From assembly GCF_000238095.2 (NCBI RefSeq), contig NZ_JH815225.1:1307863-1371862 (forward strand): 64,000 nt of DNA, in the 5' to 3' direction. Positions 1 through 64,000 of this stretch are shown here, piece after piece. Numbering within the stretch: position 1 is the first letter of the stretch; every line of letters starts with the position of its first letter. A program made the translations under genes and the position numbers. The notes beneath the pieces were generated by a model that did no database searches, was not told the origin of the DNA, and saw nothing but the letters and a program-made list of their open reading frames with translations. Origin of the DNA: Peptoanaerobacter stomatis. GTDB taxonomy: Bacteria > Bacillota > Clostridia > Peptostreptococcales > Filifactoraceae.

Positions 1-3000
1 ATTTATTTACTGCATTATATATATTTTTTATAAATTTTTTCTTATTATGTTCTTTTAAGTCTGATTTAAATGTATTTGATATTTCCTTGTACAAATCATT
101 AGCTGAGCCTACAGTTTTTTCATACGGTCTTGAAGCATATAATAGTTGCATCAGCAAATCACCATATATAAGCGCCTGTAATGCTCTGTCCAATGTATTT
201 AAATTCAATTTAAATCCGGGATTTTTTTCAAAACCTTTAGGATTTATTGATATTACAGGTATGTTTTCAAAACCCGAATCTTTCAAGGCTTTTCTCAAAA
301 ATGCTATATAGTTTGTTGCCCTACAACCTCCACCTGTTTGCGACATAAGCACTGATGTGGTATTCAAATCATATTTGCCTGATTTTAACGCTTTTATAAG
401 CTGACCTATTACTATTATAGCCGGATAGCAAGCGTCATTATTTACATATTTAAGCCCTTCATCTATAGCACCTGTATCATCTCTTAAAAGCACAAGCTTA
501 TATCCGGAATAATTAAATGCTGACTCTAACAAATCAAAGTGAATTGGCGACATTTCCGGACAAAGTATGGTATGAGTTTTTCTCATATCTTTTGTAAATA
601 CTATTCTTTCTTTGTTTTCACCTATTTTTTCCGGCAATATGCAATTTTTATCTCTTTCTATCATACTTGCCTTCAACGAGCGAAGTCTTATTTTTACTGC
701 ACCCAAGTTACTTACTTCATCTATTTTCAAACAAGTGTATATCTTGTTGTTGTATGCAAGCATTTCAGCAACCTGATCAGTAGTTACTGCATCCAATCCG
801 CATCCGAAGGAATTAAGCTGTACAAGCTCCAAATCTTTCCTCTTTGAAACGACATCTGTAGCTCTGTAAAGTCTTGAATGATATGTCCATTGATTGACTA
901 CTCTCAATTTTTTCTCATCTGTTGAAAGATGTGCTATACTATCTTCTGTAAGAACGCACATTCCAAGTGATGTTATTACTTCCGGTATTCCGTGATTTAT
1001 ATGAGGATCCAAGTGATATGGTCTTCCTGATAAGACTATTGCCTTCGTACCTGTCTCTTCAATATATTTTAAAGTCTCTTCGCCTTTTTGCATTATATCT
1101 TTCTTGAAATCATCATACTCTGCCAAAGCTTTCTCATAAGCTTTTTCCACTTCATTTTTCGCAATATCATAGTCTTTTTTAAGCATAGTATATAATTGAT
1201 TTATAACCGCTTTCTTTTGATCCAATGCCAAAAACGGATTAAATACCGTAATATTTTTTTCTCTTAAAATATCCATATTGTTCTTTAAAACTTCAGGATA
1301 TGATATTACTATCGGACAGTTATAATTGTTTGTAGCGTCTACTTTATCTTCCTTTACTTCATATACTACACTTGGATAAAATATTTTTTCTATCCCTTTT
1401 TCAACAAGGTTCATCATATGACCGTGAGTTAATTTCGCAGGGAAACAAGCCGATTCTGACGGTATAGTTTCTATTCCTTTTTCATATATCTTCATACTTG
1501 ACCTGTCTGATAACACTACTTCAAAGCCTAAGGTAGTAAAAAATGTATGCCATAAAGGATAATTTTCATATATATTGAGCACTCTCGGGATACCTATTTT
1601 ACCTCTTACAGCCTCATCTTTTTTTAGAGATTTATATGAAAATAACCTCTTATATTTATAATCAAATATATTAGGCAAATTATTTTTCTTATATGTTTCT
1701 CCAAGTCCCTTTTCGCATCTGTTTCCTGATATAAACACTTCTTTGTCTGCAAATTGATTTATAGTGAGCAGACAATGATTTGAACATTTGGCACATCTTG
1801 ATATTTCAGTTTGCATTTCAAAATTATCAAGTTCTTCAGCTTGTAATAACTTTGTCTGATACCCTTGTTCATATCTTGAACGTGCAATTATGGCACAACC
1901 GAATGCCCCCATAATACCTGCTATATCAGGTCTTATAACCTCTGTTTCGGATAACAGTTCAAACGCTCTTAGCACTGCGTCATTATAAAATGTACCGCCC
2001 TGTACGACAATTTTTGTTCCTAAATCTTCTTTATTTTTTATCTTAATTACTTTATAAAGAGCATTTTTTATTACTGAATAACATAAACCTGCACTTATAT
2101 CTCCTACACTTGCACCTTCTTTTTGAGATTGTTTTACCCTCGAATTCATAAAAACTGTACATCTTGAGCCTAAATCTACCGGATTTTTTGCTTTTATCGA
2201 CTCTTTCACAAAATCTTGTATTGATATATTGAGAGATTTTGCAAATGTATCCAAAAATGAACCACAACCTGATGAACACGCCTCATTCAGTGCTATAGAA
2301 TCTATTGTATTATTTTTTATTTTCAAACATTTCATATCTTGACCGCCTATGTCAAGTATGAAATCAACTCCGTTTAAGAAGAAATCTGCCGCTTTATAGT
2401 GTGCAACAGTTTCTATTTCTCCAAAATCCACTTTAAGCGCCTTTTGCAAAAGACCTTCTCCATAGCCTGTAACAGTCGAATAAACTATGTTAGCAGATTT
2501 GGGCATAAGTTTGTACATTTCTTTAAGTGCATTTATGGTAGATTTTAGCGGTGAACCGTTATTGCTTCCATAATGTGTCCAAAGCAACGCACCTTCATCA
2601 TCTATAAGAGCCACTTTTGTAGTGGTAGAGCCGGCATCTATTCCAAGATAGCAATTTCCGCTATAAGCCGATAAATCTTTTCTCTTAACATTTTCTTTAG
2701 AATGTCTTTGCTTAAATTCTTCATACTCTTCTTCATCTTTAAAAAGCGGCTTTAATCTGTCACTTTCTATAAGTGCATTTAACTTCATATTATCAAATGC
2801 TTGAACAAGGTCATAAAATCTGATTACAGATGTTTCTTTTGATAAAAGTGCAGCTCCTATTGCGACATAAAGCTGAGAATTAGCAGGGAATATTATATTT
2901 TCATCGCTCAATTTCAAAGTTTCTATAAATCTTTTTCTAAGCTCTGATAAATAATATAGAGGACCTCCTAAAAATGCCACCTTTCCTCTTATAGGCATAC

Positions 3001-3610
3001 CGCAAGCAAGACCGCTTATAGTTTGAATTACAACTGCTTGAAATATAGATGCTGCTATATCTTCTTTTTTAACGCCTTCGTTTAAAAGAGGCTGCACATC
3101 TGTCTTTGCAAAAACTCCACATCTTGCAGCTATCGGATATATAGTTGTATAATTTTTAGCGAGTTCATTAAGTCCTGTTGCATCTGTTTGTAAAAGTGAT
3201 GCCATCTGATCTATAAAAGAGCCTGTACCTCCTGCACAAGTTCCGTTCATCTTTTGTTCAACACTGTCATAGAAATATGTGATTTTTGCGTCTTCTCCAC
3301 CTAATTCTATAGCTACATCAGTATCCGGATCAAAAGTTTTTACTGCTTTTGTAGAAGCAATAACCTCTTGAACAAAACTTACTCTCAATGCCTGAGCAAG
3401 ACTCATTCCGCCTGAACCGGTTATACTTACAGTCACTTTTACATTTTCAAACTTGGAATACGCCTCTGTAACAAGCATTTTCAATGTTTCATTAATATTT
3501 GCATGGTGTCGTTCATACCTTGAATATAAAATCTCGTTATTATCATCAAGCACAACCAATTTCACAGTCGTAGAACCTATGTCTATTCCTATGTTTATTA
3601 CGTCCAACAT
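1..3610 (-). CDS. Acyl-CoA dehydratase activase-like giant protein (partial)
   Basis: The minus-strand frame stays open from an ATG at 3610, with a GGAGGA ribosome site just upstream, to the left edge: at least 1203 codons, with the 3' end outside the window. Two ASKHA-type ATPase domains of the BcrAD/BadFG family are visible. The first has GIDIGSTT near residues 8-15 and NGTCAGGTG near 124; the second has GIDAGSTTT near 322 and NEACSSGCG further on. In the family the Cys of these motifs and a second Cys (ARCGVF, SRCTVF) hold the bridging 4Fe-4S cluster. The rest matches the DUF2229/HGD-D-like tail of these fused proteins, with a Cys pair region (CAKCSNHC). Such proteins resemble the activator and a dehydratase component of 2-hydroxyacyl-CoA dehydratases; the actual substrate is unknown. 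Confidence in family is high, in reaction low. Confidence 0.9.
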
Positions 3611-3957
3611 ATTTCCTCCACAGGCAAAATCAAAGACATCAATATATCTTATATTGCCTCAAACTATAAAAGTCATAAACTTTATATGTAAAATAATACA
3701 CACTTACAATCAACAAACAATTTGTGCAAATAATTTTTATTAAAATAGACTATAATAAATTCAATAAGCTTCAACTTTATATTTAATGCTGCCATTTATT
3801 TTAAGATAATATAGATTTTTTAAAAATATATACTATAAATCATAATTATTAAATATTTGCATAAATATTTTGTCTATTTATACCAAATTAATATATTTTA
3901 AAACTTTCTTATACTAAATTTACACATTTTTTACTTTAAAGACAAGTATTTTTCAAC
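3611..3957. other. Intergenic region, nothing recognised
   Basis: Very AT-rich 347-base spacer between two minus-strand genes. It must hold the promoter of the activase-like gene. No convincing hairpin or RNA gene was seen. A TTATACTAAA stretch near 3910 resembles the ends of the MITE-like elements described elsewhere, but no partner end was found. Confidence 0.4.
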
Positions 3958-4566
3958 TTACATAGGAATATCATCATACACTTCTTCCTGCATTATTTTA
4001 TTTACTTTATCCTTTAAAACTTCATATCCTATAAGAGTGCATCCTGTTATGACCGGCAACCTTCCTATATTTTCAAATGGCTGATTTTCAAGTATTATTC
4101 TGAGCGCTTTAACAGTTATTCCGTGTGAAACTATAAGTACGTTTTCGTATCCACAATTTTTTATTTTTTCAAGCGACGCCTTAACTCTATCTATCAACTG
4201 ATGATACGTTTCTCCACTTCCGTTGTTGTAATTATATGGGTCTTTTTTGAATTTTTCAAATTCATTTGCGTATTTTTCGTAAACTTCTTCCATTTTCATA
4301 CCGTCCCATACACCATATGACATTTCCCTTAATTCTTCAAAATACCATATAGGAATATCCATATTCCCTCTTATATAGGAAGACGTATCTTTTGCTCTTT
4401 TCAAGTCTGATGTTACAATAAGTTCTATGTTATAGGGCAATATCCTCTTTGACAAATCCTTTGCCATTTGTATGCCCTCTTGTGTGAGTGGAGAATCAAG
4501 AGAGCCTTGGAGTTTTCCTTCTTCGTTCCATATAGTCCGACCATGTCTTGTAATATATATTTTCAT
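3958..4566 (-). CDS. Histidine phosphatase, possible alpha-ribazole phosphatase (CobC-like)
   Basis: 202 aa with the histidine-phosphatase signature R7-H8-G9 at the N-terminus and the second catalytic histidine in VSHG near residue 148. The acidic EL-E segment near 78-82 fits the catalytic acid of phosphoglycerate-mutase-type phosphatases. It starts 10 bases after the stop of the cob(I)alamin adenosyltransferase gene and has an AAGGTG ribosome site, so the two are probably one operon. In cobalamin synthesis a member of this family, CobC, removes the phosphate from alpha-ribazole 5'-phosphate, and the neighbour suggests that role. A general phosphoglycerate mutase-like or other sugar phosphatase role cannot be excluded from sequence. 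Confidence 0.85.
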   Translation of the reverse strand: MKIYITRHGRTIWNEEGKLQGSLDSPLTQEGIQMAKDLSKRILPYNIELIVTSDLKRAKDTSSYIRGNMDIPIWYFEELREMSYGVWDGMKMEEVYEKYANEFEKFKKDPYNYNNGSGETYHQLIDRVKASLEKIKNCGYENVLIVSHGITVKALRIILENQPFENIGRLPVITGCTLIGYEVLKDKVNKIMQEEVYDDIPM

Positions 4567-4576
4567 AAATCACCTT

Positions 4577-5092
4577 TTATTTTTCTATTCCAACCCTCGC
4601 CTGTACGCCTTTTTTATAATAATGCTTTATCTCGTCCATATTCGTAACCAAATCCGCAATCTCTATTATTTTTTCATCTGCATATCTGCCTGTAAGCACC
4701 AATTCTACATTATCAGGCTTTATACTTATCAAATTTATGAGTTCGTCAACACTTATAAGTCCCATATAACAGGCGACATTAATCTCATCCAATACTATTA
4801 TATCATAATTATTGGAAAGCAGATTTTTTTTTGCATCTTCAAATGCGTCTCTTGCCATTTCATAATCTTCTTTTCTCGGATTTTTTCCTATAAACCTGTC
4901 TGCACCATACTGTTTGAGAGTAAAATTAGGCAATATATTCGGTGCTTTTAATTCACTGTAATCCATTCCTTTCAAAAACTGACCGAAAAAAACTTTTTTA
5001 CCGCTGCAAACAGCCCTTAAACTAAGCCCTAAAGCGCAGGTAGTCTTACCCTTACCGTTTCCTGTATATACTTGAACGTATCCCTTTTCCAT
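4577..5092 (-). CDS. cobO: Cob(I)yrinic acid a,c-diamide adenosyltransferase
   Basis: 171 aa, the usual length for CobO/BtuR. The N-terminus carries the unusual P-loop GNGKGKTT at residues 11-18, which in this family binds the ATP whose adenosyl group is moved to the cobalt of the corrinoid. VLDEIN near the middle is the matching acidic segment. An AAGGAG ribosome site precedes the ATG. It is followed after 10 bases by a CobC-like phosphatase gene. No other cobalamin biosynthesis gene lies nearby, so the pair may serve salvage of corrinoids. I saw no cobalamin riboswitch in the short upstream spacer. Confidence 0.93.
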   Translation of the reverse strand: MEKGYVQVYTGNGKGKTTCALGLSLRAVCSGKKVFFGQFLKGMDYSELKAPNILPNFTLKQYGADRFIGKNPRKEDYEMARDAFEDAKKNLLSNNYDIIVLDEINVACYMGLISVDELINLISIKPDNVELVLTGRYADEKIIEIADLVTNMDEIKHYYKKGVQARVGIEK

Positions 5093-5246
5093 AAAATCTC
5101 CTTGATTTATATATTACACTGATTTTTAAACCTATACTTATATTAAAAAGTATTTATGCGATTATCTAATTGAATATCGATATTTTTTTAAACCGGAAAT
5201 TATAGAATTTCTAAACTTTATAATTTGTAATATTATTAATATCAAA

Positions 5247-5286
5247 TTAAATTAGCTTATTAATAAATTATTAATAAGCTAATTTA
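5247..5286. terminator. Perfect AT-only-core palindrome downstream of proS
   Basis: A 20-base arm at 5247-5266 pairs perfectly with 5268-5286 (plus one base), almost without a loop, with GC only in the central AGCT of each arm. It lies 35 bases after the proS stop on the minus strand. Only a short T-run follows on that strand, so it is a weak intrinsic terminator or a cruciform-forming site. Confidence 0.5.
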
Positions 5287-5320
5287 AAAGAATATATTTA
5301 TTAGTGTCCATATTATAAAA

Positions 5321-6769
5321 TTAATATGCTTTTGCTATATACACCATGTGTTTTGCAGGTTTGCCACAGAACGGACAAACATCTGCGAGATTTTCCTGTT
5401 CAAACGGTATACATCTTATAGTGGCGGCAGTTTCTTCTTTTACTTTCTTTTCACATTCCGCATCACCGCACCACATAGTTTTTGCAAAACCCGGTTTCTC
5501 GGACATCATCTTTTTGAACTGCTCATAATCTTCTACTAAGAAAGTTTTTTCTTCTCTATTTTTTAGAGCTTTTTCAAACATTGTATTATGCACGTTGTCC
5601 AATAACTCCGGTATTTTTGTTTCTAATTCCTCTATACTTAATTGGAATTTTTCCAATGTATCTCTTCTTGATACCATCACAATATTATTTTGTAAATCTC
5701 TCGGCCCTAATTCTATTCTTAAAGGCACGCCCTTCATCTCATATTCATTAAATTTCCAACCCGGTGTTGTATTTTTATCTGAGTCTAACAGAACTCTTAT
5801 ACCCAATTTTTTAAGACTGTCGGATATTTTTTGTGTAGCTTCAAGTACGCCTTCTTTTTGTTGTTGAATAGGTATGACAACCACTTGTATAGGCGCTACT
5901 CTCGGTGGCAATACAAGTCCTCTGTTATCTCCATGTACCATTATAAGTCCGCCTATCAATCTTGTACTTACTCCCCAAGACGTATGGAACGGATATTCCA
6001 GTTTACTTTCTCTGCTTTGATATGTTATGTCAAATGCTTTCGTAAAATGCTGTCCAAGGTTATGAGATGTACCTGATTGAAGAGCTTTTCCATCGTGCAT
6101 AAGCGCTTCTATAGTATATGTCGCATATGCTCCTGCAAATTTTTCGCTTTCTGATTTTTCCCCAAGAATCATAGGTATAGCAAGCACATCCTCTGCCAAT
6201 TCTCTGTATATATCAAGCATTTGCAAAGTTTCTTTTTGAGCTTCTTCATAAGTTTCATGTAAAGTATGACCTTCTTGCCATAAAAATTCTGATGTTCTTA
6301 GAAACGGTCTTGTTGATTTTTCCCAACGTACAACACTGCACCATTGATTATACAAATATGGTAATTCTCTATATGAAGTCAACCACTTTGAATACATTGA
6401 GCATATTATAGTCTCTGATGTAGGTCTTACACACAATCTTTCTGCAAGCTCTTCACTACCTCCATGTGTAACCCATGCAACTTCAGGTGCAAAGCCTTCT
6501 ACGTGCTCTTTTTCTTTGTTTAACAGACTTTCAGGTATAAGTAGAGGAAAATAACAATTTTTGTGTCCTGTTTCCTTAAATCTTATATCTAAAAATGCCT
6601 GTATATTTTCCCATATTTCGTATCCATATGGTTTTATTACCATAAATCCTTTTACAGGTGAATAATCTACTAAATCCGTTTTTCTTATCACATCTGTATA
6701 CCATTGTGCAAAGTCATCTTCCATATTTGTAATATCTTTTACAAAGTCTTCTTTTTTATTTTTCGACAT
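5321..6769 (-). CDS. proS: Prolyl-tRNA synthetase, short type-3 form
   Basis: 482 aa, charging tRNA-Pro with proline in the cytoplasm. The class II motif 2 region reads [17 protein letters not shown] and motif 3 is around [17 protein letters not shown]. The short length and the C-terminal domain ending in IAKAY, with the cysteines WCGDAEC and CPFCG, are those of the archaeal/eukaryal-like type found in many Firmicutes, without the bacterial insertion editing domain. The start is the ATG at 6769: GGAGG lies directly before it, whereas an upstream in-frame TTG at 6781 would overlap that ribosome site. A hairpin sits in the leader just upstream. No T-box signature was seen. Confidence 0.95.
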
Positions 6770-6785
6770 ATATTCCTCCAAGTAA

Positions 6786-6819
6786 ATGAGCTTAACACTT
6801 CAACTCGCATTAAGCTCAT
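6786..6819 (-). promoter_or_regulatory. Leader stem-loop before proS
   Basis: A perfect 10-bp stem (ATGAGCTTAA at 6786-6795 with its complement at 6810-6819) with a 14-base loop lies about 8 bases upstream of the proS ribosome site. Its place suggests either a translational control element or the end of the ftsH transcript. The T-rich run lies on the plus-strand side, so it is not a classical terminator for the minus strand. Confidence 0.35.
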
Positions 6820-6957
6820 CTTTTTTATTAATTTTAATTCTTCATACTGAAAATTTTTTAAATTTGTGCTATTACCTAAGAGATATATAATTAAATTTTA
6901 TTTATAAAAATTGCTAAAGCCACTATTTAAAACTGTGCCTATTTTTATATTTTAAAA

Positions 6958-8910
6958 TTAAATATAAGTTTCATCGGACTTGTCATCCGATTTAACTAAA
7001 TCTACCACTTTTTCTTCTTTTTCCCATTCTTCTTTTGTATCGTTCATAATTGATAAGAAGGTATCTGCGTCTATAAGTGATTTATCCATAAGCATATTTG
7101 CCAACGTATCCAATTTGTTTTTATTCTTTTTAAGCATATCTAAAGTTTCTTCAAAAAGTTCGTTTGATATCTGTTCAGCCTGCTCTATTATCTCATCTGT
7201 AGGTCTTTTCATACCGAGTTCTTCAAGATTTATTAATGAGCCGTTAAGCCCCAGTATCTTTATATAGCTGTTTATTATCCTTGTAGCTCTTTGTATATCA
7301 TTTACAGCTCCTACAGTTATCTCATCATCGCTTGACGCTATCATAGTTTCACCTGCTCTTCCGCCGTACAGCTCTTTTATCTCATTTTTCATATCCGACT
7401 TTGTTCTAAGACCTTCTTTAGGTTGAGATAATGTGTATCCGCCTGCTCCTGATGTAGTTCCTATCACACTTACTTCCAAAATAGGTTTTCCGAGTAAATG
7501 TCCTATTACTGCATGACCGGCTTCATGATAAGCAATTATCTTTTTCTCTTCTTCTGTTTGATGCTTATCTTCTTTTTTGTCACCTTTTATTATTATTTTT
7601 AGATATGAATCGTCTATATCTTCCTGTTCTATTATATCGCTACCTCTTGTAACTGCTTTTATAGCTGATTCGTTTAACAGGTTTTCCAATTCTGATGGGC
7701 TGAAATCTATAGTTTTTGCTGCAAGCTTATCAATATCTATAGACGGAGACATTTTCTTGCCTTCTTTATACAAATCCAATATCTGTATTCTTTCTTCTTT
7801 GTTAGGCAGAGGAACTGCCACTTGTCTGTCAAATCTTCCCGGTCTTACAAGCGCAGGATCCAAATCCTGTAATCTGTTAGTAGCCGCTATTGTTATAACT
7901 CCGTTTTTTGCAGAAAAACCGTCAAGTTCATTGAGCAGTGCTGTGAGTGTCTTGTCATCTTCTGATGAACCTCTATGTGCTCCTCTTGCTCCACCTATTG
8001 AATCTATTTCGTCTATAAAAACTATACAAGGTGCATTTTCTCTTGCTGTCTTGTACAATTTTCTAACACGTCTTGCTCCAAGTCCTACGTACAGCTCCAC
8101 AAAGTCTGAACCGTTTACTTTATAAAACGGTACACTCGCCTCTCCTGCTATCGCCCTTGCCATAAGCGTTTTACCTGTTCCCGGAGGACCATAAAAAAGT
8201 ACACCGTTGGGCAACCTTGCACCTATTTTTTCATATGATTGAGGATTTTTCAAAAAATCCAATATAAACTTAGAATCGCTTTTCAATGTTTCATATCCTG
8301 CTATATTTTGAAACTTTGTATCCGGTACAGTTGTTACAACCTCACTGTCTGCAGGCTCCATTCGCCTTTGAAAATACATGATAAAAGCAAGCATTAATAT
8401 AAACGGAAAGAAGTTAAGTAATAACATAAATATAAAACTAAGCGTTTCTGAAGTTTTTACAGAAAAAACCCTTATGCCCTTTTTTAACAAGTCTTCTTTA
8501 AAACTTTGAGAATTAGGATTTTCAGTTATAAATCTCAGTTTTCCGTCTGTAGGTATAATCTTGTAATCTACTGTTGTCTCTTTTGTTTTGGAAAGTTCAT
8601 CTGTAAGTTTATAATATCCGTCCTGTGTCAGTAAAATGTTCTTACTTTTAAGATAATCCTGTGTAGGCAAAAACTGTACTGTTGACGGAGATGCACCGTT
8701 TATAAAAACATACTCCACTTCACCTTTATCAACCATGTTCACAAAACTGTCATACGGTATATATTGCGTATCGGATTGCACCTTTTTGTTAGCAATCATA
8801 CTATCCTTAAAAAACATTGCCACAAATAACAAAACTGCTATTATAGTCAATATTCTTGATTTAGTGAAATATTTCTTCAAGTTGTTATCATTATTGTTGT
8901 TTTTTTTCAT
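6958..8910 (-). CDS. ftsH: FtsH-type membrane ATP-dependent zinc metalloprotease
   Basis: 650 aa. Two membrane segments (about residues 18-34 and 157-180) flank an extracytoplasmic domain. The AAA ATPase follows: Walker A GPPGTGKT at 241-248, Walker B IVFIDE near 296-301, and the arginine-finger region ATNRLQDLDPALVRPGRFDR. The zinc site HEAGH is at 462-466. FtsH proteins degrade membrane and short-lived regulatory proteins. The pore loop reads ELYVGLGARR instead of the common EMFVGVGA, and DFSPSE replaces DFSGAD, so it is somewhat divergent and could be a second FtsH copy in the genome. It is transcribed away from tmk. Confidence 0.93.
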   Translation of the reverse strand: MKKNNNNDNNLKKYFTKSRILTIIAVLLFVAMFFKDSMIANKKVQSDTQYIPYDSFVNMVDKGEVEYVFINGASPSTVQFLPTQDYLKSKNILLTQDGYYKLTDELSKTKETTVDYKIIPTDGKLRFITENPNSQSFKEDLLKKGIRVFSVKTSETLSFIFMLLLNFFPFILMLAFIMYFQRRMEPADSEVVTTVPDTKFQNIAGYETLKSDSKFILDFLKNPQSYEKIGARLPNGVLFYGPPGTGKTLMARAIAGEASVPFYKVNGSDFVELYVGLGARRVRKLYKTARENAPCIVFIDEIDSIGGARGAHRGSSEDDKTLTALLNELDGFSAKNGVITIAATNRLQDLDPALVRPGRFDRQVAVPLPNKEERIQILDLYKEGKKMSPSIDIDKLAAKTIDFSPSELENLLNESAIKAVTRGSDIIEQEDIDDSYLKIIIKGDKKEDKHQTEEEKKIIAYHEAGHAVIGHLLGKPILEVSVIGTTSGAGGYTLSQPKEGLRTKSDMKNEIKELYGGRAGETMIASSDDEITVGAVNDIQRATRIINSYIKILGLNGSLINLEELGMKRPTDEIIEQAEQISNELFEETLDMLKKNKNKLDTLANMLMDKSLIDADTFLSIMNDTKEEWEKEEKVVDLVKSDDKSDETYI

Positions 8911-9362
8911 TTTATCACCTGACTAATATATTAACCTAAGTTATAATAAATTACAACATATTTTTAAATAAATACAATTTTACTTTAACATTAATACCCA
9001 AGTTTAAAAATAAAATATCTTTTTATTAGTTTAAAATATTTTACAAAGTATAATTAATTTTGTATAATATAAAAGATATTGAACATACACAAACAATCAT
9101 ATTAATTATATACAAATATTCTATAAATACTCTTAAATCTTTTTATAATGAAACCTATTTAAATCAAGATATTTTCAAACTGTTTTAAAAACAGGATTAA
9201 TGACGCTTTTATAAATATCTGATTTACACATATTTATAAAAAAGTTCTCTAAATAAAATATATTTTCGCATTATATTAAAAAATATATATTTAATTATAA
9301 TAGTAGTATTTAAAATATTTTATAATAAATTTTTGATTATCACAAAGAAAAAGGTGAAATAA
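8911..9362. other. Divergent intergenic region between ftsH and tmk
   Basis: About 450 bases of very AT-rich DNA between two divergently transcribed genes. It must carry both promoters. No inverted repeat long enough to call and no RNA gene was recognised. Confidence 0.4.
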
Positions 9363-10034
9363 TTGGGTAAAATTTACGTTATGGAATCCGGAAGCGATGC
9401 CTGTGGTAAAGCTACGCAAACCAAACTTTTATATGAAAATCTTTTGAAAAAGAACAGCCGAATTATGAAAGTGGAATTTCCCAACTACAAAAGTCCATCT
9501 TCATCTCTTGTAAAGATGTACTTAAACGGAGATTTCGGCTCTAAAGCTGAAGATATAAATCCATATATAACTTCAACTTTTTTTGCAATAGACAGATATG
9601 CCACTTTTAAAAAAGAAATTCAATGGTACTATGATAATGGCTACATAATAATAGCAGACCGATATACAACTTCGAATATGGTATATCAGGCAGGAAAATA
9701 TGACAGCATTGAAGAAAAAAACAAGTTTTTAGACTGGTTATACGATTTTGAGTTCAATTTGTACGGTTTGCCTGTTCCTGACAAAGTATTCTTTTTGGAT
9801 TTGCCGTTTGAGATTTCATACAATCTAATGAAAAAAAGAAGCGTGGAAAATAAGAGACATAATGAATTATTGAAAAGAGATATACACGAAAACAACAAAG
9901 CATATCTCGAAAAAGTGTATAAAAATGCCAAATTTGTATCTGAAAAATACGGTTGGATAAATATAGACTGCTCTGAAAATGACGGTTTAAAAAGTATAGA
10001 AAATATACATTCTATGATAATGGAAAAAATATAA
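9363..10034 (+). CDS. tmk: Thymidylate kinase
   Basis: 223 aa. The N-terminal P-loop region ESGSDACGKATQTK fits dTMP kinases of clostridia, which use a G-x-DG/AxGKxTQ pattern; IADRYTTSN is the DRY motif region that contacts thymidine monophosphate. It phosphorylates dTMP to dTDP. The start is a TTG at 9363, chosen because an AAGGTG ribosome site lies 7 bases upstream and the P-loop begins close behind. The next ATG, six codons in, would start inside the conserved core strand. tmk upstream of holB and ricT is a common Firmicute order. Confidence 0.9.
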   Translation: MGKIYVMESGSDACGKATQTKLLYENLLKKNSRIMKVEFPNYKSPSSSLVKMYLNGDFGSKAEDINPYITSTFFAIDRYATFKKEIQWYYDNGYIIIADRYTTSNMVYQAGKYDSIEEKNKFLDWLYDFEFNLYGLPVPDKVFFLDLPFEISYNLMKKRSVENKRHNELLKRDIHENNKAYLEKVYKNAKFVSEKYGWINIDCSENDGLKSIENIHSMIMEKI

Positions 10035-10213
10035 TAATTTATTATATTCTCATTTTAAAAAGTTATAAACCTAATATATTATTTTTATTGAATCAACATT
10101 ATTGTAAATCATTTATATAGAACATTTATAATCTAAAATCTGTAATTGATTTGCCGAATTATTTTTAATCAACTATTTAAGATTAGCATCTTATATAAAA
10201 ACAAGGTAAATTT

Positions 10214-11020
10214 ATGAGTAAATATGAACAAATAAGAGATTTATTATTCGATGAACACGAACAAAATACATTGAGGCATGCATATATATTTGAGAGCAGT
10301 GATTTATCTCTTGCACTTAAGCTGTCTACACAATTATGCAATAAGATACTTGAAACTTCTAATCTTTCTATGATAAGCGACTATCATCTTATAAAAAAAG
10401 AAGATATGAACGTACAGACTATAAGAGATATTACAAAAGATTCTATTGTACAGCCATTTAAAGCAAAAAAAATATATGTATTTGAAGATTCTATGAAATT
10501 CACAATCCCTATGCAAAATGCATTTTTAAAGACACTCGAAGAACCTCCTCCTGATGTCATATTCATCTTGCTTACAGAAAATGCAAACTCACTTCTTGAA
10601 ACAATACGTTCAAGATGCATAATATATTTTTTTGACGAAGAAGTAAGCGAATTATCACAAAGAGAAGACATAAATATAAAGACAAGACAATTATTCGACA
10701 TATTAATAGCAAAAGACAAGATAAAGATGATACAATATATGGAGGATTTAAAAAAATCGAAAGATGACATAGATGACATCTTGACATATATATTGGACAA
10801 CTCAAGAAACATAATGATTGCAAAAGAGAGCATAGCACTCTTACCGGACAAACACAAACAAAATAAATATATACACGACATAATAAACAAATTCACATAC
10901 TATCAACTGCTAACAATAATAGACATAGTAGAAGATACAAGAAAAAAACTAAATCGAAATTGCAGTTTCTCGATGACGATAGAGCTTATGCTAATGAATA
11001 TAATGGAGGTTATGAATTGA
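10214..11020 (+). CDS. holB: DNA polymerase III delta' subunit
   Basis: 268 aa clamp-loader subunit. The pattern LKTLEEPP, followed by a segment ending in IRSRC, is the conserved sensor and SRC motif of the gamma/delta' family. There is no Walker A and no zinc-binding cysteine quartet, which fits delta' rather than tau/gamma. It acts in loading the beta clamp at the replication fork. The 3' end overlaps the TTG start of ricT, so the two are translationally coupled. Confidence 0.88.
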   Translation: MSKYEQIRDLLFDEHEQNTLRHAYIFESSDLSLALKLSTQLCNKILETSNLSMISDYHLIKKEDMNVQTIRDITKDSIVQPFKAKKIYVFEDSMKFTIPMQNAFLKTLEEPPPDVIFILLTENANSLLETIRSRCIIYFFDEEVSELSQREDINIKTRQLFDILIAKDKIKMIQYMEDLKKSKDDIDDILTYILDNSRNIMIAKESIALLPDKHKQNKYIHDIINKFTYYQLLTIIDIVEDTRKKLNRNCSFSMTIELMLMNIMEVMN

Positions 11021-11898
11021 AAAAAGTAGTAGGAGTAAGATTCAAAAATGTAGGTAAAATCTATCATTTTGAATGTACAGATCAACTTAGTTTTGAAATC
11101 GGTCAAAAAATAATAGTCGAAACTTCCAGAGGAATTGAGTATGCTACCGTAGTTATACCGGAAAAATACATACAAGACTGTGAATTAGTGGCTCCCCTAA
11201 AACCAGTTCTTAGAATAGCAGACATAAATGACCATATACAACACAAAAACAATATCAAAGAAGCTGAAGAAGCTTTTGAAATATGCAAAGAAAAAATATC
11301 CTTGCACAACCTTGATATGAATTTACTTGAAAATGAATATACATTCGACAAAAGTAAACTTATATTTTATTTTACCGCTGACGGAAGAATAGATTTCAGA
11401 GAATTAGTCAGAGATCTCGCCAACATATTCAAGACAAGAATAGAACTAAGACAAATCGGAGTGCGTGATGAAGCAAAAAAACTCGGAGGACATGGTCCTT
11501 GCGGTAGAGAATATTGCTGTAAAAAATGGCTTGGAGATTTTCAGCCTGTAACGATAAAAATGGCAAAAGACCAAGGATTATCACTTAACCCAAGCAAAAT
11601 TTCAGGTTCTTGCGGAAGATTGTTTTGTTGTTTAAAATATGAAAACGACAACTATGAAGGAATAATAAAAAGAATGCCTACATTAGGCTCAATAGTAGAA
11701 ACACCTGAAGGAGTTGGAAAAGTTACAAGCCAACACACTCTACTCGAAAAAGTCACAGTTGTTATAGAAACAAATGACAATAATGTAAGCTTTAAAGACT
11801 TTAATTTAGATGAAATAAAAGTTTTAAAAATGGCAAAAGTTATGAATGATTTACACGATCACGTTAGCGAAGAAGAACTCAAACAATTGGAGGATTAA
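11017..11898 (+). CDS. ricT: PSP1-domain protein RicT (YaaT)
   Basis: 293 aa. A PSP1 C-terminal domain core carries two cysteine clusters, C162/C167/C168 (PCGREYCC) and C199/C204/C205 (SCGRLFCC). In Bacillus RicT these bind a 4Fe-4S cluster as part of the RicA-RicF-RicT complex that helps RNase Y mature mRNAs and affects competence, sporulation and biofilm. The TTG start at 11017 overlaps the holB stop and has GGAGG 7 bases upstream. An in-frame ATG at 10960 lies inside holB, has no ribosome site and is rejected. The order holB-ricT-methyltransferase is as in Bacillus (holB-yaaT-yabA-yabB), but yabA is absent. Confidence 0.92.
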   Translation: MKKVVGVRFKNVGKIYHFECTDQLSFEIGQKIIVETSRGIEYATVVIPEKYIQDCELVAPLKPVLRIADINDHIQHKNNIKEAEEAFEICKEKISLHNLDMNLLENEYTFDKSKLIFYFTADGRIDFRELVRDLANIFKTRIELRQIGVRDEAKKLGGHGPCGREYCCKKWLGDFQPVTIKMAKDQGLSLNPSKISGSCGRLFCCLKYENDNYEGIIKRMPTLGSIVETPEGVGKVTSQHTLLEKVTVVIETNDNNVSFKDFNLDEIKVLKMAKVMNDLHDHVSEEELKQLED

Positions 11899-12651
11899 GT
11901 GCTGTTAGAAGGTGAACGAATAGACGATTTACAAGTCAAAAACTACAAAATAATACAAAATACAAACGGATTTTGTTTCGGAATAGATGCCGTATTGTTA
12001 GCCAATTTTGTAAAATACAAAAAAAATGATGTGATTGCAGATTTGGGAACAGGTACAGGAATTATACCTATACTTATATCAGCCAAATCCGATATCAAAA
12101 AAATATATGCCATAGAAATACAAAAACAAATAGCAGATATGGCAAAACGTAGCATAAAATTGAATAATCTCGAAGATAAAATAGAAGTGCTGAACATAAA
12201 TCTTACACAAAGCCTGCAATATATAGAAAAAAATTCAGTCGATATAGTGACTTCCAATCCACCATATATGCCGAAAGATAAGCTCTTAAGCACAAATGAA
12301 ATGATGAAAATATCACGCAATGAAATATATTGCACACTATCTGATATAATGAAGACAAGTAGTGATTTGCTTAAACCAAACGGCAAAATGTATATGGTAC
12401 ACAGACCTTCAAGGTTATGTGATATATTTGTAGAAGCACGCAAAAATAAATTAGAACCCAAAACTCTACAACTCATACATCCAAAAATAAATAAACCTGC
12501 AAATTTAGCTCTCATCCAATTCACAAAAAATTCAAAGCCTGAACTTAAAATGTTAGATGATATATATGTACACAACGATGACGGCTCATATACAAGCAGT
12601 ATAAATACTATATATTCAAAAGAATTTTTAGACATAGACGAAAATATTTAA
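11899..12651 (+). CDS. TrmN6/YabB-like tRNA adenine N6-methyltransferase
   Basis: 250 aa Rossmann-fold methyltransferase. VIADLGTGTGIIPIL is the S-adenosylmethionine-binding motif I and TSNPPYMPK is the NPPY motif of N6-adenine methyltransferases. The N-terminal FCFGIDAVLLANF is typical of the tRNA1(Val) A37 methyltransferase group. The GTG start directly follows the ricT stop, with GGAGG 5 bases upstream, so it is in the holB-ricT operon. The position matches yabB of Bacillus. The exact tRNA target is inferred from family and context only. Confidence 0.87.
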   Translation: MLLEGERIDDLQVKNYKIIQNTNGFCFGIDAVLLANFVKYKKNDVIADLGTGTGIIPILISAKSDIKKIYAIEIQKQIADMAKRSIKLNNLEDKIEVLNINLTQSLQYIEKNSVDIVTSNPPYMPKDKLLSTNEMMKISRNEIYCTLSDIMKTSSDLLKPNGKMYMVHRPSRLCDIFVEARKNKLEPKTLQLIHPKINKPANLALIQFTKNSKPELKMLDDIYVHNDDGSYTSSINTIYSKEFLDIDENI

Positions 12652-13036
12652 CACGAAAACCTATTTAAATTAAGATACAAATATTCTAACAGCTTATATT
12701 ATATGTTATTTATAAAATACCATATACTGTTAGAATACAAAAAATATGTTCAACTTAGACTTTTTATTATATTACTGTTTAATTTAGTAATAATATTAAA
12801 CATAAAAAACTGTATTTACAATAAATTTTTGAAAATACAGTTTTTCTTTATATTTTTATAGTTTTTTAAGGTGAATTTCAAATATCTATGCTAAAATTAG
12901 TCGTATAATAATTTTAATACCGATACTCTTTATGACTATCGAGAAATATATTATAATTAAGATTAATTCATTGAATTAAAAAACATTTTCTCATTATTTA
13001 ATTAAATTTCAGTATAAGTATACTGCCGGAGGTCTT
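12652..13036. other. Intergenic region with two hairpins
   Basis: A 385-base spacer after the methyltransferase gene. It has an 11-bp stem with a 34-base loop (12682-12692 with 12727-12737), then a strong terminator (listed separately). The last 150 bases must hold the promoter of the TlpA-like gene. Confidence 0.5.
12805..12845 (+). terminator. Terminator of the tmk/holB-ricT-trmN6 transcript
   Basis: A 13-bp perfect stem (AAAAACTGTATTT at 12805-12817 with 12833-12845) and a 15-base loop. Its right arm is the T-run, followed by more T-rich sequence. The orientation fits the upstream plus-strand genes. Confidence 0.8.
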
Positions 13037-13678
13037 ATGAAAAAAAATAAATTACTTCTATTATCTATATTCATATTATCAATACTGTTCATATCGTCTT
13101 GTAATAAACAGGATGCCAAAACAAGTTCAGATGATTTAAAAAATCAAGAAAATACGCCTGTAGCTACTTCAAAAGCTGATGTTTCAAATGAAGTTAAAAA
13201 TGATATAGAACCAGATGAAAAAGAAGGTCCTTGGTCAAAATTTACTGCTCAGGATTTAGACGAAAAAGAATATAATCAAGATATATTAAAAGACAAAAAA
13301 CTTACCGTAGTAAATATATGGGGAACATTTTGCGGCCCTTGTCTAAGAGAACTGCCATATCTTGCAGAAATATCAGAAGAATATAAAGATAAGGATGTTC
13401 AATTTGTAGGCATAGTCATAGATACTCTTGATCAAAACGGAGAATATTCAAAAGACCAAATAAATGTTGCAAAAGATATAATATCAAAATCAAATGTAAA
13501 ATACTTAAACCTATTACCGTCATCAGATTTAATAAACATATACCTTAAAAACGTACAGGCAATACCTGAAACGCTTATATTAGACAGCAAAGGCAATATA
13601 CTGCAAAGTTTCTTAGGTGCAAGAGAAAAAGATGAGTTTAAAAAAATCATAGATGAAGAACTTGTAAAGTTAAAATAA
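13037..13678 (+). CDS. TlpA-like thioredoxin-fold lipoprotein
   Basis: 213 aa. A lysine-rich N-terminus and hydrophobic stretch end in a lipobox with Cys22 (FISSC), so it is a membrane-anchored lipoprotein outside the cell membrane. A charged linker leads to a thioredoxin fold with the redox pair C99-G-P-C102 in WGTFCGPC. The family reduces or exchanges disulfides of exported proteins, for example in cytochrome maturation or oxidative repair; the partner here is unknown. GGAGG lies before the ATG. It faces the GNAT gene, with a shared hairpin between them. Confidence 0.88.
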   Translation: MKKNKLLLLSIFILSILFISSCNKQDAKTSSDDLKNQENTPVATSKADVSNEVKNDIEPDEKEGPWSKFTAQDLDEKEYNQDILKDKKLTVVNIWGTFCGPCLRELPYLAEISEEYKDKDVQFVGIVIDTLDQNGEYSKDQINVAKDIISKSNVKYLNLLPSSDLINIYLKNVQAIPETLILDSKGNILQSFLGAREKDEFKKIIDEELVKLK

Positions 13679-13680
13679 TA

Positions 13681-13737
13681 AATTATCCACATTATCCACA
13701 GAAAAGCAATTTTATCTTGTGGACAATGTGGATAATT
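13681..13737. repeat. Palindrome of four DnaA-box-like 9-mers; bidirectional terminator
   Basis: The left arm (13681-13700) contains TTATCCACA twice in tandem (13683-13691, 13692-13700). The right arm (13718-13737) is its complement with one mismatch, giving TGTGGACAA and TGTGGATAA. Three of the four 9-mers equal the strong consensus DnaA box and the fourth differs at one base. The arms form a 20-bp stem with a 17-base loop between convergent genes, and the right arm reaches into the 3' end of the GNAT gene. It can act as a terminator both ways; DnaA binding is inferred from the motif. Confidence 0.75.
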
Positions 13738-14314
13738 CCATTTTCATACATTTTACATATGTAATATCTTTTACTTTTTTAAAATATCGTTTTATATCTT
13801 CATATTCTTCGTCTAAAAAAGGATTTATTTCTTCATTGTCAAACCTTTCCCAAAATGTATACTTACTTTTAAACCCCAATTTTCTATATACTCTATATGC
13901 TCTGTCATTATACATTGCAACACTTAAAAACAGTTTTTTATACTTTAATTTTTTAAAATACCAATTTATAAAAGTTTTTAAAGCCTCCGTTCCGTAACCT
14001 TTGTTTATCTCATCAGGATTTAGAACTATACCCAGCTCGCCTCTTTTAAAAAATTTGTTCGTGTTTCTAAGAGAAATATATCCGATAATTCTGTCATTCA
14101 TAGTAGATATTGATATAATTGCTCTGCCTTTACTTGTTTTTAGCTCAAGCCACTCCACAAGCTCCACCATACTTAAACTTGGAAAATCATAATCGGCATA
14201 CAATCTGTCCTTGTGTTTACCCCAACCTTGCGTCAATTTAGTCTCATATGATCTCATATTATGTAGCTTTATGTGTTCTCCCATTTCATCTATATAATAT
14301 TTCAACTTAATCAT
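13712..14314 (-). CDS. GNAT-family N-acetyltransferase (RimJ/RimL type)
   Basis: 200 aa. The acetyl-CoA-binding motif A region reads NKGYGTEAL, followed by the typical N-ter-Y-R-vYrKLGF segment (NDRAYRVYRKLGF). These enzymes move an acetyl group to an amine of a protein, antibiotic or small molecule; the substrate cannot be told. An ATG at 14314 lies almost on top of an AAGGA ribosome site. The TTG at 14305 is spaced better from that site and may be the true start. The stop lies inside the DnaA-box hairpin shared with the TlpA-like gene. Confidence 0.85.
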   Translation of the reverse strand: MIKLKYYIDEMGEHIKLHNMRSYETKLTQGWGKHKDRLYADYDFPSLSMVELVEWLELKTSKGRAIISISTMNDRIIGYISLRNTNKFFKRGELGIVLNPDEINKGYGTEALKTFINWYFKKLKYKKLFLSVAMYNDRAYRVYRKLGFKSKYTFWERFDNEEINPFLDEEYEDIKRYFKKVKDITYVKCMKMELSTLSTR

Positions 14315-14560
14315 TCCTTATATTTTATCTATACAGATTTCCATTTAAAACAGCAATTACCCTAATAAAATAGTTTCAAATATATTAAATCCTATTTTTA
14401 AATTAATTTCAAAAACCAATTAAAAGCATATTATAATTATATATCTAAAAAATTATATTTTCCACAAATAATAAATATACAAAAAATAGAAATTTTATAT
14501 TTTATAATATTTTTAGTGTATTAGAGTAGCATATTACAAAATATCAGACTTATTTTAAAA

Positions 14561-15235
14561 CTACTCAATATTATGTTTTTGCTCATATACTATTTCAGCT
14601 TGAGATTTACGCATATATACAGGATTTGCAAAATTTTTGTCCTTTGCTCCTATAATCTCTCCAATAACAGCCACATTAGAAGCTCTTATAAAATTATTTG
14701 CCGAATTTGGAAATATAAAACCGTCTACATCTATGCTTTCTATTGCATCCCCTGATAATATAACCTTATCTCTTAAACTTGAAATATAATTTGTCAATTC
14801 CTCATCGCTCATAATTTCATTTTCTCTAACAGGTACTACTCTATTTCCATCTGATTTATAAACTCCAACATAAAAATTATCTCTTTGAGCATCTACAGTC
14901 GATATTATAATACCGTCAAAGTACAAAAAATTCATAGCCAAAGCATCTAAGGTGCTTACGGATACAACAGGAATATTAAACGCCATAGACATAGCATTTG
15001 CAGTCGCAACCCCTATTCTTATACCTGTAAACGAACCGGGTCCTACACAAACAGCTATCATATCCAATGTTTTTTTATCAAAATTTATTACCTTGAATAA
15101 ATCTTCTATGCAAGGCATAAGAGTAGTCGAATGAACAAGCCCGTTATTCAGATTAATTTCTCCTTTTATAACTCCCTCCGACATAACACATACGGACATT
15201 GAACTTGATGATGTGTCTATAGCAAGTATGTTCAT
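14561..15235 (-). CDS. tsaB: tRNA threonylcarbamoyladenosine synthesis protein TsaB
   Basis: 224 aa ASKHA-fold protein starting MNILAIDTSS, with GPGSFTGIRIGV near residues 66-77, the hallmark of TsaB. It partners TsaD and TsaE in making the t6A modification at position 37 of ANN-decoding tRNAs. An AAGGA ribosome site precedes the ATG. Neither tsaE nor tsaD is adjacent, unlike the usual tsaE-tsaB-rimI order; the genes on both sides are unrelated. Confidence 0.93.
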   Translation of the reverse strand: MNILAIDTSSSSMSVCVMSEGVIKGEINLNNGLVHSTTLMPCIEDLFKVINFDKKTLDMIAVCVGPGSFTGIRIGVATANAMSMAFNIPVVSVSTLDALAMNFLYFDGIIISTVDAQRDNFYVGVYKSDGNRVVPVRENEIMSDEELTNYISSLRDKVILSGDAIESIDVDGFIFPNSANNFIRASNVAVIGEIIGAKDKNFANPVYMRKSQAEIVYEQKHNIE

Positions 15236-15320
15236 AAATATTCCTTTCTCGTATTCTATACAATTTAAAATGCTTTAATATCATAGAATTCTTTAAAAAT
15301 TTATAAAACTTGAAATTTTA

Positions 15321-16112
15321 TCATTTTTTATCAAATAAAATTTCTCTGTAATCCTGTAAAAAATCTAAACCTTCTCCCATTTGTCTTGCAATATCTTCAT
15401 ATTCTCTTTGTAGCAAAACCTGAGGATTGTGTGCATCATAGCCTATTACAACTTTTGCATTCTCTTCTTTATATATCTCTATTGTCTTATTATGGGGATA
15501 TTTATATGATTTATAACCGTCATATTGTTGTATACCGTATCTCATTCCTTTTAAATTTATTTCCACAAAAGCATCATTTTTCTTGGCACACTGTACTATT
15601 TCTCTCACTGCTTTTTCGCATTCTTTGGAATAATTATCTCTTGCCAGCATAAAATAATCAGGATGTGCAACATATTTTGCAAAGCCATTTTCAAGTGCCA
15701 TACATACTTGATATGCCATATATCTCACGTCTTTATCAGTACATCTATATGTGTAATCGTAGCCTTTTCTGTCCTTTAGATGTTGACCTATTACAAGGTA
15801 GTCATATTTTTCTTTAAGTTCTGTATAATAGCTGTTTAAATCGTCAAAATATTCAAATTCCAATCCTACATATATTTTTATATCTGACTTGTACTTTTCT
15901 TCGGCTTTTTTTATATCGCTAAAATAATTGTCCATTTCTTTAAACGGTATCCTCTCCCTTGAACTGTCAAAACCGTCATATCCGCAATGCTCAGAAAACC
16001 CGAGAACTTTAAATCCGCTTTGTATCGCTGATTGTATATAATCATCTTCAGTTTTTACGGCATGTCCGCATCTATATGTGTGTGTATGAAAATTAAAGTC
16101 TTGATATTGCAT
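15321..16112 (-). CDS. PHP-domain phosphatase, HisJ-type histidinol phosphatase
   Basis: 263 aa. NFHTHTYRCGH near the N-terminus gives the first metal-binding histidines of the PHP fold, with FSEHCG, the GLEFEYF region and YDAHNP supplying further ligands. Length and motifs fit the HisK/HisJ family, which dephosphorylates histidinol phosphate. No other his gene is in the window, so it may be a stand-alone PHP phosphoesterase. The ATG at 16112 is chosen for the GGAG six bases upstream; an ATG eleven codons further up has no ribosome site. Confidence 0.82.
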   Translation of the reverse strand: MQYQDFNFHTHTYRCGHAVKTEDDYIQSAIQSGFKVLGFSEHCGYDGFDSSRERIPFKEMDNYFSDIKKAEEKYKSDIKIYVGLEFEYFDDLNSYYTELKEKYDYLVIGQHLKDRKGYDYTYRCTDKDVRYMAYQVCMALENGFAKYVAHPDYFMLARDNYSKECEKAVREIVQCAKKNDAFVEINLKGMRYGIQQYDGYKSYKYPHNKTIEIYKEENAKVVIGYDAHNPQVLLQREYEDIARQMGEGLDFLQDYREILFDKK

Positions 16113-16183
16113 AGTTCTCCTTTTATAAAAATCAACAATTTTCATTTGTTTATATTATCTTTACAAACCGAAGCTTGTCTGTC

Positions 16184-16498
16184 TCATTTAGCTTTCTTGG
16201 GTTTCTTTTCTGGCAGTTCCGTATACATACCTTCCAGTAGTTCTGTAATCAAATCCGTATCCTCAAATCTGTCGAATACATACATCAATGTCTTTGAAGC
16301 TTCATAGGGATAACGCAATTCTGAGTCTGCAAGAAGTTTATCAGTTGTCGGCGTTCTCTTCAGAAACAGTTCATTATCACAAATATCACCTATCAGCTTA
16401 CCGTTAAAATATACAAGGTATCCGCCCATCATAGATTTTATGACAATATCACCTGCTGCAGAAAAAACCTCACGAACAAATTCATTAAATTCATTCAC
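16184..16498 (-). CDS. TfoX N-terminal domain protein
   Basis: 104 aa. The fold FVREVFSAAGDIVIKSMMGGYLVYFNGKLIG is a TfoX N-terminal domain. Stand-alone versions are common in Firmicutes and of unknown function, though full-length TfoX regulates competence in gamma-proteobacteria. The start is the GTG at 16498, placed 8 bases after AAGGAGG; an ATG at 16516 would overlap that site. The C-terminus is Lys/Pro-rich. It is the distal gene of a minus-strand accessory block. Confidence 0.85.
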   Translation of the reverse strand: MNEFNEFVREVFSAAGDIVIKSMMGGYLVYFNGKLIGDICDNELFLKRTPTTDKLLADSELRYPYEASKTLMYVFDRFEDTDLITELLEGMYTELPEKKPKKAK

Positions 16499-16562
16499 TA
16501 TGATTACCTCCTTCAAATTTATATTTTTCTTTCCAGAACAGTTTTACGAAACTGGGAGTTGT

Positions 16563-17180
16563 TTATTTTTGATACTCCTCTATTTTCTCTTCATATTTTT
16601 TTAGAAGTTCCCGTGAATAATTTTTTTTGTTTTTTGAATCTCTGACTTTTTTCCATAGAATAGCAGCAACTTTTAACTTATTAGAATAAAAGTCGCTAAA
16701 TTCGTCTGAGCAAAAGTCCTTTAGGAATTGATTCCATTGACAAGCTGAATTATCATACTTAGCGTAGTCTGACTCGCCATAATATACTTTAAGCATATCT
16801 TGAATTGTAAAGTTTAAGTCATTTTCTGCTTTTACTTTTCTCCATGCAGTTGCCATATCAGCATTAAATTTAAATGGATTAATACCTGTTACAGCTGAAA
16901 AATACTCGCGAAATTTTTGATTGAAGGAAAAACCACATTCAAGTAACGGTGAATTTAAGGTTATCGCTTCGGCTTGTTTTTTGTTTACTTTCCTTACAGA
17001 CTTTTCTATTCTATTTCCCTTAAAATATTGTTCTATAATTAAGTTCAGCTCTTGCTTTGTACATCTATACTCTAATCCAAGGAATTTACAAATTTGTGAA
17101 AGTTCTTCTCGATACCAATAGTATCTGTTAAATTCTTCAAATGATTTTATATCTTTAAAATCCGGTCTAATATCTTTCAT
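16563..17180 (-). CDS. SAP/DUF6434-like protein
   Basis: 205 aa. The N-terminal segment, with DIKSFEEFNRYYWYREELSQ, followed by TKQELNLIIEQYFKG, resembles the SAP-like fold joined to DUF6434 in clostridial proteins. SAP motifs often bind nucleic acid. The C-terminal half, rich in aromatic and charged residues (AAILWKKVRD), resembles proteins of this class but no catalytic motif is evident. The start is the ATG at 17180, preceded by GAGGAGG; a longer in-frame form would run into the neighbouring gene. Function is unknown; a role in DNA handling is a guess. Confidence 0.7.
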   Translation of the reverse strand: MKDIRPDFKDIKSFEEFNRYYWYREELSQICKFLGLEYRCTKQELNLIIEQYFKGNRIEKSVRKVNKKQAEAITLNSPLLECGFSFNQKFREYFSAVTGINPFKFNADMATAWRKVKAENDLNFTIQDMLKVYYGESDYAKYDNSACQWNQFLKDFCSDEFSDFYSNKLKVAAILWKKVRDSKNKKNYSRELLKKYEEKIEEYQK

Positions 17181-17208
17181 CAACCCTCCTCTACAAATAC
17201 TGATTTGA

Positions 17209-17535
17209 TCATAATATTTCAATATAAGACTTGAAATATTTCTCTTGAAATCTAACAGCTTCTTCAATTTCTTCTACTGTAAACTTTATTCCTATTGGGG
17301 CAACAACCCATTTTTCTTCTGCATCATCGTCCCTTTTGATAACAGCAATTAATTCTCCTTCATATTCATCTACTGCTTTATCAACCCCAAGTATATACAC
17401 GTCTTGTTCTTCCCCATCAGGAGCGATTATTCCTTCAACATAACCATAATTGATTGGATAAATATGTTCTGGATAATCAGGGTGAGAACTTCCAAGTGGA
17501 CAATCCACTTTAACTTTTACAGTCTTGCCAATCAT
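17209..17535 (-). CDS. Short inorganic pyrophosphatase-like protein
   Basis: 108 aa. YPINYGYV with the downstream DGEEQDVYILG corresponds to the conserved NYG and D-x-x-D core of family I soluble pyrophosphatases. It is about 60 residues shorter than a typical bacterial enzyme and one of the acidic residues normally in DGD-x-x-D is Glu, so activity is uncertain. The ATG at 17535 sits after GTGGAGG; the upstream GTG is part of that ribosome site. The gene lies in the accessory block between the SAP-like gene and unknown genes. Confidence 0.75.
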   Translation of the reverse strand: MIGKTVKVKVDCPLGSSHPDYPEHIYPINYGYVEGIIAPDGEEQDVYILGVDKAVDEYEGELIAVIKRDDDAEEKWVVAPIGIKFTVEEIEEAVRFQEKYFKSYIEIL

Positions 17536-17639
17536 AGTTGCCTCCACAAATTCTAATTTGTCGTAGATTTTTTTATTTCATATTTATTTTAAATAACTAA
17601 TTTAATAACTCGCTTTTAGCAATCTACTAAAATCAATAT

Positions 17640-18218
17640 TTACAACAAATCGTTATGAATAAGAACACTCATATATGCACCTTTTTTGAAAAGTGATGTA
17701 CTTACACCCCATGCAACTGCTGAGCACGCTAATTCATTTGCATGCTTTGCCTTGATACTTCTGGTATCAAGCACGATACCCTTTGGATATAACTCAGCTG
17801 ATAAATACTGGTGTAAGCTGTCTGCTGAACCGGACTCAACCGCCTTTATCGAACGTAGAGGATGTGTATCCCACCATTCATCCGGCTTTGAAAATGAACC
17901 GTCGGCTCTCATCTCACCAGAAGATAACTTCTGTGCGCATATTTCTCTAATTCTCTCCAAAGTCTCATCATCAATTACACCGTCAGTAATTGAATACGCA
18001 TAGTATGCACATGCCACACCATCATCATCCAATTCTTTAATCAGGTAAAGGTTTGAAACGCCTCTTTCCTTGAATTTTTTCCACTTGCCTGATACCTTCT
18101 TAAAACTCGCATCAGTATAAACAGATGAATTGCCATCCTCTAATGAACGTGTAAGTTCTTCTAAATTTACATCTTTCTTTTCCCAGTTGTCAATGAAATT
18201 GATTCTTAGGTTACTCAT
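17640..18218 (-). CDS. Unknown protein of the three-gene unknown cassette
   Basis: 192 aa, not recognised. It has no signal peptide or membrane segment and is acidic in its first half. Tryptophan- and histidine-containing patches (KPDEWWDTHPLRS, and ELACSAVAWGVST near the C-terminus) look like conserved cores. The start overlaps the preceding gene by a few bases, so it is translationally coupled to the small membrane protein upstream. Function is not inferred. Confidence 0.7.
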   Translation of the reverse strand: MSNLRINFIDNWEKKDVNLEELTRSLEDGNSSVYTDASFKKVSGKWKKFKERGVSNLYLIKELDDDGVACAYYAYSITDGVIDDETLERIREICAQKLSSGEMRADGSFSKPDEWWDTHPLRSIKAVESGSADSLHQYLSAELYPKGIVLDTRSIKAKHANELACSAVAWGVSTSLFKKGAYMSVLIHNDLL

Positions 18219-18684
18219 TTAAATTTTCCTCCTTATAATCTTCTTGCCAACTATATAATGTATCATTATCAAATACGATCATCGTATCAATAAACGGTTC
18301 TACTGTAACTTCAGTATAAAAAGCTCCCTTTTTGCTGTGATATGCTGAAACTCCTGAACGTGATTTTACGGAAAACTTTATCTTATATTGTCCCTGTGGG
18401 AGTAGTATTGATGGTGTTAATACTTCTTCGGAAAATAGGGCTTTATGCCACGTTTCACCATCAGCACTAACCATAACATCATAGAAATCTCCATATCCGT
18501 TATCTATCCTAAGATACACTTTGGATAATTCATTGTTGTTTCTCATACTCTTAATCATGTTAAAAGCTTTCTTACACTTAGACTGCCGATATGCCAAGCA
18601 TCCTATACTTACATAGAACATTATAGTCATGACAACAAATATTATCCAAGGATTATCGTATACAAAACTCGTAATTTCTTTCAC
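18211..18684 (-). CDS. Unknown single-pass membrane protein
   Basis: 157 aa. One strong membrane segment near the N-terminus (PWIIFVVMTIMFYVSIGCLAY) is followed by a soluble beta-rich domain with LRIDNGYGDFYDVMVSADGE and ending in an acidic tail. A GTG at 18684 has AAAGGGA upstream and is preferred. A TTG at 18714, two bases after the previous stop codon, has no good site. It is coupled to the genes on both sides. Not recognised beyond this. Confidence 0.65.
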   Translation of the reverse strand: MKEITSFVYDNPWIIFVVMTIMFYVSIGCLAYRQSKCKKAFNMIKSMRNNNELSKVYLRIDNGYGDFYDVMVSADGETWHKALFSEEVLTPSILLPQGQYKIKFSVKSRSGVSAYHSKKGAFYTEVTVEPFIDTMIVFDNDTLYSWQEDYKEENLNE

Positions 18685-18715
18685 ATTACTTTCCCTTTCA
18701 TAGATAAAATTCAAT

Positions 18716-19153
18716 TTATCTTTCTGACATATATTTTTGTATTTCGTCAGAAGTTAATTTTCTAATCTGTGTATTAGGATACTCCTTATATCCTTCCGCT
18801 TGAAAAACAGGAGACATTGTTTCACAGATTTTACCTTTATTCTTTCTCAGATATACTCGCAAGTCTTCACAATCTTCAAAGATTTTGTATGATAATCTGC
18901 CATTTTTACTTTTGATTTCATAGATTCCACATGACTTTTTTGTTGTATAGTCGGCAGTTCTCAAATATAACTTGGCAATTTCTAATGACTTAAAAGGGAA
19001 ATTCCATCGCTGTAAACCTCGATTTTGATCATGCTCAATACAAATACACCTACCACAAGTACCACAGATATATTGTGTATGATTTTCTAAACAGTCCAAT
19101 GGATTTAAAAGTGGAGTTATTCTTTTTTCATCAACATAGCATTCCTTGCACAT
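18716..19153 (-). CDS. Unknown cysteine-rich, possibly zinc-binding protein
   Basis: 145 aa. The first third has Cys pairs (MCKECYV, CLENH, YICGTCGRCICIEH) that look like a zinc ribbon or treble-clef zinc site. The rest is basic and ends in KYMSER, with a region reading LYLRTADYTTKKSCGIYEIK. It is the first gene of a three-gene minus-strand cassette (with the membrane protein and the 192-residue protein) and starts just downstream of mrdA. Not recognised; a nucleic-acid or protein-binding role is only suggested by the zinc site. Confidence 0.65.
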   Translation of the reverse strand: MCKECYVDEKRITPLLNPLDCLENHTQYICGTCGRCICIEHDQNRGLQRWNFPFKSLEIAKLYLRTADYTTKKSCGIYEIKSKNGRLSYKIFEDCEDLRVYLRKNKGKICETMSPVFQAEGYKEYPNTQIRKLTSDEIQKYMSER

Positions 19154-19183
19154 TTCTATATCACTTCCTATACAACTTCAAAT

Positions 19184-22100
19184 TTAAGGTGTGCTACTCT
19201 CATCAAAAATAACCGCCTCATCTTCATAAGATGCTGGTTGTTCCTGCTGTTGTTCATTTTCAACAGGTGCTTTATTTTCAGATGGTTTTTGCTCTACTTT
19301 AGGTTCTATTTTAGGTTCTTCTTTTTTCGGTATATTAACATCTTGACTTGGTTTATTTTCTACCTTAGGTTGTGAATAAAACTCTTGAACATAAGTCTGT
19401 TGTGTAGGCAAAGTATATGTTGTGATTTTGTCTTTATTTTCTTCTGTCTGCTCTACTTTTATTTTTAAATCGTCTTTTTCGTCATTTAATTTTATCTCAC
19501 CGTCGTATATACCCATATACTGTGCAATTACATCTCTTGTCGCAGGTCCCGCATGTCCTCCGGAGCCTCCTTGAAACAATAAAGTTACTACTGCTATTTG
19601 CGGATTGTCATACGGTGCATATGCGACAAACCACGAATAATCGCTGTATGTTTCTTTGAAAGTATCAAGATTGTCTAATTTAAGTCTCGGATTTAATTGT
19701 AGAATTGCTGATTTAATATAATATTCTTCTTTATATTTGTATTTTGATTCCGATTTTATTTTTCCAGCCAATTTTAAAACTTCACTTCTGTCTACATTGT
19801 AGTAATCGAGATGTGATAAATAATAATTTACTTCATCTTTTGTAGGTATCTTTCCTTGTGTTTCTGCTGTACCTGTCTTGGCTGCAACTCTTATAGGAAA
19901 TTTTGAAAATATATCTTTTGCAGTTCCTTCGTCTGTAACGTCAATCATACCTTGTTTTATATATTCTAAATTACCGTAATTGGAAAGCTCCACTCTTAAT
20001 CTTTCATTTTCTATAAAGGTATCTTCTCCCGTTTGCTTATTAACGAGTTTGTCAACCACACTTACCGTATTAAGATATCCTCCGTTTGCAATCGCACTTA
20101 TATATCTGGCTATTTGTATAGGTGTATATTGGTGCTCTCCTTGACCTATCGCCATATTAAATATATCTCCCGTTGTCCAATCTGCATGCATAAAATAAGT
20201 ATATTTCAACAAATCTGCAATTTCTTCCAATTTTGAACTTTTAACTTTCAGGTTTGACAGCCTTGATATTATTTCTGCTCTTGAAGGATTTTCGTCTATC
20301 CAGCTTATTATCGTATCTACTCTTTTTTTGTATTCCGCTTCATTGGATGACGGTGTTATATCGTTGAATTTATCTTTCATCTTTTCTGTTATATCATCTT
20401 TTAGCAAAGCTTTTTTCTGTTCATATTTTACTTTCGGATCCGGAACTGTTCCTGCAACTTCATATATTTCTATTCCTGTTTTTTGATCCAGCTTAAATTT
20501 TCTTGCCATATCCAATATGGCCTTACCTTTTTTCATATCCCCCATAGGTATTTTTTGATCTGTTGCAAAATTATATCCTACCGATATACAATAAAAATAA
20601 TAGTTGTTGGAATCTTTAAGTGCAGTTATTACGTTCTCATAACCTTGTGTCTGTCTTGATTGATTCCATAGCCAGTTACCGTATACGGCTCCTCCTCCCA
20701 AATCTATATATCCTTTATCCTGAATGGAGTAATATGGATCCAATCCGTTTTCCAATCCTGCAAGAGCACTCACCATTTTAAATATTGAACCCGGTTGTAC
20801 AGCTGTCATAGTAGCTGAATTGAAGAGTGGTTTAGGAGAAAGAGGATCATTGGGATTTTCAGGTTGCAAACTGTCATATTGAGCTTTTGTAAGCCCGTTT
20901 GTAAAAATATTGGGATCATATGATGGATAGCTTGCCATAGCCAAAACTTTTCCTGTTTTTATATCTAAGGCTACTATCGCACCTGCATTGGCATTTTTGT
21001 ATATCTTGGTAGCACCTGCCATGTTTGTATTTCCCCACTTACTTTCATACACTCCACCAACTTGGAGTGTTTTAAGTGTTTTTTCCAATGAAATTTCCGC
21101 TACCTTTTGAAGTTTTGCATCTATAGATAAAAATATTTTATTACCTGATACTCCTTCTTTATGGTCTATATCTCTGATTTTTTTACCGGCAGAATCTACC
21201 AAAACTTTTTCATAGCCGTTTGTACCTTTGAGATGTTTCTCGTATATATATTCTATTCCTGATTTTCCTACATAATCTGATTTTGAATATCTTTCATCTT
21301 CCAAGAAATATTCGTCTTGTGAAGAAATCTTGCCTATCTGTCCTATTATGTGTGATGCCAAATTGCCTTGAGGATAATATCTTAGCGGTTCCACCTGAAC
21401 GCTTACTCCTGTCAGGTCAACTCTGTTTTCCTGAATTAATGCAACCGTCTTTTGACTTATGTCTTTTGCAATCAGTGCCGGCTCATATTGTAAATACCCT
21501 TTCGACTCTACCGCATCAACTATCACAAGTATATTTCTTGCCTCTAAATCTGTCAAAGTTTCATCTATTCTTCTATTTTCTCTTATCTTTATAAAAGCAT
21601 CTTTTGCTGATATATTTTTATCTTGTATGCCATATTTATATAGCCATTGCTCTTTGTCCAGTTGCCTTGTAAACTCCATATTATCTTTTACAGAAATTGG
21701 AGGGTATATTCCTGCTTCATTTAAAATTTTTTGTACTTCTACAACACTCAAATCAGAATTTAATGTTATCCCGTTTTCTTTTTGATAATTTTCGACTATG
21801 ATGTAAAAAGATTCTTTAGCCGTCTTTTCCAACGGAATTTTATTCAACTCTTTCCATTTTCTTATATCTTCATCAAAAGTGAATTTATAATCAGAATCTT
21901 GAATTAAAATCGGAAGTGAGTCTTCTATTTTTTCTTTATTTTTTATAAGTATATTACTGAGTTTAAGTGCAATAATGTTTATCTGTTCTTTTTTCTGCTT
22001 GTCTGTTTTTCCTAATCTGTCTATTTCATTTTTTGATATTTTTACTGTAAATATAGGTTTATTTCCTGCCAATAATATGCCGTTTCTGTCCCTTATCTCT

Positions 22101-22273
22101 CCTCTCGGGGCAGGTATGGTAATATCTTTATATATGCTGTCATTAGCTATATTACTATAATATTCTCCTTCTACTACATTTATATATATTATTCTTACAC
22201 AAAGTATAATACATACAATTACTATAAACCTGTATATATAATAAAATCTGTTAGTTAAATCATTGTTGTTCAT
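19184..22273 (-). CDS. mrdA: Penicillin-binding protein 2, elongation transpeptidase
   Basis: 1029 aa, long for a PBP2. An N-terminal membrane anchor (about 13-32) and dimerisation domain (PAPRGEIRDRNG) precede the transpeptidase: S496-I-F-K499 active-site tetrad, S555-N-N557 and K799-T-G801. It cross-links peptidoglycan during side-wall growth. An extra central insertion of about 150 residues (roughly 600-700) and a Pro/Lys/Glu/Gln-rich disordered tail of about 80 residues explain the length. The ATG overlaps the mreD stop by 4 bases, so it is cotranscribed with mreC and mreD, whose products build the same elongation complex. Confidence 0.93.
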   Translation of the reverse strand: MNNNDLTNRFYYIYRFIVIVCIILCVRIIYINVVEGEYYSNIANDSIYKDITIPAPRGEIRDRNGILLAGNKPIFTVKISKNEIDRLGKTDKQKKEQINIIALKLSNILIKNKEKIEDSLPILIQDSDYKFTFDEDIRKWKELNKIPLEKTAKESFYIIVENYQKENGITLNSDLSVVEVQKILNEAGIYPPISVKDNMEFTRQLDKEQWLYKYGIQDKNISAKDAFIKIRENRRIDETLTDLEARNILVIVDAVESKGYLQYEPALIAKDISQKTVALIQENRVDLTGVSVQVEPLRYYPQGNLASHIIGQIGKISSQDEYFLEDERYSKSDYVGKSGIEYIYEKHLKGTNGYEKVLVDSAGKKIRDIDHKEGVSGNKIFLSIDAKLQKVAEISLEKTLKTLQVGGVYESKWGNTNMAGATKIYKNANAGAIVALDIKTGKVLAMASYPSYDPNIFTNGLTKAQYDSLQPENPNDPLSPKPLFNSATMTAVQPGSIFKMVSALAGLENGLDPYYSIQDKGYIDLGGGAVYGNWLWNQSRQTQGYENVITALKDSNNYYFYCISVGYNFATDQKIPMGDMKKGKAILDMARKFKLDQKTGIEIYEVAGTVPDPKVKYEQKKALLKDDITEKMKDKFNDITPSSNEAEYKKRVDTIISWIDENPSRAEIISRLSNLKVKSSKLEEIADLLKYTYFMHADWTTGDIFNMAIGQGEHQYTPIQIARYISAIANGGYLNTVSVVDKLVNKQTGEDTFIENERLRVELSNYGNLEYIKQGMIDVTDEGTAKDIFSKFPIRVAAKTGTAETQGKIPTKDEVNYYLSHLDYYNVDRSEVLKLAGKIKSESKYKYKEEYYIKSAILQLNPRLKLDNLDTFKETYSDYSWFVAYAPYDNPQIAVVTLLFQGGSGGHAGPATRDVIAQYMGIYDGEIKLNDEKDDLKIKVEQTEENKDKITTYTLPTQQTYVQEFYSQPKVENKPSQDVNIPKKEEPKIEPKVEQKPSENKAPVENEQQQEQPASYEDEAVIFDESSTP

Positions 22274-22758
22274 TTATTATTTCTCCAATAATTCACACTC
22301 ATATTCACTATGCCTATAATAACTGCAAGAGCTATAATATTGACAATAATATAAAATACATTCGTCACAAAAATATGCGCAAAACCATGGTTAATATTTA
22401 TGCTTGATATAATAGTATTATAAATGGAACTGGCTACTATAATAAGTGATGAAATGAAAAACGGTACTATAAAATAATCTTTTCTTATCTTGTCTTTAAT
22501 CAAAACTCCTACTATGGATATGGATAAAAACAATATTGTACATTGCCCTTGATACATACCTACAGATACATCTACAAAATATCCGAGCAATGCGGATATT
22601 ATATAAAGTGCATAGTCGTCCTGCTCCCAATACAATGATAATATTATTATATATATTAAGATAAAATCAATTTTTGGAGAAAATTTGAAAAAATTGAATA
22701 CAGTATTTGAAAATATTATTATTAAAATACCTAATATGAAATTAAATATATTTTTCAA
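22270..22758 (-). CDS. mreD: Rod-shape determining membrane protein MreD
   Basis: 162 aa, very hydrophobic, with about five membrane segments as expected for MreD. It works with MreC, RodA and PBP2 in elongation-type peptidoglycan synthesis. The start is the TTG at 22758, with GGAG 5-6 bases upstream and 13 bases after the mreC stop. An ATG at 22809 would overlap mreC and lacks a site. Sequence conservation of MreD is low, so the name rests on position between mreC and mrdA and on the topology. Confidence 0.82.
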   Translation of the reverse strand: MKNIFNFILGILIIIFSNTVFNFFKFSPKIDFILIYIIILSLYWEQDDYALYIISALLGYFVDVSVGMYQGQCTILFLSISIVGVLIKDKIRKDYFIVPFFISSLIIVASSIYNTIISSININHGFAHIFVTNVFYIIVNIIALAVIIGIVNMSVNYWRNNK

Positions 22759-22771
22759 AATTACTCCTTTT

Positions 22772-23611
22772 TTATAAATCTTTTTTATTAAATACCATAA
22801 CTTTATCAAGTTTTTTGAAATTTACATAAGGTTGTACTACTATGTATTTCAATATATTTTGCTCATCAGGAATTATCTGTTGAACTTTTCCTATAGGTAT
22901 TCCGGCCGGATAAAGCCCTAAACCTGATGTAGTAACTATATCATCAATTTTTACAGGTGAATTCACGTCAAACATATATCCTTTTATAAGACTTGCATCT
23001 TCTATCTGAGTAATTGACACATCTTGACTTAGCATACCGGTATCACTGCTCCTGCCTATTATCTGAAAACTTACAGGAAACCTGCTGTCTATTATTGACA
23101 CGGCTTTTGAATATTTTTGCGAAACTTGATAAACTCTACCTATCAAACCGTCACCGTTTACTACAATAGAATCGGATTTCACTCCGTTGTCGCTTCCTGC
23201 CGATATTGTAAAACTATTATAATAATTGCCGTCATTTCTCGCAACTATGTCAGCAGATATAAAATCGCTCGCAGTTTTATCCGTTACAAATTTTAGTGCA
23301 TTCTTAAGATTGTTAAGCTCTTGCACTTCTTCTTCTTGCATGGTATTTTTTATTAACTGATCTCTTAAACTTCTGTTTTCTTCCTTTAATTTTTCAAGCT
23401 CGCTGTCTGTCGAGTCAGAAATAAATTTATTTCTTATCTTGTTTCCTATAAGAGACATTTGCGTGAAAACATCAAAGCCTTTATTATTTATTGACGAAGT
23501 TTTTTCATATCTTATTGAGTTTATGAGCATCACAGCTAAAACCAAAAAAACTGTTACAGCCGCTATAACTTTTTTCCATTTAACTAAACCCTTTATAAAT
23601 ACATTAAACAT
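22772..23611 (-). CDS. mreC: Rod-shape determining protein MreC
   Basis: 279 aa. An N-terminal membrane anchor (about 14-31) is followed by a coiled coil (DSELEKLKEENRSLRDQL) and beta-barrel domain with DNGVKSDSIVVNGDGLIGRV, the typical MreC core. It scaffolds PBP2 outside the membrane. It lies 52 bases downstream of radC: the mreB gene that normally sits between the two is absent here. Confidence 0.92.
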   Translation of the reverse strand: MFNVFIKGLVKWKKVIAAVTVFLVLAVMLINSIRYEKTSSINNKGFDVFTQMSLIGNKIRNKFISDSTDSELEKLKEENRSLRDQLIKNTMQEEEVQELNNLKNALKFVTDKTASDFISADIVARNDGNYYNSFTISAGSDNGVKSDSIVVNGDGLIGRVYQVSQKYSKAVSIIDSRFPVSFQIIGRSSDTGMLSQDVSITQIEDASLIKGYMFDVNSPVKIDDIVTTSGLGLYPAGIPIGKVQQIIPDEQNILKYIVVQPYVNFKKLDKVMVFNKKDL

Positions 23612-23663
23612 CTATTTCTTACTGCTCCTTATATTCTTGTTCACTTTTCCGGCTATAAAAAAT

Positions 23664-24377
23664 TTATATATATCCGTTTTCCTTAAAGCTGTAATAGTTT
23701 TTGGCACTTCCATACACTATGTGGTCAAGCAATTTTATACCTATAATATCGCCTGCATCTTTTATTTTTATAGTCACGGATATATCCTCTTTGCTCGGTT
23801 TCGGATTTCCTGACGGATGATTGTGCATTACAATTATACCTACCGCATGCCTTAACAACGCCTCTTTAAAAATTTCTCTGGGTGTTATCACAGAGCAATC
23901 TGCTACTCCCATAGTTATATTTTTTGAATATATTATGTGATTTTTCACATCCAAACATATGAGTTTAAATACTTCTACATTGCACCTATCAAATTCAAAC
24001 GAAAACATCTCGGCTAAATCAGCCGGAGAGCTTATACTTGCTCTTGAATTTGTTCTTTTTCTTGCAACCCTATTGGCAAATTCTATAGATGCTATTATTT
24101 TACAGGCTTTTGCAGTACCTATGCCTTTTATGTTCTTAATCATATCTATATCGCATCTGATTAAAGATTCCAAACTGCCTGCATATTCTATGAGCTGTTT
24201 TGCAATTTCTATCGCATTATGCTCTTTCGTTCCCGTATCTATAAGTATTGCAAGCAACTGTTCATCTGACAGAAATTCAACTCCTTTTTCCAACAACAGC
24301 TCTCTGGGTCTTTGAGAAATATCGAGATTTTTTATGGTATTTTTTTGTTTATCTTTATATTGTACATCTTTATCCAT
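23664..24377 (-). CDS. radC: RadC-family JAB/MPN protein
   Basis: 237 aa. An N-terminal helix-hairpin-helix region (IKNIKGIGTAKACKI) is followed by the JAB domain with its metal site HNHPSGNPKPSKED near 180-193. The family was once linked to DNA repair; its role is unsettled. It is cotranscribed with maf upstream and mreC downstream, the usual Firmicute arrangement. Confidence 0.95.
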   Translation of the reverse strand: MDKDVQYKDKQKNTIKNLDISQRPRELLLEKGVEFLSDEQLLAILIDTGTKEHNAIEIAKQLIEYAGSLESLIRCDIDMIKNIKGIGTAKACKIIASIEFANRVARKRTNSRASISSPADLAEMFSFEFDRCNVEVFKLICLDVKNHIIYSKNITMGVADCSVITPREIFKEALLRHAVGIIVMHNHPSGNPKPSKEDISVTIKIKDAGDIIGIKLLDHIVYGSAKNYYSFKENGYI

Positions 24378-24465
24378 AAATTCTCCTTAACTTTTGAAAT
24401 CTTATATACTATTCTTACTAATAGGTTACTCAAAATTATTTTCATATGTTTTCAATAAAAATCCG

Positions 24466-25071
24466 CTACTGATTTTCAAACTTTTCAAAATCCAATAAAT
24501 CCAAAGAAAATTTTGTCTTAAGCACGTCATATATCTTGCTTATAGGTAAGCCTATTATATTCTGATAATCTCCATTTATACTGTCTATAAATATTGAGCC
24601 TATACCTTGCAAGGCATACGAACCGGCTTTGTCACCGCCTTCTTCGGTTTTTATATAATTTTTTATGGTTTCATCGCTCAATTCTTTGAATTTCACTTTT
24701 GACACCACATAATCTACATATTTATAATCTTTTTTAATTATTGCATAACCTGTAATAACATCGTGTGTTTTTCCTGACAGATATTTCAGCATAGAAAACT
24801 GATCATCGTCATCTTTAGGTTTCCCAAACTGATAATCTCCTATTGTAACTGTTGTATCCGCACCAAGCACAACAATATCATCTTCTTCATCTATATTCTT
24901 GTCATACACGCTTGAAGCTTTCATAAAAGCACTCACCATAGCATTTATGTGCGGTGTTGCTGTAAGTACCAAAGTCCTTTCAACATCTGTCGTATCAACA
25001 ATATATTCTATATCAAACATATTCATTATCTCTTGTCTTCTTAGTGAAGATGACGAAAGTATAAGTTTCAT
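24466..25071 (-). CDS. maf: Maf nucleoside triphosphate pyrophosphatase
   Basis: 201 aa starting MKLILSSSSLRRQEIM, the Maf signature, with LGADTTV and GDKAGSYALQGIG (residues KAGSYA) as further conserved blocks. Maf enzymes hydrolyse noncanonical or modified nucleoside triphosphates such as dTTP, UTP or methylated bases to the monophosphate. GGAGG lies just before the ATG. It is the first gene of the maf-radC-mreC-mreD-mrdA operon. Confidence 0.93.
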   Translation of the reverse strand: MKLILSSSSLRRQEIMNMFDIEYIVDTTDVERTLVLTATPHINAMVSAFMKASSVYDKNIDEEDDIVVLGADTTVTIGDYQFGKPKDDDDQFSMLKYLSGKTHDVITGYAIIKKDYKYVDYVVSKVKFKELSDETIKNYIKTEEGGDKAGSYALQGIGSIFIDSINGDYQNIIGLPISKIYDVLKTKFSLDLLDFEKFENQ

Positions 25072-25201
25072 TTTTCCTCCTGTTATATTTTTAATGCTAA
25101 TAATCTTTTAAAAAGCAAATATATTTAACTTAATATTATCTTCAGTATTTTAACTTAAATCAAAATTATTTTTATTTATGTAAATAGTCTATCATTTATG
25201 C

Positions 25202-25238
25202 AAAAAAAAAACAATAAATTCGATAAATTTATTGTTTT
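25202..25238 (-). terminator. Terminator of the radical SAM gene
   Basis: A 13-bp perfect stem (25208-25220 with 25226-25238) and a 5-base loop are followed on the minus strand by a run of ten T. It lies between the radical SAM stop and maf, so it isolates the maf operon. Confidence 0.85.
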
Positions 25239-25324
25239 CTTAAAGTTTTATTCATATCATAATAAAAATTAAATTTTAAATTCCGCTTTTAATTATCTTC
25301 CTATATTTTTTATTCAACAATTAT

Positions 25325-26215
25325 TTACAGACCCGTCTGTCTTGCATACATCTGTCTTATTCTTTTACTTTTTTCAAAGTCGCTGTTTTTTAAAGCATTT
25401 TCAATTTGTTTAAGTATAGACGCTTTATCTGTGTTAAGCACTCCTTTTATATGTGCATAATTTGAAACGTGATTGCTTCTTACAACTGTATCCTTCAGTT
25501 CCAAACCTTTTACAAGTTCCATAGTTTCGTGCATTATTTCTTCCGGTGTAAGCTGTTCAAAATTTCCCGCCATCACTTCATCATATATTTCAGTGCCTGA
25601 TTTTACAAGAAGCGTCATAAGTCCAAGATAATCAGGATTTATAGCATTTAAAACTTTTATTGAGCCTTCAACGTGCTTTTTGCTGTCTTTTATTCCTCCA
25701 AGCCCCATTATAAGCGTAGCAGATAATTGTATACCCGCTCTTCTTATTTTTTGTCCGGCTGTTATTATTTCATCTGCTGTAGCTCTTTTCTTAATGTCTT
25801 TTAAAACCTTGTCGCTTCCGCTTTCTATACCGAGATATGCCATTTTCAAATTATTTTCACGCAATATTTTAAGCTGTTCATCCGTTTTTCCAAGTATGGA
25901 ACGTGGCGATGCGTATAAAGATATTCTATCGTTATTAGGAAACAATTTATTTATATATTTCAATATTTCAAGCAAATCTTCAAAAGGCATTATAAGCGCA
26001 TCTCCGTCAGCCAAAAATATTCTCTCTACATCATAATAATGATTTTTTGCATAAAGAAAATCTTCTTTTATATCATCCACTTTTCTTATTTTAAACTTTG
26101 CATCTTTATACATTGCACAAAATGTACAGGTATTTTGTGAACATCCTGTTGTAACTTGAACTATCAAACTGTAAGCCTCACTTGGCGGTCTATACACCAT
26201 TCCTTCGTATCTCAT
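25325..26215 (-). CDS. Radical SAM protein of unknown substrate
   Basis: 296 aa. The cluster motif C-x5-C-x2-C is at GCSQNTCTFC, near residues 25-34; a variant of the usual CxxxCxxC spacing. MPFEDLLEIL, GIESGSDKVL and SATLIMGLGG match the radical SAM barrel. The whole length is taken by the barrel plus a C-terminal extension of about 60 residues, so there is no obvious accessory domain. GGAGG precedes the ATG. It is monocistronic, with a strong terminator. The COG1032-like family is known, the reaction is not. Confidence 0.85.
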   Translation of the reverse strand: MRYEGMVYRPPSEAYSLIVQVTTGCSQNTCTFCAMYKDAKFKIRKVDDIKEDFLYAKNHYYDVERIFLADGDALIMPFEDLLEILKYINKLFPNNDRISLYASPRSILGKTDEQLKILRENNLKMAYLGIESGSDKVLKDIKKRATADEIITAGQKIRRAGIQLSATLIMGLGGIKDSKKHVEGSIKVLNAINPDYLGLMTLLVKSGTEIYDEVMAGNFEQLTPEEIMHETMELVKGLELKDTVVRSNHVSNYAHIKGVLNTDKASILKQIENALKNSDFEKSKRIRQMYARQTGL

Positions 26216-26684
26216 ATGTCCTCCTTAATAAATTTTAATTTATATACCCCGAATTATACGCATAAAAACCCGTATATTTTTCCAATCCCCGCTTAAATTA
26301 TATTATTTTTTTATAAATTTTGTTCTCAAGCATGATTATATTTATATTTTTATATAAAAACAGGTAAATATCAACATATTTAGAAAACAATCAATTTTTA
26401 TTGAAATTTCAATATTGTTTAGGATATATATTTTTAAAAACTTGTGAAGTATTTGTAATTTAGCTGAAAATTTGTAATATTTTTTAAAAAAAGTCTTTTA
26501 ATTATTGTAAAAACTTGTTATAATTATCAAATAATAGCAGAAATAGTTTACTATCATTTTTTTATAAAAATTTTCAAGTATTTTATATCAACAATTATAT
26601 CACAAAACATAGATAATTTTATAAAAATAGTAACGACAGCTTTAAACCTTAAAATATACATAATTCCTAAAGGAGAAATAAACT
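26216..26684. other. Divergent intergenic region before the LapA-domain gene
   Basis: About 470 bases of AT-rich DNA between a minus-strand radical SAM gene and a plus-strand gene. A TGTTATAAT extended -10-like box is at 26516-26524, 160 bases ahead of the LapA-domain start. No other feature was recognised. Confidence 0.4.
26516..26524 (+). promoter_or_regulatory. Candidate extended -10 for the LapA-domain gene
   Basis: TGTTATAAT fits TGn plus TATAAT. No good -35 is seen and AT-rich DNA makes such matches common, so this is weak. The implied leader would be about 160 bases. Confidence 0.3.
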
Positions 26685-27806
26685 ATGCAAATTAAATTTT
26701 TTACATCGCTCATATTTGCATTTTTAATGGGAATATTTGCAATCCAAAACCCTCAAGATATTCAAGTAAACTTTTTATTTTTCAAATTCCATATATCTGC
26801 CTCCGTTCTCATAGTTGCAACTATAATAATAGGATATATAATATGTTTAGGTTTTGGCGTTTTTAAAGAAATAAAATACAAAAAAATAATAAAATCAAAA
26901 AATAAAAATATTTCCAAATTAAAAAAAGAGATATCCATTATAAACGGTTCGACTTATGGACAAAAAGTATATGCTAAAAATAACGTAGCTTACGAAAATA
27001 TCACAAAACTGTTGTCTATCAAACCGCTTGACAGCGATGAGGATGAGATAGCAGAAAAACCTGATGCTCCAAAAGAAAAAAATCAAAGCAAAATAAACCC
27101 TAAAATACAAGAAACTGCACAATTAGACAATATATTAAGCGGTTTTGACGATTTAGAAAGTGACGATTTTTCTTTGAACAAAAAAAACACAAAAAACGAA
27201 ACACCCTGGTATATGAAAAAAGCGGAAAAAAAAATTGACAAAGACAACAATCGTCCACAAAAATGTATAGACTTAAAAGCCGAATATTCTAAATATATAC
27301 AGGAGCATGATTTCTCCAAAAAACAAAATAATGATACAATAATCAAAAAAGAGAAAAAGCCAATATCCCCTGTAAAAATAAAAAACAAAAAATTCAAAAA
27401 AATATCTTCAAAACACATAAAAAAAATAAATCCTGAAAAAACTTTTTTAAAACTTGTTTTTAATGACGAAAATTTACAAAAAGCAGTAGATGAAGTATCA
27501 AAAAAAAATGACAGTGTATCTCTCAAGCTGTACAAACCAGACTCTATCAAAAGAGAAAATATCACCAATACGATAAGCGATATATCATCTCAAACTAAAT
27601 TATACAAACAAAACACATCACCTGAAAACACACTGTCCAGAAATCTCGTACAAGAAAAATTCAACAGAAAATCAGACATTATACAAGATGGAGATATACA
27701 AGAAACTGAGCAATACAACGGAATTCCTATATCCGTACTTAAAAATAAGATAAACTCCTTATTTGCAAGCTCCGATTTTAGAGCAAACTATAAAGACAAT
27801 ATATAA
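26685..27806 (+). CDS. LapA-domain membrane protein with long disordered tail
   Basis: 373 aa. The first 70 residues match the LapA/DUF1049 domain: two membrane segments (about 5-22 and 37-58) with FAIQNPQDIQVNF between. A basic segment KYKKIIKSKNKNISKLKKEI leads into roughly 270 residues rich in Lys, Asn, Asp and Ser, with little predicted structure and no recognisable domain. LapA domain proteins are membrane assembly factors of uncertain role. AAAGGAG precedes the ATG and a good terminator follows. The tail length is unusual for the family. Confidence 0.75.
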   Translation: MQIKFFTSLIFAFLMGIFAIQNPQDIQVNFLFFKFHISASVLIVATIIIGYIICLGFGVFKEIKYKKIIKSKNKNISKLKKEISIINGSTYGQKVYAKNNVAYENITKLLSIKPLDSDEDEIAEKPDAPKEKNQSKINPKIQETAQLDNILSGFDDLESDDFSLNKKNTKNETPWYMKKAEKKIDKDNNRPQKCIDLKAEYSKYIQEHDFSKKQNNDTIIKKEKKPISPVKIKNKKFKKISSKHIKKINPEKTFLKLVFNDENLQKAVDEVSKKNDSVSLKLYKPDSIKRENITNTISDISSQTKLYKQNTSPENTLSRNLVQEKFNRKSDIIQDGDIQETEQYNGIPISVLKNKINSLFASSDFRANYKDNI

Positions 27807-27846
27807 AAATCAATAAAACAATAACTATTAATGTTAAATATCATTA

Positions 27847-27885
27847 AATAAGTGACTAAGAGCCGTCTTAATCACTTATTTTTTT
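27847..27885 (+). terminator. Terminator of the LapA-domain gene
   Basis: Arms at 27847-27861 and 27866-27880 form a stem with one mismatch and a 4-base loop, followed by TTTTT. The orientation fits the gene just upstream. Confidence 0.85.
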
Positions 27886-28437
27886 GTGCGACAAAACATT
27901 TATAAATATTTTAATTTTTTAGTCGATTATACCAATGCTAAATTCTAATTAATGCTAAATTCTAATTAATACTAAAACCTAATAAAATTATATGTATATT
28001 TAATGATGATTCATGCCTTAATATATGGCAAAAAATATACGTTGGTATAACTCACAGCATATATATAAAAGTGCATTATAATTATATGCTTAAAAATTTA
28101 TATTTTTTAATATGATGCTCAAATACATTTCAAAAATAATTTATAAAATGTTTTCAAGCAAAAAAATTAAGAATAATTACAAGGTAAAACTTAAATTAGA
28201 CGCAAAATAAAACAAATATAAATATTGCAATATGCACGTTTTATAATTTTTTATAAATTAGGAAAATATTATGAAAAATATAAAAGCTCTCCATATATTT
28301 TTCATATCCGTCAAAAAAAATTTTAAAATAAAATTTTTAAGTAGACTATTTAAAGACTACATATATGTATAATGAAGTCAAGATTAATAAAAAACTTTAT
28401 CATAAAAAATAGTATAAAATTTGTGACAAAGGTTTTT
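27886..28437. other. Intergenic region before hutU with a short tandem repeat
   Basis: About 550 bases, very AT-rich. A 17-base unit starting AATGCTAAATTCTAATT is tandemly repeated at 27934-27950 and 27951-27967, with a decayed third copy to about 27983. The rest holds no gene that I can support. It ends in a candidate promoter of hutU. Confidence 0.5.
27934..27983. repeat. 17-base tandem repeat, two exact units plus one degenerate
   Basis: Two exact head-to-tail copies of a 17-base unit, then a third copy with several changes. The core is related to sequence near 62195 (GTGCTAAATT). Probably slippage; no function inferred. Confidence 0.7.
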
Positions 28438-28446
28438 TGATATAAT
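28438..28446 (+). promoter_or_regulatory. Candidate hutU promoter, extended -10
   Basis: TGATATAAT (TGn plus TATAAT) sits 32 bases before the hutU start. No good -35 at 17 bases is seen, which an extended -10 would explain. Confidence 0.5.
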
Positions 28447-28477
28447 TTATGTAAAAAAATTAAAAGGAGTGTATGAA

Positions 28478-30505
28478 ATGATACAAAATCTTGATATTGC
28501 GAATGCTATGACAATAAAATTGGACGATGAACTTCCAAAAATGCCTAAATTTGTAGAAGGTATAAGAAGAGCTCCGGACAGAGGATTCAGATTAACTCAG
28601 GCTCAAACTGAAATAGCGCTTAAAAATGCACTTAGATATATCCCTGAAAAATATCACGAAGAACTTATTCCTGAGTTTTTAGAAGAACTTACAACAAGAG
28701 GAAGAATATACGGATACAGATTCCGTCCTGAAGGTAAATTATACGGAAAACCTATTGATGAATATAAAGGTAATTGCACAGAAGGTAAAGCTTTCCAAGT
28801 AATGATAGACAACAACCTCGATTTCGACGTTGCTCTTTATCCATATGAATTAGTAACTTACGGTGAAACAGGAAGTGTTTGCCAAAACTGGATGCAATAC
28901 AGACTTATAAAAAAATATTTGGAAGTTATAACTCAAGATCAAACATTGGTTATAGAATCAGGACATCCACTTGGATTATTCAAATCTAAACCTGACTCTC
29001 CAAGAGTAATAATATCAAACGCAATGATGATAGGTATGTTTGACAACCTACACGATTGGGAAATAGCTGAAGAAATGGGTGTTGCAAACTACGGACAAAT
29101 GACAGCCGGAGGTTGGATGTACATAGGACCTCAAGGTATAGTTCATGGAACATTCAATACAATACTTAACGCAGGAAGAATGAAATTAGGTATACCTAAT
29201 GAAGGAGATTTAAAAGGTGTATTATTTGTTACATCAGGTCTTGGCGGAATGAGTGGTGCACAAGGAAAAGCTTGCGAAATAGCAAACGGTGTTGGAATAG
29301 TTGCAGAAGTTGACTATTCAAGAATACAAACAAGATTAGATCAAGGTTGGATAAGAAAAGCTTCTGCAAATCTTGACGAAGTTTTTGCTTTAGCAAAAGA
29401 ATATCAAGACAAGAAAGAGCCTATATCAATAGCTTATCACGGAAATATAGTAGACTTGCTTGAATATGCCGACAAGCACGACATTCATATACCTCTTTTA
29501 TCTGACCAAACATCTTGCCACAACGTATATGAAGGTGGATATTGCCCACAAGGAATAACTTTTGAAGAAAGAACAAGACTTCTTGCTGAAGATCCTGAAA
29601 AATTCAGAGAATTAGTAGATAAAACTCTTGTTGCACATTTCAACGTAATCAAAAAACTTACAGCAAAAGGCTCTTACTTCTTCGATTACGGTAACTCTTT
29701 CATGAAAGCTATATATGACGCAGGAGTAAAAGAAATATCTAAAAACGGAATAGATGAAAAAGACGGTTTCATATGGCCTTCATATGTAGAGGATATAATG
29801 GGACCTCAATTATTCGATTACGGATACGGACCTTTCAGATGGGTTTGCTTAAGCGGAAAACACGAAGATTTGATAAAAACTGATAAGGCTGCTATGGACT
29901 GCATAAATCCTGACAGAAGATATCAAGACAGAGATAACTACATCTGGATAAAAGATGCAGAAAAAAATCAAATGGTAGTAGGTACACAAGCAAGAATATT
30001 ATATCAAGATGCAATAGGCAGAATAAAAATAGCACTTAAATTCAACGATATGGTTAGAAAAGGCGAAATAGGTCCTGTAATGATGGGTAGAGACCACCAT
30101 GACGTTTCAGGAACAGATTCACCATTTAGAGAAACATCAAATATAAAAGACGGTAGTAATGTAATGGCAGATATGGCTATACAATGCTTTGCAGGTAACT
30201 GCGCAAGAGGTATGAGCCTTGTTGCTATCCACAACGGTGGTGGTGTAGGTATAGGTAAATCTATAAACGGCGGATTCGGCTTGGTATTAGACGGTAGCCA
30301 CAGAGCAGACGAAATAGTAAAATCAGCTCTATCTTGGGACGTTATGAGCGGAGTTGCAAGACGTTCTTGGGCAAGAAACGAACACTCAATAGAAACAGTG
30401 TTAGAATTCAACGAAGCTAATCATGGTACAGATCACATAACTATACCATATATAGCAGATGAAAATAAAGTTAAAAGCGCTGTTGCAAAAATATTCAACA
30501 AATAA
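28478..30505 (+). CDS. hutU: Urocanate hydratase (urocanase family, long form)
   Basis: 675 aa, the long type of urocanase. YGETGSVCQNWMQY and TAGGWMYIGPQGIVHGT are the conserved segments around the catalytic NAD site, and FAGNCARGMSL lies near the C-terminal active site. The reaction adds water to urocanate, giving 4-imidazolone-5-propionate, the second step of histidine breakdown. The ATG at 28478 lies 8 bases after AAAAGGAG. An in-frame GTG nine bases upstream overlaps the site. hutI follows with its own leader; the histidine ammonia lyase with a normal active site is not in the window. A thiourocanate hydratase role is also possible, given the ergothionase-like gene at 52142. Confidence 0.93.
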   Translation: MIQNLDIANAMTIKLDDELPKMPKFVEGIRRAPDRGFRLTQAQTEIALKNALRYIPEKYHEELIPEFLEELTTRGRIYGYRFRPEGKLYGKPIDEYKGNCTEGKAFQVMIDNNLDFDVALYPYELVTYGETGSVCQNWMQYRLIKKYLEVITQDQTLVIESGHPLGLFKSKPDSPRVIISNAMMIGMFDNLHDWEIAEEMGVANYGQMTAGGWMYIGPQGIVHGTFNTILNAGRMKLGIPNEGDLKGVLFVTSGLGGMSGAQGKACEIANGVGIVAEVDYSRIQTRLDQGWIRKASANLDEVFALAKEYQDKKEPISIAYHGNIVDLLEYADKHDIHIPLLSDQTSCHNVYEGGYCPQGITFEERTRLLAEDPEKFRELVDKTLVAHFNVIKKLTAKGSYFFDYGNSFMKAIYDAGVKEISKNGIDEKDGFIWPSYVEDIMGPQLFDYGYGPFRWVCLSGKHEDLIKTDKAAMDCINPDRRYQDRDNYIWIKDAEKNQMVVGTQARILYQDAIGRIKIALKFNDMVRKGEIGPVMMGRDHHDVSGTDSPFRETSNIKDGSNVMADMAIQCFAGNCARGMSLVAIHNGGGVGIGKSINGGFGLVLDGSHRADEIVKSALSWDVMSGVARRSWARNEHSIETVLEFNEANHGTDHITIPYIADENKVKSAVAKIFNK

Positions 30506-30515
30506 ATCATAATCT

Positions 30516-30549
30516 AAAATTTGCAGTATAATTATATACTGCAAATTTT
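30516..30549 (+). terminator. Terminator of hutU
   Basis: A perfect 15-bp stem (30516-30530 with 30535-30549), 4-base loop, and T-rich right arm, 10 bases after the hutU stop. It separates hutU from hutI at the transcript level. Confidence 0.85.
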
Positions 30550-30852
30550 GTATTTATACAATATTTTATAAAAAATAATTTGAAATTAATATTATACTTT
30601 GTTAAACTTATACCAATAGCTATATTAAAAATATAATTTACAACTTATACTAAAATCTTATAGAATAACGAAAAAACATAATAATTAATTTTTCCAACAC
30701 ACTATCTATATTAATCTTATATAATTATACAAGTTATCAATAATTTTATTAGAAAATAGTATAAAAAAGCATCATAAATTATAAAATAAAAAATGCTATT
30801 TTAATCAATTATCGGCATTAAATTATGTTTATATCAAAACAAGGAGGATACT
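30550..30852. other. Intergenic region between hutU and hutI with MITE-like candidate
   Basis: About 300 bases. Includes TTATACTA at 30645-30652 and its inverted copy at 30757-30764, 120 bases overall, similar in end sequence and length to elements near 55304, 59378 and 60861; internal similarity is weak. The hutI promoter must lie in the last 90 bases. Confidence 0.4.
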
Positions 30853-32103
30853 ATGAAAAATTTACTTATAAAAAATGCAAGCGAAGTCGTAACTTGTAGT
30901 GGAAACAGAGCCAAATTCGGCAAAGAAATGTCAGAAATAAACGTTATAGAAAACGGCAGTGTAGTCATAAAAAACGGAATAATAAAAGCTGTTGGAAAAA
31001 CTGATGACATTTTAAAAGATTATGATGAAAAAAATTATGAAGTCATAGATGCTACAGGTAAATCAGTTATGCCCGGATTTGTAGACTCTCATACGCATTT
31101 CGTATTCGGAGGATATAGAGCTGAAGAGTTTTCTTGGAGACTTCGTGGCGACAGTTATATGGACATTATGAACAGAGGTGGAGGTATAGTAAACAGCGTT
31201 ACTGCTACAAGACAAGCAAGCGAAGAGGAACTCATCGAGCTTGGAAAACAAAGACTTGACTCTATGCTGTCATTTGGTGTAACTTCTGTGGAAGGCAAGA
31301 GTGGATACGGCTTGGATAAAGATACTGAGCTGAAACAACTCAGAGTTATGAAAAAACTTAATGAAATACATCCGATAGACATATCCACAACATTTTTGGG
31401 AGCTCATGCAGTACCTAAAGAATACAAAGGAAAAACTGATGAATTCATAGATTTATTGTTGGAACAAGTATTACCTGAAGTTGTAAAAGAAAATCTTGCC
31501 GAATTCTTTGACGTTTTTTGTGAAAAAGGTGTATTTTCAGTAGAAGAATCAAGAAAAATGTATCTAAAAGCCAAAGAATACGGTATGAAACTAAAAATCC
31601 ACGCTGATGAAATAGTACAGTTAGGCGGCTCAGATCTTGCTGCAGAAATGGAAATGATATCAGCAGACCACTTATTGCATGCATCAGACGAAGGCATAAA
31701 AGCAATGGCTGATAAGAAAGTAATAAACACATTGCTTCCTACAACTGCATTTTGTATAAAAGAGCCATTTGCAAGAGCAAGATTTATGATAGACAGCGGT
31801 TGTGCAGTTGCACTTGCAACAGACTTCAATCCCGGTAGCAACTTTACAAATTCTATACCTCTTATGTTTGCACTTGCATCCATATATATGAACATGAGCA
31901 TAGAAGAAGCTGTTACAGCTATGACAATAAACGGCGCTGCTGCAATTGACAAAGCCGATAAAATAGGCTCAATAGATGTCGGAAAAAAAGGAGATATAGT
32001 AATATTAAAATTCCCTTCATACAAATTCTTACCATATCACACAGCAGTAAACATAGTAGAAAAGACTATAAAAGACGGCGTTGTTGTTTGGAAAAATAAA
32101 TAG
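30853..32103 (+). CDS. hutI: Imidazolonepropionase
   Basis: 416 aa amidohydrolase. The metal-binding pair H80-T-H82 (DSHTHFVFGG), the downstream HADE, SADHLLHAS and the Asp of ALATDFNPGS are in the right order for the enzyme that opens the imidazolone ring of imidazolone propionate to formiminoglutamate. AAGGAGG lies just before the ATG. It is separated from hutU by a terminator and 300 bases, so expression is not simply coupled. The usual next enzyme (formiminoglutamase or formiminotransferase) is not in the window. Confidence 0.96.
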   Translation: MKNLLIKNASEVVTCSGNRAKFGKEMSEINVIENGSVVIKNGIIKAVGKTDDILKDYDEKNYEVIDATGKSVMPGFVDSHTHFVFGGYRAEEFSWRLRGDSYMDIMNRGGGIVNSVTATRQASEEELIELGKQRLDSMLSFGVTSVEGKSGYGLDKDTELKQLRVMKKLNEIHPIDISTTFLGAHAVPKEYKGKTDEFIDLLLEQVLPEVVKENLAEFFDVFCEKGVFSVEESRKMYLKAKEYGMKLKIHADEIVQLGGSDLAAEMEMISADHLLHASDEGIKAMADKKVINTLLPTTAFCIKEPFARARFMIDSGCAVALATDFNPGSNFTNSIPLMFALASIYMNMSIEEAVTAMTINGAAAIDKADKIGSIDVGKKGDIVILKFPSYKFLPYHTAVNIVEKTIKDGVVVWKNK

Positions 32104-32138
32104 AATAGAAAATTATAATTAAAAACTGATTTTTGCTA

Positions 32139-32180
32139 AGATATGTCTTAAAAATATCATATATCTTTTAAGGCATATCT
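32139..32180 (+). terminator. Terminator of hutI
   Basis: A 15-bp stem with one G-T pair (32139-32153 with 32166-32180), loop of 12, followed by ATATTTT. Confidence 0.75.
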
Positions 32181-32325
32181 ATATTTTACAAATCAAATAT
32201 AGTAGTTCAACTTATAAAAAAACTAATTTATTTTTATACAGAATTATTTTGCGCATATTCATTTTAAAATAATATTATGCTTTCCATTTTTAAGTTTAAT
32301 TACTACCACTAACGAAAGGAGAATT

Positions 32326-33141
32326 ATGTTATCAGCAAAAGAAGTAGCAGAGCAGTACATAGAATTGGGAGAAAAAAAATCCGGCTATCCCTTATATAAG
32401 ATGATAGGTCTTGCTATACTTGCCGGAATATTTATAGCACTTGCATCAGTTGCATCAAATACCGTATCGGCTACTGTAGAAAGCGGCTCTATAGCAAAAT
32501 TGCTTGCAGGTCTTGTTTTCCCCGGTGGGCTCATTATGGTGCTTTGCTGTGGAACTGAACTTTTTACAGGAGATTGTCTTTTAGTAATATCTCTACTTAA
32601 GAAAAAAATTAGTTTATTTAGAATGTTAAGATGCTGGTTTTTTGTATATATAGGCAATTTAATAGGCTCAGTTATTATTGCAGGACTTATCAATATGTCC
32701 GGACAACTTTCATTTTTTAATAATGAATTGGCACTTACAACTATAAAAGTAGCCGTAAAAAAAGTATCTTATACATTTTCTCAAGGCTTGGCTATGGGTA
32801 TACTATGTAATATCCTCGTTTGCACAGCTGTAATAATGGCATTTTCAGGTAAAACTTTAAGCGATAAGGTGTTGGGTACATTTTTCCCTATACTGTTATT
32901 CATATTATCAGGATTTGAACACTGTGTAGCAAATATGTATTATATTCCGTCAGGAATGATGGCACTTTCTAACAGTGAATATGTAAAAATGGCTGTTGAG
33001 CACAATATACACATAGAAAAATTAAATATAGGCTCATTTTTTATAAACAATTTACTTCCTGTTACAATAGGCAATATAATAGGCGGAAGTATATTTATAG
33101 GTGCATTTTACTGGTTTTTATATTTGAGAGAAAAACATTAA
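32326..33141 (+). CDS. Formate/nitrite transporter family channel
   Basis: 271 aa with six hydrophobic segments. GGLIMVLCCGTELFTGD is the signature of the FocA/NirC pore family, and SGFEHCVANMYYIPSGM carries the conserved pore His. These pentameric channels move formate, nitrite or hydrosulfide. The place downstream of hutI suggests formate handling, since histidine degradation in anaerobes yields formiminoglutamate and then formate. GGAG precedes the ATG and a 15-bp hairpin follows. Confidence 0.88.
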   Translation: MLSAKEVAEQYIELGEKKSGYPLYKMIGLAILAGIFIALASVASNTVSATVESGSIAKLLAGLVFPGGLIMVLCCGTELFTGDCLLVISLLKKKISLFRMLRCWFFVYIGNLIGSVIIAGLINMSGQLSFFNNELALTTIKVAVKKVSYTFSQGLAMGILCNILVCTAVIMAFSGKTLSDKVLGTFFPILLFILSGFEHCVANMYYIPSGMMALSNSEYVKMAVEHNIHIEKLNIGSFFINNLLPVTIGNIIGGSIFIGAFYWFLYLREKH

Positions 33142-33165
33142 TGCCGTTATTAAACTACAAAAGAC

Positions 33166-33206
33166 AGATTGTCAAGATAATTGTGTTGCACTTATCTTGA
33201 CAATCT
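33166..33206 (+). terminator. Stem-loop after the formate/nitrite channel gene
   Basis: A perfect 15-bp stem (33166-33180 with 33192-33206) and an 11-base loop, 24 bases after the stop. No T-run follows, so the termination efficiency is unclear. Confidence 0.65.
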
Positions 33207-33463
33207 ATCATAAATTATTTGAAAATATTTCATATTATCTATTGACAAAATTGATAAAACAACTTATGCTTTCTATATAGTTTATATATTTTCCACATAT
33301 TTGTAATATATTTTTGTTAGGTGGGATTAGACCAATGTACTCTATTTAGTAATCAATGCACTAATAATAAATTTCACAATAAGTTAAATTTTTATTCTTT
33401 TATTTTAAATTAATTTTATAAAAAATATATTTTTTATAATCATATTGAAGAGAGGTTATAGAA
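33207..33463. other. Intergenic region, nothing recognised
   Basis: AT-rich spacer upstream of the secreted glycine-zipper gene. It must hold that gene's promoter. No repeat or RNA was recognised. Confidence 0.35.
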
Positions 33464-34078
33464 ATGAAAAAAATACTAAAAAAAATAATGGCGTTCATAT
33501 TGATATTTTCTATGTTTTTTAGTAATTCAATATTTGCCTTTGGAACTAATAACAATTCAACAGATGTTGTTTGTCTAAAAATGGATTATCAGAATCCTCA
33601 AAAAAATAATGGTATCTATCTTACAGAAGAATATATTATTGATGGTAAATTTTATAGATATGAACACAAGGAAGAAAACGGTTTTAACATAATAAAAATA
33701 AGTGGTGCTGAAAATATAACTATTAAAGCTCCTATAAAAAATAATAGAGATATTTTCTCGTTTTCGTATAAAATGGCTAATTCAGATGATTGGAACTATT
33801 TTAGTGAAATTGAAAATTATGAGCTTTTCTATATGAGTGTAACTCAAGCTGTTTTAGCCGGTGCTTTAGCCGGTGTTTGTGGCGGTCCTGTTGGTGCTTT
33901 TTTTGGAGCAGCAAGCGTATTACTTGGTATGCAGGCAAGTGGATATATGAATTTAAAGATTATAATTGGCGGTAAATGGAGAACAGTTGGAAGTTCTATA
34001 GAATATAGAAGATATGCAAAACTTTATGATAAAAGCGGCAGATATATAGATACTGTACATTGGTCAGGACGCAGATAG
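33464..34078 (+). CDS. Secreted protein with glycine-zipper segment, bacteriocin-like
   Basis: 204 aa. A signal peptide (about residues 1-26, ending SIFAFG) and a soluble region lead to a hydrophobic Gly/Ala-rich stretch at 129-155 (AVLAGALAGVCGGPVGAFFG), then a basic C-terminus (YRRYAKLYD, WSGRR). This layout resembles secreted pore-type bacteriocins or toxins, but no family is assigned. AGAGG lies before the ATG. The next gene is a 63-residue membrane protein that begins on the base after this stop codon, as immunity genes often do. Function is inferred only. Confidence 0.7.
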   Translation: MKKILKKIMAFILIFSMFFSNSIFAFGTNNNSTDVVCLKMDYQNPQKNNGIYLTEEYIIDGKFYRYEHKEENGFNIIKISGAENITIKAPIKNNRDIFSFSYKMANSDDWNYFSEIENYELFYMSVTQAVLAGALAGVCGGPVGAFFGAASVLLGMQASGYMNLKIIIGGKWRTVGSSIEYRRYAKLYDKSGRYIDTVHWSGRR

Positions 34079-34270
34079 ATGATGTTTCGTAATTTTGAAT
34101 TTCTTTTTGATCCTAAGACACTCTTTTATTTCCTTTTACAAGTTCTTCTATTAATATCCGTGCTTCGTACCTATAGTAAATATAAACTTTCTTTTTATAC
34201 TGTTCTGCAAACATTTATATTATTAATATTTAATTATCTTTATTTATGTAATTATTATAAACTTAAATGA
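34079..34270 (+). CDS. Small membrane protein, candidate immunity protein
   Basis: 63 aa, largely two hydrophobic segments (LFYFLLQVLLLISVL and VLQTFILLIFNYLYL) joined by a basic loop. The ATG directly follows the stop of the secreted glycine-zipper gene, with AGGA about 10 bases upstream, so it is translationally coupled. Small size, topology and coupling to a possible toxin gene suggest self-protection; no homology is claimed. Confidence 0.55.
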   Translation: MMFRNFEFLFDPKTLFYFLLQVLLLISVLRTYSKYKLSFYTVLQTFILLIFNYLYLCNYYKLK

Positions 34271-34766
34271 TTTTAGAAAGTTTAATTTTATGACTGACTT
34301 TAAAAAATGAACAAAAACCTCCTTTTGATTTTATTTTGGTTTTGGCGGACCAATTCTATTATATCAAAAGGAGGTTTTCTTTTATCTAAAGATTTTTATT
34401 CTCCCAGTAAAACTGGAGGTTTATTTTGCTTAAGCTACAATTATATAATAAATTGATATTAAAACATATCTGAAAAATGTTATATTTTAATATAATTAAT
34501 ATCAAAAATATAATAACTTTAAAACAATTTTTATTATTAAATTTTTAAAATAATTTTCATCATTGAAGCTTTAAAACTTTTAAGATACACTACAGTATAG
34601 ACTAAAATACAGTTTGGATAAATCAATTATAAATTTTAAAATTCTGATACATTTTCAACTGAAACCTACTTAAAAACGAATATTTGCATTGCTTATAAGC
34701 ATTTTTTTATTTATGTGAAAAACATAAATATAATCGTCTTTAATTTTACAAGTATGCATAATTTAT
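34271..34766. other. Convergent intergenic region with long terminator
   Basis: About 500 bases between convergent genes. A strong hairpin is listed separately. The remaining 380 bases are AT-rich with no gene or RNA that I can support. Confidence 0.5.
34314..34378 (+). terminator. Strong terminator whose arms are Shine-Dalgarno and anti-Shine-Dalgarno like
   Basis: A perfect 16-bp stem (34314-34329 with 34363-34378) encloses a 33-base region that can form a small inner hairpin (TTGGT with ACCAA). The right arm holds AAAAGGAGGT and the left arm its complement. It is followed by TCTTTTAT. It ends the transcript of the secreted protein and small membrane protein. Confidence 0.85.
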
Positions 34767-35738
34767 TTAATCAACCAACTCTTTTACACCGAATGCCTCC
34801 GCCATAAGCATTATTTTTTCAGCCCATATGTGATGAGTGTTGTACTCGTTCATTCTTTCGCTTTTTGTACTGCCTGATACCAGCAATTTGGAGTTTTCAT
34901 TCCAATTCAATATGGCTTTTGCGTCTTCAAAATCTTTTTTATGTACCTTAAACCCTTCATTTATAACTTCAATTTGTTTTGGATGTATGACAGTTTTTCC
35001 TACAAAGCCACACAATATATCTCCTTTAATTTCATCAAGCAATCCCTTTTCCCAATTACTGCTGTCATAATATTCCCATACAGGTGCGGATATTACATAA
35101 TCTGTTCCATATACCGTAACAATATCTGAAAATATAGATGATATAGGCTTTATGTCGTGTATGGATTCATCATCATGCCTTCTAAAACCGAATATATGGC
35201 ATAAGTCATTACCGCCCACACGAATATTTAGGACAAGTTCTTCTATTCTATCAAGTTTATATTTCAATTCATATAAAATATCATAACGCATCTGTAAATT
35301 TACTATTGCTACACTTTCATAAATAGGCATCATATATATTTTTTTATTACTTTTTTGATTTACATTAAATATCGCCTCTATATACCTGTCTGCATTTTCA
35401 AGCGAAAATTTAGGTATTATAAATCCTGTTACAATATCCATACAATCTTTTAAACTCTCGCATAATTCATAGATTTGAGCATAATTTCTTACTCTTATAA
35501 AAATCTTAGGAATATGTATACCATCTGATGTATATTTCTCATAAATATTACTTATTGACTGTATAAGTTTTTGCTCTGCCTCCAATACACAATTATCCGG
35601 TATTGTGTCTTCAAGGCATAATGCAAGAGAAAAATTTGACGAAAATTTTCCATTTATTATGGAATCGGCAATGCTGTCGCTATTTGCAGGACAATACAAT
35701 AAAGCCCCTACACTATAATATATTAAATTATCTTTCAT
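34767..35738 (-). CDS. CitE/HpcH-like C-C bond lyase, TIM barrel, Ter-module type
   Basis: 323 aa. ALCLEDTIPD, the NIRVGGNDLCHIF strand and GKTVIHPKQIE match the HpcH/HpaI-CitE fold, in which a metal and CoA-type or oxo-acid substrate bind at the barrel mouth. Proteins of this size beside PRTase-TRSP and StiP genes form the C-C bond lyase family of the biosynthetic modules linked to tellurium-resistance loci; their substrate is unknown. It is transcribed divergently from the protease-fusion gene, with a 118-base shared promoter region. GGAG lies before the ATG. Confidence 0.82.
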   Translation of the reverse strand: MKDNLIYYSVGALLYCPANSDSIADSIINGKFSSNFSLALCLEDTIPDNCVLEAEQKLIQSISNIYEKYTSDGIHIPKIFIRVRNYAQIYELCESLKDCMDIVTGFIIPKFSLENADRYIEAIFNVNQKSNKKIYMMPIYESVAIVNLQMRYDILYELKYKLDRIEELVLNIRVGGNDLCHIFGFRRHDDESIHDIKPISSIFSDIVTVYGTDYVISAPVWEYYDSSNWEKGLLDEIKGDILCGFVGKTVIHPKQIEVINEGFKVHKKDFEDAKAILNWNENSKLLVSGSTKSERMNEYNTHHIWAEKIMLMAEAFGVKELVD

Positions 35739-35856
35739 ACAAACTCCGTTAAATTAAATTTTATTTATCATTGTAGCATAATTTTGAACAAAAAGATAGA
35801 AAAAATGTAATATATATGATAATATTTATAAAAACAAGTAAAGTGAGAAAAGTGCT

Positions 35857-37221
35857 ATGTGTGAGAATATAAAATACCGTCACAATATTATAAATATAAA
35901 CTCCATAAATGCGTTTGTAAACATACATGGAGGAGTAGGTAAAAATTGCAGAGATGTATACTTTATAAGGACATTAGGCATAGATGAAAATTTAATCTTA
36001 GATTTGGAAAAAGCGGAAAAAACTCTATATGAAAATATGAGCAAAAATATACTTGTATATAAAAGGATAGAAGCCTTACCAAACAATATACAAGAAATTG
36101 ATTACTATGAGTTATGCTATCAGAGATTTCTGAAAGATGAAAATATATCTACTAAAGTATCCGGCATAACCCCTGCGTTAGACAAGACTTTTAGCGATGC
36201 TTGCAAAGAAGTACTTAAATTATATAAACTTTCAAATAAAAATATTTCTTTGTCAATGGAAAAAAACTATTGTATAAAACTATTTTATAGATTTGACACA
36301 ATATTTTCCGATTGCTTGAAAACTTGGAGCGAAAAAATAAATATAAAAGTAATAACTGACAATATTGTCAAATTACAGGACTATCTGTTTTTTTATATGC
36401 TTACCTTGATAGGTGCAGATGTATTAATGCTTCAAAGCAAAAATGACATAGAAATAGAAGAATGCTTTTTAAATCTTTCAAAAAAACTATATATCGGTAG
36501 TTACAGTGATATTTCATTACCTATTTACAAACAAAAAGCTGATTTTATACAAAATAATGCAAATATTAAAATTGATAACACCGGCTCTCAAACAGAAAAG
36601 AATGTAAGCATAAAACCTCAATACATATCTTCCGACGATTATAAAAAACAGGAAAAAACTTTTGAACAGTTGGCAGGTATGGCATCTTCTATTGTTATGA
36701 TTACTATAAAAAATGATTACAATGAAATAATAGGCACAGGCTCCGGTATTATGATAGGACAAGACGGATACATACTTACAAATAATCATGTAACCGGAGG
36801 AGGCAGAGAATTTGTAATAAGAATAGAAAATGATGAAACCTTATACTCTACAACTCAAATAATAAAATACAACCAGTTGTTAGACTTGGCAATAATAAGA
36901 ATCGAAAAAAAACTCCATCCCCTTAAAATATATGACGGAAAAGATGATTTGGTAAGAGGGCAAAAAGTTGTTGCCATAGGAAGTCCATACGGATTTTTCA
37001 ACTCTGTATCTGACGGTATAATATCAGGCTTTCGAATAATAGATGATGTGGATATGATTCAATTCACAGCACCTATATCGGCAGGTAGCTCCGGAGGTGC
37101 AGTGCTTAATATGTACGGAGAAGTAATAGGCATAAGTACGGCAGGCATACGAAATGCTCAAAATATAAATTTGGCAGTATCTTACGAATCAATAAATACC
37201 TTTGTAAAAGGTTTCATATAA
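35857..37221 (+). CDS. YceG-like N-terminal region fused to a trypsin-like serine protease
   Basis: 454 aa. Residues 275-454 are a trypsin/HtrA-like domain: H311 (TNNHV), D343 (LLDLAI) and S412 in GSSGG form the catalytic triad. No PDZ domain, signal peptide or membrane segment is seen, so the protease should be cytoplasmic. Residues 1-230 resemble the YceG-type protein of Ter-linked biosynthetic modules: DVYFIRTLGID near 33 and ADVLMLQSKNDIEIEE near 187. That match is from memory of the family and only moderate. It is first in an operon with a HAD gene 15 bases downstream. The ribosome site is weak. Confidence 0.78.
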   Translation: MCENIKYRHNIININSINAFVNIHGGVGKNCRDVYFIRTLGIDENLILDLEKAEKTLYENMSKNILVYKRIEALPNNIQEIDYYELCYQRFLKDENISTKVSGITPALDKTFSDACKEVLKLYKLSNKNISLSMEKNYCIKLFYRFDTIFSDCLKTWSEKINIKVITDNIVKLQDYLFFYMLTLIGADVLMLQSKNDIEIEECFLNLSKKLYIGSYSDISLPIYKQKADFIQNNANIKIDNTGSQTEKNVSIKPQYISSDDYKKQEKTFEQLAGMASSIVMITIKNDYNEIIGTGSGIMIGQDGYILTNNHVTGGGREFVIRIENDETLYSTTQIIKYNQLLDLAIIRIEKKLHPLKIYDGKDDLVRGQKVVAIGSPYGFFNSVSDGIISGFRIIDDVDMIQFTAPISAGSSGGAVLNMYGEVIGISTAGIRNAQNINLAVSYESINTFVKGFI

Positions 37222-37236
37222 AATAAAGGCGATAAA

Positions 37237-38028
37237 ATGAACATATTTAACACAGATTTAGACAACACACTCATATACTCATACAAAAAAGATATAGGAA
37301 AAAACAAAAAAAATGTAGAAATATATAACGGCAGACAGATTTCATTCATAACTGATAAAACATACCATCTTTTGAAAAAACTGAGTAAAAAACTGTTAAT
37401 CGTCCCTACTACAACTCGCACCAAGGAGCAGTACAAAAGAATAGATTTGGATATAGGACAGCTAAAATATGCACTTGTATGCAACGGAGGCATATTGCTT
37501 ATAGACGGGAAGGAAGATGAAATGTGGTATAACACCTCACTTTCTCTCATAGAAAACAGTAAAAATGAGCTTGAAAAATCACTCACATATCTACAAAACG
37601 ACAACAGAAGAAATTTTGAACTCCGATTTATTAAAAATCTATTCGTATTTACAAAATGCGAAAATTCTCAAAATGTAGTCAATGATTTAAAAAATATCTT
37701 AGATACAAGCAAAGTTGATGTATTTAACAACAAAGAAAAATTATATGTAATTCCAAAAAATCTCAGTAAAGGAAATGCTTTGCTTAGATTTAAGCGATAT
37801 TTAGACAGTATTTCAGACAATAAAAAAATTTTTATATCAGCAGGCGACAGCGAATTTGACATATCTATGTTTGATAAAACAGACATTTCCATAGCGCCTC
37901 AAGAATTGTCAAAAATACACAAACTACCGAAAAATACAATATTAATAGACAATTTTTCATTATTTTCTGAAACCATGCTCGAAAAAATCGAAAGTATGCT
38001 TGACAATCAGTTTCATACTATTACCTAA
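37237..38028 (+). CDS. HAD-superfamily phosphatase of the Ter-like module
   Basis: 263 aa. The HAD motif I is NTDLDNTL with nucleophile D7 and acid D9, followed later by the Lys and the GDSEFDISMF motif IV region. The cap and length are those of Cof-type sugar-phosphate phosphatases. A HAD phosphatase of this kind is a standing member of the Ter-linked PRTase/StiP modules, where it is thought to remove a phosphate from a nucleoside-like product. Only 15 bases separate it from the protease fusion, and a stem-loop follows. Confidence 0.85.
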   Translation: MNIFNTDLDNTLIYSYKKDIGKNKKNVEIYNGRQISFITDKTYHLLKKLSKKLLIVPTTTRTKEQYKRIDLDIGQLKYALVCNGGILLIDGKEDEMWYNTSLSLIENSKNELEKSLTYLQNDNRRNFELRFIKNLFVFTKCENSQNVVNDLKNILDTSKVDVFNNKEKLYVIPKNLSKGNALLRFKRYLDSISDNKKIFISAGDSEFDISMFDKTDISIAPQELSKIHKLPKNTILIDNFSLFSETMLEKIESMLDNQFHTIT

Positions 38029-38039
38029 TTAAACAAGCT

Positions 38040-38074
38040 TATAATAAAAATACTAAATTAAATATATTTTTATT
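38040..38074 (+). terminator. AT-rich stem-loop after the HAD gene
   Basis: A stem of about 12 bp (ATAATAAAAATA with its complement about 12 bases on) lies 11 bases after the HAD stop. It is all A/T, so it is a weak terminator or attenuator between the two halves of the module. Confidence 0.5.
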
Positions 38075-38196
38075 ATAATGTTACTTGATTGTTTGAATAT
38101 ATTTTAAACACCGGCATTTAATAAACATAGATATTTTTTTTAATATAATTTAATACACAAATAAAATCACTTTTCCACAATAAAACAGGAGAACCT

Positions 38197-39309
38197 ATGT
38201 ATACAGAACAAGATTTAATAAAAATTGCAAAAAGGCAAAACAACAAAAAAAGAAACTATCTAATAGTAAATAAACTTCAAGGTAAGCATATACCTGTAAT
38301 ACCGAGCAAAGCTCTCAAAATGTTTGACGATTTGGCAAACCTGCTTGCACATAAATATATAGACGAGAAAATATTGGTGATAGGATTTGCAGAAACCGCA
38401 ACAGCTATCGGAGCATCGGTTGCACTCAAAATAAATGCCCCATATATTCACACGACAAGAGAAAATATACAAGGAGAAGAATATATACACTTCACAGAAG
38501 ACCACAGCCATGCCACAGAGCAAAAATTGGTAAAATCAGACGTTGACAGTATAATTGATAAAACAGACAGAATTATCTTCGTAGAAGACGAGATAACAAC
38601 AGGCAAAACTATACTCAATATCATAAATAAATTAAGCAACCTCTATAAAAAAGATATAAAATATACTGCAATTTCAGTTCTCAATTCAATGGATGAACAA
38701 TCCGAAGAAATTTATAAAAACAAAAACATAGACATATATTATCTTGTAAAGATAAACTCACAAAATTATCCAAAAATAGCAGATACTTATAAAGACGACG
38801 GACAATATTTTACTAAAACCGAACTAAAAAATTTCAGTGATAATTCAAAAAAAATAAAAATAACGGATATACATTCATATGTGAATTCAAGAAAACTCAT
38901 AAACCCTATGTCTTATAAAAAATTATGCTATGAATTATCTAATCAAATATTGCAAAATATCAAACTACAAAATGTAAAAGACATACTCGTATTAGGTACG
39001 GAAGAATTTATGTATCCCGCCCTTTTTACAGCTAATGAAATCGAAAAAAATGATAAGAATGTCAAATTTCATGCAACTACAAGAAGTCCTATACAAGTCA
39101 GCAACACATCCGATTATCCTCTTCACACAAGATACGAAATATCAAGCCTTTATGATGAAAATAGGACTACATACATATATGACCTGAAAAAATACGATAT
39201 GGTCATAATAATTACAGATTCTAAAAATCAAAAAAACTCATATACAGAACTTGTAAATGCACTTGTATCATGCAAAAATGATAATATTATAATATTTAGG
39301 TGGTGTTAA
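38197..39309 (+). CDS. Phosphoribosyltransferase-TRSP domain protein
   Basis: 370 aa. Residues 1-210 form a PRTase fold with the PRPP-binding loop VEDEITTGKT at 129-138 and GFAETATAIG near 63-72. The C-terminal part contains TTRSPIQ, giving the TRSP signature at 295-298, and matches the TRSP domain found only with this PRTase family. The enzymes are expected to join a base to phosphoribose as a step in an unknown nucleoside-like metabolite. AGGAG lies before the ATG. The StiP gene follows at once. Confidence 0.92.
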   Translation: MYTEQDLIKIAKRQNNKKRNYLIVNKLQGKHIPVIPSKALKMFDDLANLLAHKYIDEKILVIGFAETATAIGASVALKINAPYIHTTRENIQGEEYIHFTEDHSHATEQKLVKSDVDSIIDKTDRIIFVEDEITTGKTILNIINKLSNLYKKDIKYTAISVLNSMDEQSEEIYKNKNIDIYYLVKINSQNYPKIADTYKDDGQYFTKTELKNFSDNSKKIKITDIHSYVNSRKLINPMSYKKLCYELSNQILQNIKLQNVKDILVLGTEEFMYPALFTANEIEKNDKNVKFHATTRSPIQVSNTSDYPLHTRYEISSLYDENRTTYIYDLKKYDMVIIITDSKNQKNSYTELVNALVSCKNDNIIIFRWC

Positions 39310-39310
39310 T

Positions 39311-40360
39311 ATCAAAACTTCATACGATAAAAACGACGTAATTTTACTATTAAAAGACATAACAGGTTTAATCAAGCCTATGTCCACACAAGAAAGAGAA
39401 AAACTTATCCAAATCGGCAGGCATTACAGCGAGATGCTACCGATAGAATATACACCGAGTAGTCAATATATGACAGTTTACAATCAAGTGCTCGAATTAT
39501 ATTCAGATGAAGTTGCAAACGCAATAGGCAATTTATCAGATGAAATAATCACACAAAAAGGCAAAAATATAGTATTGGTATCACTTGCAAGAGCAGGCAC
39601 ACCAATTGGAATACTCATAAAAAGATATATAAAATTCAAATATAATATAGATACCCCTCACTTTTCTATATCTATAATAAGAGGAAAAGGCATAGATGAT
39701 AATGCTATGAAATATCTCTTGTCAAAATATTCAGCAGAAAAATTACTTTTTGTTGACGGTTGGATTGGAAAAGGAGCAATACTTAATGAATTGAAAAAAG
39801 CTGTATCCTTATATAAAAATGTATCATCTGATATAGCAGTTGTAGCAGACCCCGCAAATGTAACCGAGTTATGCGGAACACATCAAGACATACTTATCCC
39901 AAGTTCATGCCTCAATTCCACAGTCAGCGGTCTTATAAGCAGAACCTTTTTAAGAGAAGACATAATCGGAAAAAATGATTTTCATGGAGCATTATATTAC
40001 GAAGAATTAAAACCCTATGACTTATCATACGAATTTATAAGCGAAGTTGAAAGACATTTTAAAATTAATAACGTCAAAGATACAGCCATAATAGACGGAT
40101 ACGGAATAGATGAAGTAAAAAAAATAGCCGAAGAATTCTACATAAAAGACATCAATTTTATAAAACCGGGTATAGGCGAAACTACCAGAGTTCTGTTAAG
40201 ACGAGTGCCTCATCTGATATTGATAGATGAAAAATATAAAAACTCAGTACAATTACAACACATAGTCAAATTATCCGAAGAAAAAAATGTGCCTATACAA
40301 TATTACAATTTGAATCATTACAAATGTTGCGGAATAATTAAAAACTTATCAGATATATAA
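39311..40360 (+). CDS. StiP-family protein with C-terminal PELOTA RNA-binding domain
   Basis: About 349 aa if started at 39311. HYSEMLP, VLVSLARAGTPIGIL, FVDGWIGKGAI, CLNSTVSGLISRTF and DFHGALYY match the StiP family (PRTase-like, once proposed as cysteine protease). KPGIGETTRVLLRRVPH near the C-terminus is the PELOTA-type domain. Homology (SYDKNDVILLLKDITG) extends upstream of the first ATG (39380), back to an in-frame stop at 39290, with no ATG, GTG or TTG between. AGGTGGT at 39298-39304 favours the ATC at 39311 as a noncanonical start, 1 base after the PRTase stop. Start at 39380 is the conservative choice. Confidence 0.9.
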   Translation: MKTSYDKNDVILLLKDITGLIKPMSTQEREKLIQIGRHYSEMLPIEYTPSSQYMTVYNQVLELYSDEVANAIGNLSDEIITQKGKNIVLVSLARAGTPIGILIKRYIKFKYNIDTPHFSISIIRGKGIDDNAMKYLLSKYSAEKLLFVDGWIGKGAILNELKKAVSLYKNVSSDIAVVADPANVTELCGTHQDILIPSSCLNSTVSGLISRTFLREDIIGKNDFHGALYYEELKPYDLSYEFISEVERHFKINNVKDTAIIDGYGIDEVKKIAEEFYIKDINFIKPGIGETTRVLLRRVPHLILIDEKYKNSVQLQHIVKLSEEKNVPIQYYNLNHYKCCGIIKNLSDI

Positions 40361-40391
40361 AGTATGACAAATAAATTTATATATCTGATAA
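40346..40391 (+). terminator. Stem-loop over the StiP stop codon
   Basis: A perfect 16-bp stem (40346-40361 with 40376-40391), AT-rich, with a 14-base loop. The left arm contains the StiP stop codon. No T-run follows, so it may act on mRNA stability rather than as an intrinsic terminator. Confidence 0.55.
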
Positions 40392-40641
40392 AAAAGCAAT
40401 GAAGATAACTTATAATAGTATCTAATCAAATAGACATATAATACTAAATTTAATGTATTTTATTATAAAATGCTCGTATTTTTTGCTTCAATATGTTTCT
40501 TAAATATGCCTTATACTAAAAATATATTGAACAGTAATATAAGTAAGTTAAAACAAAATTATTTATAATCTACAAAATATATAATTTCATCAAATATAAA
40601 ACAATGGATATTATAAATTCTTATTAATATTGGAGGCCATT

Positions 40642-42429
40642 ATGTCATTTTCTGAAAAATTAAATAAACTCATGCTGCAATACAATATTAAAAACATTGA
40701 TTTGGCGAAAGAAATGAATATTTCTCCTTCTTTTGTAAGTAAAATAAGAAGAGGAATTGCCACACTCCCGCCTTACAGTGATATCTATGACAAATTATAC
40801 TACGCTTTTGATCATCTTCTATCTGATGAACAGATTATGGATTTGAAAAAACAATACAATCTTTCATGGGATAAAAAAAGTTTTTCTACATGGATATGTG
40901 AAGATTGCATAAAATCATTACCGAAATTTTCTATCTGTCTTTATAAGCTTATGGACTTTTTTGATATTTCCAACAAAACTTTAGCAAAGGAGCTGAATTT
41001 TGACCCATCACTAATCAGCAGATATAAGACAGGAGACAGAATTCCGTCAACAGATAATAAAATAATAAACCAAATTGTAGATTACTTTGCTAACCTGACA
41101 CTTGAGAGAAAATGCGAAGAAGAACTATTGCAATATATAGGTGTAAAATCTGTAAATGCTTGTAAAAAGGAAGATTTTGTCTCCATAATATTTTCTTGGT
41201 TTATGAACGAAGATCTCGACACAAAACTTATGGACAAAATATTTCATATGATGGAAGAATATCACTCATTTGTTCCGGATTTCAAAAAAGTTTCCAATCT
41301 TCTCAAAGACACTTACATTCCTCCATATCATATAATAAAAAAACAAGGAAATGAAGGTTTGAGACAGCTTGTACTTTTATTTTTATCTCTATGTTGCAAA
41401 TCCGAAAAGAAGTTGGAATTAAAGTTGTTTTCCAACCAAAATATGTCATGGATGATAGAAGACCCCGAATTTTTCCAAACATGGCGTGCATTGATGCTTA
41501 CAATATTGGAATGCGGACATAAAATTTTTATTATTCACAACATTGAACGGAAAGATAAAGAAATGTTTTCAGCAATAGAAGGCTGGCTGCCTTTACATCT
41601 GTCAGGAAATATTGAAAGTTATTATTATACCGCATCTTTTTCCAATCCGTTCTCCAATACCATATTCAGCTCCGGTAGTTTTGCTGTATACGGAAATTTT
41701 ATAGACAGTTTAGAAAACGAAACTGATTTCTATTTCACTCAAGAACAAAACACTATACAAAAATTGGAAGAAGCATTTGAAGATTTAACTAAACATTCGC
41801 AAAAACTTTTAAAAACTCTAAATATCAAGTCAATAAAAGACATTGATTTCTTTATTCCTACAGAGAAAAAAATAAATCATTCCGTACATTTAATGCAGCA
41901 AAATCTTCCCATATGGCATATTGACGAAGACCTTCTCGCAGAAATTTTGTCGGAAAATAATGTTTCTAAAAAAGAACATGAATATATATGTGAATATATT
42001 AAAAAACTTCGTTCTTTTTACAAAAAAGTTTTAAAAAATAACTCTTTTTTTGAATACTTTTATATTCCCAAACAACGTATCTATGAAAAAAAGCCTTTCG
42101 ACTTTTTAAATATACTTGGACAAGATAGGATTTACTATACTGAAACTCAATATAAAAAACAACTCATAAATATTGCAAAAACATTAGAAACATATAAAAA
42201 TTATCATATAGTTTTGTTGGATAAACCAATATACGACAGCATAAAACTGTTTCAATTTGAAAGTAACAGTATTTTTGCAATCAAAAACAAATTCCCTGTA
42301 TCCGCTATTCAATATGAAAGCGATATACTGCTTGCAAAATTTCAGACTTATATTCTATCAAAGCAGGAAAAATCCATTAACAGCTTAAATGATTATGAAG
42401 AAGTTTGCAATCAACTTCTTACAAAATAA
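40642..42429 (+). CDS. Large regulator-like protein with two N-terminal HTH domains
   Basis: 595 aa. Two XRE-type helix-turn-helix domains are in tandem: residues about 5-58 (IDLAKEMNISPSFVSKIRRG) and 98-150 (KTLAKELNFDPSLISRYKTG). The remaining 440 residues, with no signal peptide or membrane segment, are not recognised; they include several Trp/Phe-rich helical stretches and a cluster of charged residues. The ATG at 42 bases into the reading frame's first start is preferred because GGAGG lies 5 bases upstream; a TTG at 40630 overlaps it. It directly follows the StiP-type module, so it may regulate that module. It ends convergent to the lectin-domain gene. Confidence 0.75.
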   Translation: MSFSEKLNKLMLQYNIKNIDLAKEMNISPSFVSKIRRGIATLPPYSDIYDKLYYAFDHLLSDEQIMDLKKQYNLSWDKKSFSTWICEDCIKSLPKFSICLYKLMDFFDISNKTLAKELNFDPSLISRYKTGDRIPSTDNKIINQIVDYFANLTLERKCEEELLQYIGVKSVNACKKEDFVSIIFSWFMNEDLDTKLMDKIFHMMEEYHSFVPDFKKVSNLLKDTYIPPYHIIKKQGNEGLRQLVLLFLSLCCKSEKKLELKLFSNQNMSWMIEDPEFFQTWRALMLTILECGHKIFIIHNIERKDKEMFSAIEGWLPLHLSGNIESYYYTASFSNPFSNTIFSSGSFAVYGNFIDSLENETDFYFTQEQNTIQKLEEAFEDLTKHSQKLLKTLNIKSIKDIDFFIPTEKKINHSVHLMQQNLPIWHIDEDLLAEILSENNVSKKEHEYICEYIKKLRSFYKKVLKNNSFFEYFYIPKQRIYEKKPFDFLNILGQDRIYYTETQYKKQLINIAKTLETYKNYHIVLLDKPIYDSIKLFQFESNSIFAIKNKFPVSAIQYESDILLAKFQTYILSKQEKSINSLNDYEEVCNQLLTK

Positions 42430-42544
42430 ATAGTTTCACCGTTCAAAAAATATCTATGTTTCAATACTATTAACTAATTAAAATATAGATATTTTTAATA
42501 TAATACTCATATATTGATTTAAACAATTTTCAGTATAACAAAAA

Positions 42545-42588
42545 ATGAGACTGTCGCAAACCTTTTTACAGATTTACGATAGTCTCAT
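42545..42588. terminator. Bidirectional terminator hairpin
   Basis: A 16-base stem with one wobble and one mismatch (42545-42560 with 42573-42588) and a 12-base loop with a run of T. It separates the convergent HTH gene and lectin-domain gene. Confidence 0.7.
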
Positions 42589-42681
42589 CCCATTACAAAT
42601 TTATGTTATTGCACATATATTGAAATAAATGAAAATCACATTTTTAAAAATAAATAGTGCTATTTCCAAACAGCATTAATA

Positions 42682-44982
42682 TTACTCACTCCAAACAATA
42701 ATGATAGAATTCGTAGAATTAATCCAGTCCACTTGGCAGTTGAGATTTTCAGCTCCAAAACGTAGTGGTACAAAAGTACGTGCATTAATAACTTTCGGCT
42801 CTATATCCATTTTTTCGTTTTTTCCGTTCTTAACAAGTTTCTTTTTATTAATCCACATCTTAACTGAATTTCCACTTGCTTTCAGAGAAACTTCCTGCGT
42901 TGAGTATTCCCAACCTACAGTACCGTCCATAGCCTCAACAATCGCACGAATCGGAACAACAGTACGTCCTCTTAATACAATCGGTGCTGTTCCTTTGCCA
43001 GGATCAACTTCCTGAATAATACCGTCTACACTCATCTTAGGATCATCAATCTTAAGCATAATGAAATGACGTGTAGCTGATTTATTTTTAAATCCCTGTC
43101 CTATAAATTCTGATGTTGTTGTTTTCCATCTTGCAAGAGTATCGCCTATTTCTTCTCTCTTTCCGTTCAAAGGATCGGCTTCAGCAAGAATTTCCTTTAA
43201 AGTGTAATAATAAGTGGTATTAGGCTCAGCATTTACATCTGTAAAGTTTGTAGAAGTTATATAAAAATCTGTTACAGAAATTCCAAGACTGTCTTCACTT
43301 TCAGAGCGATATAGACGATATCCTATTGCTCCAGTTCTCTTAAAATCAACAGTTACCCCTGTAACTCCGTTAAATGCGGATGTAGTTGATTTTGCAGTAC
43401 CGTCTGTTATTTCTATTGGAACCGCTTTATTTTCAGCCGGTTTACCTGTATTTGCAGGTTTTTTAGTTTCAGTAGGTGTAGGTTTATTTACAGGCTCGTT
43501 TATCTGAGAAGCAGGTTTAGCATTTCCTCCTACCGTCAATGAAACATCGTCAAAATATGCGTCTGTCTCACCATTTTTACGTATTCCCCAAAGTTCTACA
43601 CGAGCTTTTACAGCTCCTACAGGCATTCTCTCAGAAATATTTAATCTGTACCAGCTACTTTTTGAACCTTGTGCTTTTGATTGTTTTATTACATTGTCTG
43701 AATTATCAAGAAATTTCAATACTATTTGGCTCTCATCCGGCGGATTCTGGTCCCAATTACAACTTTGTGTACTTAATTCAACAGTTTGACCTGCATTATA
43801 TCCGCTTAAAGAAACATCTTGATATATACATGGATTATTTTGAGGAGACCATACCAAATATTTACCGTGAACAGCTTTATATCTCTCATTCTCTACCATC
43901 TCTTGGGAATTCCAAGTTCCTTCAGCCTCTACCCAATATGACAGTCCCTCTTCGAAACTTGGATTTTTAAGAAGATTTTCTCCAACTGTACCGCTTTGAT
44001 TTTCGCTGACTTTCTTAGCTGAAGGTAACTCGCTGCTCCATTCACATACAAATGGGAATGTTGTAGAATAATTATCATAACCTCCGAAAAAGTCTACCCA
44101 TTTCCAACTTTCAGCTCTGGCAGCAATAAGATAATTTTCTCCTCTTCCAAGACCGTTATTAGGTTCTATCGGAGAATTCCAATACGTAAAACTCCAAGCT
44201 TCACCGTTCATCCATTTCCATTCACCTTCCTGCTCTCTGTCAGTTCCGCCTATTATATAGGCTATTGCATTTTGTTCTGAAAAAAGAGTTTTAAGGAAGT
44301 CATTTTCGCTTTCACTTGTTATAGTTGCCAAATATCCTCCCATTTCCTTACAACGCTTTTCTGCAACTTCAGGAGTTACAGATTCTGAAACTATCAGATA
44401 TGTGTGCCCGTTAAAAGTCCTTAAATCTGCATTTTTAGGAATATTTTCAGTGCTTCCACTTAAATACTCATCATTCGTTTCTTTAGGAGTGATCTGAGAA
44501 GAAGAACTGTTGTCTTGAACTCCTTTTAATTCAACAAACGGAATAAAGTTTGATGCAACGCTTGAACTCCATGTTTCAGGAGAAGAGTCATATATATAAT
44601 ATTGTCCGGGTTCTATTATTATATCCGGAAATACATCCCAGTTTACCTTTTGTGCGCCTGAACTGCCACGAGCCTCAGCATTCCACGAACCTATGCTGTT
44701 TCCTTTATCATCATAAAGTGATATCGTTCCGGGATCCATACCTCTACCGTTGTTCCAGTGATAAGTGGTAATTGACTTCAAACTGTACCTTTTTGTAATT
44801 TCAAACATAAAACTGGTGTATCCTTTAGGATTGTTTTGTGTAGCATCAGTTTTAAAGCTTGACAAAAAAACATCATAATCGTCTATTCCGTAAGCAAATG
44901 AAATATGTACCATCATTCCTGCGCACAGTACAAATGCCGTAAGTATAGAACACAATTTCTTAAAATAATTTACTTTAAACAT
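42682..44982 (-). CDS. Secreted C-type-lectin, CBM and copper-amine-oxidase-N domain protein
   Basis: 766 aa. A signal peptide (about 1-30) precedes an unassigned beta domain (35-155). A C-type lectin-like domain lies at about 188-315 (TYLIVSESVTPEVAEKRC, ending FPFVCEWSS). A CBM4/9-like carbohydrate-binding domain follows from about 335 (NLLKNPSFEEGLSYW). After a Pro/Lys/Thr linker and fibronectin-like segment, two copper-amine-oxidase-N-like repeats end the protein (GRTVVPIRAIVEAMDGTVGW). The protein probably binds surface glycans or wall material. AAGGGGG precedes the ATG. It is monocistronic and divergent to the BTAD-type regulator. Confidence 0.8.
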   Translation of the reverse strand: MFKVNYFKKLCSILTAFVLCAGMMVHISFAYGIDDYDVFLSSFKTDATQNNPKGYTSFMFEITKRYSLKSITTYHWNNGRGMDPGTISLYDDKGNSIGSWNAEARGSSGAQKVNWDVFPDIIIEPGQYYIYDSSPETWSSSVASNFIPFVELKGVQDNSSSSQITPKETNDEYLSGSTENIPKNADLRTFNGHTYLIVSESVTPEVAEKRCKEMGGYLATITSESENDFLKTLFSEQNAIAYIIGGTDREQEGEWKWMNGEAWSFTYWNSPIEPNNGLGRGENYLIAARAESWKWVDFFGGYDNYSTTFPFVCEWSSELPSAKKVSENQSGTVGENLLKNPSFEEGLSYWVEAEGTWNSQEMVENERYKAVHGKYLVWSPQNNPCIYQDVSLSGYNAGQTVELSTQSCNWDQNPPDESQIVLKFLDNSDNVIKQSKAQGSKSSWYRLNISERMPVGAVKARVELWGIRKNGETDAYFDDVSLTVGGNAKPASQINEPVNKPTPTETKKPANTGKPAENKAVPIEITDGTAKSTTSAFNGVTGVTVDFKRTGAIGYRLYRSESEDSLGISVTDFYITSTNFTDVNAEPNTTYYYTLKEILAEADPLNGKREEIGDTLARWKTTTSEFIGQGFKNKSATRHFIMLKIDDPKMSVDGIIQEVDPGKGTAPIVLRGRTVVPIRAIVEAMDGTVGWEYSTQEVSLKASGNSVKMWINKKKLVKNGKNEKMDIEPKVINARTFVPLRFGAENLNCQVDWINSTNSIIIVWSE

Positions 44983-45460
44983 AATTTTTACCCCCTTATT
45001 TTTTATTATTTATGTTTAAAAAACGCTTTTTAAATAAACTATAAAAAGTGTTTTCCTACTTTTAATTATAGAAATACAGACGTTTTTAGTCAATTAAGTT
45101 TCCTTATTTGTCACTTGACAATATCAGAAATTTTTACCTGTTTATAACTTAATTGAAAACAGAAATTATATTTGCCAAAAATATTTAGTAATAAAGAAAT
45201 CTAATTCAACATTGGCATTATTTTTGCAAAATTAGATATAATTATCAAATAAATATAAAATTTATGTTATAATATATCATAATTTTTTACCTACATTTTA
45301 TATTTGTCAACAAATAAAAATTTATGACAAGTCTATAAAATTGGAAATTATTTTTAAGACTTTCATAGCGAAATGAGTGATAAGCTATGAACTTAACGTC
45401 TTTTAAAATAAATATATTACAATATTATACCTTGTGAGAATAAATATGGGAGAAAGAACT
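44983..45460. other. Divergent intergenic region
   Basis: About 480 AT-rich bases between the secreted lectin-domain gene and a plus-strand regulator gene; it must hold both promoters. TTGACA at 45116-45121 and TGTTATAAT at 45265-45273 are promoter-like but not well spaced together. No RNA gene or repeat was recognised. Confidence 0.4.
45265..45273 (+). promoter_or_regulatory. Candidate extended -10 for the BTAD-type regulator
   Basis: TGTTATAAT fits an extended -10 (TGn plus TATAAT), about 190 bases before the gene. No -35 is apparent; low confidence in such AT-rich DNA. Confidence 0.3.
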
Positions 45461-48025
45461 ATGAAAACTTTAGAAGTACGGCTATATGGTGGAACACGCA
45501 TATTGGCTGATGGAAAGGAAATAGAGTTTCCTTTTATGAAGTCTGCTTTGCTGCTCATAATTTTATCTGATAAGAAATCATACAGCAGAAAAAAACTTCA
45601 ACTTATGCTATGGCATGATAAAAACGAGCAAAAAGCTGACAGAAATTTGAGAAATACAATATACGTAATAAAACAAAAATTGGGAGGAGATGTTATTTTA
45701 ACGGAGAAAAATTCCAAAATAAGACTCAATGAAAACATATCCGTTTTAAATGACTTGGACATTATAAACTCTTTGGAATATAAAGATATGTGCAAAGATG
45801 ATTTGCAGAATATATACTCGTATTTTTCTGATGAAATTTTTGAAGATTTGAATTTTGAATACGGTATATCCCTTGATGATTACATAAGAAATTTCAAAAA
45901 TATATATAACGAAAATATATACAGAAAATTAATCGAAATATCTCAACATTTTATGCATGTAATGAATTATGAAAATGTAATTATAACTTGCGAATTTATG
46001 ATTAAGCTCAATGAATATGACGAAACACCTTATAAAAATCTTATAACCGCCTATAATTCACTTGGCATATTCTCAAAAATAGCTGAAATAGACAAGAAAA
46101 TGTCAGATATTTTCGGATATGACGCAAACGCTGATAAAATCGCCAATATAGGTAACGAATATTATAGAGATGATCAAATATTTTATACACTTTCAGAGAT
46201 AACAAAATTTAATCAAGGTGAAAAATACAGGCATATAGGAATAAAAGGAGCAAGCGGCAGCGGTAAAACCGAAATATTAAACAGTATCAAGCTACAACAA
46301 AACAATGACACAAAGATAATTGATTATAGTATTTCCAATGGATATACACCTTGTAAATACGAAGTTTTCAACTATATAATAAATAAAATAAGAAACAATT
46401 TATTGCTTGATTCTTCATCTTTATATGATATAGTGGCAAACGGACAAAAAGTTATACTCATAATAGATAATTTAGATTTGTCGGATGTCGAATCGATAGA
46501 AGAACTGTTCAACTTCATAATACGCTCTGAAAATAAAATACTTCTTATAGCTACTTATAGTATGGACTTAGATAACAAACTCACATATTTTTTAAACTCA
46601 CTTTCTACAGAAGACCTTTTTACAGAAATAAAACTCGGAAATCTCAACTTTAACGATTTAAAAAAAGCATATTCAAATTTAAGTGATGAGCAAATAAACA
46701 ATCTCATTGTTCAAAGCGGAGGAAATCCGTTTTTAATAAATTATTTGATGAATAACGGAGTTACAAAAGAGATGTATAACGCTTTTATGAGCGTAAATCT
46801 TTCCTGTAAAACACAGACATCTCTTAGAATACTCAATTTATTATCTATAATGAAAAACCGAGTTGATATAAATACACTATCAGACATCTTGAATATTGAT
46901 GTCGATAAAGTTGTACAAGAAGTATCACAGCTTATAAACAGAGGAATACTCATAGAAAATACAGAGCAGGATTATGTCGAAATTGAATTTTGCAACAATC
47001 TACAAAAAGAGTACATCTGTTCGTCTATCAAAAATATAGAAAAACAATATATTCACAAAAAGATTGCTGATTATTATGAAAGCATACTATGTGATAATTA
47101 TAGCATAGACAACAAATACTACACCATAATAATATATCATCTTACCATGGCAAAATATATGGATAAAGCATTCATATATAAATGTAAACAATTTAACAAA
47201 ATATATAATATTTCGCACGAATTTTTCCCTATTGCGCTTGATGAAGAATACAGCTATTCCGTAAATTTCAATATAGATGAAAATATGTTTAAAAACAAAT
47301 ATGAAGAGCTTATGGAAGAAATGGATAATCTTAAAAACAAATATAGTGAAACCATACTGAAAGTCAAAATAAATATGCTCTTTTGCTATGCAAGATTTTA
47401 TAAGAGTATAGGCAAGTTTGACGAAGCTCAGGAAAAATTAAATGAGATACTCAGACTATCAGAATCATTGGATTATTTTATAGGAATCTTCCAGGCACAT
47501 CTTCAATTCATTCAATATTCCATAAATATAAATGATTTGAAAATGATGAAATCACATTTAAAAACCCTCCACAACGATTACAAAGATATGATGAGCGAAG
47601 TACAATATGCTATTTACCTAAGATTTAAAGGATATTATGACGTTCTTGAACATAATTTTAAAAGCGGTATACAAAAAGTAGAAGAAGCGCAAGAAATATT
47701 CAAAAAACAACATAAACTTTATAAGATGAAATTCAATATAGCCGCTTGTAGCTTTGTAAAAGGAGAAGCAAAGTTTTTACAAAATGAATTTGATGACGCT
47801 TTTGAATACTATATGGACGCAATCTCCATTTGCCATGACAAAGAAATACATCCATCTCTTGCCCTGTTATTTTCAAGATTAGGTCTTGTACGATTAAAGC
47901 AACAATCATTTGACGAAGCTAAATATTACTTCGAAAAATCGCTAAAACAGTATAACACAGTAGGATTTTCTTGGGGAAAAGAACAACTGTATTCTCATAT
48001 TGATAAAATATATAAGTCAAAATGA
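45461..48025 (+). CDS. BTAD/SARP-type transcriptional regulator with AAA ATPase and TPR-like repeats
   Basis: 854 aa. Residues about 1-95 form an OmpR-like winged helix (KTLEVRLYGGTRILADG and the RRKKLQLMLW stretch), then a BTAD-type helical domain to about 215. A NTPase module follows with P-loop GASGSGKT at 263-270 and a Walker B VILIIDNLD. The C-terminal third shows degenerate TPR-like helical repeats. The architecture is that of SARP/MalT-type regulators that switch on nearby operons. It starts at the ATG 45461 with GGGAG upstream. It precedes the molybdenum hydroxylase operon, which may be its target. Confidence 0.8.
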   Translation: MKTLEVRLYGGTRILADGKEIEFPFMKSALLLIILSDKKSYSRKKLQLMLWHDKNEQKADRNLRNTIYVIKQKLGGDVILTEKNSKIRLNENISVLNDLDIINSLEYKDMCKDDLQNIYSYFSDEIFEDLNFEYGISLDDYIRNFKNIYNENIYRKLIEISQHFMHVMNYENVIITCEFMIKLNEYDETPYKNLITAYNSLGIFSKIAEIDKKMSDIFGYDANADKIANIGNEYYRDDQIFYTLSEITKFNQGEKYRHIGIKGASGSGKTEILNSIKLQQNNDTKIIDYSISNGYTPCKYEVFNYIINKIRNNLLLDSSSLYDIVANGQKVILIIDNLDLSDVESIEELFNFIIRSENKILLIATYSMDLDNKLTYFLNSLSTEDLFTEIKLGNLNFNDLKKAYSNLSDEQINNLIVQSGGNPFLINYLMNNGVTKEMYNAFMSVNLSCKTQTSLRILNLLSIMKNRVDINTLSDILNIDVDKVVQEVSQLINRGILIENTEQDYVEIEFCNNLQKEYICSSIKNIEKQYIHKKIADYYESILCDNYSIDNKYYTIIIYHLTMAKYMDKAFIYKCKQFNKIYNISHEFFPIALDEEYSYSVNFNIDENMFKNKYEELMEEMDNLKNKYSETILKVKINMLFCYARFYKSIGKFDEAQEKLNEILRLSESLDYFIGIFQAHLQFIQYSININDLKMMKSHLKTLHNDYKDMMSEVQYAIYLRFKGYYDVLEHNFKSGIQKVEEAQEIFKKQHKLYKMKFNIAACSFVKGEAKFLQNEFDDAFEYYMDAISICHDKEIHPSLALLFSRLGLVRLKQQSFDEAKYYFEKSLKQYNTVGFSWGKEQLYSHIDKIYKSK

Positions 48026-48041
48026 CAGCAATTTGCTTTAT

Positions 48042-48073
48042 AAATGTCAAATATTGAAAAATATTTGACATTT
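48042..48073 (+). terminator. Terminator of the BTAD-type regulator gene
   Basis: A perfect 14-bp stem (48042-48055 with 48060-48073) closed by a GAAA tetraloop and followed by a T-run. It separates the regulator from the molybdenum hydroxylase operon. Confidence 0.88.
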
Positions 48074-48216
48074 TTTTTAAATTTATATATTAGAATAAAA
48101 ATACAAAAAAATATCTATACTTATTTAGATATTTCTTTATACAAAATTTTATAAATTTGTTTAATACTATGTTAATAATATAACAAATATGCTTTTTAAT
48201 TAAGGGGTGAAGAAAA

Positions 48217-48684
48217 TTGAACATACAGTTTAAAATTAATGAAAAGCAGATGAATATGGAAGTAGATCCTACAAAAAGACTTATAGATTTTTTGAGGGAC
48301 GATTTAAATTTAAAAGGTGTAAAAGAAGGCTGCTCCGAAGGAGAATGCGGCGCCTGTACTGTGATTATGGATTCTAAAGCTGTTACAAGCTGTACAGTTC
48401 TTACAGGGCAAATAAATAATACGGAAATAATTACAATAGAAGGCTTGGAAAAAAATGGACAGCTTGACAAAATACAAAAAGCTTTTATAGATAACGGTGC
48501 AATACAATGCGGATTTTGCACACCCGGAATGATACTCAGTATAAAAGCTCTTATGATGAACAATGAAAATCCTACTATGGAAGATGTAAAAGAAGCAATC
48601 GAAGGCAATCTATGCAGATGTACAGGATATGCGAGCATATTCGATGCAACAAGGGCATTATTAGCGGAGGCTCAAAATGAATAA
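48217..48684 (+). CDS. Molybdenum hydroxylase 2Fe-2S subunit
   Basis: 155 aa, usual length for the small subunit of xanthine dehydrogenase-type enzymes. An N-terminal plant-ferredoxin-type cluster site (CSEGECGAC plus a downstream Cys) and a C-terminal site (CGFCTPGM and CRCTGY) bind two 2Fe-2S clusters that move electrons from the molybdenum site to FAD. It starts at TTG 48217, 8 bases after AAGGGGTG. It overlaps the FAD-subunit gene. First gene of the three-gene operon. Confidence 0.95.
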   Translation: MNIQFKINEKQMNMEVDPTKRLIDFLRDDLNLKGVKEGCSEGECGACTVIMDSKAVTSCTVLTGQINNTEIITIEGLEKNGQLDKIQKAFIDNGAIQCGFCTPGMILSIKALMMNNENPTMEDVKEAIEGNLCRCTGYASIFDATRALLAEAQNE

Positions 48685-49531
48685 TTTTTATCAGCCAAAT
48701 AATGAAAAAGAACTTGTAGAAGTGTTAAAACTGAAAGATGAAAACACAATACTTTTAGCAGGTGCCACTGATGTTATGGTAGAAATGAAACAAAAGAGAA
48801 TATTTAATAAAGATTTTATAGATTTGACAAAAATATCAGAATTTAATTTTATTGAAGAATTTGATGACAATGTACAAATAGGCTCTATCACAAAAATACA
48901 AGACATTGCTGACAACGATATAATAAAAGATAATTTTCATTCTCTTGCCACTGCAACAAGACATGTGGGTTCAAAACAGATAAGAAACAGAGCTACAATA
49001 GGCGGCAATGTAGCAAATGCTTCTCAAAGTGCAGATACACTACCGGTATTATTCAGCTTGAATGCACTATGTGAAGTTATAAACTCAAACGGCATTAAAA
49101 GAACATTAAAAGTTGATGACTTGATAATAGGAAGAGGTAAGACAAATCTTGAAAAAGATGAAGTGATTACAAAAATAATCATACCTAAGACTTCAAAATA
49201 CAACTACTTTTCCAAACTCGGTTCAAGAAAAGAAGTTACAATTTCAAAAATAAACTGTGGCAGTGTGTTTATACTGAAGGATTTTCAAATAGAAAAATCT
49301 CATATATATATAGGGGCTATTGGAATAAAGGCTATAAACGCAATAGAATTGGAGCAATATTTTAACGGAAAAAATATACGTCAAATAGAAGATGAACAAA
49401 TTAGAAAAATAGGTTTTGATATAGTTGAAAAAGCTATACCTAACAGAGAGTCAAAGTATTATAAAAGACAAGCAATTTATGGTATTTTGAGCGATATATT
49501 GGAAGAATTGAGGCATGACAATGGAATATAA
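48677..49531 (+). CDS. Molybdenum hydroxylase FAD-binding subunit
   Basis: 284 aa, matching the medium subunit (CoxM/XdhB-type). LLAGATDVMVEMKQ, the ATIGGNVANASQSAD segment and KLGSRKEVTISKI are typical FAD-binding blocks. Electrons leave through FAD to NAD or another acceptor. The ATG lies after GGAGG inside the end of the 2Fe-2S subunit gene, an 8-base overlap that indicates coupled translation. Confidence 0.93.
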   Translation: MNNFYQPNNEKELVEVLKLKDENTILLAGATDVMVEMKQKRIFNKDFIDLTKISEFNFIEEFDDNVQIGSITKIQDIADNDIIKDNFHSLATATRHVGSKQIRNRATIGGNVANASQSADTLPVLFSLNALCEVINSNGIKRTLKVDDLIIGRGKTNLEKDEVITKIIIPKTSKYNYFSKLGSRKEVTISKINCGSVFILKDFQIEKSHIYIGAIGIKAINAIELEQYFNGKNIRQIEDEQIRKIGFDIVEKAIPNRESKYYKRQAIYGILSDILEELRHDNGI

Positions 49532-51788
49532 ATATTTAGGTAAAAGAATTATGAGAGAAGACTCATATGAACGTGCCATAGGAAAAACTCAGTACACTCT
49601 CGATATGGAGAGAAAAGATGTCTTATTTGCAAAACTTATATTATCCACAAAAGCCCACGCAAAGTACAGCTTGGATATAAGTGAAGCTGTAAAAGTGGAC
49701 GGTATAGTAAAAATATATACATCTAAAGACGTAGAGCATACCAACTATTACAACTCTATGGAATGGTTCACAGGCATACAGGGAAAAAGAGATGAAAAAC
49801 TGATAAACGATGTGGCAAGATTTGTAGGTGACAGAATAGGAATAGTAGTCGGAAAAAGCAAAGATTCCGTTGAAAAAGCACTTGCAAAAATAAAAGTAAA
49901 TTACGAAGAATTAAAAGCGGTCGTAGATCTCAAAGATTCTATAAAAGATGAATTTATAATTAAAAATGATACTAACTTATGTTATAAAAAATCAATAGCC
50001 TATGGGGATTTCGAGCAGTCAAAAAAGGATGCCGACTATATAGTAAAGACAAGCGGTTCTACTCAAAAAATTCATCACTTGGCAATAGAACCTCATATAT
50101 GTTTAAGTGAAATAGATATTTTCGGTAATCTTATAGTTTGGACACCATGTCAAGTGGCTTTTGCCGTTCAAATGCACATATCAAGAATACTCGATTTTCC
50201 TTACAACAAGGTAAGAGTCATAAAGTCCAATATGGGAGGCTCGTTCGGAGGCAAACAACAGCCGATATTAGAGCCGTTATCAGCATTTATAACACTTGAT
50301 TTGAAAAAACCTATAATGCTTTATATGGATAGATATGACACATTAGTAGGCACTGTTTCAAGAAATCCTGTACAAGTGGATATTGAAACTGCGGTTACTA
50401 AAGAAGGAAAGATTCTCGGCAGAAAAATAGATGCATATGTAGACGGCGGAGCATATGATACAAATGCCACAAGTATAGTAAACGCTTTTATGAAAAAACT
50501 TTTCAGATTGTACGAAATACCAAGTCAATGTGCAGAAGGTAAATCATATTATACCAATACAATTCCAGGCGGCGCAGCAAGAGCATACGGCGGACCGCAG
50601 TCACATGCAATCAGCGAGTTGAATATTGATGACGTCGCAAGAAAATTAAATATGGATCCTTGCGAATTAAGATTACTTAATTTAGCAAAACCATATCAAG
50701 ATGACCCTACAGGCGGACCGAATTTGGGAAATGCACAAGTAATAGAGTGTATGAAACAAGGTATGGAAAGATTCGATTGGTACAAAAGAAAAGAAAATAT
50801 ATACAAAAAAAATACCGACAGATACGCATACGGTATTGGAGTTGCTGCTGCGACTCATGGAAACGGATATAAAGGCGCATTTCCTGATTTTTGTAATGTT
50901 GAATTTACACTTTTCAGTGATTCAACCGCACTTGTGAAAATATCCGTTCATGAACAAGGCTGTGGTACAATAGCATCATTGACTCAGATAGCTGCTGAAG
51001 CACTTGATCTTGAACCTGCAAAAATCAGAATGACAGAAGCGGATACTTTATACACACCTTATGATGCTGCTGGAACTCAAGCGAGCAGAGTTACATTTGT
51101 AAACGGTGGCGCAATAAAAAAAGCAGGCGAGCAATTAAGAGAAAAATTAATCGATACAGCAGTTCAATTAAAAAATTTTGATAGAAAAGATGTATATACA
51201 GATAACGGAAAAGTATTTTGTAAAAAAACAGGTGAAAGTGTAGATTACAGCGAACTTGTAAAATTTGCCGAAAAAAATAATTTTGAAGCCATGACAGTAT
51301 ACGTGCATCATGAACAGGAGGCAAATCCTGCATCATTTGCAGTATTTTTTGTAGAAGTAAAAATTGATAAATACACAGGAATAGTTGAAATAACAGATTC
51401 GTTAGCTGTTCATGACATAGGTCAGTCTGTAAACCCTTCACTCGTAGAAGGACAGATTTATGGTGGAGCGCATATGAGTCTCGGCATGGCATTAAGCGAA
51501 GAAATTGTCTATGATGAAAAAGGCAATGTAAAGACAAATTCTTTATCCAAATATCATATATTAAACTCTCAGGATATGCCTAAAATAGATATATTACTCA
51601 TAGAGTCGGAAGATGAATCCGCTCCGTACGGCATCAAAAGCGTGGGCGAAATGAGCTGTGTTGCTCCGGCACCGGCTGTTATAAACGCTATAAATAACGC
51701 TCTTGGAACAAATATCACGAATTATCCTGCAACACCTGAAAAAATAATCGAAGCTATAGTAGAAAAGGAAAGTAGTATAAATAATTAA
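49515..51788 (+). CDS. Molybdenum-binding subunit, xanthine dehydrogenase-like
   Basis: 757 aa large subunit. GGSFGGKQQ lies near the molybdopterin-cytosine site, GAARAYGGPQ carries the Arg that contacts the substrate in the family, and KSVGEMSC holds the catalytic Glu. Substrates of homologues include xanthine, nicotinate and aldehydes; the sequence here does not settle which. The gene order 2Fe-2S, FAD, molybdenum is common in clostridial operons. It lies 350 bases upstream of an ammonia-lyase homologue. A link to that gene is possible but not shown. Confidence 0.9.
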   Translation: MTMEYKYLGKRIMREDSYERAIGKTQYTLDMERKDVLFAKLILSTKAHAKYSLDISEAVKVDGIVKIYTSKDVEHTNYYNSMEWFTGIQGKRDEKLINDVARFVGDRIGIVVGKSKDSVEKALAKIKVNYEELKAVVDLKDSIKDEFIIKNDTNLCYKKSIAYGDFEQSKKDADYIVKTSGSTQKIHHLAIEPHICLSEIDIFGNLIVWTPCQVAFAVQMHISRILDFPYNKVRVIKSNMGGSFGGKQQPILEPLSAFITLDLKKPIMLYMDRYDTLVGTVSRNPVQVDIETAVTKEGKILGRKIDAYVDGGAYDTNATSIVNAFMKKLFRLYEIPSQCAEGKSYYTNTIPGGAARAYGGPQSHAISELNIDDVARKLNMDPCELRLLNLAKPYQDDPTGGPNLGNAQVIECMKQGMERFDWYKRKENIYKKNTDRYAYGIGVAAATHGNGYKGAFPDFCNVEFTLFSDSTALVKISVHEQGCGTIASLTQIAAEALDLEPAKIRMTEADTLYTPYDAAGTQASRVTFVNGGAIKKAGEQLREKLIDTAVQLKNFDRKDVYTDNGKVFCKKTGESVDYSELVKFAEKNNFEAMTVYVHHEQEANPASFAVFFVEVKIDKYTGIVEITDSLAVHDIGQSVNPSLVEGQIYGGAHMSLGMALSEEIVYDEKGNVKTNSLSKYHILNSQDMPKIDILLIESEDESAPYGIKSVGEMSCVAPAPAVINAINNALGTNITNYPATPEKIIEAIVEKESSINN

Positions 51789-52141
51789 AATATTATTAAA
51801 CAAGCATCAAAACGCTTTATAATAAACAATATATCAAATTTTAATATTTTTACACTTATTTATTAAAGTTAGATTTTAATGTAGATTTACCAATTTTGTA
51901 AAAATATATCTTAAAAATTATCTTGCCTAAAATATGTATAAAACAATAATTTTATATGTTAAGCTTGATAATTTTAAAGATATATCTTATATAATTATTT
52001 TCAAATAAATATTCATACACAATTATCCAAATGCAAGTATTAAAACGTAATTTTTTATAATAATTAAATTTAATTGTAAATGTTTCAAAATTTATAAAAA
52101 TTATTTATTTGAAAATGTAAAAAATGTTTTAGGAGGGAGAT
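51789..52141. other. Intergenic region, nothing recognised
   Basis: About 350 AT-rich bases between the molybdenum subunit and the ammonia-lyase homologue. Must hold the next gene's promoter. No convincing hairpin or RNA was recognised. Confidence 0.35.
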
Positions 52142-53644
52142 ATGGATACAAAAATTCTAAATGGAAGTAATCTCACACTTGAAGATGTGTACAACATTTC
52201 GTTCAACTATCAGAAAGTGGATGTAGATGAAGAAGCAAAAGAAAGAGTTGCAAAAGCAAGACAAGTATTGTTCGATATGGCGGCTGAAGGCAAGCCTGTA
52301 TACGGACTTAACAGAGGTGTAGGTTGGAACAAGGACAAAGAATTTGATCAGGATTTTTTCACTCAATATAATAAAAATCTTCTGAATACACACTGCTTAG
52401 GAGTACCGCCTTATCACAGCGAAGAAGATGTAAGAGCAATTTTACTTTTAAGACTTAACAAGGTTTTGTCAGGTCATACAGGTATGTCACTTGAACTTAT
52501 GCAAGCATATGTAGATTTTTTAAATCATAGAATTCATCCAAGAGTTCCTATGAGAGGTTCAATAGGTGAAGCCGATATAACAACACTAAGTCATATAGGA
52601 CTTGCTTTTATAGGCGAAGAAGACGTTACATATAAAGGTGAAGTCATGAATTCCAAAAAAGCTATGGATATGGAAGGACTGAAACCTATAATATTAGGAC
52701 CTAAAGACGGTCTTAGCATAGTGTCATCAAATGCACAAGGTGAGGCTATGGCTGTTATGGCACTGAGAGAAATCGAAGAAATAGTAGATTTATCAAACAT
52801 AATATTTTGTTTAAGCCTTGAAGGTCTAAACGGAGTTATGGAACAATTAAGAGAAGATGTAAACGTTACAAGAGGAATATATGGACAAATAAAAGTTGCA
52901 AGAGATTGCAGAAATTATTTAAAAGGAAGTTTCCTTCACGATAAAGACCCTGAAAGAGCACTTCAAGATCCTCTAAGCTTCAGATGCGCACACTCAATAA
53001 ACGGAAGTATTTTAGACGAACTCGAATTTGTAAAAAAATACCTTAATATTCAGCTTAATACTACTGATGACAACCCTTGTATAATACTTGAAGAAAACTC
53101 ATCATTTGTAAGTGCAAATTTTGAAACTACAACTCTTGCAGTAGGTATAGAAATGCTTGCAACAGGACTTAGCCATTTATCAAAATCATCCTGCTACAGA
53201 ACTATAAAACTTGCAGATCCGGCATTTACAAAACTCACAAGATTTTTAACTGCCAAAGAAGTAGAAAGTATAGCATATGGAACAATACAAAAAACATTCA
53301 CTATGCTTGATACTCAAAACAGAGGACTTGCAAATCCGAATTCAATGGATTTTTATTCACTTGCCGGCACAATAGAAGACCATGCATCAAACCTTCCGCT
53401 TGCCGCATCAAGATTATACAAAATAGTGGATAACATAAGATATATAATCGGAATAGAAGCTATGCACGCCGTTCAAGCAATAGATTTAAGAGGTAACCAT
53501 AAACTCGGTGAGGTTACATCAAAAGCATACAAAATAATAAGAGAAGAAATACCATTTTTGGATAAAGACAGAAATTTGAGTAAAGATATTCAAAAAATAT
53601 ACAATATTATTAAATCAAATAAACTTCTTGAAATTATAAGATAA
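52142..53644 (+). CDS. Histidine ammonia-lyase homologue without MIO triad, probable ergothionase
   Basis: 500 aa, HAL/PAL fold throughout: YGLNRGVGW, LQDPLSFRCAHSINGSILDEL, TTDDNPC and the EDHASN segment align with histidine ammonia-lyase. The Ala-Ser-Gly that cyclises to the MIO cofactor is replaced: GSVGASGDL of HAL is here GSIGEADI (residues 139-146). So ordinary histidine deamination is unlikely. Ergothionases are, from memory, MIO-free HAL homologues that eliminate trimethylamine from ergothioneine. A BCCT betaine transporter follows in the operon, which supports that. The ATG lies after TAGGAGGGAG. Expression with hutU is separate. Confidence 0.82.
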   Translation: MDTKILNGSNLTLEDVYNISFNYQKVDVDEEAKERVAKARQVLFDMAAEGKPVYGLNRGVGWNKDKEFDQDFFTQYNKNLLNTHCLGVPPYHSEEDVRAILLLRLNKVLSGHTGMSLELMQAYVDFLNHRIHPRVPMRGSIGEADITTLSHIGLAFIGEEDVTYKGEVMNSKKAMDMEGLKPIILGPKDGLSIVSSNAQGEAMAVMALREIEEIVDLSNIIFCLSLEGLNGVMEQLREDVNVTRGIYGQIKVARDCRNYLKGSFLHDKDPERALQDPLSFRCAHSINGSILDELEFVKKYLNIQLNTTDDNPCIILEENSSFVSANFETTTLAVGIEMLATGLSHLSKSSCYRTIKLADPAFTKLTRFLTAKEVESIAYGTIQKTFTMLDTQNRGLANPNSMDFYSLAGTIEDHASNLPLAASRLYKIVDNIRYIIGIEAMHAVQAIDLRGNHKLGEVTSKAYKIIREEIPFLDKDRNLSKDIQKIYNIIKSNKLLEIIR

Positions 53645-53677
53645 TTAAATTTAATACATAAAAAGGAGTGCTATAAA

Positions 53678-55225
53678 ATGGAAAACCAAAAGAAAAATAT
53701 AAGATGGGAAGTTTTCGTACCGTCTTTTATACTTGTAGCATTAGCTGCAATAATAGGTATAGTAAATAATCAAGCTTTGACAGAAACATCAAACAAATTT
53801 TTTGCCTGGTCTCTTGAAAGCTTCGGTTGGCTGTATCAATGGGTTACAATCATAACTTTATTTCTTGTGTTCGCATTATTATTTTCTAAAATCGGAAGTA
53901 TAAAAATAGGCGGAAAAGATGCAAAGCCTAAATACTCTTTCGGCACATGGTTTGCAATGACACTTACAGGTGGGGTTGCAACAGGTATAGTTACTTGGGG
54001 AGTAAATGAGCCTCTTATATATTTAGGAAATATTTACGGAGAACTTGAAACTCTCGGAATAGAACCGGGAAGTGCAGAGGCTGTAAGATTTGCAATAGGC
54101 AGATGCTTTTACAACTGGACATTTTTACCATACGCTTTATATGCTTTGACAGGTGTAATAGTTGCATATGTATACTTCAACAAGAAAAAACAATTAAACG
54201 TAACATCTACATTAGAGCCTTTATTTGGCGAAAAAGTTAGAAAAGGCGCTTTTGCAAGTGTGGTAGATACTCTTTCTATGCTTGCTATAGTTCTTGGTCT
54301 TTGCTCAGGTCTTACTATGTGCATAGTTTTAATAAGTACAGGTATAAGCTATTCATATAAAGTAGATGTCACACTTCCACTTTTCATAGGAATTGGTGTG
54401 CTTATAATTGCGGCATTTACATTATCTTCTTATGTCGGACTTGACAACGGTCTTAAAAAATTGGCAGGATTAAATGCATATTTTTATTATGGACTTTTAA
54501 TACTTATAATAGTTACAGGTCCTACACTTTTCATACTTAGAAATACAACAGCAGGTATGGCTGAATGGTTGCAAAATTTCTGGTCTTGGGGATTGGACCC
54601 TATAGATATAGGTGGAGCCGCACTTACTCGTTCATGGACACTGTTCGACTGGTCAGTATGGATTGCTTATGCTCCTGTTACAGGAATATTCTTAGGACAA
54701 ATATCTTATGGTAGAACTATAAGACAATGCTTGATAATAAATCTTATATTACCTGCAATATTCGGTATAATTTGGTTCGGAGTTTGGGGTAATGCAGCTA
54801 TAAATATGCAAATTACAAACCAAGTGGATCTTGTAAGCACTATACAAAATGCCAATTCGGTTACGGCTCTATATCAGTTCATAGAAAATATGCCGTTCGG
54901 TCTTGGAACAATATTAATACCTATAAATATATTTGTAATCCTTATTTCATTCGTTACAGCAGCCGATGCAACTGCAAACAACGTAGCATCTATGTGCATA
55001 AAAGACATACCTATAGGTTCTGAAGCTCCCGGATCTTTAAAAATATTATGGGGAGTTACAATAGGTATAATAGCTATAATAATGGCTGCATTCGGCGGTG
55101 GAGAGCAAGGTGTTCAAGGTGTTAAATCACTTGCAGCCGCAGGAGGTTTCGTAGTTTTATTCATATTCATATTACAAATAATTTCAAGTATAAAAATGTT
55201 TTTTATAGATAAAATAGAAGAATAA
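53678..55225 (+). CDS. BCCT-family betaine-type transporter
   Basis: 515 aa, about 12 membrane segments. GGVATGIVTWGVNEP fits the G-x-W substrate-binding region of betaine/carnitine/choline transporters, and DWSVWIAYAPVTGIFLGQ with ISYGRTIR is the signature stretch with the family's tryptophans. Family members carry trimethylammonium compounds. It starts 33 bases after the MIO-less lyase with AAAAGGAG upstream, so ergothioneine, a trimethylbetaine, is the likely substrate. A strong terminator ends the operon. Confidence 0.9.
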   Translation: MENQKKNIRWEVFVPSFILVALAAIIGIVNNQALTETSNKFFAWSLESFGWLYQWVTIITLFLVFALLFSKIGSIKIGGKDAKPKYSFGTWFAMTLTGGVATGIVTWGVNEPLIYLGNIYGELETLGIEPGSAEAVRFAIGRCFYNWTFLPYALYALTGVIVAYVYFNKKKQLNVTSTLEPLFGEKVRKGAFASVVDTLSMLAIVLGLCSGLTMCIVLISTGISYSYKVDVTLPLFIGIGVLIIAAFTLSSYVGLDNGLKKLAGLNAYFYYGLLILIIVTGPTLFILRNTTAGMAEWLQNFWSWGLDPIDIGGAALTRSWTLFDWSVWIAYAPVTGIFLGQISYGRTIRQCLIINLILPAIFGIIWFGVWGNAAINMQITNQVDLVSTIQNANSVTALYQFIENMPFGLGTILIPINIFVILISFVTAADATANNVASMCIKDIPIGSEAPGSLKILWGVTIGIIAIIMAAFGGGEQGVQGVKSLAAAGGFVVLFIFILQIISSIKMFFIDKIEE

Positions 55226-55257
55226 TATATTTATATTAACTCTGTTTAAGTTATCTC

Positions 55258-55278
55258 ACCCCCATTTCAAATGGGGGT
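55258..55278 (+). terminator. Terminator of the lyase-BCCT operon
   Basis: ACCCCCATTT and its complement (55258-55267 with 55269-55278; in practice an 8-bp GC-rich stem with a 5-base loop), followed by TTTATTTTTTTT. Strong intrinsic terminator. Confidence 0.93.
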
Positions 55279-55303
55279 TTATTTTTTTTCAATCTATGTT
55301 TAA

Positions 55304-55428
55304 TTATACTAATACTATTTTCAATTTTAAATATCACACAGTTTTTATTTCCATATTATATATTTTTTGTGACTATCTATCGCATTATTCTATATGATAT
55401 ATGTCTTTTTAAAAGATTTTTAGTATAA
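55304..55428 (-). mobile_element. MITE-like element, reverse orientation copy
   Basis: About 125 bases with 9-base inverted ends (TTATACTAA and TTAGTATAA). Internal stretches such as AAATATCACACAG and ATTATTCTATAT are similar to the reverse complement of the copies at 59378 and 60861, so it is the same family in the other direction. Too short to code for a transposase. Degenerate. Confidence 0.5.
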
Positions 55429-55684
55429 AAGTTAATAGAATAATTGATATTTCTGTTTTTAAAAATGTTTTAGCTAAGTAGAGTTAAGTATACTTAAAAT
55501 AAATTAACTTATATAAATCTTTATCCATTAATTAAATATTATACTATTTTTAATAAGATTATGGATAAATTATACTGTAAACCTAAAACATTAATTTATT
55601 TTGAAATAAGATAAATACGAAAATAGATGAACGATATATTGAATAAACATAAAATTAAAAGCTCACATTGGGGTTTAAAAAGAC

Positions 55685-55732
55685 AAAAATAGAGAATTTA
55701 TTTATCTATAGAATAATAAATTCTCTATTTTT
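55685..55732. terminator. Terminator of the small membrane protein gene
   Basis: A perfect 18-bp stem (55685-55702 with 55715-55732) overlapping the stop of the minus-strand gene at 55731, with T-runs on both sides. It can stop transcription in both directions. Confidence 0.88.
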
Positions 55733-56069
55733 AAAGTATTTTTATTTTTTTATTTAATCTATAAAGTAATATACAATTTATTATAAAATATATTAATGTA
55801 ACAATCCAAAGTAAATTAGAATTTACCCAAAGGGATTGTGTTATTAAATAAGCATCTATCACTAATAGTGTAAGTATATGATCTTTTTTTATATTAAATA
55901 TTTTCACAAAAATTACTGGTAAAATATTCATTATTGACACTGATAAAAAGTAAGTTTTCTTTGTAAAATCAGCTTCATTAAAAATTATTGAATCAATACT
56001 CAATAAAGCAATTTTAGTAGATAATACAAAAATTATATATAAAAAAACTATTTTAATATTTTTTTTCAT
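55731..56069 (-). CDS. Small four-helix membrane protein, unknown
   Basis: 112 aa, almost wholly hydrophobic, with about four membrane segments (FLYIIFVLSTKIALL, FLSVSIMNILPVIFV, LTLLVIDAYLI, LLWIVTLIYFIINCILLY). A AAGGGG ribosome site precedes the ATG and a good terminator follows, so it is likely real. No family recognised. Confidence 0.65.
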   Translation of the reverse strand: MKKNIKIVFLYIIFVLSTKIALLSIDSIIFNEADFTKKTYFLSVSIMNILPVIFVKIFNIKKDHILTLLVIDAYLITQSLWVNSNLLWIVTLIYFIINCILLYRLNKKIKIL

Positions 56070-56656
56070 TTTTCCCCTTATTATAATTTTATCAATTTGG
56101 ATATTTATGTAATCTACTTACTACAGTATATCTATTAGAATCGCCCACATCTATAGATTTTATAATGAGATAGGGTAATTTATTCTAACTTAGTTGATAT
56201 AAAGAGACTCTAATTGTTATTTCTGGCAAAAATGGTATTTATCCAAATAGTGTTGAAAAACTATCCATAATGTTAACAACATACTTAATTACATTTTACA
56301 CTTATAATGATTAATATAGTTTGTTCAGCGCTTAAATTTCTATTATTTCCTACTTCTATACTTCATACTCATTTTTTCATACATTTGATTATAACAAATA
56401 AGGATTTATCTTTAAATATATTTTGTAAGGATAACACGTCCATATACATGATATCCTTACAAAATATATACATGCCTAACTTATTTATTTGTTGTTGTTT
56501 TATATATGACATAATACTTACTATACCATAGATAATCATATACAATAAGGATATTTTTAAAAAACAAAAAATGCTCTGAAATCAACGTTTTCGGGTTAAA
56601 ATTTATTTTTTATTTATAAAGTCAGAATCTTACAAATACACTTATTTTTACATTTT
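56070..56656. other. Gene-poor region with a long inverted repeat
   Basis: About 590 bases without a supported gene. A 17-bp inverted repeat is listed separately. A 74-codon open stretch at 56307-56531 spans it but has no ribosome site, no recognisable domain and spans the repeat, so I do not call it. Confidence 0.5.
56416..56469. repeat. 17-bp perfect inverted repeat
   Basis: ATATATTTTGTAAGGAT at 56416-56432 and its complement at 56453-56469, loop of 20. No T-run clearly follows on either strand. It may be an operator, an orphan terminator or a decayed element end. Confidence 0.5.
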
Positions 56657-58003
56657 TTAATTGTTATATCCTTGAGCGGCTTGTCTGTCCGCATCATATG
56701 ATTTTTTAAATTCGTAGAAAGTACTCCTTATTTCCCCTTCCAATGCTTTTATATCTCCACCTGATATTTGCACCTTTACATGCTCCTCTATATCTCCTGT
56801 ATTCATATTAGTCTTTGTATATGAAAATATATCTGATAAATCCTGTTTTTCATAGCTTGTCTTGTACTCATATCTTATATGATTTTCGAGTTTTTCCAAA
56901 GTTCCTACATAATATGGAAAATCTGCATACGCTTTGTAAAGTATATCATATATTTCAGAGTTTTGCGGTGATAGAGGGGGATAGTTTTTTTCCTGATAGC
57001 TTAATGCTATCTTAGCATCCTCTCTGCCTATTTCTGTAAGGTATTCTTTTGCTGATGATACTATCTGATTGTTCACATTTTCTTGTTGTTTAGTATTGGA
57101 ACTGTAGAGTTTAATCATATCTATTATGTCATCGGGAAACAATTCTTGCAGGCTTATTTCATACAATGAACCGTCTTTCGTCTCTGTAAATTCTGACAAC
57201 TTATAATTACCATATTCATCTTTTGTAAAAGTTATAACTGCCGGTGAGCTTAGCCCCGCACATTCTTCAAATATTCCATTTTGAAATTGAAACTGAGCAT
57301 ATGTCATATATACATAAGCTGTTGTATTTATACCATCCACTTCCGTTCCTAATGTTATATGTCCTTGAGCTGCAAATTCTCCATTATACACTTTGTCCTT
57401 ATTATGAGATAATATGGCATTTGATATACTTTCTTCTAAATTTGGAGTATATGTTTGAACCTCATTAAAATCTATCGAGTCTATCTGTTTTATATATTCT
57501 TTGAAATCTTCAAGTGTTGCTGTAGATTCAAACGGATCTTTTCCAACCAATTCTGTCGCCCATTGTCTTTGTCTCGACTCTATTGTATACAATGCTCCAT
57601 TTTTATTTATAGACAGCTCAACTTTGTCACAATTTTCGATGAGTGACAATATTATCATTGCATTGTAACTGAAATTGGACTTGATGTTTTTTGTAGTTTC
57701 CTGATTTTCGTTTGATGAGCTGAATATTATATTGAGAGATTTTGGCAAGCTGTCAGATGTTTGCAACTCTATCCCTGAATATTTCAATTCTTCAGGAAAT
57801 TTAAGCGAATTAACTATCTTTGATACTTTTGAATTTTCTCCTATATAATTGGTACGCATAGCATATATTTGCTCATCCCAATTCTTAGCATTTATTGGTA
57901 TTTCCGTATTTTTATCTGCAAAGTCCAAAAATATCTTTGCTACGATTAACGAAACTATAACTCCAAGTACAACTATTATTCCAATCAAAAATTTTTTATT
58001 CAT
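56657..58003 (-). CDS. Membrane-anchored DUF4825-like protein
   Basis: 448 aa. One N-terminal membrane anchor (about 5-25) precedes an extracellular portion. NYIGENSKVSKIVNSLKFPE with IELQTSDSLPKSLNI resembles DUF4825, found in clostridia in BlaR1/antirepressor-type membrane proteins. The rest (about 250 residues) shows no recognised fold. The ATG at 58003 follows GGAGG; a start 15 codons upstream has none. Monocistronic. Function unknown; family mostly noted near sensor systems. Confidence 0.65.
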   Translation of the reverse strand: MNKKFLIGIIVVLGVIVSLIVAKIFLDFADKNTEIPINAKNWDEQIYAMRTNYIGENSKVSKIVNSLKFPEELKYSGIELQTSDSLPKSLNIIFSSSNENQETTKNIKSNFSYNAMIILSLIENCDKVELSINKNGALYTIESRQRQWATELVGKDPFESTATLEDFKEYIKQIDSIDFNEVQTYTPNLEESISNAILSHNKDKVYNGEFAAQGHITLGTEVDGINTTAYVYMTYAQFQFQNGIFEECAGLSSPAVITFTKDEYGNYKLSEFTETKDGSLYEISLQELFPDDIIDMIKLYSSNTKQQENVNNQIVSSAKEYLTEIGREDAKIALSYQEKNYPPLSPQNSEIYDILYKAYADFPYYVGTLEKLENHIRYEYKTSYEKQDLSDIFSYTKTNMNTGDIEEHVKVQISGGDIKALEGEIRSTFYEFKKSYDADRQAAQGYNN

Positions 58004-58295
58004 AAATACCTCCACAGTAAAGCTAAGTCTTAAATTATCATAAGCCAATCAAAAAATTTATACTCTCAGACTTAGTCTGTATCCATTTTCTCAAATTTTG
58101 ATATAAAAAGCTATACAAATTCAAGAAAAAAATATATAATTTAAAGGTTATATACTGTCAATCTTTTAACATATATATTTTATATTATATATTAAAAACT
58201 CGTAATATGGAATAAATTTACATATAAATGTTAATATTTTGTAAATTATATAGTATAATATATAAGATGAAGTTTTTATTTTAGGAGGTAATATT

Positions 58296-58808
58296 TTGAG
58301 AGACATACTTATAAGCAATATATTTATGATCGCCGTTGTATTAGGCTACACTATTTTCGTAGGTAATCATTTTTTAAGGTTCAAAAAATTAGCCGGTAAT
58401 AAGGTTGGTGAATATAAACACAAGTCCACGGTGAAAACTATGGGATATGTAATGCTTGCAATAGGTGCATTTTATGTGGTTATGTTCATACTTCAGGAGA
58501 AAAAGACTCCTACCATGATTTTTACATTTGCCTTATTTGTATATTTTGTGACACTTGTATCATTTATCTCTATCAAAAACATACTTATGTACGAAAACGG
58601 TTTGATATATTCAGGTAAATTCTTGCTGTATCAAGATATGGAATCTATAGATAAACTGACAAAAAAAGGTATAAACATAAAAATGCAAAAAAAAGGATTG
58701 AGCGATACCGTATATATAAACAAGATTGAAGACGAAAAAGCATTCATTGCTGATGTAAAAAAACGTATGAAGTTTGCTAAAAAAGGCAAAAAGCTTGCAA
58801 AAAAATAG
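58296..58808 (+). CDS. Membrane protein, unknown
   Basis: 170 aa with about three membrane segments in the first 95 residues, then a soluble tail (MYENGLIYSGKFLLYQDMES) that looks like a PH-type fold seen in small bacterial membrane proteins, and a very basic end. It starts at TTG 58296, after AGGAGG. It lies 23 bases before dtd, in the same transcript. Not recognised beyond this. Confidence 0.7.
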   Translation: MRDILISNIFMIAVVLGYTIFVGNHFLRFKKLAGNKVGEYKHKSTVKTMGYVMLAIGAFYVVMFILQEKKTPTMIFTFALFVYFVTLVSFISIKNILMYENGLIYSGKFLLYQDMESIDKLTKKGINIKMQKKGLSDTVYINKIEDEKAFIADVKKRMKFAKKGKKLAKK

Positions 58809-58831
58809 AGTAAAAATAGAAAGGAAAGACT

Positions 58832-59299
58832 ATGAGAGCATTGGTGCAAAGATCTCTTAAATCAAGCGTATCAATAAAAACAGACGGAGAATATAAACTC
58901 AAAGAAAGTATAGAAAAAGGTTTCGTCGTATTACTCGGCGTATGTGACACAGATACTGATGATGATTTGAACAAACTTGTTGACAAAATATCCAAACTCA
59001 GAGTATTTGAGGATGAAAACGGCAAAATGAATTTATCTATAGCTGATTACAATGGAGAAATACTTCTCATATCTCAATTCACTCTATACGCAAACTGCAA
59101 ACACGGCAACAGACCGAGCTTTATAGAGGCAGGAAAACCAGAATATGCCAACGAAATGTATGAAAAATTTGCATCTAAGCTGAAAGAAAATGGCATAGTA
59201 GTCAAAACCGGCATCTTCGGCGCAGATATGCTCGTAAATATAGAAAATCATGGTCCAGTAACTATAATGCTGGACTCTGATGAGTTATTGAAAAAATAA
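58832..59299 (+). CDS. dtd: D-aminoacyl-tRNA deacylase
   Basis: 155 aa. SQFTLYA and NHGPVTIMLDS near the C-terminus are the two conserved motifs (SQFTL and the Gly-Pro that excludes L-amino acids). It frees D-amino acids wrongly attached to tRNA. AAAGGA precedes the ATG. It is cotranscribed with the upstream membrane gene and ended by a good hairpin. Confidence 0.96.
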   Translation: MRALVQRSLKSSVSIKTDGEYKLKESIEKGFVVLLGVCDTDTDDDLNKLVDKISKLRVFEDENGKMNLSIADYNGEILLISQFTLYANCKHGNRPSFIEAGKPEYANEMYEKFASKLKENGIVVKTGIFGADMLVNIENHGPVTIMLDSDELLKK

Positions 59300-59325
59300 C
59301 TGTATCACATCAAACTTTTAATTTC

Positions 59326-59372
59326 GGCTTGTTGATATTTTATACAATAATTATCAATAAGCCTGATTTTTT
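59326..59372 (+). terminator. Terminator of dtd
   Basis: A 12-bp stem with one G-T pair (59326-59337 with 59352-59363), followed by TGATTTTTTAT. It ends just before the left end of a MITE-like element. Confidence 0.8.
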
Positions 59373-59377
59373 ATAAG

Positions 59378-59508
59378 CTTATACTAAAAGTTACTATAAT
59401 CCCTAATGAAATAATAGATAATTTATACAAGAAGTCCATAAACGGTATTATATTTTAATGAATTTTCACAATGATATTTTCTATAGCTCTATTGAGTTTT
59501 AGTATAAG
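59378..59508 (+). mobile_element. MITE-like element, copy A
   Basis: 131 bases with perfect 12-base terminal inverted repeats (CTTATACTAAAA at 59378-59389 and its complement at 59497-59508). The interior shares long identical stretches with the copy at 60861, including AATAATAGATAATTTAT and TTATATTTTAATGAA. No coding capacity. It could be moved by a transposase elsewhere in the genome. Confidence 0.7.
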
Positions 59509-59588
59509 TATATTCAAAGTAAAAAAACTATATACATTTTATCCATTAATTAAACAAATATCAGTATTAATATAAAAGAGGTAGACAT

Positions 59589-60371
59589 ATGACTGATAGC
59601 AAAAGACAACTTGAATATTTCAAAACTGTTACCCATATGGGTTCTCTTATGCTGTCCAACGGCGGTGAAATTTTTAGAATTAATGCCGCTATGAATTATG
59701 GTGCAAAAAGTCTCGGTTTAAACGATTTTAATGCTTATGTTATCGCAAATGCTATATTTGCATCAATAACTATAGACGGTGAACTATACTCAACTCGCAT
59801 ATGCTATGTACCCTTGGCATCCACAAATTTATGCAGAGTAGAAGCTCTAAACGAGCTTTCAAGAAAACTGGCAAGCCAAAATTTCAAATACGAAGATATA
59901 AAAGATGAGCTTAAACATATAGAAAATTTGGAATCATCATCAAAGCTGACAAAAGTTGTATGCTCCGGTCTTGGAAGCGGAAGTTTCTGTTATTTGTTCG
60001 GAGGAAGTTTTTATGATACTTTTGTATCTTTTATAGCCGGAGTTGCACTTTATTTTTTCTTATTGTATATAGTTCCGAAATTATATATACCTAAAATTAT
60101 GAGTTATATTGCCGGAAGTGCTCTGGTAACACTGCTTTGTCATATATTATACAGCCTCGGCATCGGAAACTATCTGGATAAAATAATAATAGGAGCGATA
60201 TTCCCATTGGTACCTGGTATCCCTATAACCAATGCAATAAGAAATTTTTTGGAAAACGATCATGTATCAGGACTTATCAGAATGGTAGATGCACTTATAA
60301 CCGCCACTTGTATAGCTGCCGGTGTAGGTGTTGCTCTTAGAATTTGGATTATTATAGGAGGTCTTATATGA
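59589..60371 (+). CDS. Threonine/serine exporter ThrE, N-terminal subunit
   Basis: 260 aa. The N-terminal soluble part (TDSKRQLEYFKTVTHMGSLMLSNGGEIFR) and about five membrane segments match the ThrE family, here split in two genes. ThrE exports threonine and serine. AGAGG precedes the ATG. It overlaps the next gene at ATGA, so they are translated as a pair. Confidence 0.85.
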   Translation: MTDSKRQLEYFKTVTHMGSLMLSNGGEIFRINAAMNYGAKSLGLNDFNAYVIANAIFASITIDGELYSTRICYVPLASTNLCRVEALNELSRKLASQNFKYEDIKDELKHIENLESSSKLTKVVCSGLGSGSFCYLFGGSFYDTFVSFIAGVALYFFLLYIVPKLYIPKIMSYIAGSALVTLLCHILYSLGIGNYLDKIIIGAIFPLVPGIPITNAIRNFLENDHVSGLIRMVDALITATCIAAGVGVALRIWIIIGGLI

Positions 60372-60832
60372 GTTATGTAGTACTTCAGCTCATTGCCGCT
60401 TTTATAGGAACAAGTGCTTTTTCCGTACTTTTCAGCGTTCCGAAAAAATATTATCTACATTGCGGTTTTGTTGGCAGTATAGGATGGGCTGTATATCTCG
60501 CTGTAAACCTTAATTTTCACAGACCTATAATAGCAACATTTATGACAAGTTTGGTGCTTACCGTAGTATCAAGATATTTATCTGTACAGTATAAAGCAAC
60601 GACCACTATGTTTTTGCTTTGTGGTATATTTACAATAGTTCCTGGTGCTTGGATTTATTATACGGCATATTATGGAATAATAGGAAATGAAACAGAAGCA
60701 ATACGCAAAGGCTTTGAAAGCATAAAATTGGCACTCTCTATAGGTATGGGCATAGGTGTTGCATACTCCATATCCCCAAAAGTATTCGGTTGGAAAAAAT
60801 CAGCAGACGTATGGAGAGAAGATAAAGAATAA
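60368..60832 (+). CDS. Threonine/serine exporter ThrE, C-terminal subunit
   Basis: 154 aa, about four or five membrane segments (ThrE_2 type) with FVPGAWIYYTAY. The ATG at 60368 lies in the ATGA overlap with the first subunit and follows AGGAGG; a longer form would begin at TTG 60344 inside that gene. Together they form the full ThrE permease. The terminator after it has been enlarged by an element (see 60837). Confidence 0.85.
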   Translation: MSYVVLQLIAAFIGTSAFSVLFSVPKKYYLHCGFVGSIGWAVYLAVNLNFHRPIIATFMTSLVLTVVSRYLSVQYKATTTMFLLCGIFTIVPGAWIYYTAYYGIIGNETEAIRKGFESIKLALSIGMGIGVAYSISPKVFGWKKSADVWREDKE

Positions 60833-60836
60833 GTGT

Positions 60837-61001
60837 AAAAAACCGCTCAACATCTATATTTTATACTAATCCATAATAGAATAATAGATAATTTATCTGA
60901 AAACTCTATAAACAGTGTTATATTTTAATGAAATTTACACAACACTATTTTTCTATAATTCTATTGATTTTTAGTATTATTTATAAATATGAGCGGTTTT
61001 T
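60837..61001 (+). terminator. thrE terminator split by an inserted element
   Basis: AAAAACCGCTCA at 60838-60849 pairs with TGAGCGGTTTTT at 60990-61001, so the terminator arms are 140 bases apart. The intervening DNA is the MITE-like copy at 60861-60979. Confidence 0.75.
60861..60979 (+). mobile_element. MITE-like element, copy B
   Basis: About 119 bases, related to copy A over most of their length. Left end TTATACTAA and right end TTAGTATTA are imperfect inverted repeats. Lies between the arms of the thrE terminator. Confidence 0.65.
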
Positions 61002-61043
61002 AATATTTTAATATCCAAATATTTTTCACTTTTATCCCTATGT

Positions 61044-61322
61044 CTATTTTTTATAAAATCTATCTACATAACTTTGTGCATTATCATATGTCAAATCAAA
61101 CTTCGCCTTTATTCTTGACACTATCTCTTCTTTATCTAAAAATAATTCATTTCTATATACTTCTATTATATTTTGTATTCCTTTTTCCTCTCCTTCCAAT
61201 CTACCTTCAGCCATTCCTTCCAATCTGCCTTCTTCTCTCAACATCTCTGATATTCTACACATATCTCTCGCTCCTTCCTCGTCTTTTTTATAATACTGAT
61301 TCCTTGTTAAAAAAAATTGCAA
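61044..61322 (-). pseudogene. Remnant of an Rpn-family nuclease/transposase gene, C-terminal end
   Basis: 92 codons from a TTG with no ribosome site. TRNQYYKKDEEGARDMCRIS, the repeated EGRLEG motifs (GRLEGMAEGRLEGEEKG) and the following helix fit the C-terminal end of Rpn-family (recombination-promoting nuclease, PD-D/E-XK) proteins. The catalytic domain is absent and stops lie upstream. It is therefore a truncated remnant, perhaps a relic of a mobile element. Confidence 0.75.
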
Positions 61323-61664
61323 TTTTTATTATTTAAAATATATTGTTTATATGTATTTATTATTTGATTTTATAATATTATTATATCATAAATACTTATT
61401 GTATAGTATATTGTAAATAACATATTTTACTTCCATACTTTTTTCATTTATTCAAATTTATCTGTATATACGTTGACTATTTTATAGTAAATTACTTCAA
61501 AACTCTTAAAAAATATGGTATAATTATTCCCAAATATGCCATATGTCCTTTTTTGTTTTTTGTAATTAAATTATAATACAATTGTTATAATAGATGTAAT
61601 TAATTTGTATGTTTCAATATATAAATAAAATATAATTATATTTTCCAATCGAAAGGAAATGATT
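61323..61664. other. Intergenic region before cdd
   Basis: About 340 AT-rich bases after the remnant. Two TGn-TATAAT-like boxes are listed separately. No RNA gene or repeat was recognised. Confidence 0.4.
61516..61591 (+). promoter_or_regulatory. Two candidate extended -10 boxes for cdd
   Basis: TGGTATAAT at 61516-61524 and TGTTATAAT at 61583-61591 fit extended -10 boxes. A TTCAAA box 16 bases before the first may serve as -35. The second gives a 74-base leader. AT-rich background makes both weak. Confidence 0.35.
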
Positions 61665-62087
61665 ATGAATAAAAGTGAATTAATACGACTTGCGTTTAAA
61701 GCAAGGGAAAACGCATACACCCCTTATTCCAATTTTAAAGTAGGTGCAGCTCTGCTCGCAAAAAATGGAAAAATATATCAAGGTTGCAACGTAGAAAATG
61801 CAACATATTCACCTACCAATTGTGCAGAAAGAACAGCTTTTTTCAAAGCTGTCTCTGAAGGTGTACGAGAGTTTGACGCTATTGCCATTGTAGGAGGTCT
61901 TGAAACTACAAAGGAAGGTGAATTTGAATATACTCCTCCTTGCGGTGTATGCAGGCAGGTTATGATGGAATTTTGTGATTATAATAATTTTATCATAATC
62001 CTTGCAAAATCAGAGCAAGATTATAAGGAGTATAAGTTAAGTGAAATAATGCCACTTGGCTTTAATAAAAATAATTTAAACAACTAA
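61665..62087 (+). CDS. cdd: Cytidine deaminase
   Basis: 140 aa. NCAERTAFFKA supplies the first zinc ligand and the catalytic Glu, and PCGVCRQVMMEF the two other zinc cysteines. It turns cytidine and deoxycytidine into uridine. The ATG at 61665 is 8 bases after AAAGG; the one at 61659 is too close. A nucleoside-type ABC transporter lies just downstream, fitting salvage. Confidence 0.95.
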   Translation: MNKSELIRLAFKARENAYTPYSNFKVGAALLAKNGKIYQGCNVENATYSPTNCAERTAFFKAVSEGVREFDAIAIVGGLETTKEGEFEYTPPCGVCRQVMMEFCDYNNFIIILAKSEQDYKEYKLSEIMPLGFNKNNLNN

Positions 62088-62099
62088 ATTTTAATTTAT

Positions 62100-62200
62100 C
62101 AGCTTGCCTAACTTCGTTAGACTTCATATCAAGGCTCAGTCACGTAACATTAGTACACTCCTTCGCCTTTCATTTGTCTGTCTCGTTATCCAAGTGCTAA
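62100..62200. other. GC-richer conserved-looking intergenic block
   Basis: By my count 42 of the 100 bases 62101-62200 are G or C, well above the other spacers here. It includes a 5-bp hairpin CTAACTTCGTTAG at 62108-62120 and blocks such as CACGTAACATTAGTACACTCC. No open reading frame or RNA family recognised; candidate for a structured RNA, repeat or horizontally acquired fragment. Confidence 0.4.
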
Positions 62201-62329
62201 ATTAAAATTAATACTATATTTATAACTATAAATTGGAAATTATTTTTTATTAAATTCAAACTAAATAATTTAGTATTCAAACCATATAAATTATTAATTT
62301 GAAATATAAAATAAGGAGGCGAACACTAA

Positions 62330-63868
62330 TTGAGTAATGTAATTGAAATGAATCATATTACCAAAAAATTTGGTGATTTCAAAGCACTGGACGATGTTAC
62401 ATTGCATATTGAAAAGGGTGAAATCCATGCCTTGTTGGGTGAAAATGGCGCCGGAAAATCTACTCTTATGAGTGTATTATTCGGTCTATATCAGCCTGAA
62501 GAAGGTGAAATATATATAAATGGAAAAAAAGAAGATATAAACAACCCAAATATAGCCAATGATCTCGGTATAGGTATGGTACATCAACATTTCAAGCTTG
62601 TTCATAATTTTACTGTGCTTGAAAACATTGTATTAGGTCACGAAACTGTAAATGCCGGATTTTTAAAGATGACAGAGGCAAGAAAAAAAGTAGTTGAGCT
62701 TTCTGAAAATTATAAATTCAACATAAATCCTGATGCGTACATATCAGATATAACGGTAGGCATGCAACAAAAAGTTGAAATTCTCAAAATGTTGTACTGC
62801 GACAATGATATATTAATATTTGATGAGCCTACAGCTGTACTTACTCCACAAGAAATAGATGAGCTCATGGAAATTATGAAGCAAATGGCAAAAGAAGGTA
62901 AATCAATAGTTTTTATAACTCACAAACTCAATGAAATAAAGGCTGTTGCAGACAGATGTAGCGTACTGAGAAAAGGCAAATATATAGGAACTGTTGATGT
63001 AAAATCTACCTCAAAAGAAGAAATGTCGGAAATGATGGTAGGCAGAAAAGTCAATCTGAATGTTGATAAAAAAGAACAGCAAGCCGGCGATACAGTCCTT
63101 GAAGTAAAAAACCTCACTATAAAAGACCAAATACACGCAGGAAAAAATGCGGTATCCAATGTATCATTTACAGCAAGAAAAGGTGAAATAATAACAATTG
63201 CCGGTATAGACGGAAACGGACAGTCGGAACTTGTATACGGAATAACAGGTCTTATACATGTGGAATCAGGTCAAATTATTTTAAACGGAAAAGATATAAC
63301 TAACGAGAGTATAAGAAAAAGATGTTTGGACGGAATGGCTCATATTCCTGAAGATAGACATAAATTCGGTCTTGTACTTGATTATACTCTTGCCCAAAAT
63401 CTTGTCCTACAAACTTATTATGATGACAGGTTTCAAAAAAACGGTTTTATAAAATTTGACGAAATATCAAAATATGCAAAAAAACTTATAGAGCAATATG
63501 ACGTAAGAAGCGGACAGGGAGAAGAGTCAATCGTAAGAGGAATGTCCGGAGGCAATCAGCAAAAAGCGATAATAGCAAGAGAACTTGACAGAGATCCTGA
63601 TATTGTAATAGCAGTACAACCTGTAAGAGGATTAGACGTAGGTGCAATAGAGTACATTCACAAAAAATTGGTTGAGCAAAGAGATAAAGGAAAAGTAGTC
63701 TTATTAGTATCTTTTGAATTGGATGAAGTTATGAATTTAAGTGATAGGATACTTGTAATGTATGAGGGCGAGATAGTTGCAGACATAGATCCTAAAACTA
63801 CTACTACACAAGAACTTGGATTATATATGGCTGGAACAAAGAGAGGTATAGGATATGAAAAACAATAA
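62330..63868 (+). CDS. Nucleoside/lipoprotein-type ABC transporter ATPase (NupO-like)
   Basis: 512 aa. Two ABC domains in one chain: the first has Walker A GENGAGKST at 38-46 and Walker B ILIFDEPTAVL; the second has a degenerate Walker A GIDGNGQSE and the signature GMSGGNQQK, as usual in sugar/nucleoside type importers (NupO/YufO). It starts at TTG 62330, after AAGGAGG. It overlaps the permease gene. Together with cdd it fits nucleoside salvage. Confidence 0.92.
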   Translation: MSNVIEMNHITKKFGDFKALDDVTLHIEKGEIHALLGENGAGKSTLMSVLFGLYQPEEGEIYINGKKEDINNPNIANDLGIGMVHQHFKLVHNFTVLENIVLGHETVNAGFLKMTEARKKVVELSENYKFNINPDAYISDITVGMQQKVEILKMLYCDNDILIFDEPTAVLTPQEIDELMEIMKQMAKEGKSIVFITHKLNEIKAVADRCSVLRKGKYIGTVDVKSTSKEEMSEMMVGRKVNLNVDKKEQQAGDTVLEVKNLTIKDQIHAGKNAVSNVSFTARKGEIITIAGIDGNGQSELVYGITGLIHVESGQIILNGKDITNESIRKRCLDGMAHIPEDRHKFGLVLDYTLAQNLVLQTYYDDRFQKNGFIKFDEISKYAKKLIEQYDVRSGQGEESIVRGMSGGNQQKAIIARELDRDPDIVIAVQPVRGLDVGAIEYIHKKLVEQRDKGKVVLLVSFELDEVMNLSDRILVMYEGEIVADIDPKTTTTQELGLYMAGTKRGIGYEKQ

Positions 63869-64000
63869 CAAAAATTTTCAAAAATCAATAATAAGTTTTT
63901 CTTCATCTATAATGGCTATACTTGCCGGTTTGCTCTTCGGACTTATAATTCTTTTGGTATCAAATGCCAAGCAAGCGAGTGCAGGTTTTATCACAATATT
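63855..64000 (+). CDS. ABC transporter permease (partial)
   Basis: 48 codons before the right edge. ATG at 63855 overlaps the ATPase gene by 14 bases. The N-terminus is followed by a membrane segment (MAILAGLLFGLIILLV), fitting the permease of nucleoside-type ABC importers (NupP-like). The rest is outside the window. Confidence 0.75.
   Translation, partial: MKNNNKNFQKSIISFSSSIMAILAGLLFGLIILLVSNAKQASAGFITI

Follow-up and report, generated by a model that had tools for sequence, protein, structure and literature searches.

The 64 kb stretch of DNA analyzed here (the window; C1:1307863-1371862 of a 2.33 Mb genome that is 97% complete) carries a group of genes that represents a known system in rearranged form and not an independent new one: the genes, predicted to produce a nucleotide-like stress signal, lie apart from the tellurium-resistance (ter) genes that usually accompany them and that are found at other sites of this chromosome. 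The group is probably a copy of the Ter-associated biosynthetic module that has been relocated and compacted, originating from the clostridial ter clade that possesses a YceG-HtrA protease, and the metabolite predicted for its enzymes would be bound by TerD and YceG domains. In common with the Ter-associated biosynthetic module, the window has clustered genes for a lyase, a PRTase-TRSP protein, a StiP-PELOTA protein, and a HAD protein, and its genome also encodes TerD, YceG, TelA, and a P-ATPase. The window differs from this module in four features: (i) the set stands apart from the ter genes, (ii) the gene order is altered, (iii) a lone lyase gene lies on the opposite strand, and (iv) the ATP-grasp gene is absent. 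The Ter pathway is widespread, and a locus reduced to four enzymes plus a single sensor-like protease provides a small test bed for it.

Genes of the module

The module occupies about C1:1342629-1348222 on the chromosome and includes the following genes and adjacent features, given in positions of the window with Pfam scores in brackets:

34767..35738, minus strand: CitE-like C-C bond lyase of family PF15617, assigned by Pfam (C-C_Bond_Lyase, 313 bits) and by the tree; divergent from the other module genes
35739..35856, no strand: intergenic region of 118 bp between the divergent lyase and YceG-protease genes, with the same divergence in the rumen loci L042-L044
35857..37221, plus strand: fusion of a YceG-like domain (about aa 34-204) with an HtrA/Deg-type serine protease that lacks PDZ (aa 295-426; Trypsin_2, 89 bits)
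37237..38028, plus strand: HAD-IIB phosphatase (Hydrolase_3, 37 bits)
38197..39309, plus strand: PRTase_2 phosphoribosyltransferase with a C-terminal TRSP domain (PRTase_2, 168 bits; TRSP, 84 bits); the PRPP motif VEDEITTGKT is present
39311..40360, plus strand: StiP-PELOTA protein (StiP, 317 bits; PELOTA_1, 102 bits), first annotated from the ATG at 39380, with a conserved N-terminus from the ATC at 39311
40630..42429, plus strand: protein of 599 aa carrying two HTH domains of the XRE type and an unassigned C-terminus, encoded 269 bp after the StiP-PELOTA gene

All five module ORFs are intact and lie where the preliminary description had placed them, and the catalytic motifs of the protease, the PRTase, and the HAD protein are preserved. 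The five families named in that description (lyase, YceG-like/trypsin, HAD, PRTase_2-TRSP, and StiP-PELOTA) were upheld by Pfam scores of 37-317 bits, with the YceG part below the cut-off, and their association had been correctly recognized there as a known one. That unrelated enzymes merely lie side by side by chance or were misannotated, for which the weak YceG score and nothing else can be cited, is highly improbable and is refuted by the strong family scores and by the recurrent clustering of the same genes in Clostridia, Lactococcus, and Mycobacteroides.

The 599-aa protein with two HTH domains is a possible regulator of the module; no homologues were found in 13 related genomes, and thus its membership in the module is only putative. 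Searching the window with Rfam and for tRNAs gave no matches, the promoter and terminator scans stayed near the shuffled background, and the base composition gave no sharp island signal.

Ter genes in the rest of the genome

The statement that the module occurs without ter genes is correct for the window, where no TerD, TerC, TelA, or ATPgrasp_Ter is encoded within 64 kb, but it is not correct for the genome. The host does have ter genes, split into two main pieces. One is a TerD-AIM24-TerD-P-ATPase cluster with a Ter-type P-ATPase at C1:1437281-1442258, its edge ~89 kb and its nearest TerD gene ~92 kb from the module; the other is a full YceG gene adjoining TelA at C1:404546-407554, ~935 kb from the module. 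The family search for TerD gave three matches in the genome, two of them in this cluster and one an orphan on C2. A complete ter locus elsewhere in the genome had been considered in the preliminary description as evidence against its own reading; the ter genes are indeed located elsewhere, but they do not constitute a complete locus, since they lie in two pieces. These remaining pieces resemble the other ter clade, and they may not be the matched partners of the module.

The absence of ATP-grasp, noted previously for the window, is real and extends to the whole genome, where ATPgrasp_Ter was found neither by the family search nor by a protein query; the same query did recover the genes of G391 and G398. 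By the protein query, ATP-grasp is also missing from G399, G211, G301, G372, G421, and G405, and it is present in the loci L042-L045 and L047. Absence of ATP-grasp is common among the clostridial modules and is unusual only inside the clade of the window module. TerC is absent from the window's genome; since the ten other genomes examined also lack it, this absence is uninformative.

Co-occurrence of StiP and TerD

Among 391 genomes sampled evenly from the class, 11 had StiP above the cut-off, and 11 further StiP genomes were found among relatives. All 22 StiP-positive genomes encode TerD, compared with 3 of the 25 StiP-negative relatives tested (Fisher p 1.9e-10, a rough guide, as the sampled genomes are related). 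The two genes are near each other in 18 of the 22 genomes and clearly apart in the window's genome (G000) and in G428, a relative with the same kind of split locus; in the other two genomes, G021 and G372, contig ends intervene and leave the distance undecided. The usual gene order is lyase-PRTase-StiP-HAD beside a varying choice of TerD, TelA, YceG, and P-ATPase. The same order was found on Alkaliphilus and Lactococcus plasmids, and on a Mycobacteroides plasmid the module lies beside TerD with DUF475. Over 2,500 plasmids with known sequence encode StiP.

Because StiP never occurred without TerD in the 22 sampled genomes, the Ter-independent version of the pathway proposed in the preliminary description is not supported. 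In such a version, the locus would be a self-contained conflict or stress unit in which the enzymes make a ligand, the YceG-protease protein serves as the effector, and TerD is not needed. A sensor-like domain is indeed joined to an intact protease in one protein adjoining the enzymes, the nearest ter gene is about 90 kb away, and trypsin-like domains serve as effectors in other predicted conflict systems (PMC7159879). We nevertheless regard such a unit as unlikely, given that TerD, YceG, TelA, and P-ATPase are all encoded in the genome, that relatives of the protease sit in ter operons, and that PADLOC yields only weak generic protease and PRTase matches.

Relatives of the module and probable rearrangement of the locus

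In a tree based on the concatenated sequences of the lyase, the PRTase, and StiP, the window joins three rumen loci, L042 (CACWKD010000003.1), L043 (ONAH01000019.1), and L044 (OMYH01000048.1), with 100% support and 61-63% identity; these are the module sequences closest to the window among those in the tree. The next ones are G391 from the same genus and G398 from the same family. With the nearest loci in the tree coming from outside the genus of the window, both transfer and differential loss are possible.

The rumen loci share with the window the divergent arrangement of the lyase and YceG-HtrA genes. In L042 and L043, lyase, PRTase, StiP, and ATP-grasp genes are read one way, and genes for the YceG-protease, a rhomboid protein, YceG, TelA, and three TerD proteins the other way, whereas L044 ends after the protease gene. 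All three loci retain the ATP-grasp gene that is absent from the window, and two of them retain the downstream rhomboid and ter genes. Unlike the window, the fetched stretch of these loci contains no HAD gene, and their protease has a longer proline-rich linker. The rhomboid-family gene between the YceG-protease and YceG genes (L042:11943-12788) encodes a second protease in the system.

Other relatives show further variants of the locus. In G395, a member of the same family, genes for a YceG-protease, a rhomboid-like protein, YceG, TelA, three TerD proteins, P-ATPase, and HAD follow in this order, and the HAD protein of this ter locus is the closest one found for the HAD of the window (53% identity). 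The ter locus of G301, from the same order, encodes a YceG-trypsin protein, shared with the window, divergently from three TerD genes; unlike the window, it is a full contiguous ter locus with the ordinary lyase-PRTase-StiP-HAD order. In the gut contig L077 (MT836648.1), StiP is 70% and the lyase 60% identical to the window proteins, and the lyase gene is inverted relative to PRTase-StiP, as in the window; YceG-TelA and three TerD genes are adjacent and a YceG-protease gene is missing, the window being the opposite on both points. The L077 record is labelled Bacteriophage sp., and no obvious phage genes were seen among the ORFs read; L077 may be a piece of a bacterial chromosome.

In relatives from the YceG-protease clade, the lyase operon is divergent from a second operon, in which the YceG-protease gene comes first and the rhomboid, YceG, TelA, and three TerD genes come after it. 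In the window, the genes in between are missing, so that the YceG-protease gene is immediately followed by the HAD gene, and the PRTase and StiP genes come behind the HAD gene. The simplest account would be that the genes separating YceG-protease from HAD were lost and that PRTase-StiP was relocated, with this direction of change presumed.

StiP as a candidate second phosphoribosyltransferase

The residues invariant among 26 StiP sequences include those of RAGxPxG and FxDGWxGKG-type motifs. No cysteine is invariant across these 26 sequences, the best column, C177, being occupied by Ile in two of them. The structure of StiP predicted from six sequences (pLDDT 74, core 80-94) gave its best matches to PyrR and hypoxanthine-guanine PRTases (E 3e-4, probability 1.00), which are partial matches (TM 0.57 by target), and its PELOTA part matched L7Ae. 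Profile comparison of StiP with the PRTase of the module revealed no sequence similarity. Judging from the predicted structure and the motifs, the "cysteine protease" domain of StiP looks like a second phosphoribosyltransferase; the StiP family of Pfam was, we presume, formerly named PRTase_1. If StiP is such an enzyme and not a protease of the cysteine type, the chemistry proposed for the pathway will be different.

Conservation of the StiP N-terminus reaches beyond the ATG at 39380, as far upstream as the ATC at 39311. In L042-L044, an ATG stands after a conserved GGTGGTG, and in the window the same GGTGGTG is followed by the ATC. Either this ATC is used as a start, or a shortened StiP is made, or the assembly contains an error.

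YceG-HtrA protease and proposed function

The N-terminus of the protease protein matches YceG_bac (PF14266) with 21 bits against a Pfam cut-off of 25, whereas its G301 homologue (L074:6901-8337) scores 71 bits. Alignment of the N-terminus to YceG proteins by hhalign gave P 2.8e-5 and a probability of 74%, and both the homologue score and this profile-profile match support its assignment as YceG-like. In the structure prediction for the whole protein, the N-terminal half was poor (pLDDT about 30), and therefore the prediction does not bear on the YceG fold. The C-terminal half has Foldseek matches to DegS and HtrA1 and lacks the PDZ domain; its catalytic triad H311, D343, and S412 is conserved in the window and in L042-L044. 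No signal peptide was evident by eye.

The protease had been regarded as an addition to the module, and this view was not confirmed, as YceG-trypsin homologues recur within the ter loci of rumen clostridia, of a member of the family, and of G301. The fusion is rare: in the class sample, the N-terminus in such a fusion was clearly matched only in the window and, more distantly, in G301. A distant ter locus, which also encodes ATP-grasp, PRTase, HAD, StiP, lyase, and a probable TerC, contains a TerD-trypsin fusion (L078:2808-3947) that is apparently independent of the YceG-trypsin fusion, so that a ter-type domain and a trypsin-like protease have apparently been coupled at least twice. There is no sign of carriage by mobile elements, because searches gave no relative of the YceG-protease in IMG/VR and none of full length among plasmids.

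The nucleoside-like metabolite of the module is a published prediction (Anantharaman, Iyer, Aravind 2012, as cited in PMC7824862 and PMC8115787). In the mechanism that we favor, the PRTase and StiP, as a second enzyme of the PRTase fold, would act with the lyase and the HAD phosphatase under stress to yield a phosphoribosylated and then dephosphorylated nucleoside-like small molecule. This molecule would be bound by TerD and YceG-type domains encoded elsewhere, and in the window protein the YceG domain would be a receptor that turns the cytosolic HtrA protease fused to it on or off. The domain architecture of the fusion makes it tentatively conceivable that YceG-HtrA is a cytosolic ligand-gated protease, in which binding of the module product to the YceG domain sets off proteolysis, this being the output of the Ter response. 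If so, the Ter system would gain a defined effector, and the retention of the protease with the enzymes after the ter genes had moved would be explained.

Under the same mechanism, the module and the distant ter genes would function together in trans. The terZ-F operon of a Klebsiella plasmid alone, without the biosynthetic cluster, gave tellurite resistance to E. coli MG1655 (PMC8115787). A split locus is thus plausible, since terZ-F acts apart from the biosynthetic cluster.

Genomic surroundings of the module

In G392, a congener without StiP, an FNT gene is followed directly by a gene for a SARP-like regulator. In the window, the FNT gene (32326-33141) and the SARP-like gene (45434-48025) are separated by ~12 kb that include the module. 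The junction in G392 is a possible empty site, a reading that is tentative because the SARP proteins of the window and G392 are just 23% identical.

The absence of the module from a congener would also fit a decaying remnant that is disappearing after the loss of ATP-grasp and of the ter core, as would the ATC at the StiP start position, which is ATG in relatives, and the genome-wide lack of the ATP-grasp gene that is present in L042-L045 and L047. However, every ORF is open, the active-site motifs are conserved, several clostridial modules lack ATP-grasp, and StiP retains 70% identity to its nearest homologue; we therefore consider decay quite unlikely and favor a relocated module.

The stretch missing from G392 also contains a gene (42682-44982) for a C-type lectin protein with a Cu-amine-oxidase N-terminal domain, which is probably secreted or surface-located. 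In the region 28469-53644, the module is surrounded by a molybdenum hydroxylase gene and by genes resembling those for histidine degradation (hutU, hutI, and an aromatic amino acid lyase).

Follow-up and report, generated by a model that had tools for sequence, protein, structure and literature searches.

A probable ergothioneine-catabolic gene cluster with a MIO-less lyase in Peptoanaerobacter stomatis

Humans have a dedicated transporter for ergothioneine, a dietary antioxidant, and trimethylamine gives rise to TMAO. The Burkholderia-type aerobic catabolism of ergothioneine (Beliaeva 2021) reportedly starts with an ergothionase and includes a thiourocanate hydratase. Another pathway (doi 10.1021/jacs.4c09350), as outlined in PMC12771579 and PMC13405746, runs from an ergothionase to a C–S-cleaving enzyme of the xanthine oxidase family: a gut xanthine oxidase homologue reductively cleaves the aromatic C–S bond in ergothioneine catabolism (PMC12771579, citing Feng et al.), and thiourocanate desulfhydrase frees H2S from thiourocanic acid (PMC13405746). 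The lyase itself has been characterized in Treponema denticola (6s7j and 6s7q; doi 10.1002/chem.201901866), and in bacteria the quaternary-amine carrier EgtU/EgtUV is known to take up ergothioneine (PMC9732360). Here, we report a locus of Peptoanaerobacter stomatis, contained in a 64,000-nucleotide stretch of DNA that was analysed as a whole (the window), in which an ergothionase likewise accompanies an enzyme of the xanthine oxidase family. We find that positions 48217–55225 very probably form an anaerobic ergothioneine-catabolic cluster, apparently of lateral origin, that combines predicted import by a BCCT carrier, the lyase and predicted XdhABC-type desulfuration, with a probable AAA/TPR regulator upstream and with HutU, HutI and FTCD encoded outside it. 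The types of enzyme and pathway are already known; what this locus adds is correct names for its genes, a view of how far the operon extends and a set of residue markers.

Organization of the locus

A preliminary description had proposed ergothioneine use from the lyase and transporter genes. The grouping of the lyase with ergothionases and its linkage to a BCCT gene bear this out; of 20 named ergothionase loci, taken with flanks of 10 kb as far as the contig reached, 18 have a BCCT gene. The description had missed the Mo enzyme (48217–51788), the regulator (45434–48025) and hutU/hutI (28469–32103), with which 'ergothioneine use' becomes an almost complete catabolic pathway. The features are as follows.

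28469–30505, plus strand: HutU, urocanate hydratase, outside the operon (TIGR01228, 441 bits; cut-off 375)
30853–32103, plus strand: HutI, imidazolonepropionase, a downstream step (TIGR01224, 470 bits; cut-off 298)
45434–48025, plus strand: large AAA/TPR regulator, probable pathway regulator (TPR and weak AAA Pfam matches; SARP/BTAD-like by inspection)
48217–48684, plus strand: [2Fe-2S] subunit of a xanthine-dehydrogenase-family Mo enzyme (PF01799, PF00111)
48677–49531, plus strand: FAD-binding subunit of the same Mo enzyme (PF00941; homologues in 18 of 20 named ergothionase loci)
49515–51788, plus strand: Mo-cofactor subunit, predicted large subunit of thiourocanate desulfhydrase (PF02738/PF20256; clade support 0.97)
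52142–53644, plus strand: ergothionase (ergothioneine trimethylamine-lyase) with a MIO-less HAL fold (500 aa; 72% identity to 6s7j; clade support 1.0)
53678–55225, plus strand: BCCT-family transporter, predicted ergothioneine importer (515 aa; PF02028; own ergothionase-linked clade)
55258–55278, plus strand: likely intrinsic terminator closing the operon (9-pair stem followed by a T-run; consensus match only)

The BCCT gene lies 33 bases 3′ of the lyase gene, as had been described, and in most relatives XdhA, lyase and BCCT genes are consecutive, with gaps near zero. With flanks of 1.5 kb, XdhA was present at three of three ergothionase loci (L003–L005), and neither XdhA nor BCCT was found at any of 27 control loci of MIO-containing HALs. 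Homologues of the regulator stand beside ergothionase at seven loci (L042, L043, L046, L047, L048, L050 and L051), and by inspection an eighth (L044) has a truncated one near it. A search for RNA elements across the window found none. The minus strand at 42682–44982 encodes a 766-aa protein with a C-type lectin domain and a copper amine oxidase N-terminal domain.

A lyase without the MIO triad

The lyase reading frame starts with ATG, immediately preceded by the ribosome-site-like GGAGGGAG, and its product matches the aromatic amino acid lyase family (PF00221, 433 bits). At the position of the MIO loop it has PMRGSIGEADITTLSH, as against PLKGSVGASGDLAPLAH in HAL; in the alignment Ala142 of HAL is replaced by Glu143, Ser143 is deleted, Gly144 is replaced by Ala144 and Asp145 is retained. 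The Ala-Ser-Gly triad, from which MIO arises by cyclisation, is therefore missing from the lyase, and the cofactor cannot form, in agreement with the earlier observation that GEAD stands in place of the GASGD of HAL. The deletion is not a chance event: none of the 44 members of the ergothionase clade has the triad serine, whereas each of the 30 HALs examined has it.

The best PDB match of the lyase is the T. denticola ergothionase 6s7j (834 bits, full length), followed by the probable HAL 7tqr with 243 bits. Identity to 6s7j is 72% over 497 residues and compares with 26% to Pseudomonas putida HAL and about 26–30% to HALs in general. The preliminary description had named a grouping of the lyase with true HALs as an outcome that would refute it; in a tree of 79 sequences, for which 6s7j and P. 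putida HAL were taken from structure-search alignments, the lyase falls instead with 6s7j in the 44-member MIO-less clade (support 1.0), and all 30 MIO-HALs lie outside it. A true HAL was ruled out by the tree, the loop and the hutH model score (371 bits, under the cut-off of 539).

Residues outside the loop also mark the clade. In P. putida numbering, Tyr280 is replaced by Leu in all 44 members and Asn195 by Ser in 41, and Lys occupies position 384 of the window lyase in 42; Tyr54, His84, Gln275, Arg281 and Glu412 (P. putida Tyr53, His83, Gln277, Arg283 and Glu414) are retained in all 44, and these five together with Lys384 are identical in 6s7j. The lyase has the signature loop GSIGEADITT, along with Lys384, Glu412 and Tyr54. 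The T. denticola enzyme shows the same replacement of the MIO loop and, in the columns of the HAL active site that were compared beyond the loop, the same residues, but has GEGD rather than GEAD, with Gly144 in place of Ala. The predicted action of the window lyase on ergothioneine is supported by homology and synteny. A plasmid search for proteobacterial ergothionases returned only matches of at most 40% identity, none of them known to be characterised. Two divergent ergothionase-like proteins (L063 and L068, 51–52% identity) occur in genomes without the Mo enzyme, and their substrate may differ; at L063 the adjoining gene encodes a sodium/proline-type symporter in place of a BCCT.

A linked molybdenum enzyme

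The three genes at 48217–51788 encode a complete Mo hydroxylase architecture, with FeS, FAD and Mo subunits and a catalytic Glu (Glu712 of the Mo subunit). A homologue of the Mo subunit lies near ergothionase in all 20 named loci and belongs to the same clade in 19; beside the ergothionase of Peptoniphilus catoniae (L036:6514-9285) stands a distant 923-aa aldehyde-oxidoreductase-like Mo protein that is 25% identical and has GQG. At five loci (L045–L048 and L050) the Mo gene is transcribed divergently and its product shares only some 31% identity, and still this product falls in the linked clade (support 0.97). Across 393 genomes of the order, the linked clade was found in 20 of the 22 that have ergothionase and in none of the other 371 (Fisher p about 1e-31, shared ancestry ignored). 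Membership here means a score of at least 674 bits, a cut set post hoc; all such sequences have GCG, and the next group scores at most 630 bits (620–630). MoaA, for cofactor synthesis, is encoded elsewhere in the genome, and several relatives have XdhC/CoxI, MobA-like or MoaA genes near the cluster.

The cofactor loop distinguishes the linked subunits. In the window protein, His479 and Cys483 lie in the motif HEQGCGT, and H-[ED]-x-G-C-G is found in 35 of 35 ergothionase-linked Mo subunits of the clade; 4-hydroxybenzoyl-CoA reductase, Rhodobacter capsulatus XDH, nicotinate dehydrogenase and the genome's own XDH paralogues have x-G-Q-G, and the nearest non-linked group (L100–L109) has GNG where the linked clade has GCG. 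The Gln of GQG corresponds to a cofactor-loop residue of bovine XDH (Gln1040), which makes Cys483 a candidate active-site residue. The linkage and co-occurrence with ergothionase, together with the reported C–S-cleaving xanthine oxidase homologue, indicate that the enzyme is likely a thiourocanate desulfhydrase.

The BCCT transporter

PF02028 covers essentially the full length of the transporter (378 bits, residues 12–508), which groups with ergothionase-linked BCCTs at 61–79% identity; several ergothionase loci have BCCTs of other clades. At two loci (L071 and L077) a BCCT of the linked clade directly adjoins ergothionase with no Mo gene within 1.5 kb. FYWAWW, the aromatic box that CaiT and DddT have in common with the solved trimethylamine transporter, is lost in the window protein, which has FDWSVW ([FY]D[WF]xxW in its clade). 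Deletion of betP in Corynebacterium glutamicum marginally raised ergothioneine production (PMC12689799), which suggests that BCCTs may carry ergothioneine and that BetP itself may import it weakly. The linked clade, the changed aromatic box and this hint from BetP together make it plausible that the window BCCT is an ergothioneine importer, a role predicted from homology and synteny. Apart from BetP of C. glutamicum, we found in the literature no BCCT assigned as an ergothioneine carrier. The predicted role resembles that of EgtU/EgtUV, but these are ABC transporters, whereas the window has a secondary carrier.

Downstream steps for urocanate

The window HutU passes the urocanase cut-off only; against the thiourocanate hydratase model NF058530 it scores 308 bits, under the cut-off of 930, and a route through HutU acting as thiourocanate hydratase was therefore rejected. 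No thiourocanate hydratase was found in the window. The locus shares its first step, ergothionase, with the Burkholderia-type aerobic pathway, but differs in that the window lacks the hydratase used there and has a canonical HutU. Because HutU is a canonical urocanase far below the NF058530 cut-off, the sulfur is probably removed before the ring is hydrated. HutU, HutI and an FTCD-domain protein encoded elsewhere in the genome (C2:255570) could carry urocanate towards glutamate.

Distribution and origin

Ergothionase occurs in the 22 genomes of the order noted above and is absent from both other genomes of the genus and from all eight others of the family. The closest relatives of the lyase (68–74% identical) come from Peptoniphilus and Anaerosphaera (Tissierellales), Acidaminococcus (Negativicutes) and Treponema (spirochaetes); ergothionases of the same order are 46–55% identical to it. 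With the closest relatives in other lineages and none in the genus or family, this pattern is most simply read as lateral acquisition of the operon. Ergothionase of the T. denticola type, mostly with the operon, is present in Peptoniphilus, Anaerosphaera, Acidaminococcus, Sedimentibacter, Oscillibacter, 'Fusobacterium naviforme' and the order of the window. A 2026 survey that used the Burkholderia sequence as query concluded that only a small number of genera have ergothionase (PMC13405746).

Another HAL-like family lacking the MIO triad

Five named ergothionase loci encode a second HAL-like protein, outside the window, with GSVGYLS where HAL has GSVGASGDLAP, a replacement by which this family, too, lacks MIO.

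L033:14556-16052, L034:13179-14681, L041:4590-6200, L049:13244-14785 and L051:13221-14762: members of this second MIO-less family, with the HAL fold and the GSVGYLS loop

The family shares the Asn195-to-Ser and Tyr280-to-Leu replacements with ergothionases and scores just under the HAL cut-offs of NCBIfam. It occurs in 23 of the 393 genomes of the order, 14 of which also have ergothionase. In the order survey, 19 of 29 second-family loci have a BCCT within 1.5 kb, and some of these BCCTs form a sister clade of the ergothionase-linked ones. A literature search on the family found no paper. Our guess is that the family may release trimethylamine from a different amino-acid betaine, hercynine being one candidate.

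Alternative readings

The HAL fold, the PF00221 match and a hutH score that is weak and below its cut-off would fit an atypical ammonia-lyase that acts on histidine or another amino acid without MIO; given the clade-wide deletion of the MIO serine and 72% identity to a characterised ergothionase, we regard this as extremely unlikely. The same genome also encodes a separate canonical HAL with ASGD (C1:1840904-1842400), so histidine breakdown need not rely on the 52142–53644 protein. The main substrate could instead be a related trimethylammonium compound, such as ergothioneine sulfonate, hercynine or S-methyl-ergothioneine: the T. denticola ergothionase is reported to accept ergothioneine sulfonic acid as well (Maurer 2019), and NCBIfam holds a family of S-methyl thiourocanate hydratases. 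An adjacent desulfurising Mo enzyme, however, makes sense only if the product keeps its thione sulfur, and the window HutU is canonical rather than of the S-methyl type, which renders a related main substrate improbable.

The Mo enzyme shows a general match to XdhA models (537 bits; cut-off 780) and might be a purine or nicotinate hydroxylase that adjoins the lyase by chance. Such an enzyme would hardly show near-perfect co-occurrence with ergothionase, a clade separate from the other XDH paralogues of the genome and the diagnostic GCG motif, and we consider a chance neighbour highly improbable. For the transporter, ordinary import of the osmolyte glycine betaine, or transport of trimethylamine, is an unlikely reading that carries some weight, in that BCCTs usually move betaines and the closest solved structure is the trimethylamine transporter (204 bits); import of ergothioneine is favoured by a clade that tracks ergothionase, by the loss of the FYWAWW box and by the betP result, according to which BCCTs may carry ergothioneine (PMC12689799).

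A proposed pathway

We propose that the BCCT carrier would import ergothioneine, from which the MIO-less lyase would eliminate trimethylamine by acid/base catalysis to give thiourocanate, as reported for the T. denticola homologue; since trimethylammonium leaves readily as it is, the lyase would need no MIO. The XdhABC-type Mo enzyme, if it is the same enzyme as the one described, would then reductively strip the sulfur as H2S to yield urocanate, which HutU, HutI and FTCD could convert towards glutamate, with the AAA/TPR protein encoded upstream probably regulating the cluster.

Three elements are fresh: the Cys of the Mo subunit that tracks ergothionase, the ergothionase-linked BCCT clade and the second MIO-less HAL-like family. 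Taken jointly they allow a tentative reading, possible but somewhat short of an even chance, in which the linked BCCT clade would be a dedicated ergothioneine carrier, the Mo enzyme would be a reductive C–S lyase with Cys483 (replacing the usual Gln of GQG) and His479 specific for removal of the thione sulfur, and the second MIO-less family would be a further trimethylamine-lyase, for example for hercynine.

Routine annotation would misname the lyase, whose nearest curated family model is that of HAL. A simple way of finding the pathway in genomes and metagenomes is to look for the GEAD loop, for GCG in the Mo subunit and for the order of genes in the operon. With a lyase 72% identical to a solved ergothionase, next to a likely transporter and a predicted desulfurising Mo enzyme, this bacterium probably feeds on ergothioneine.
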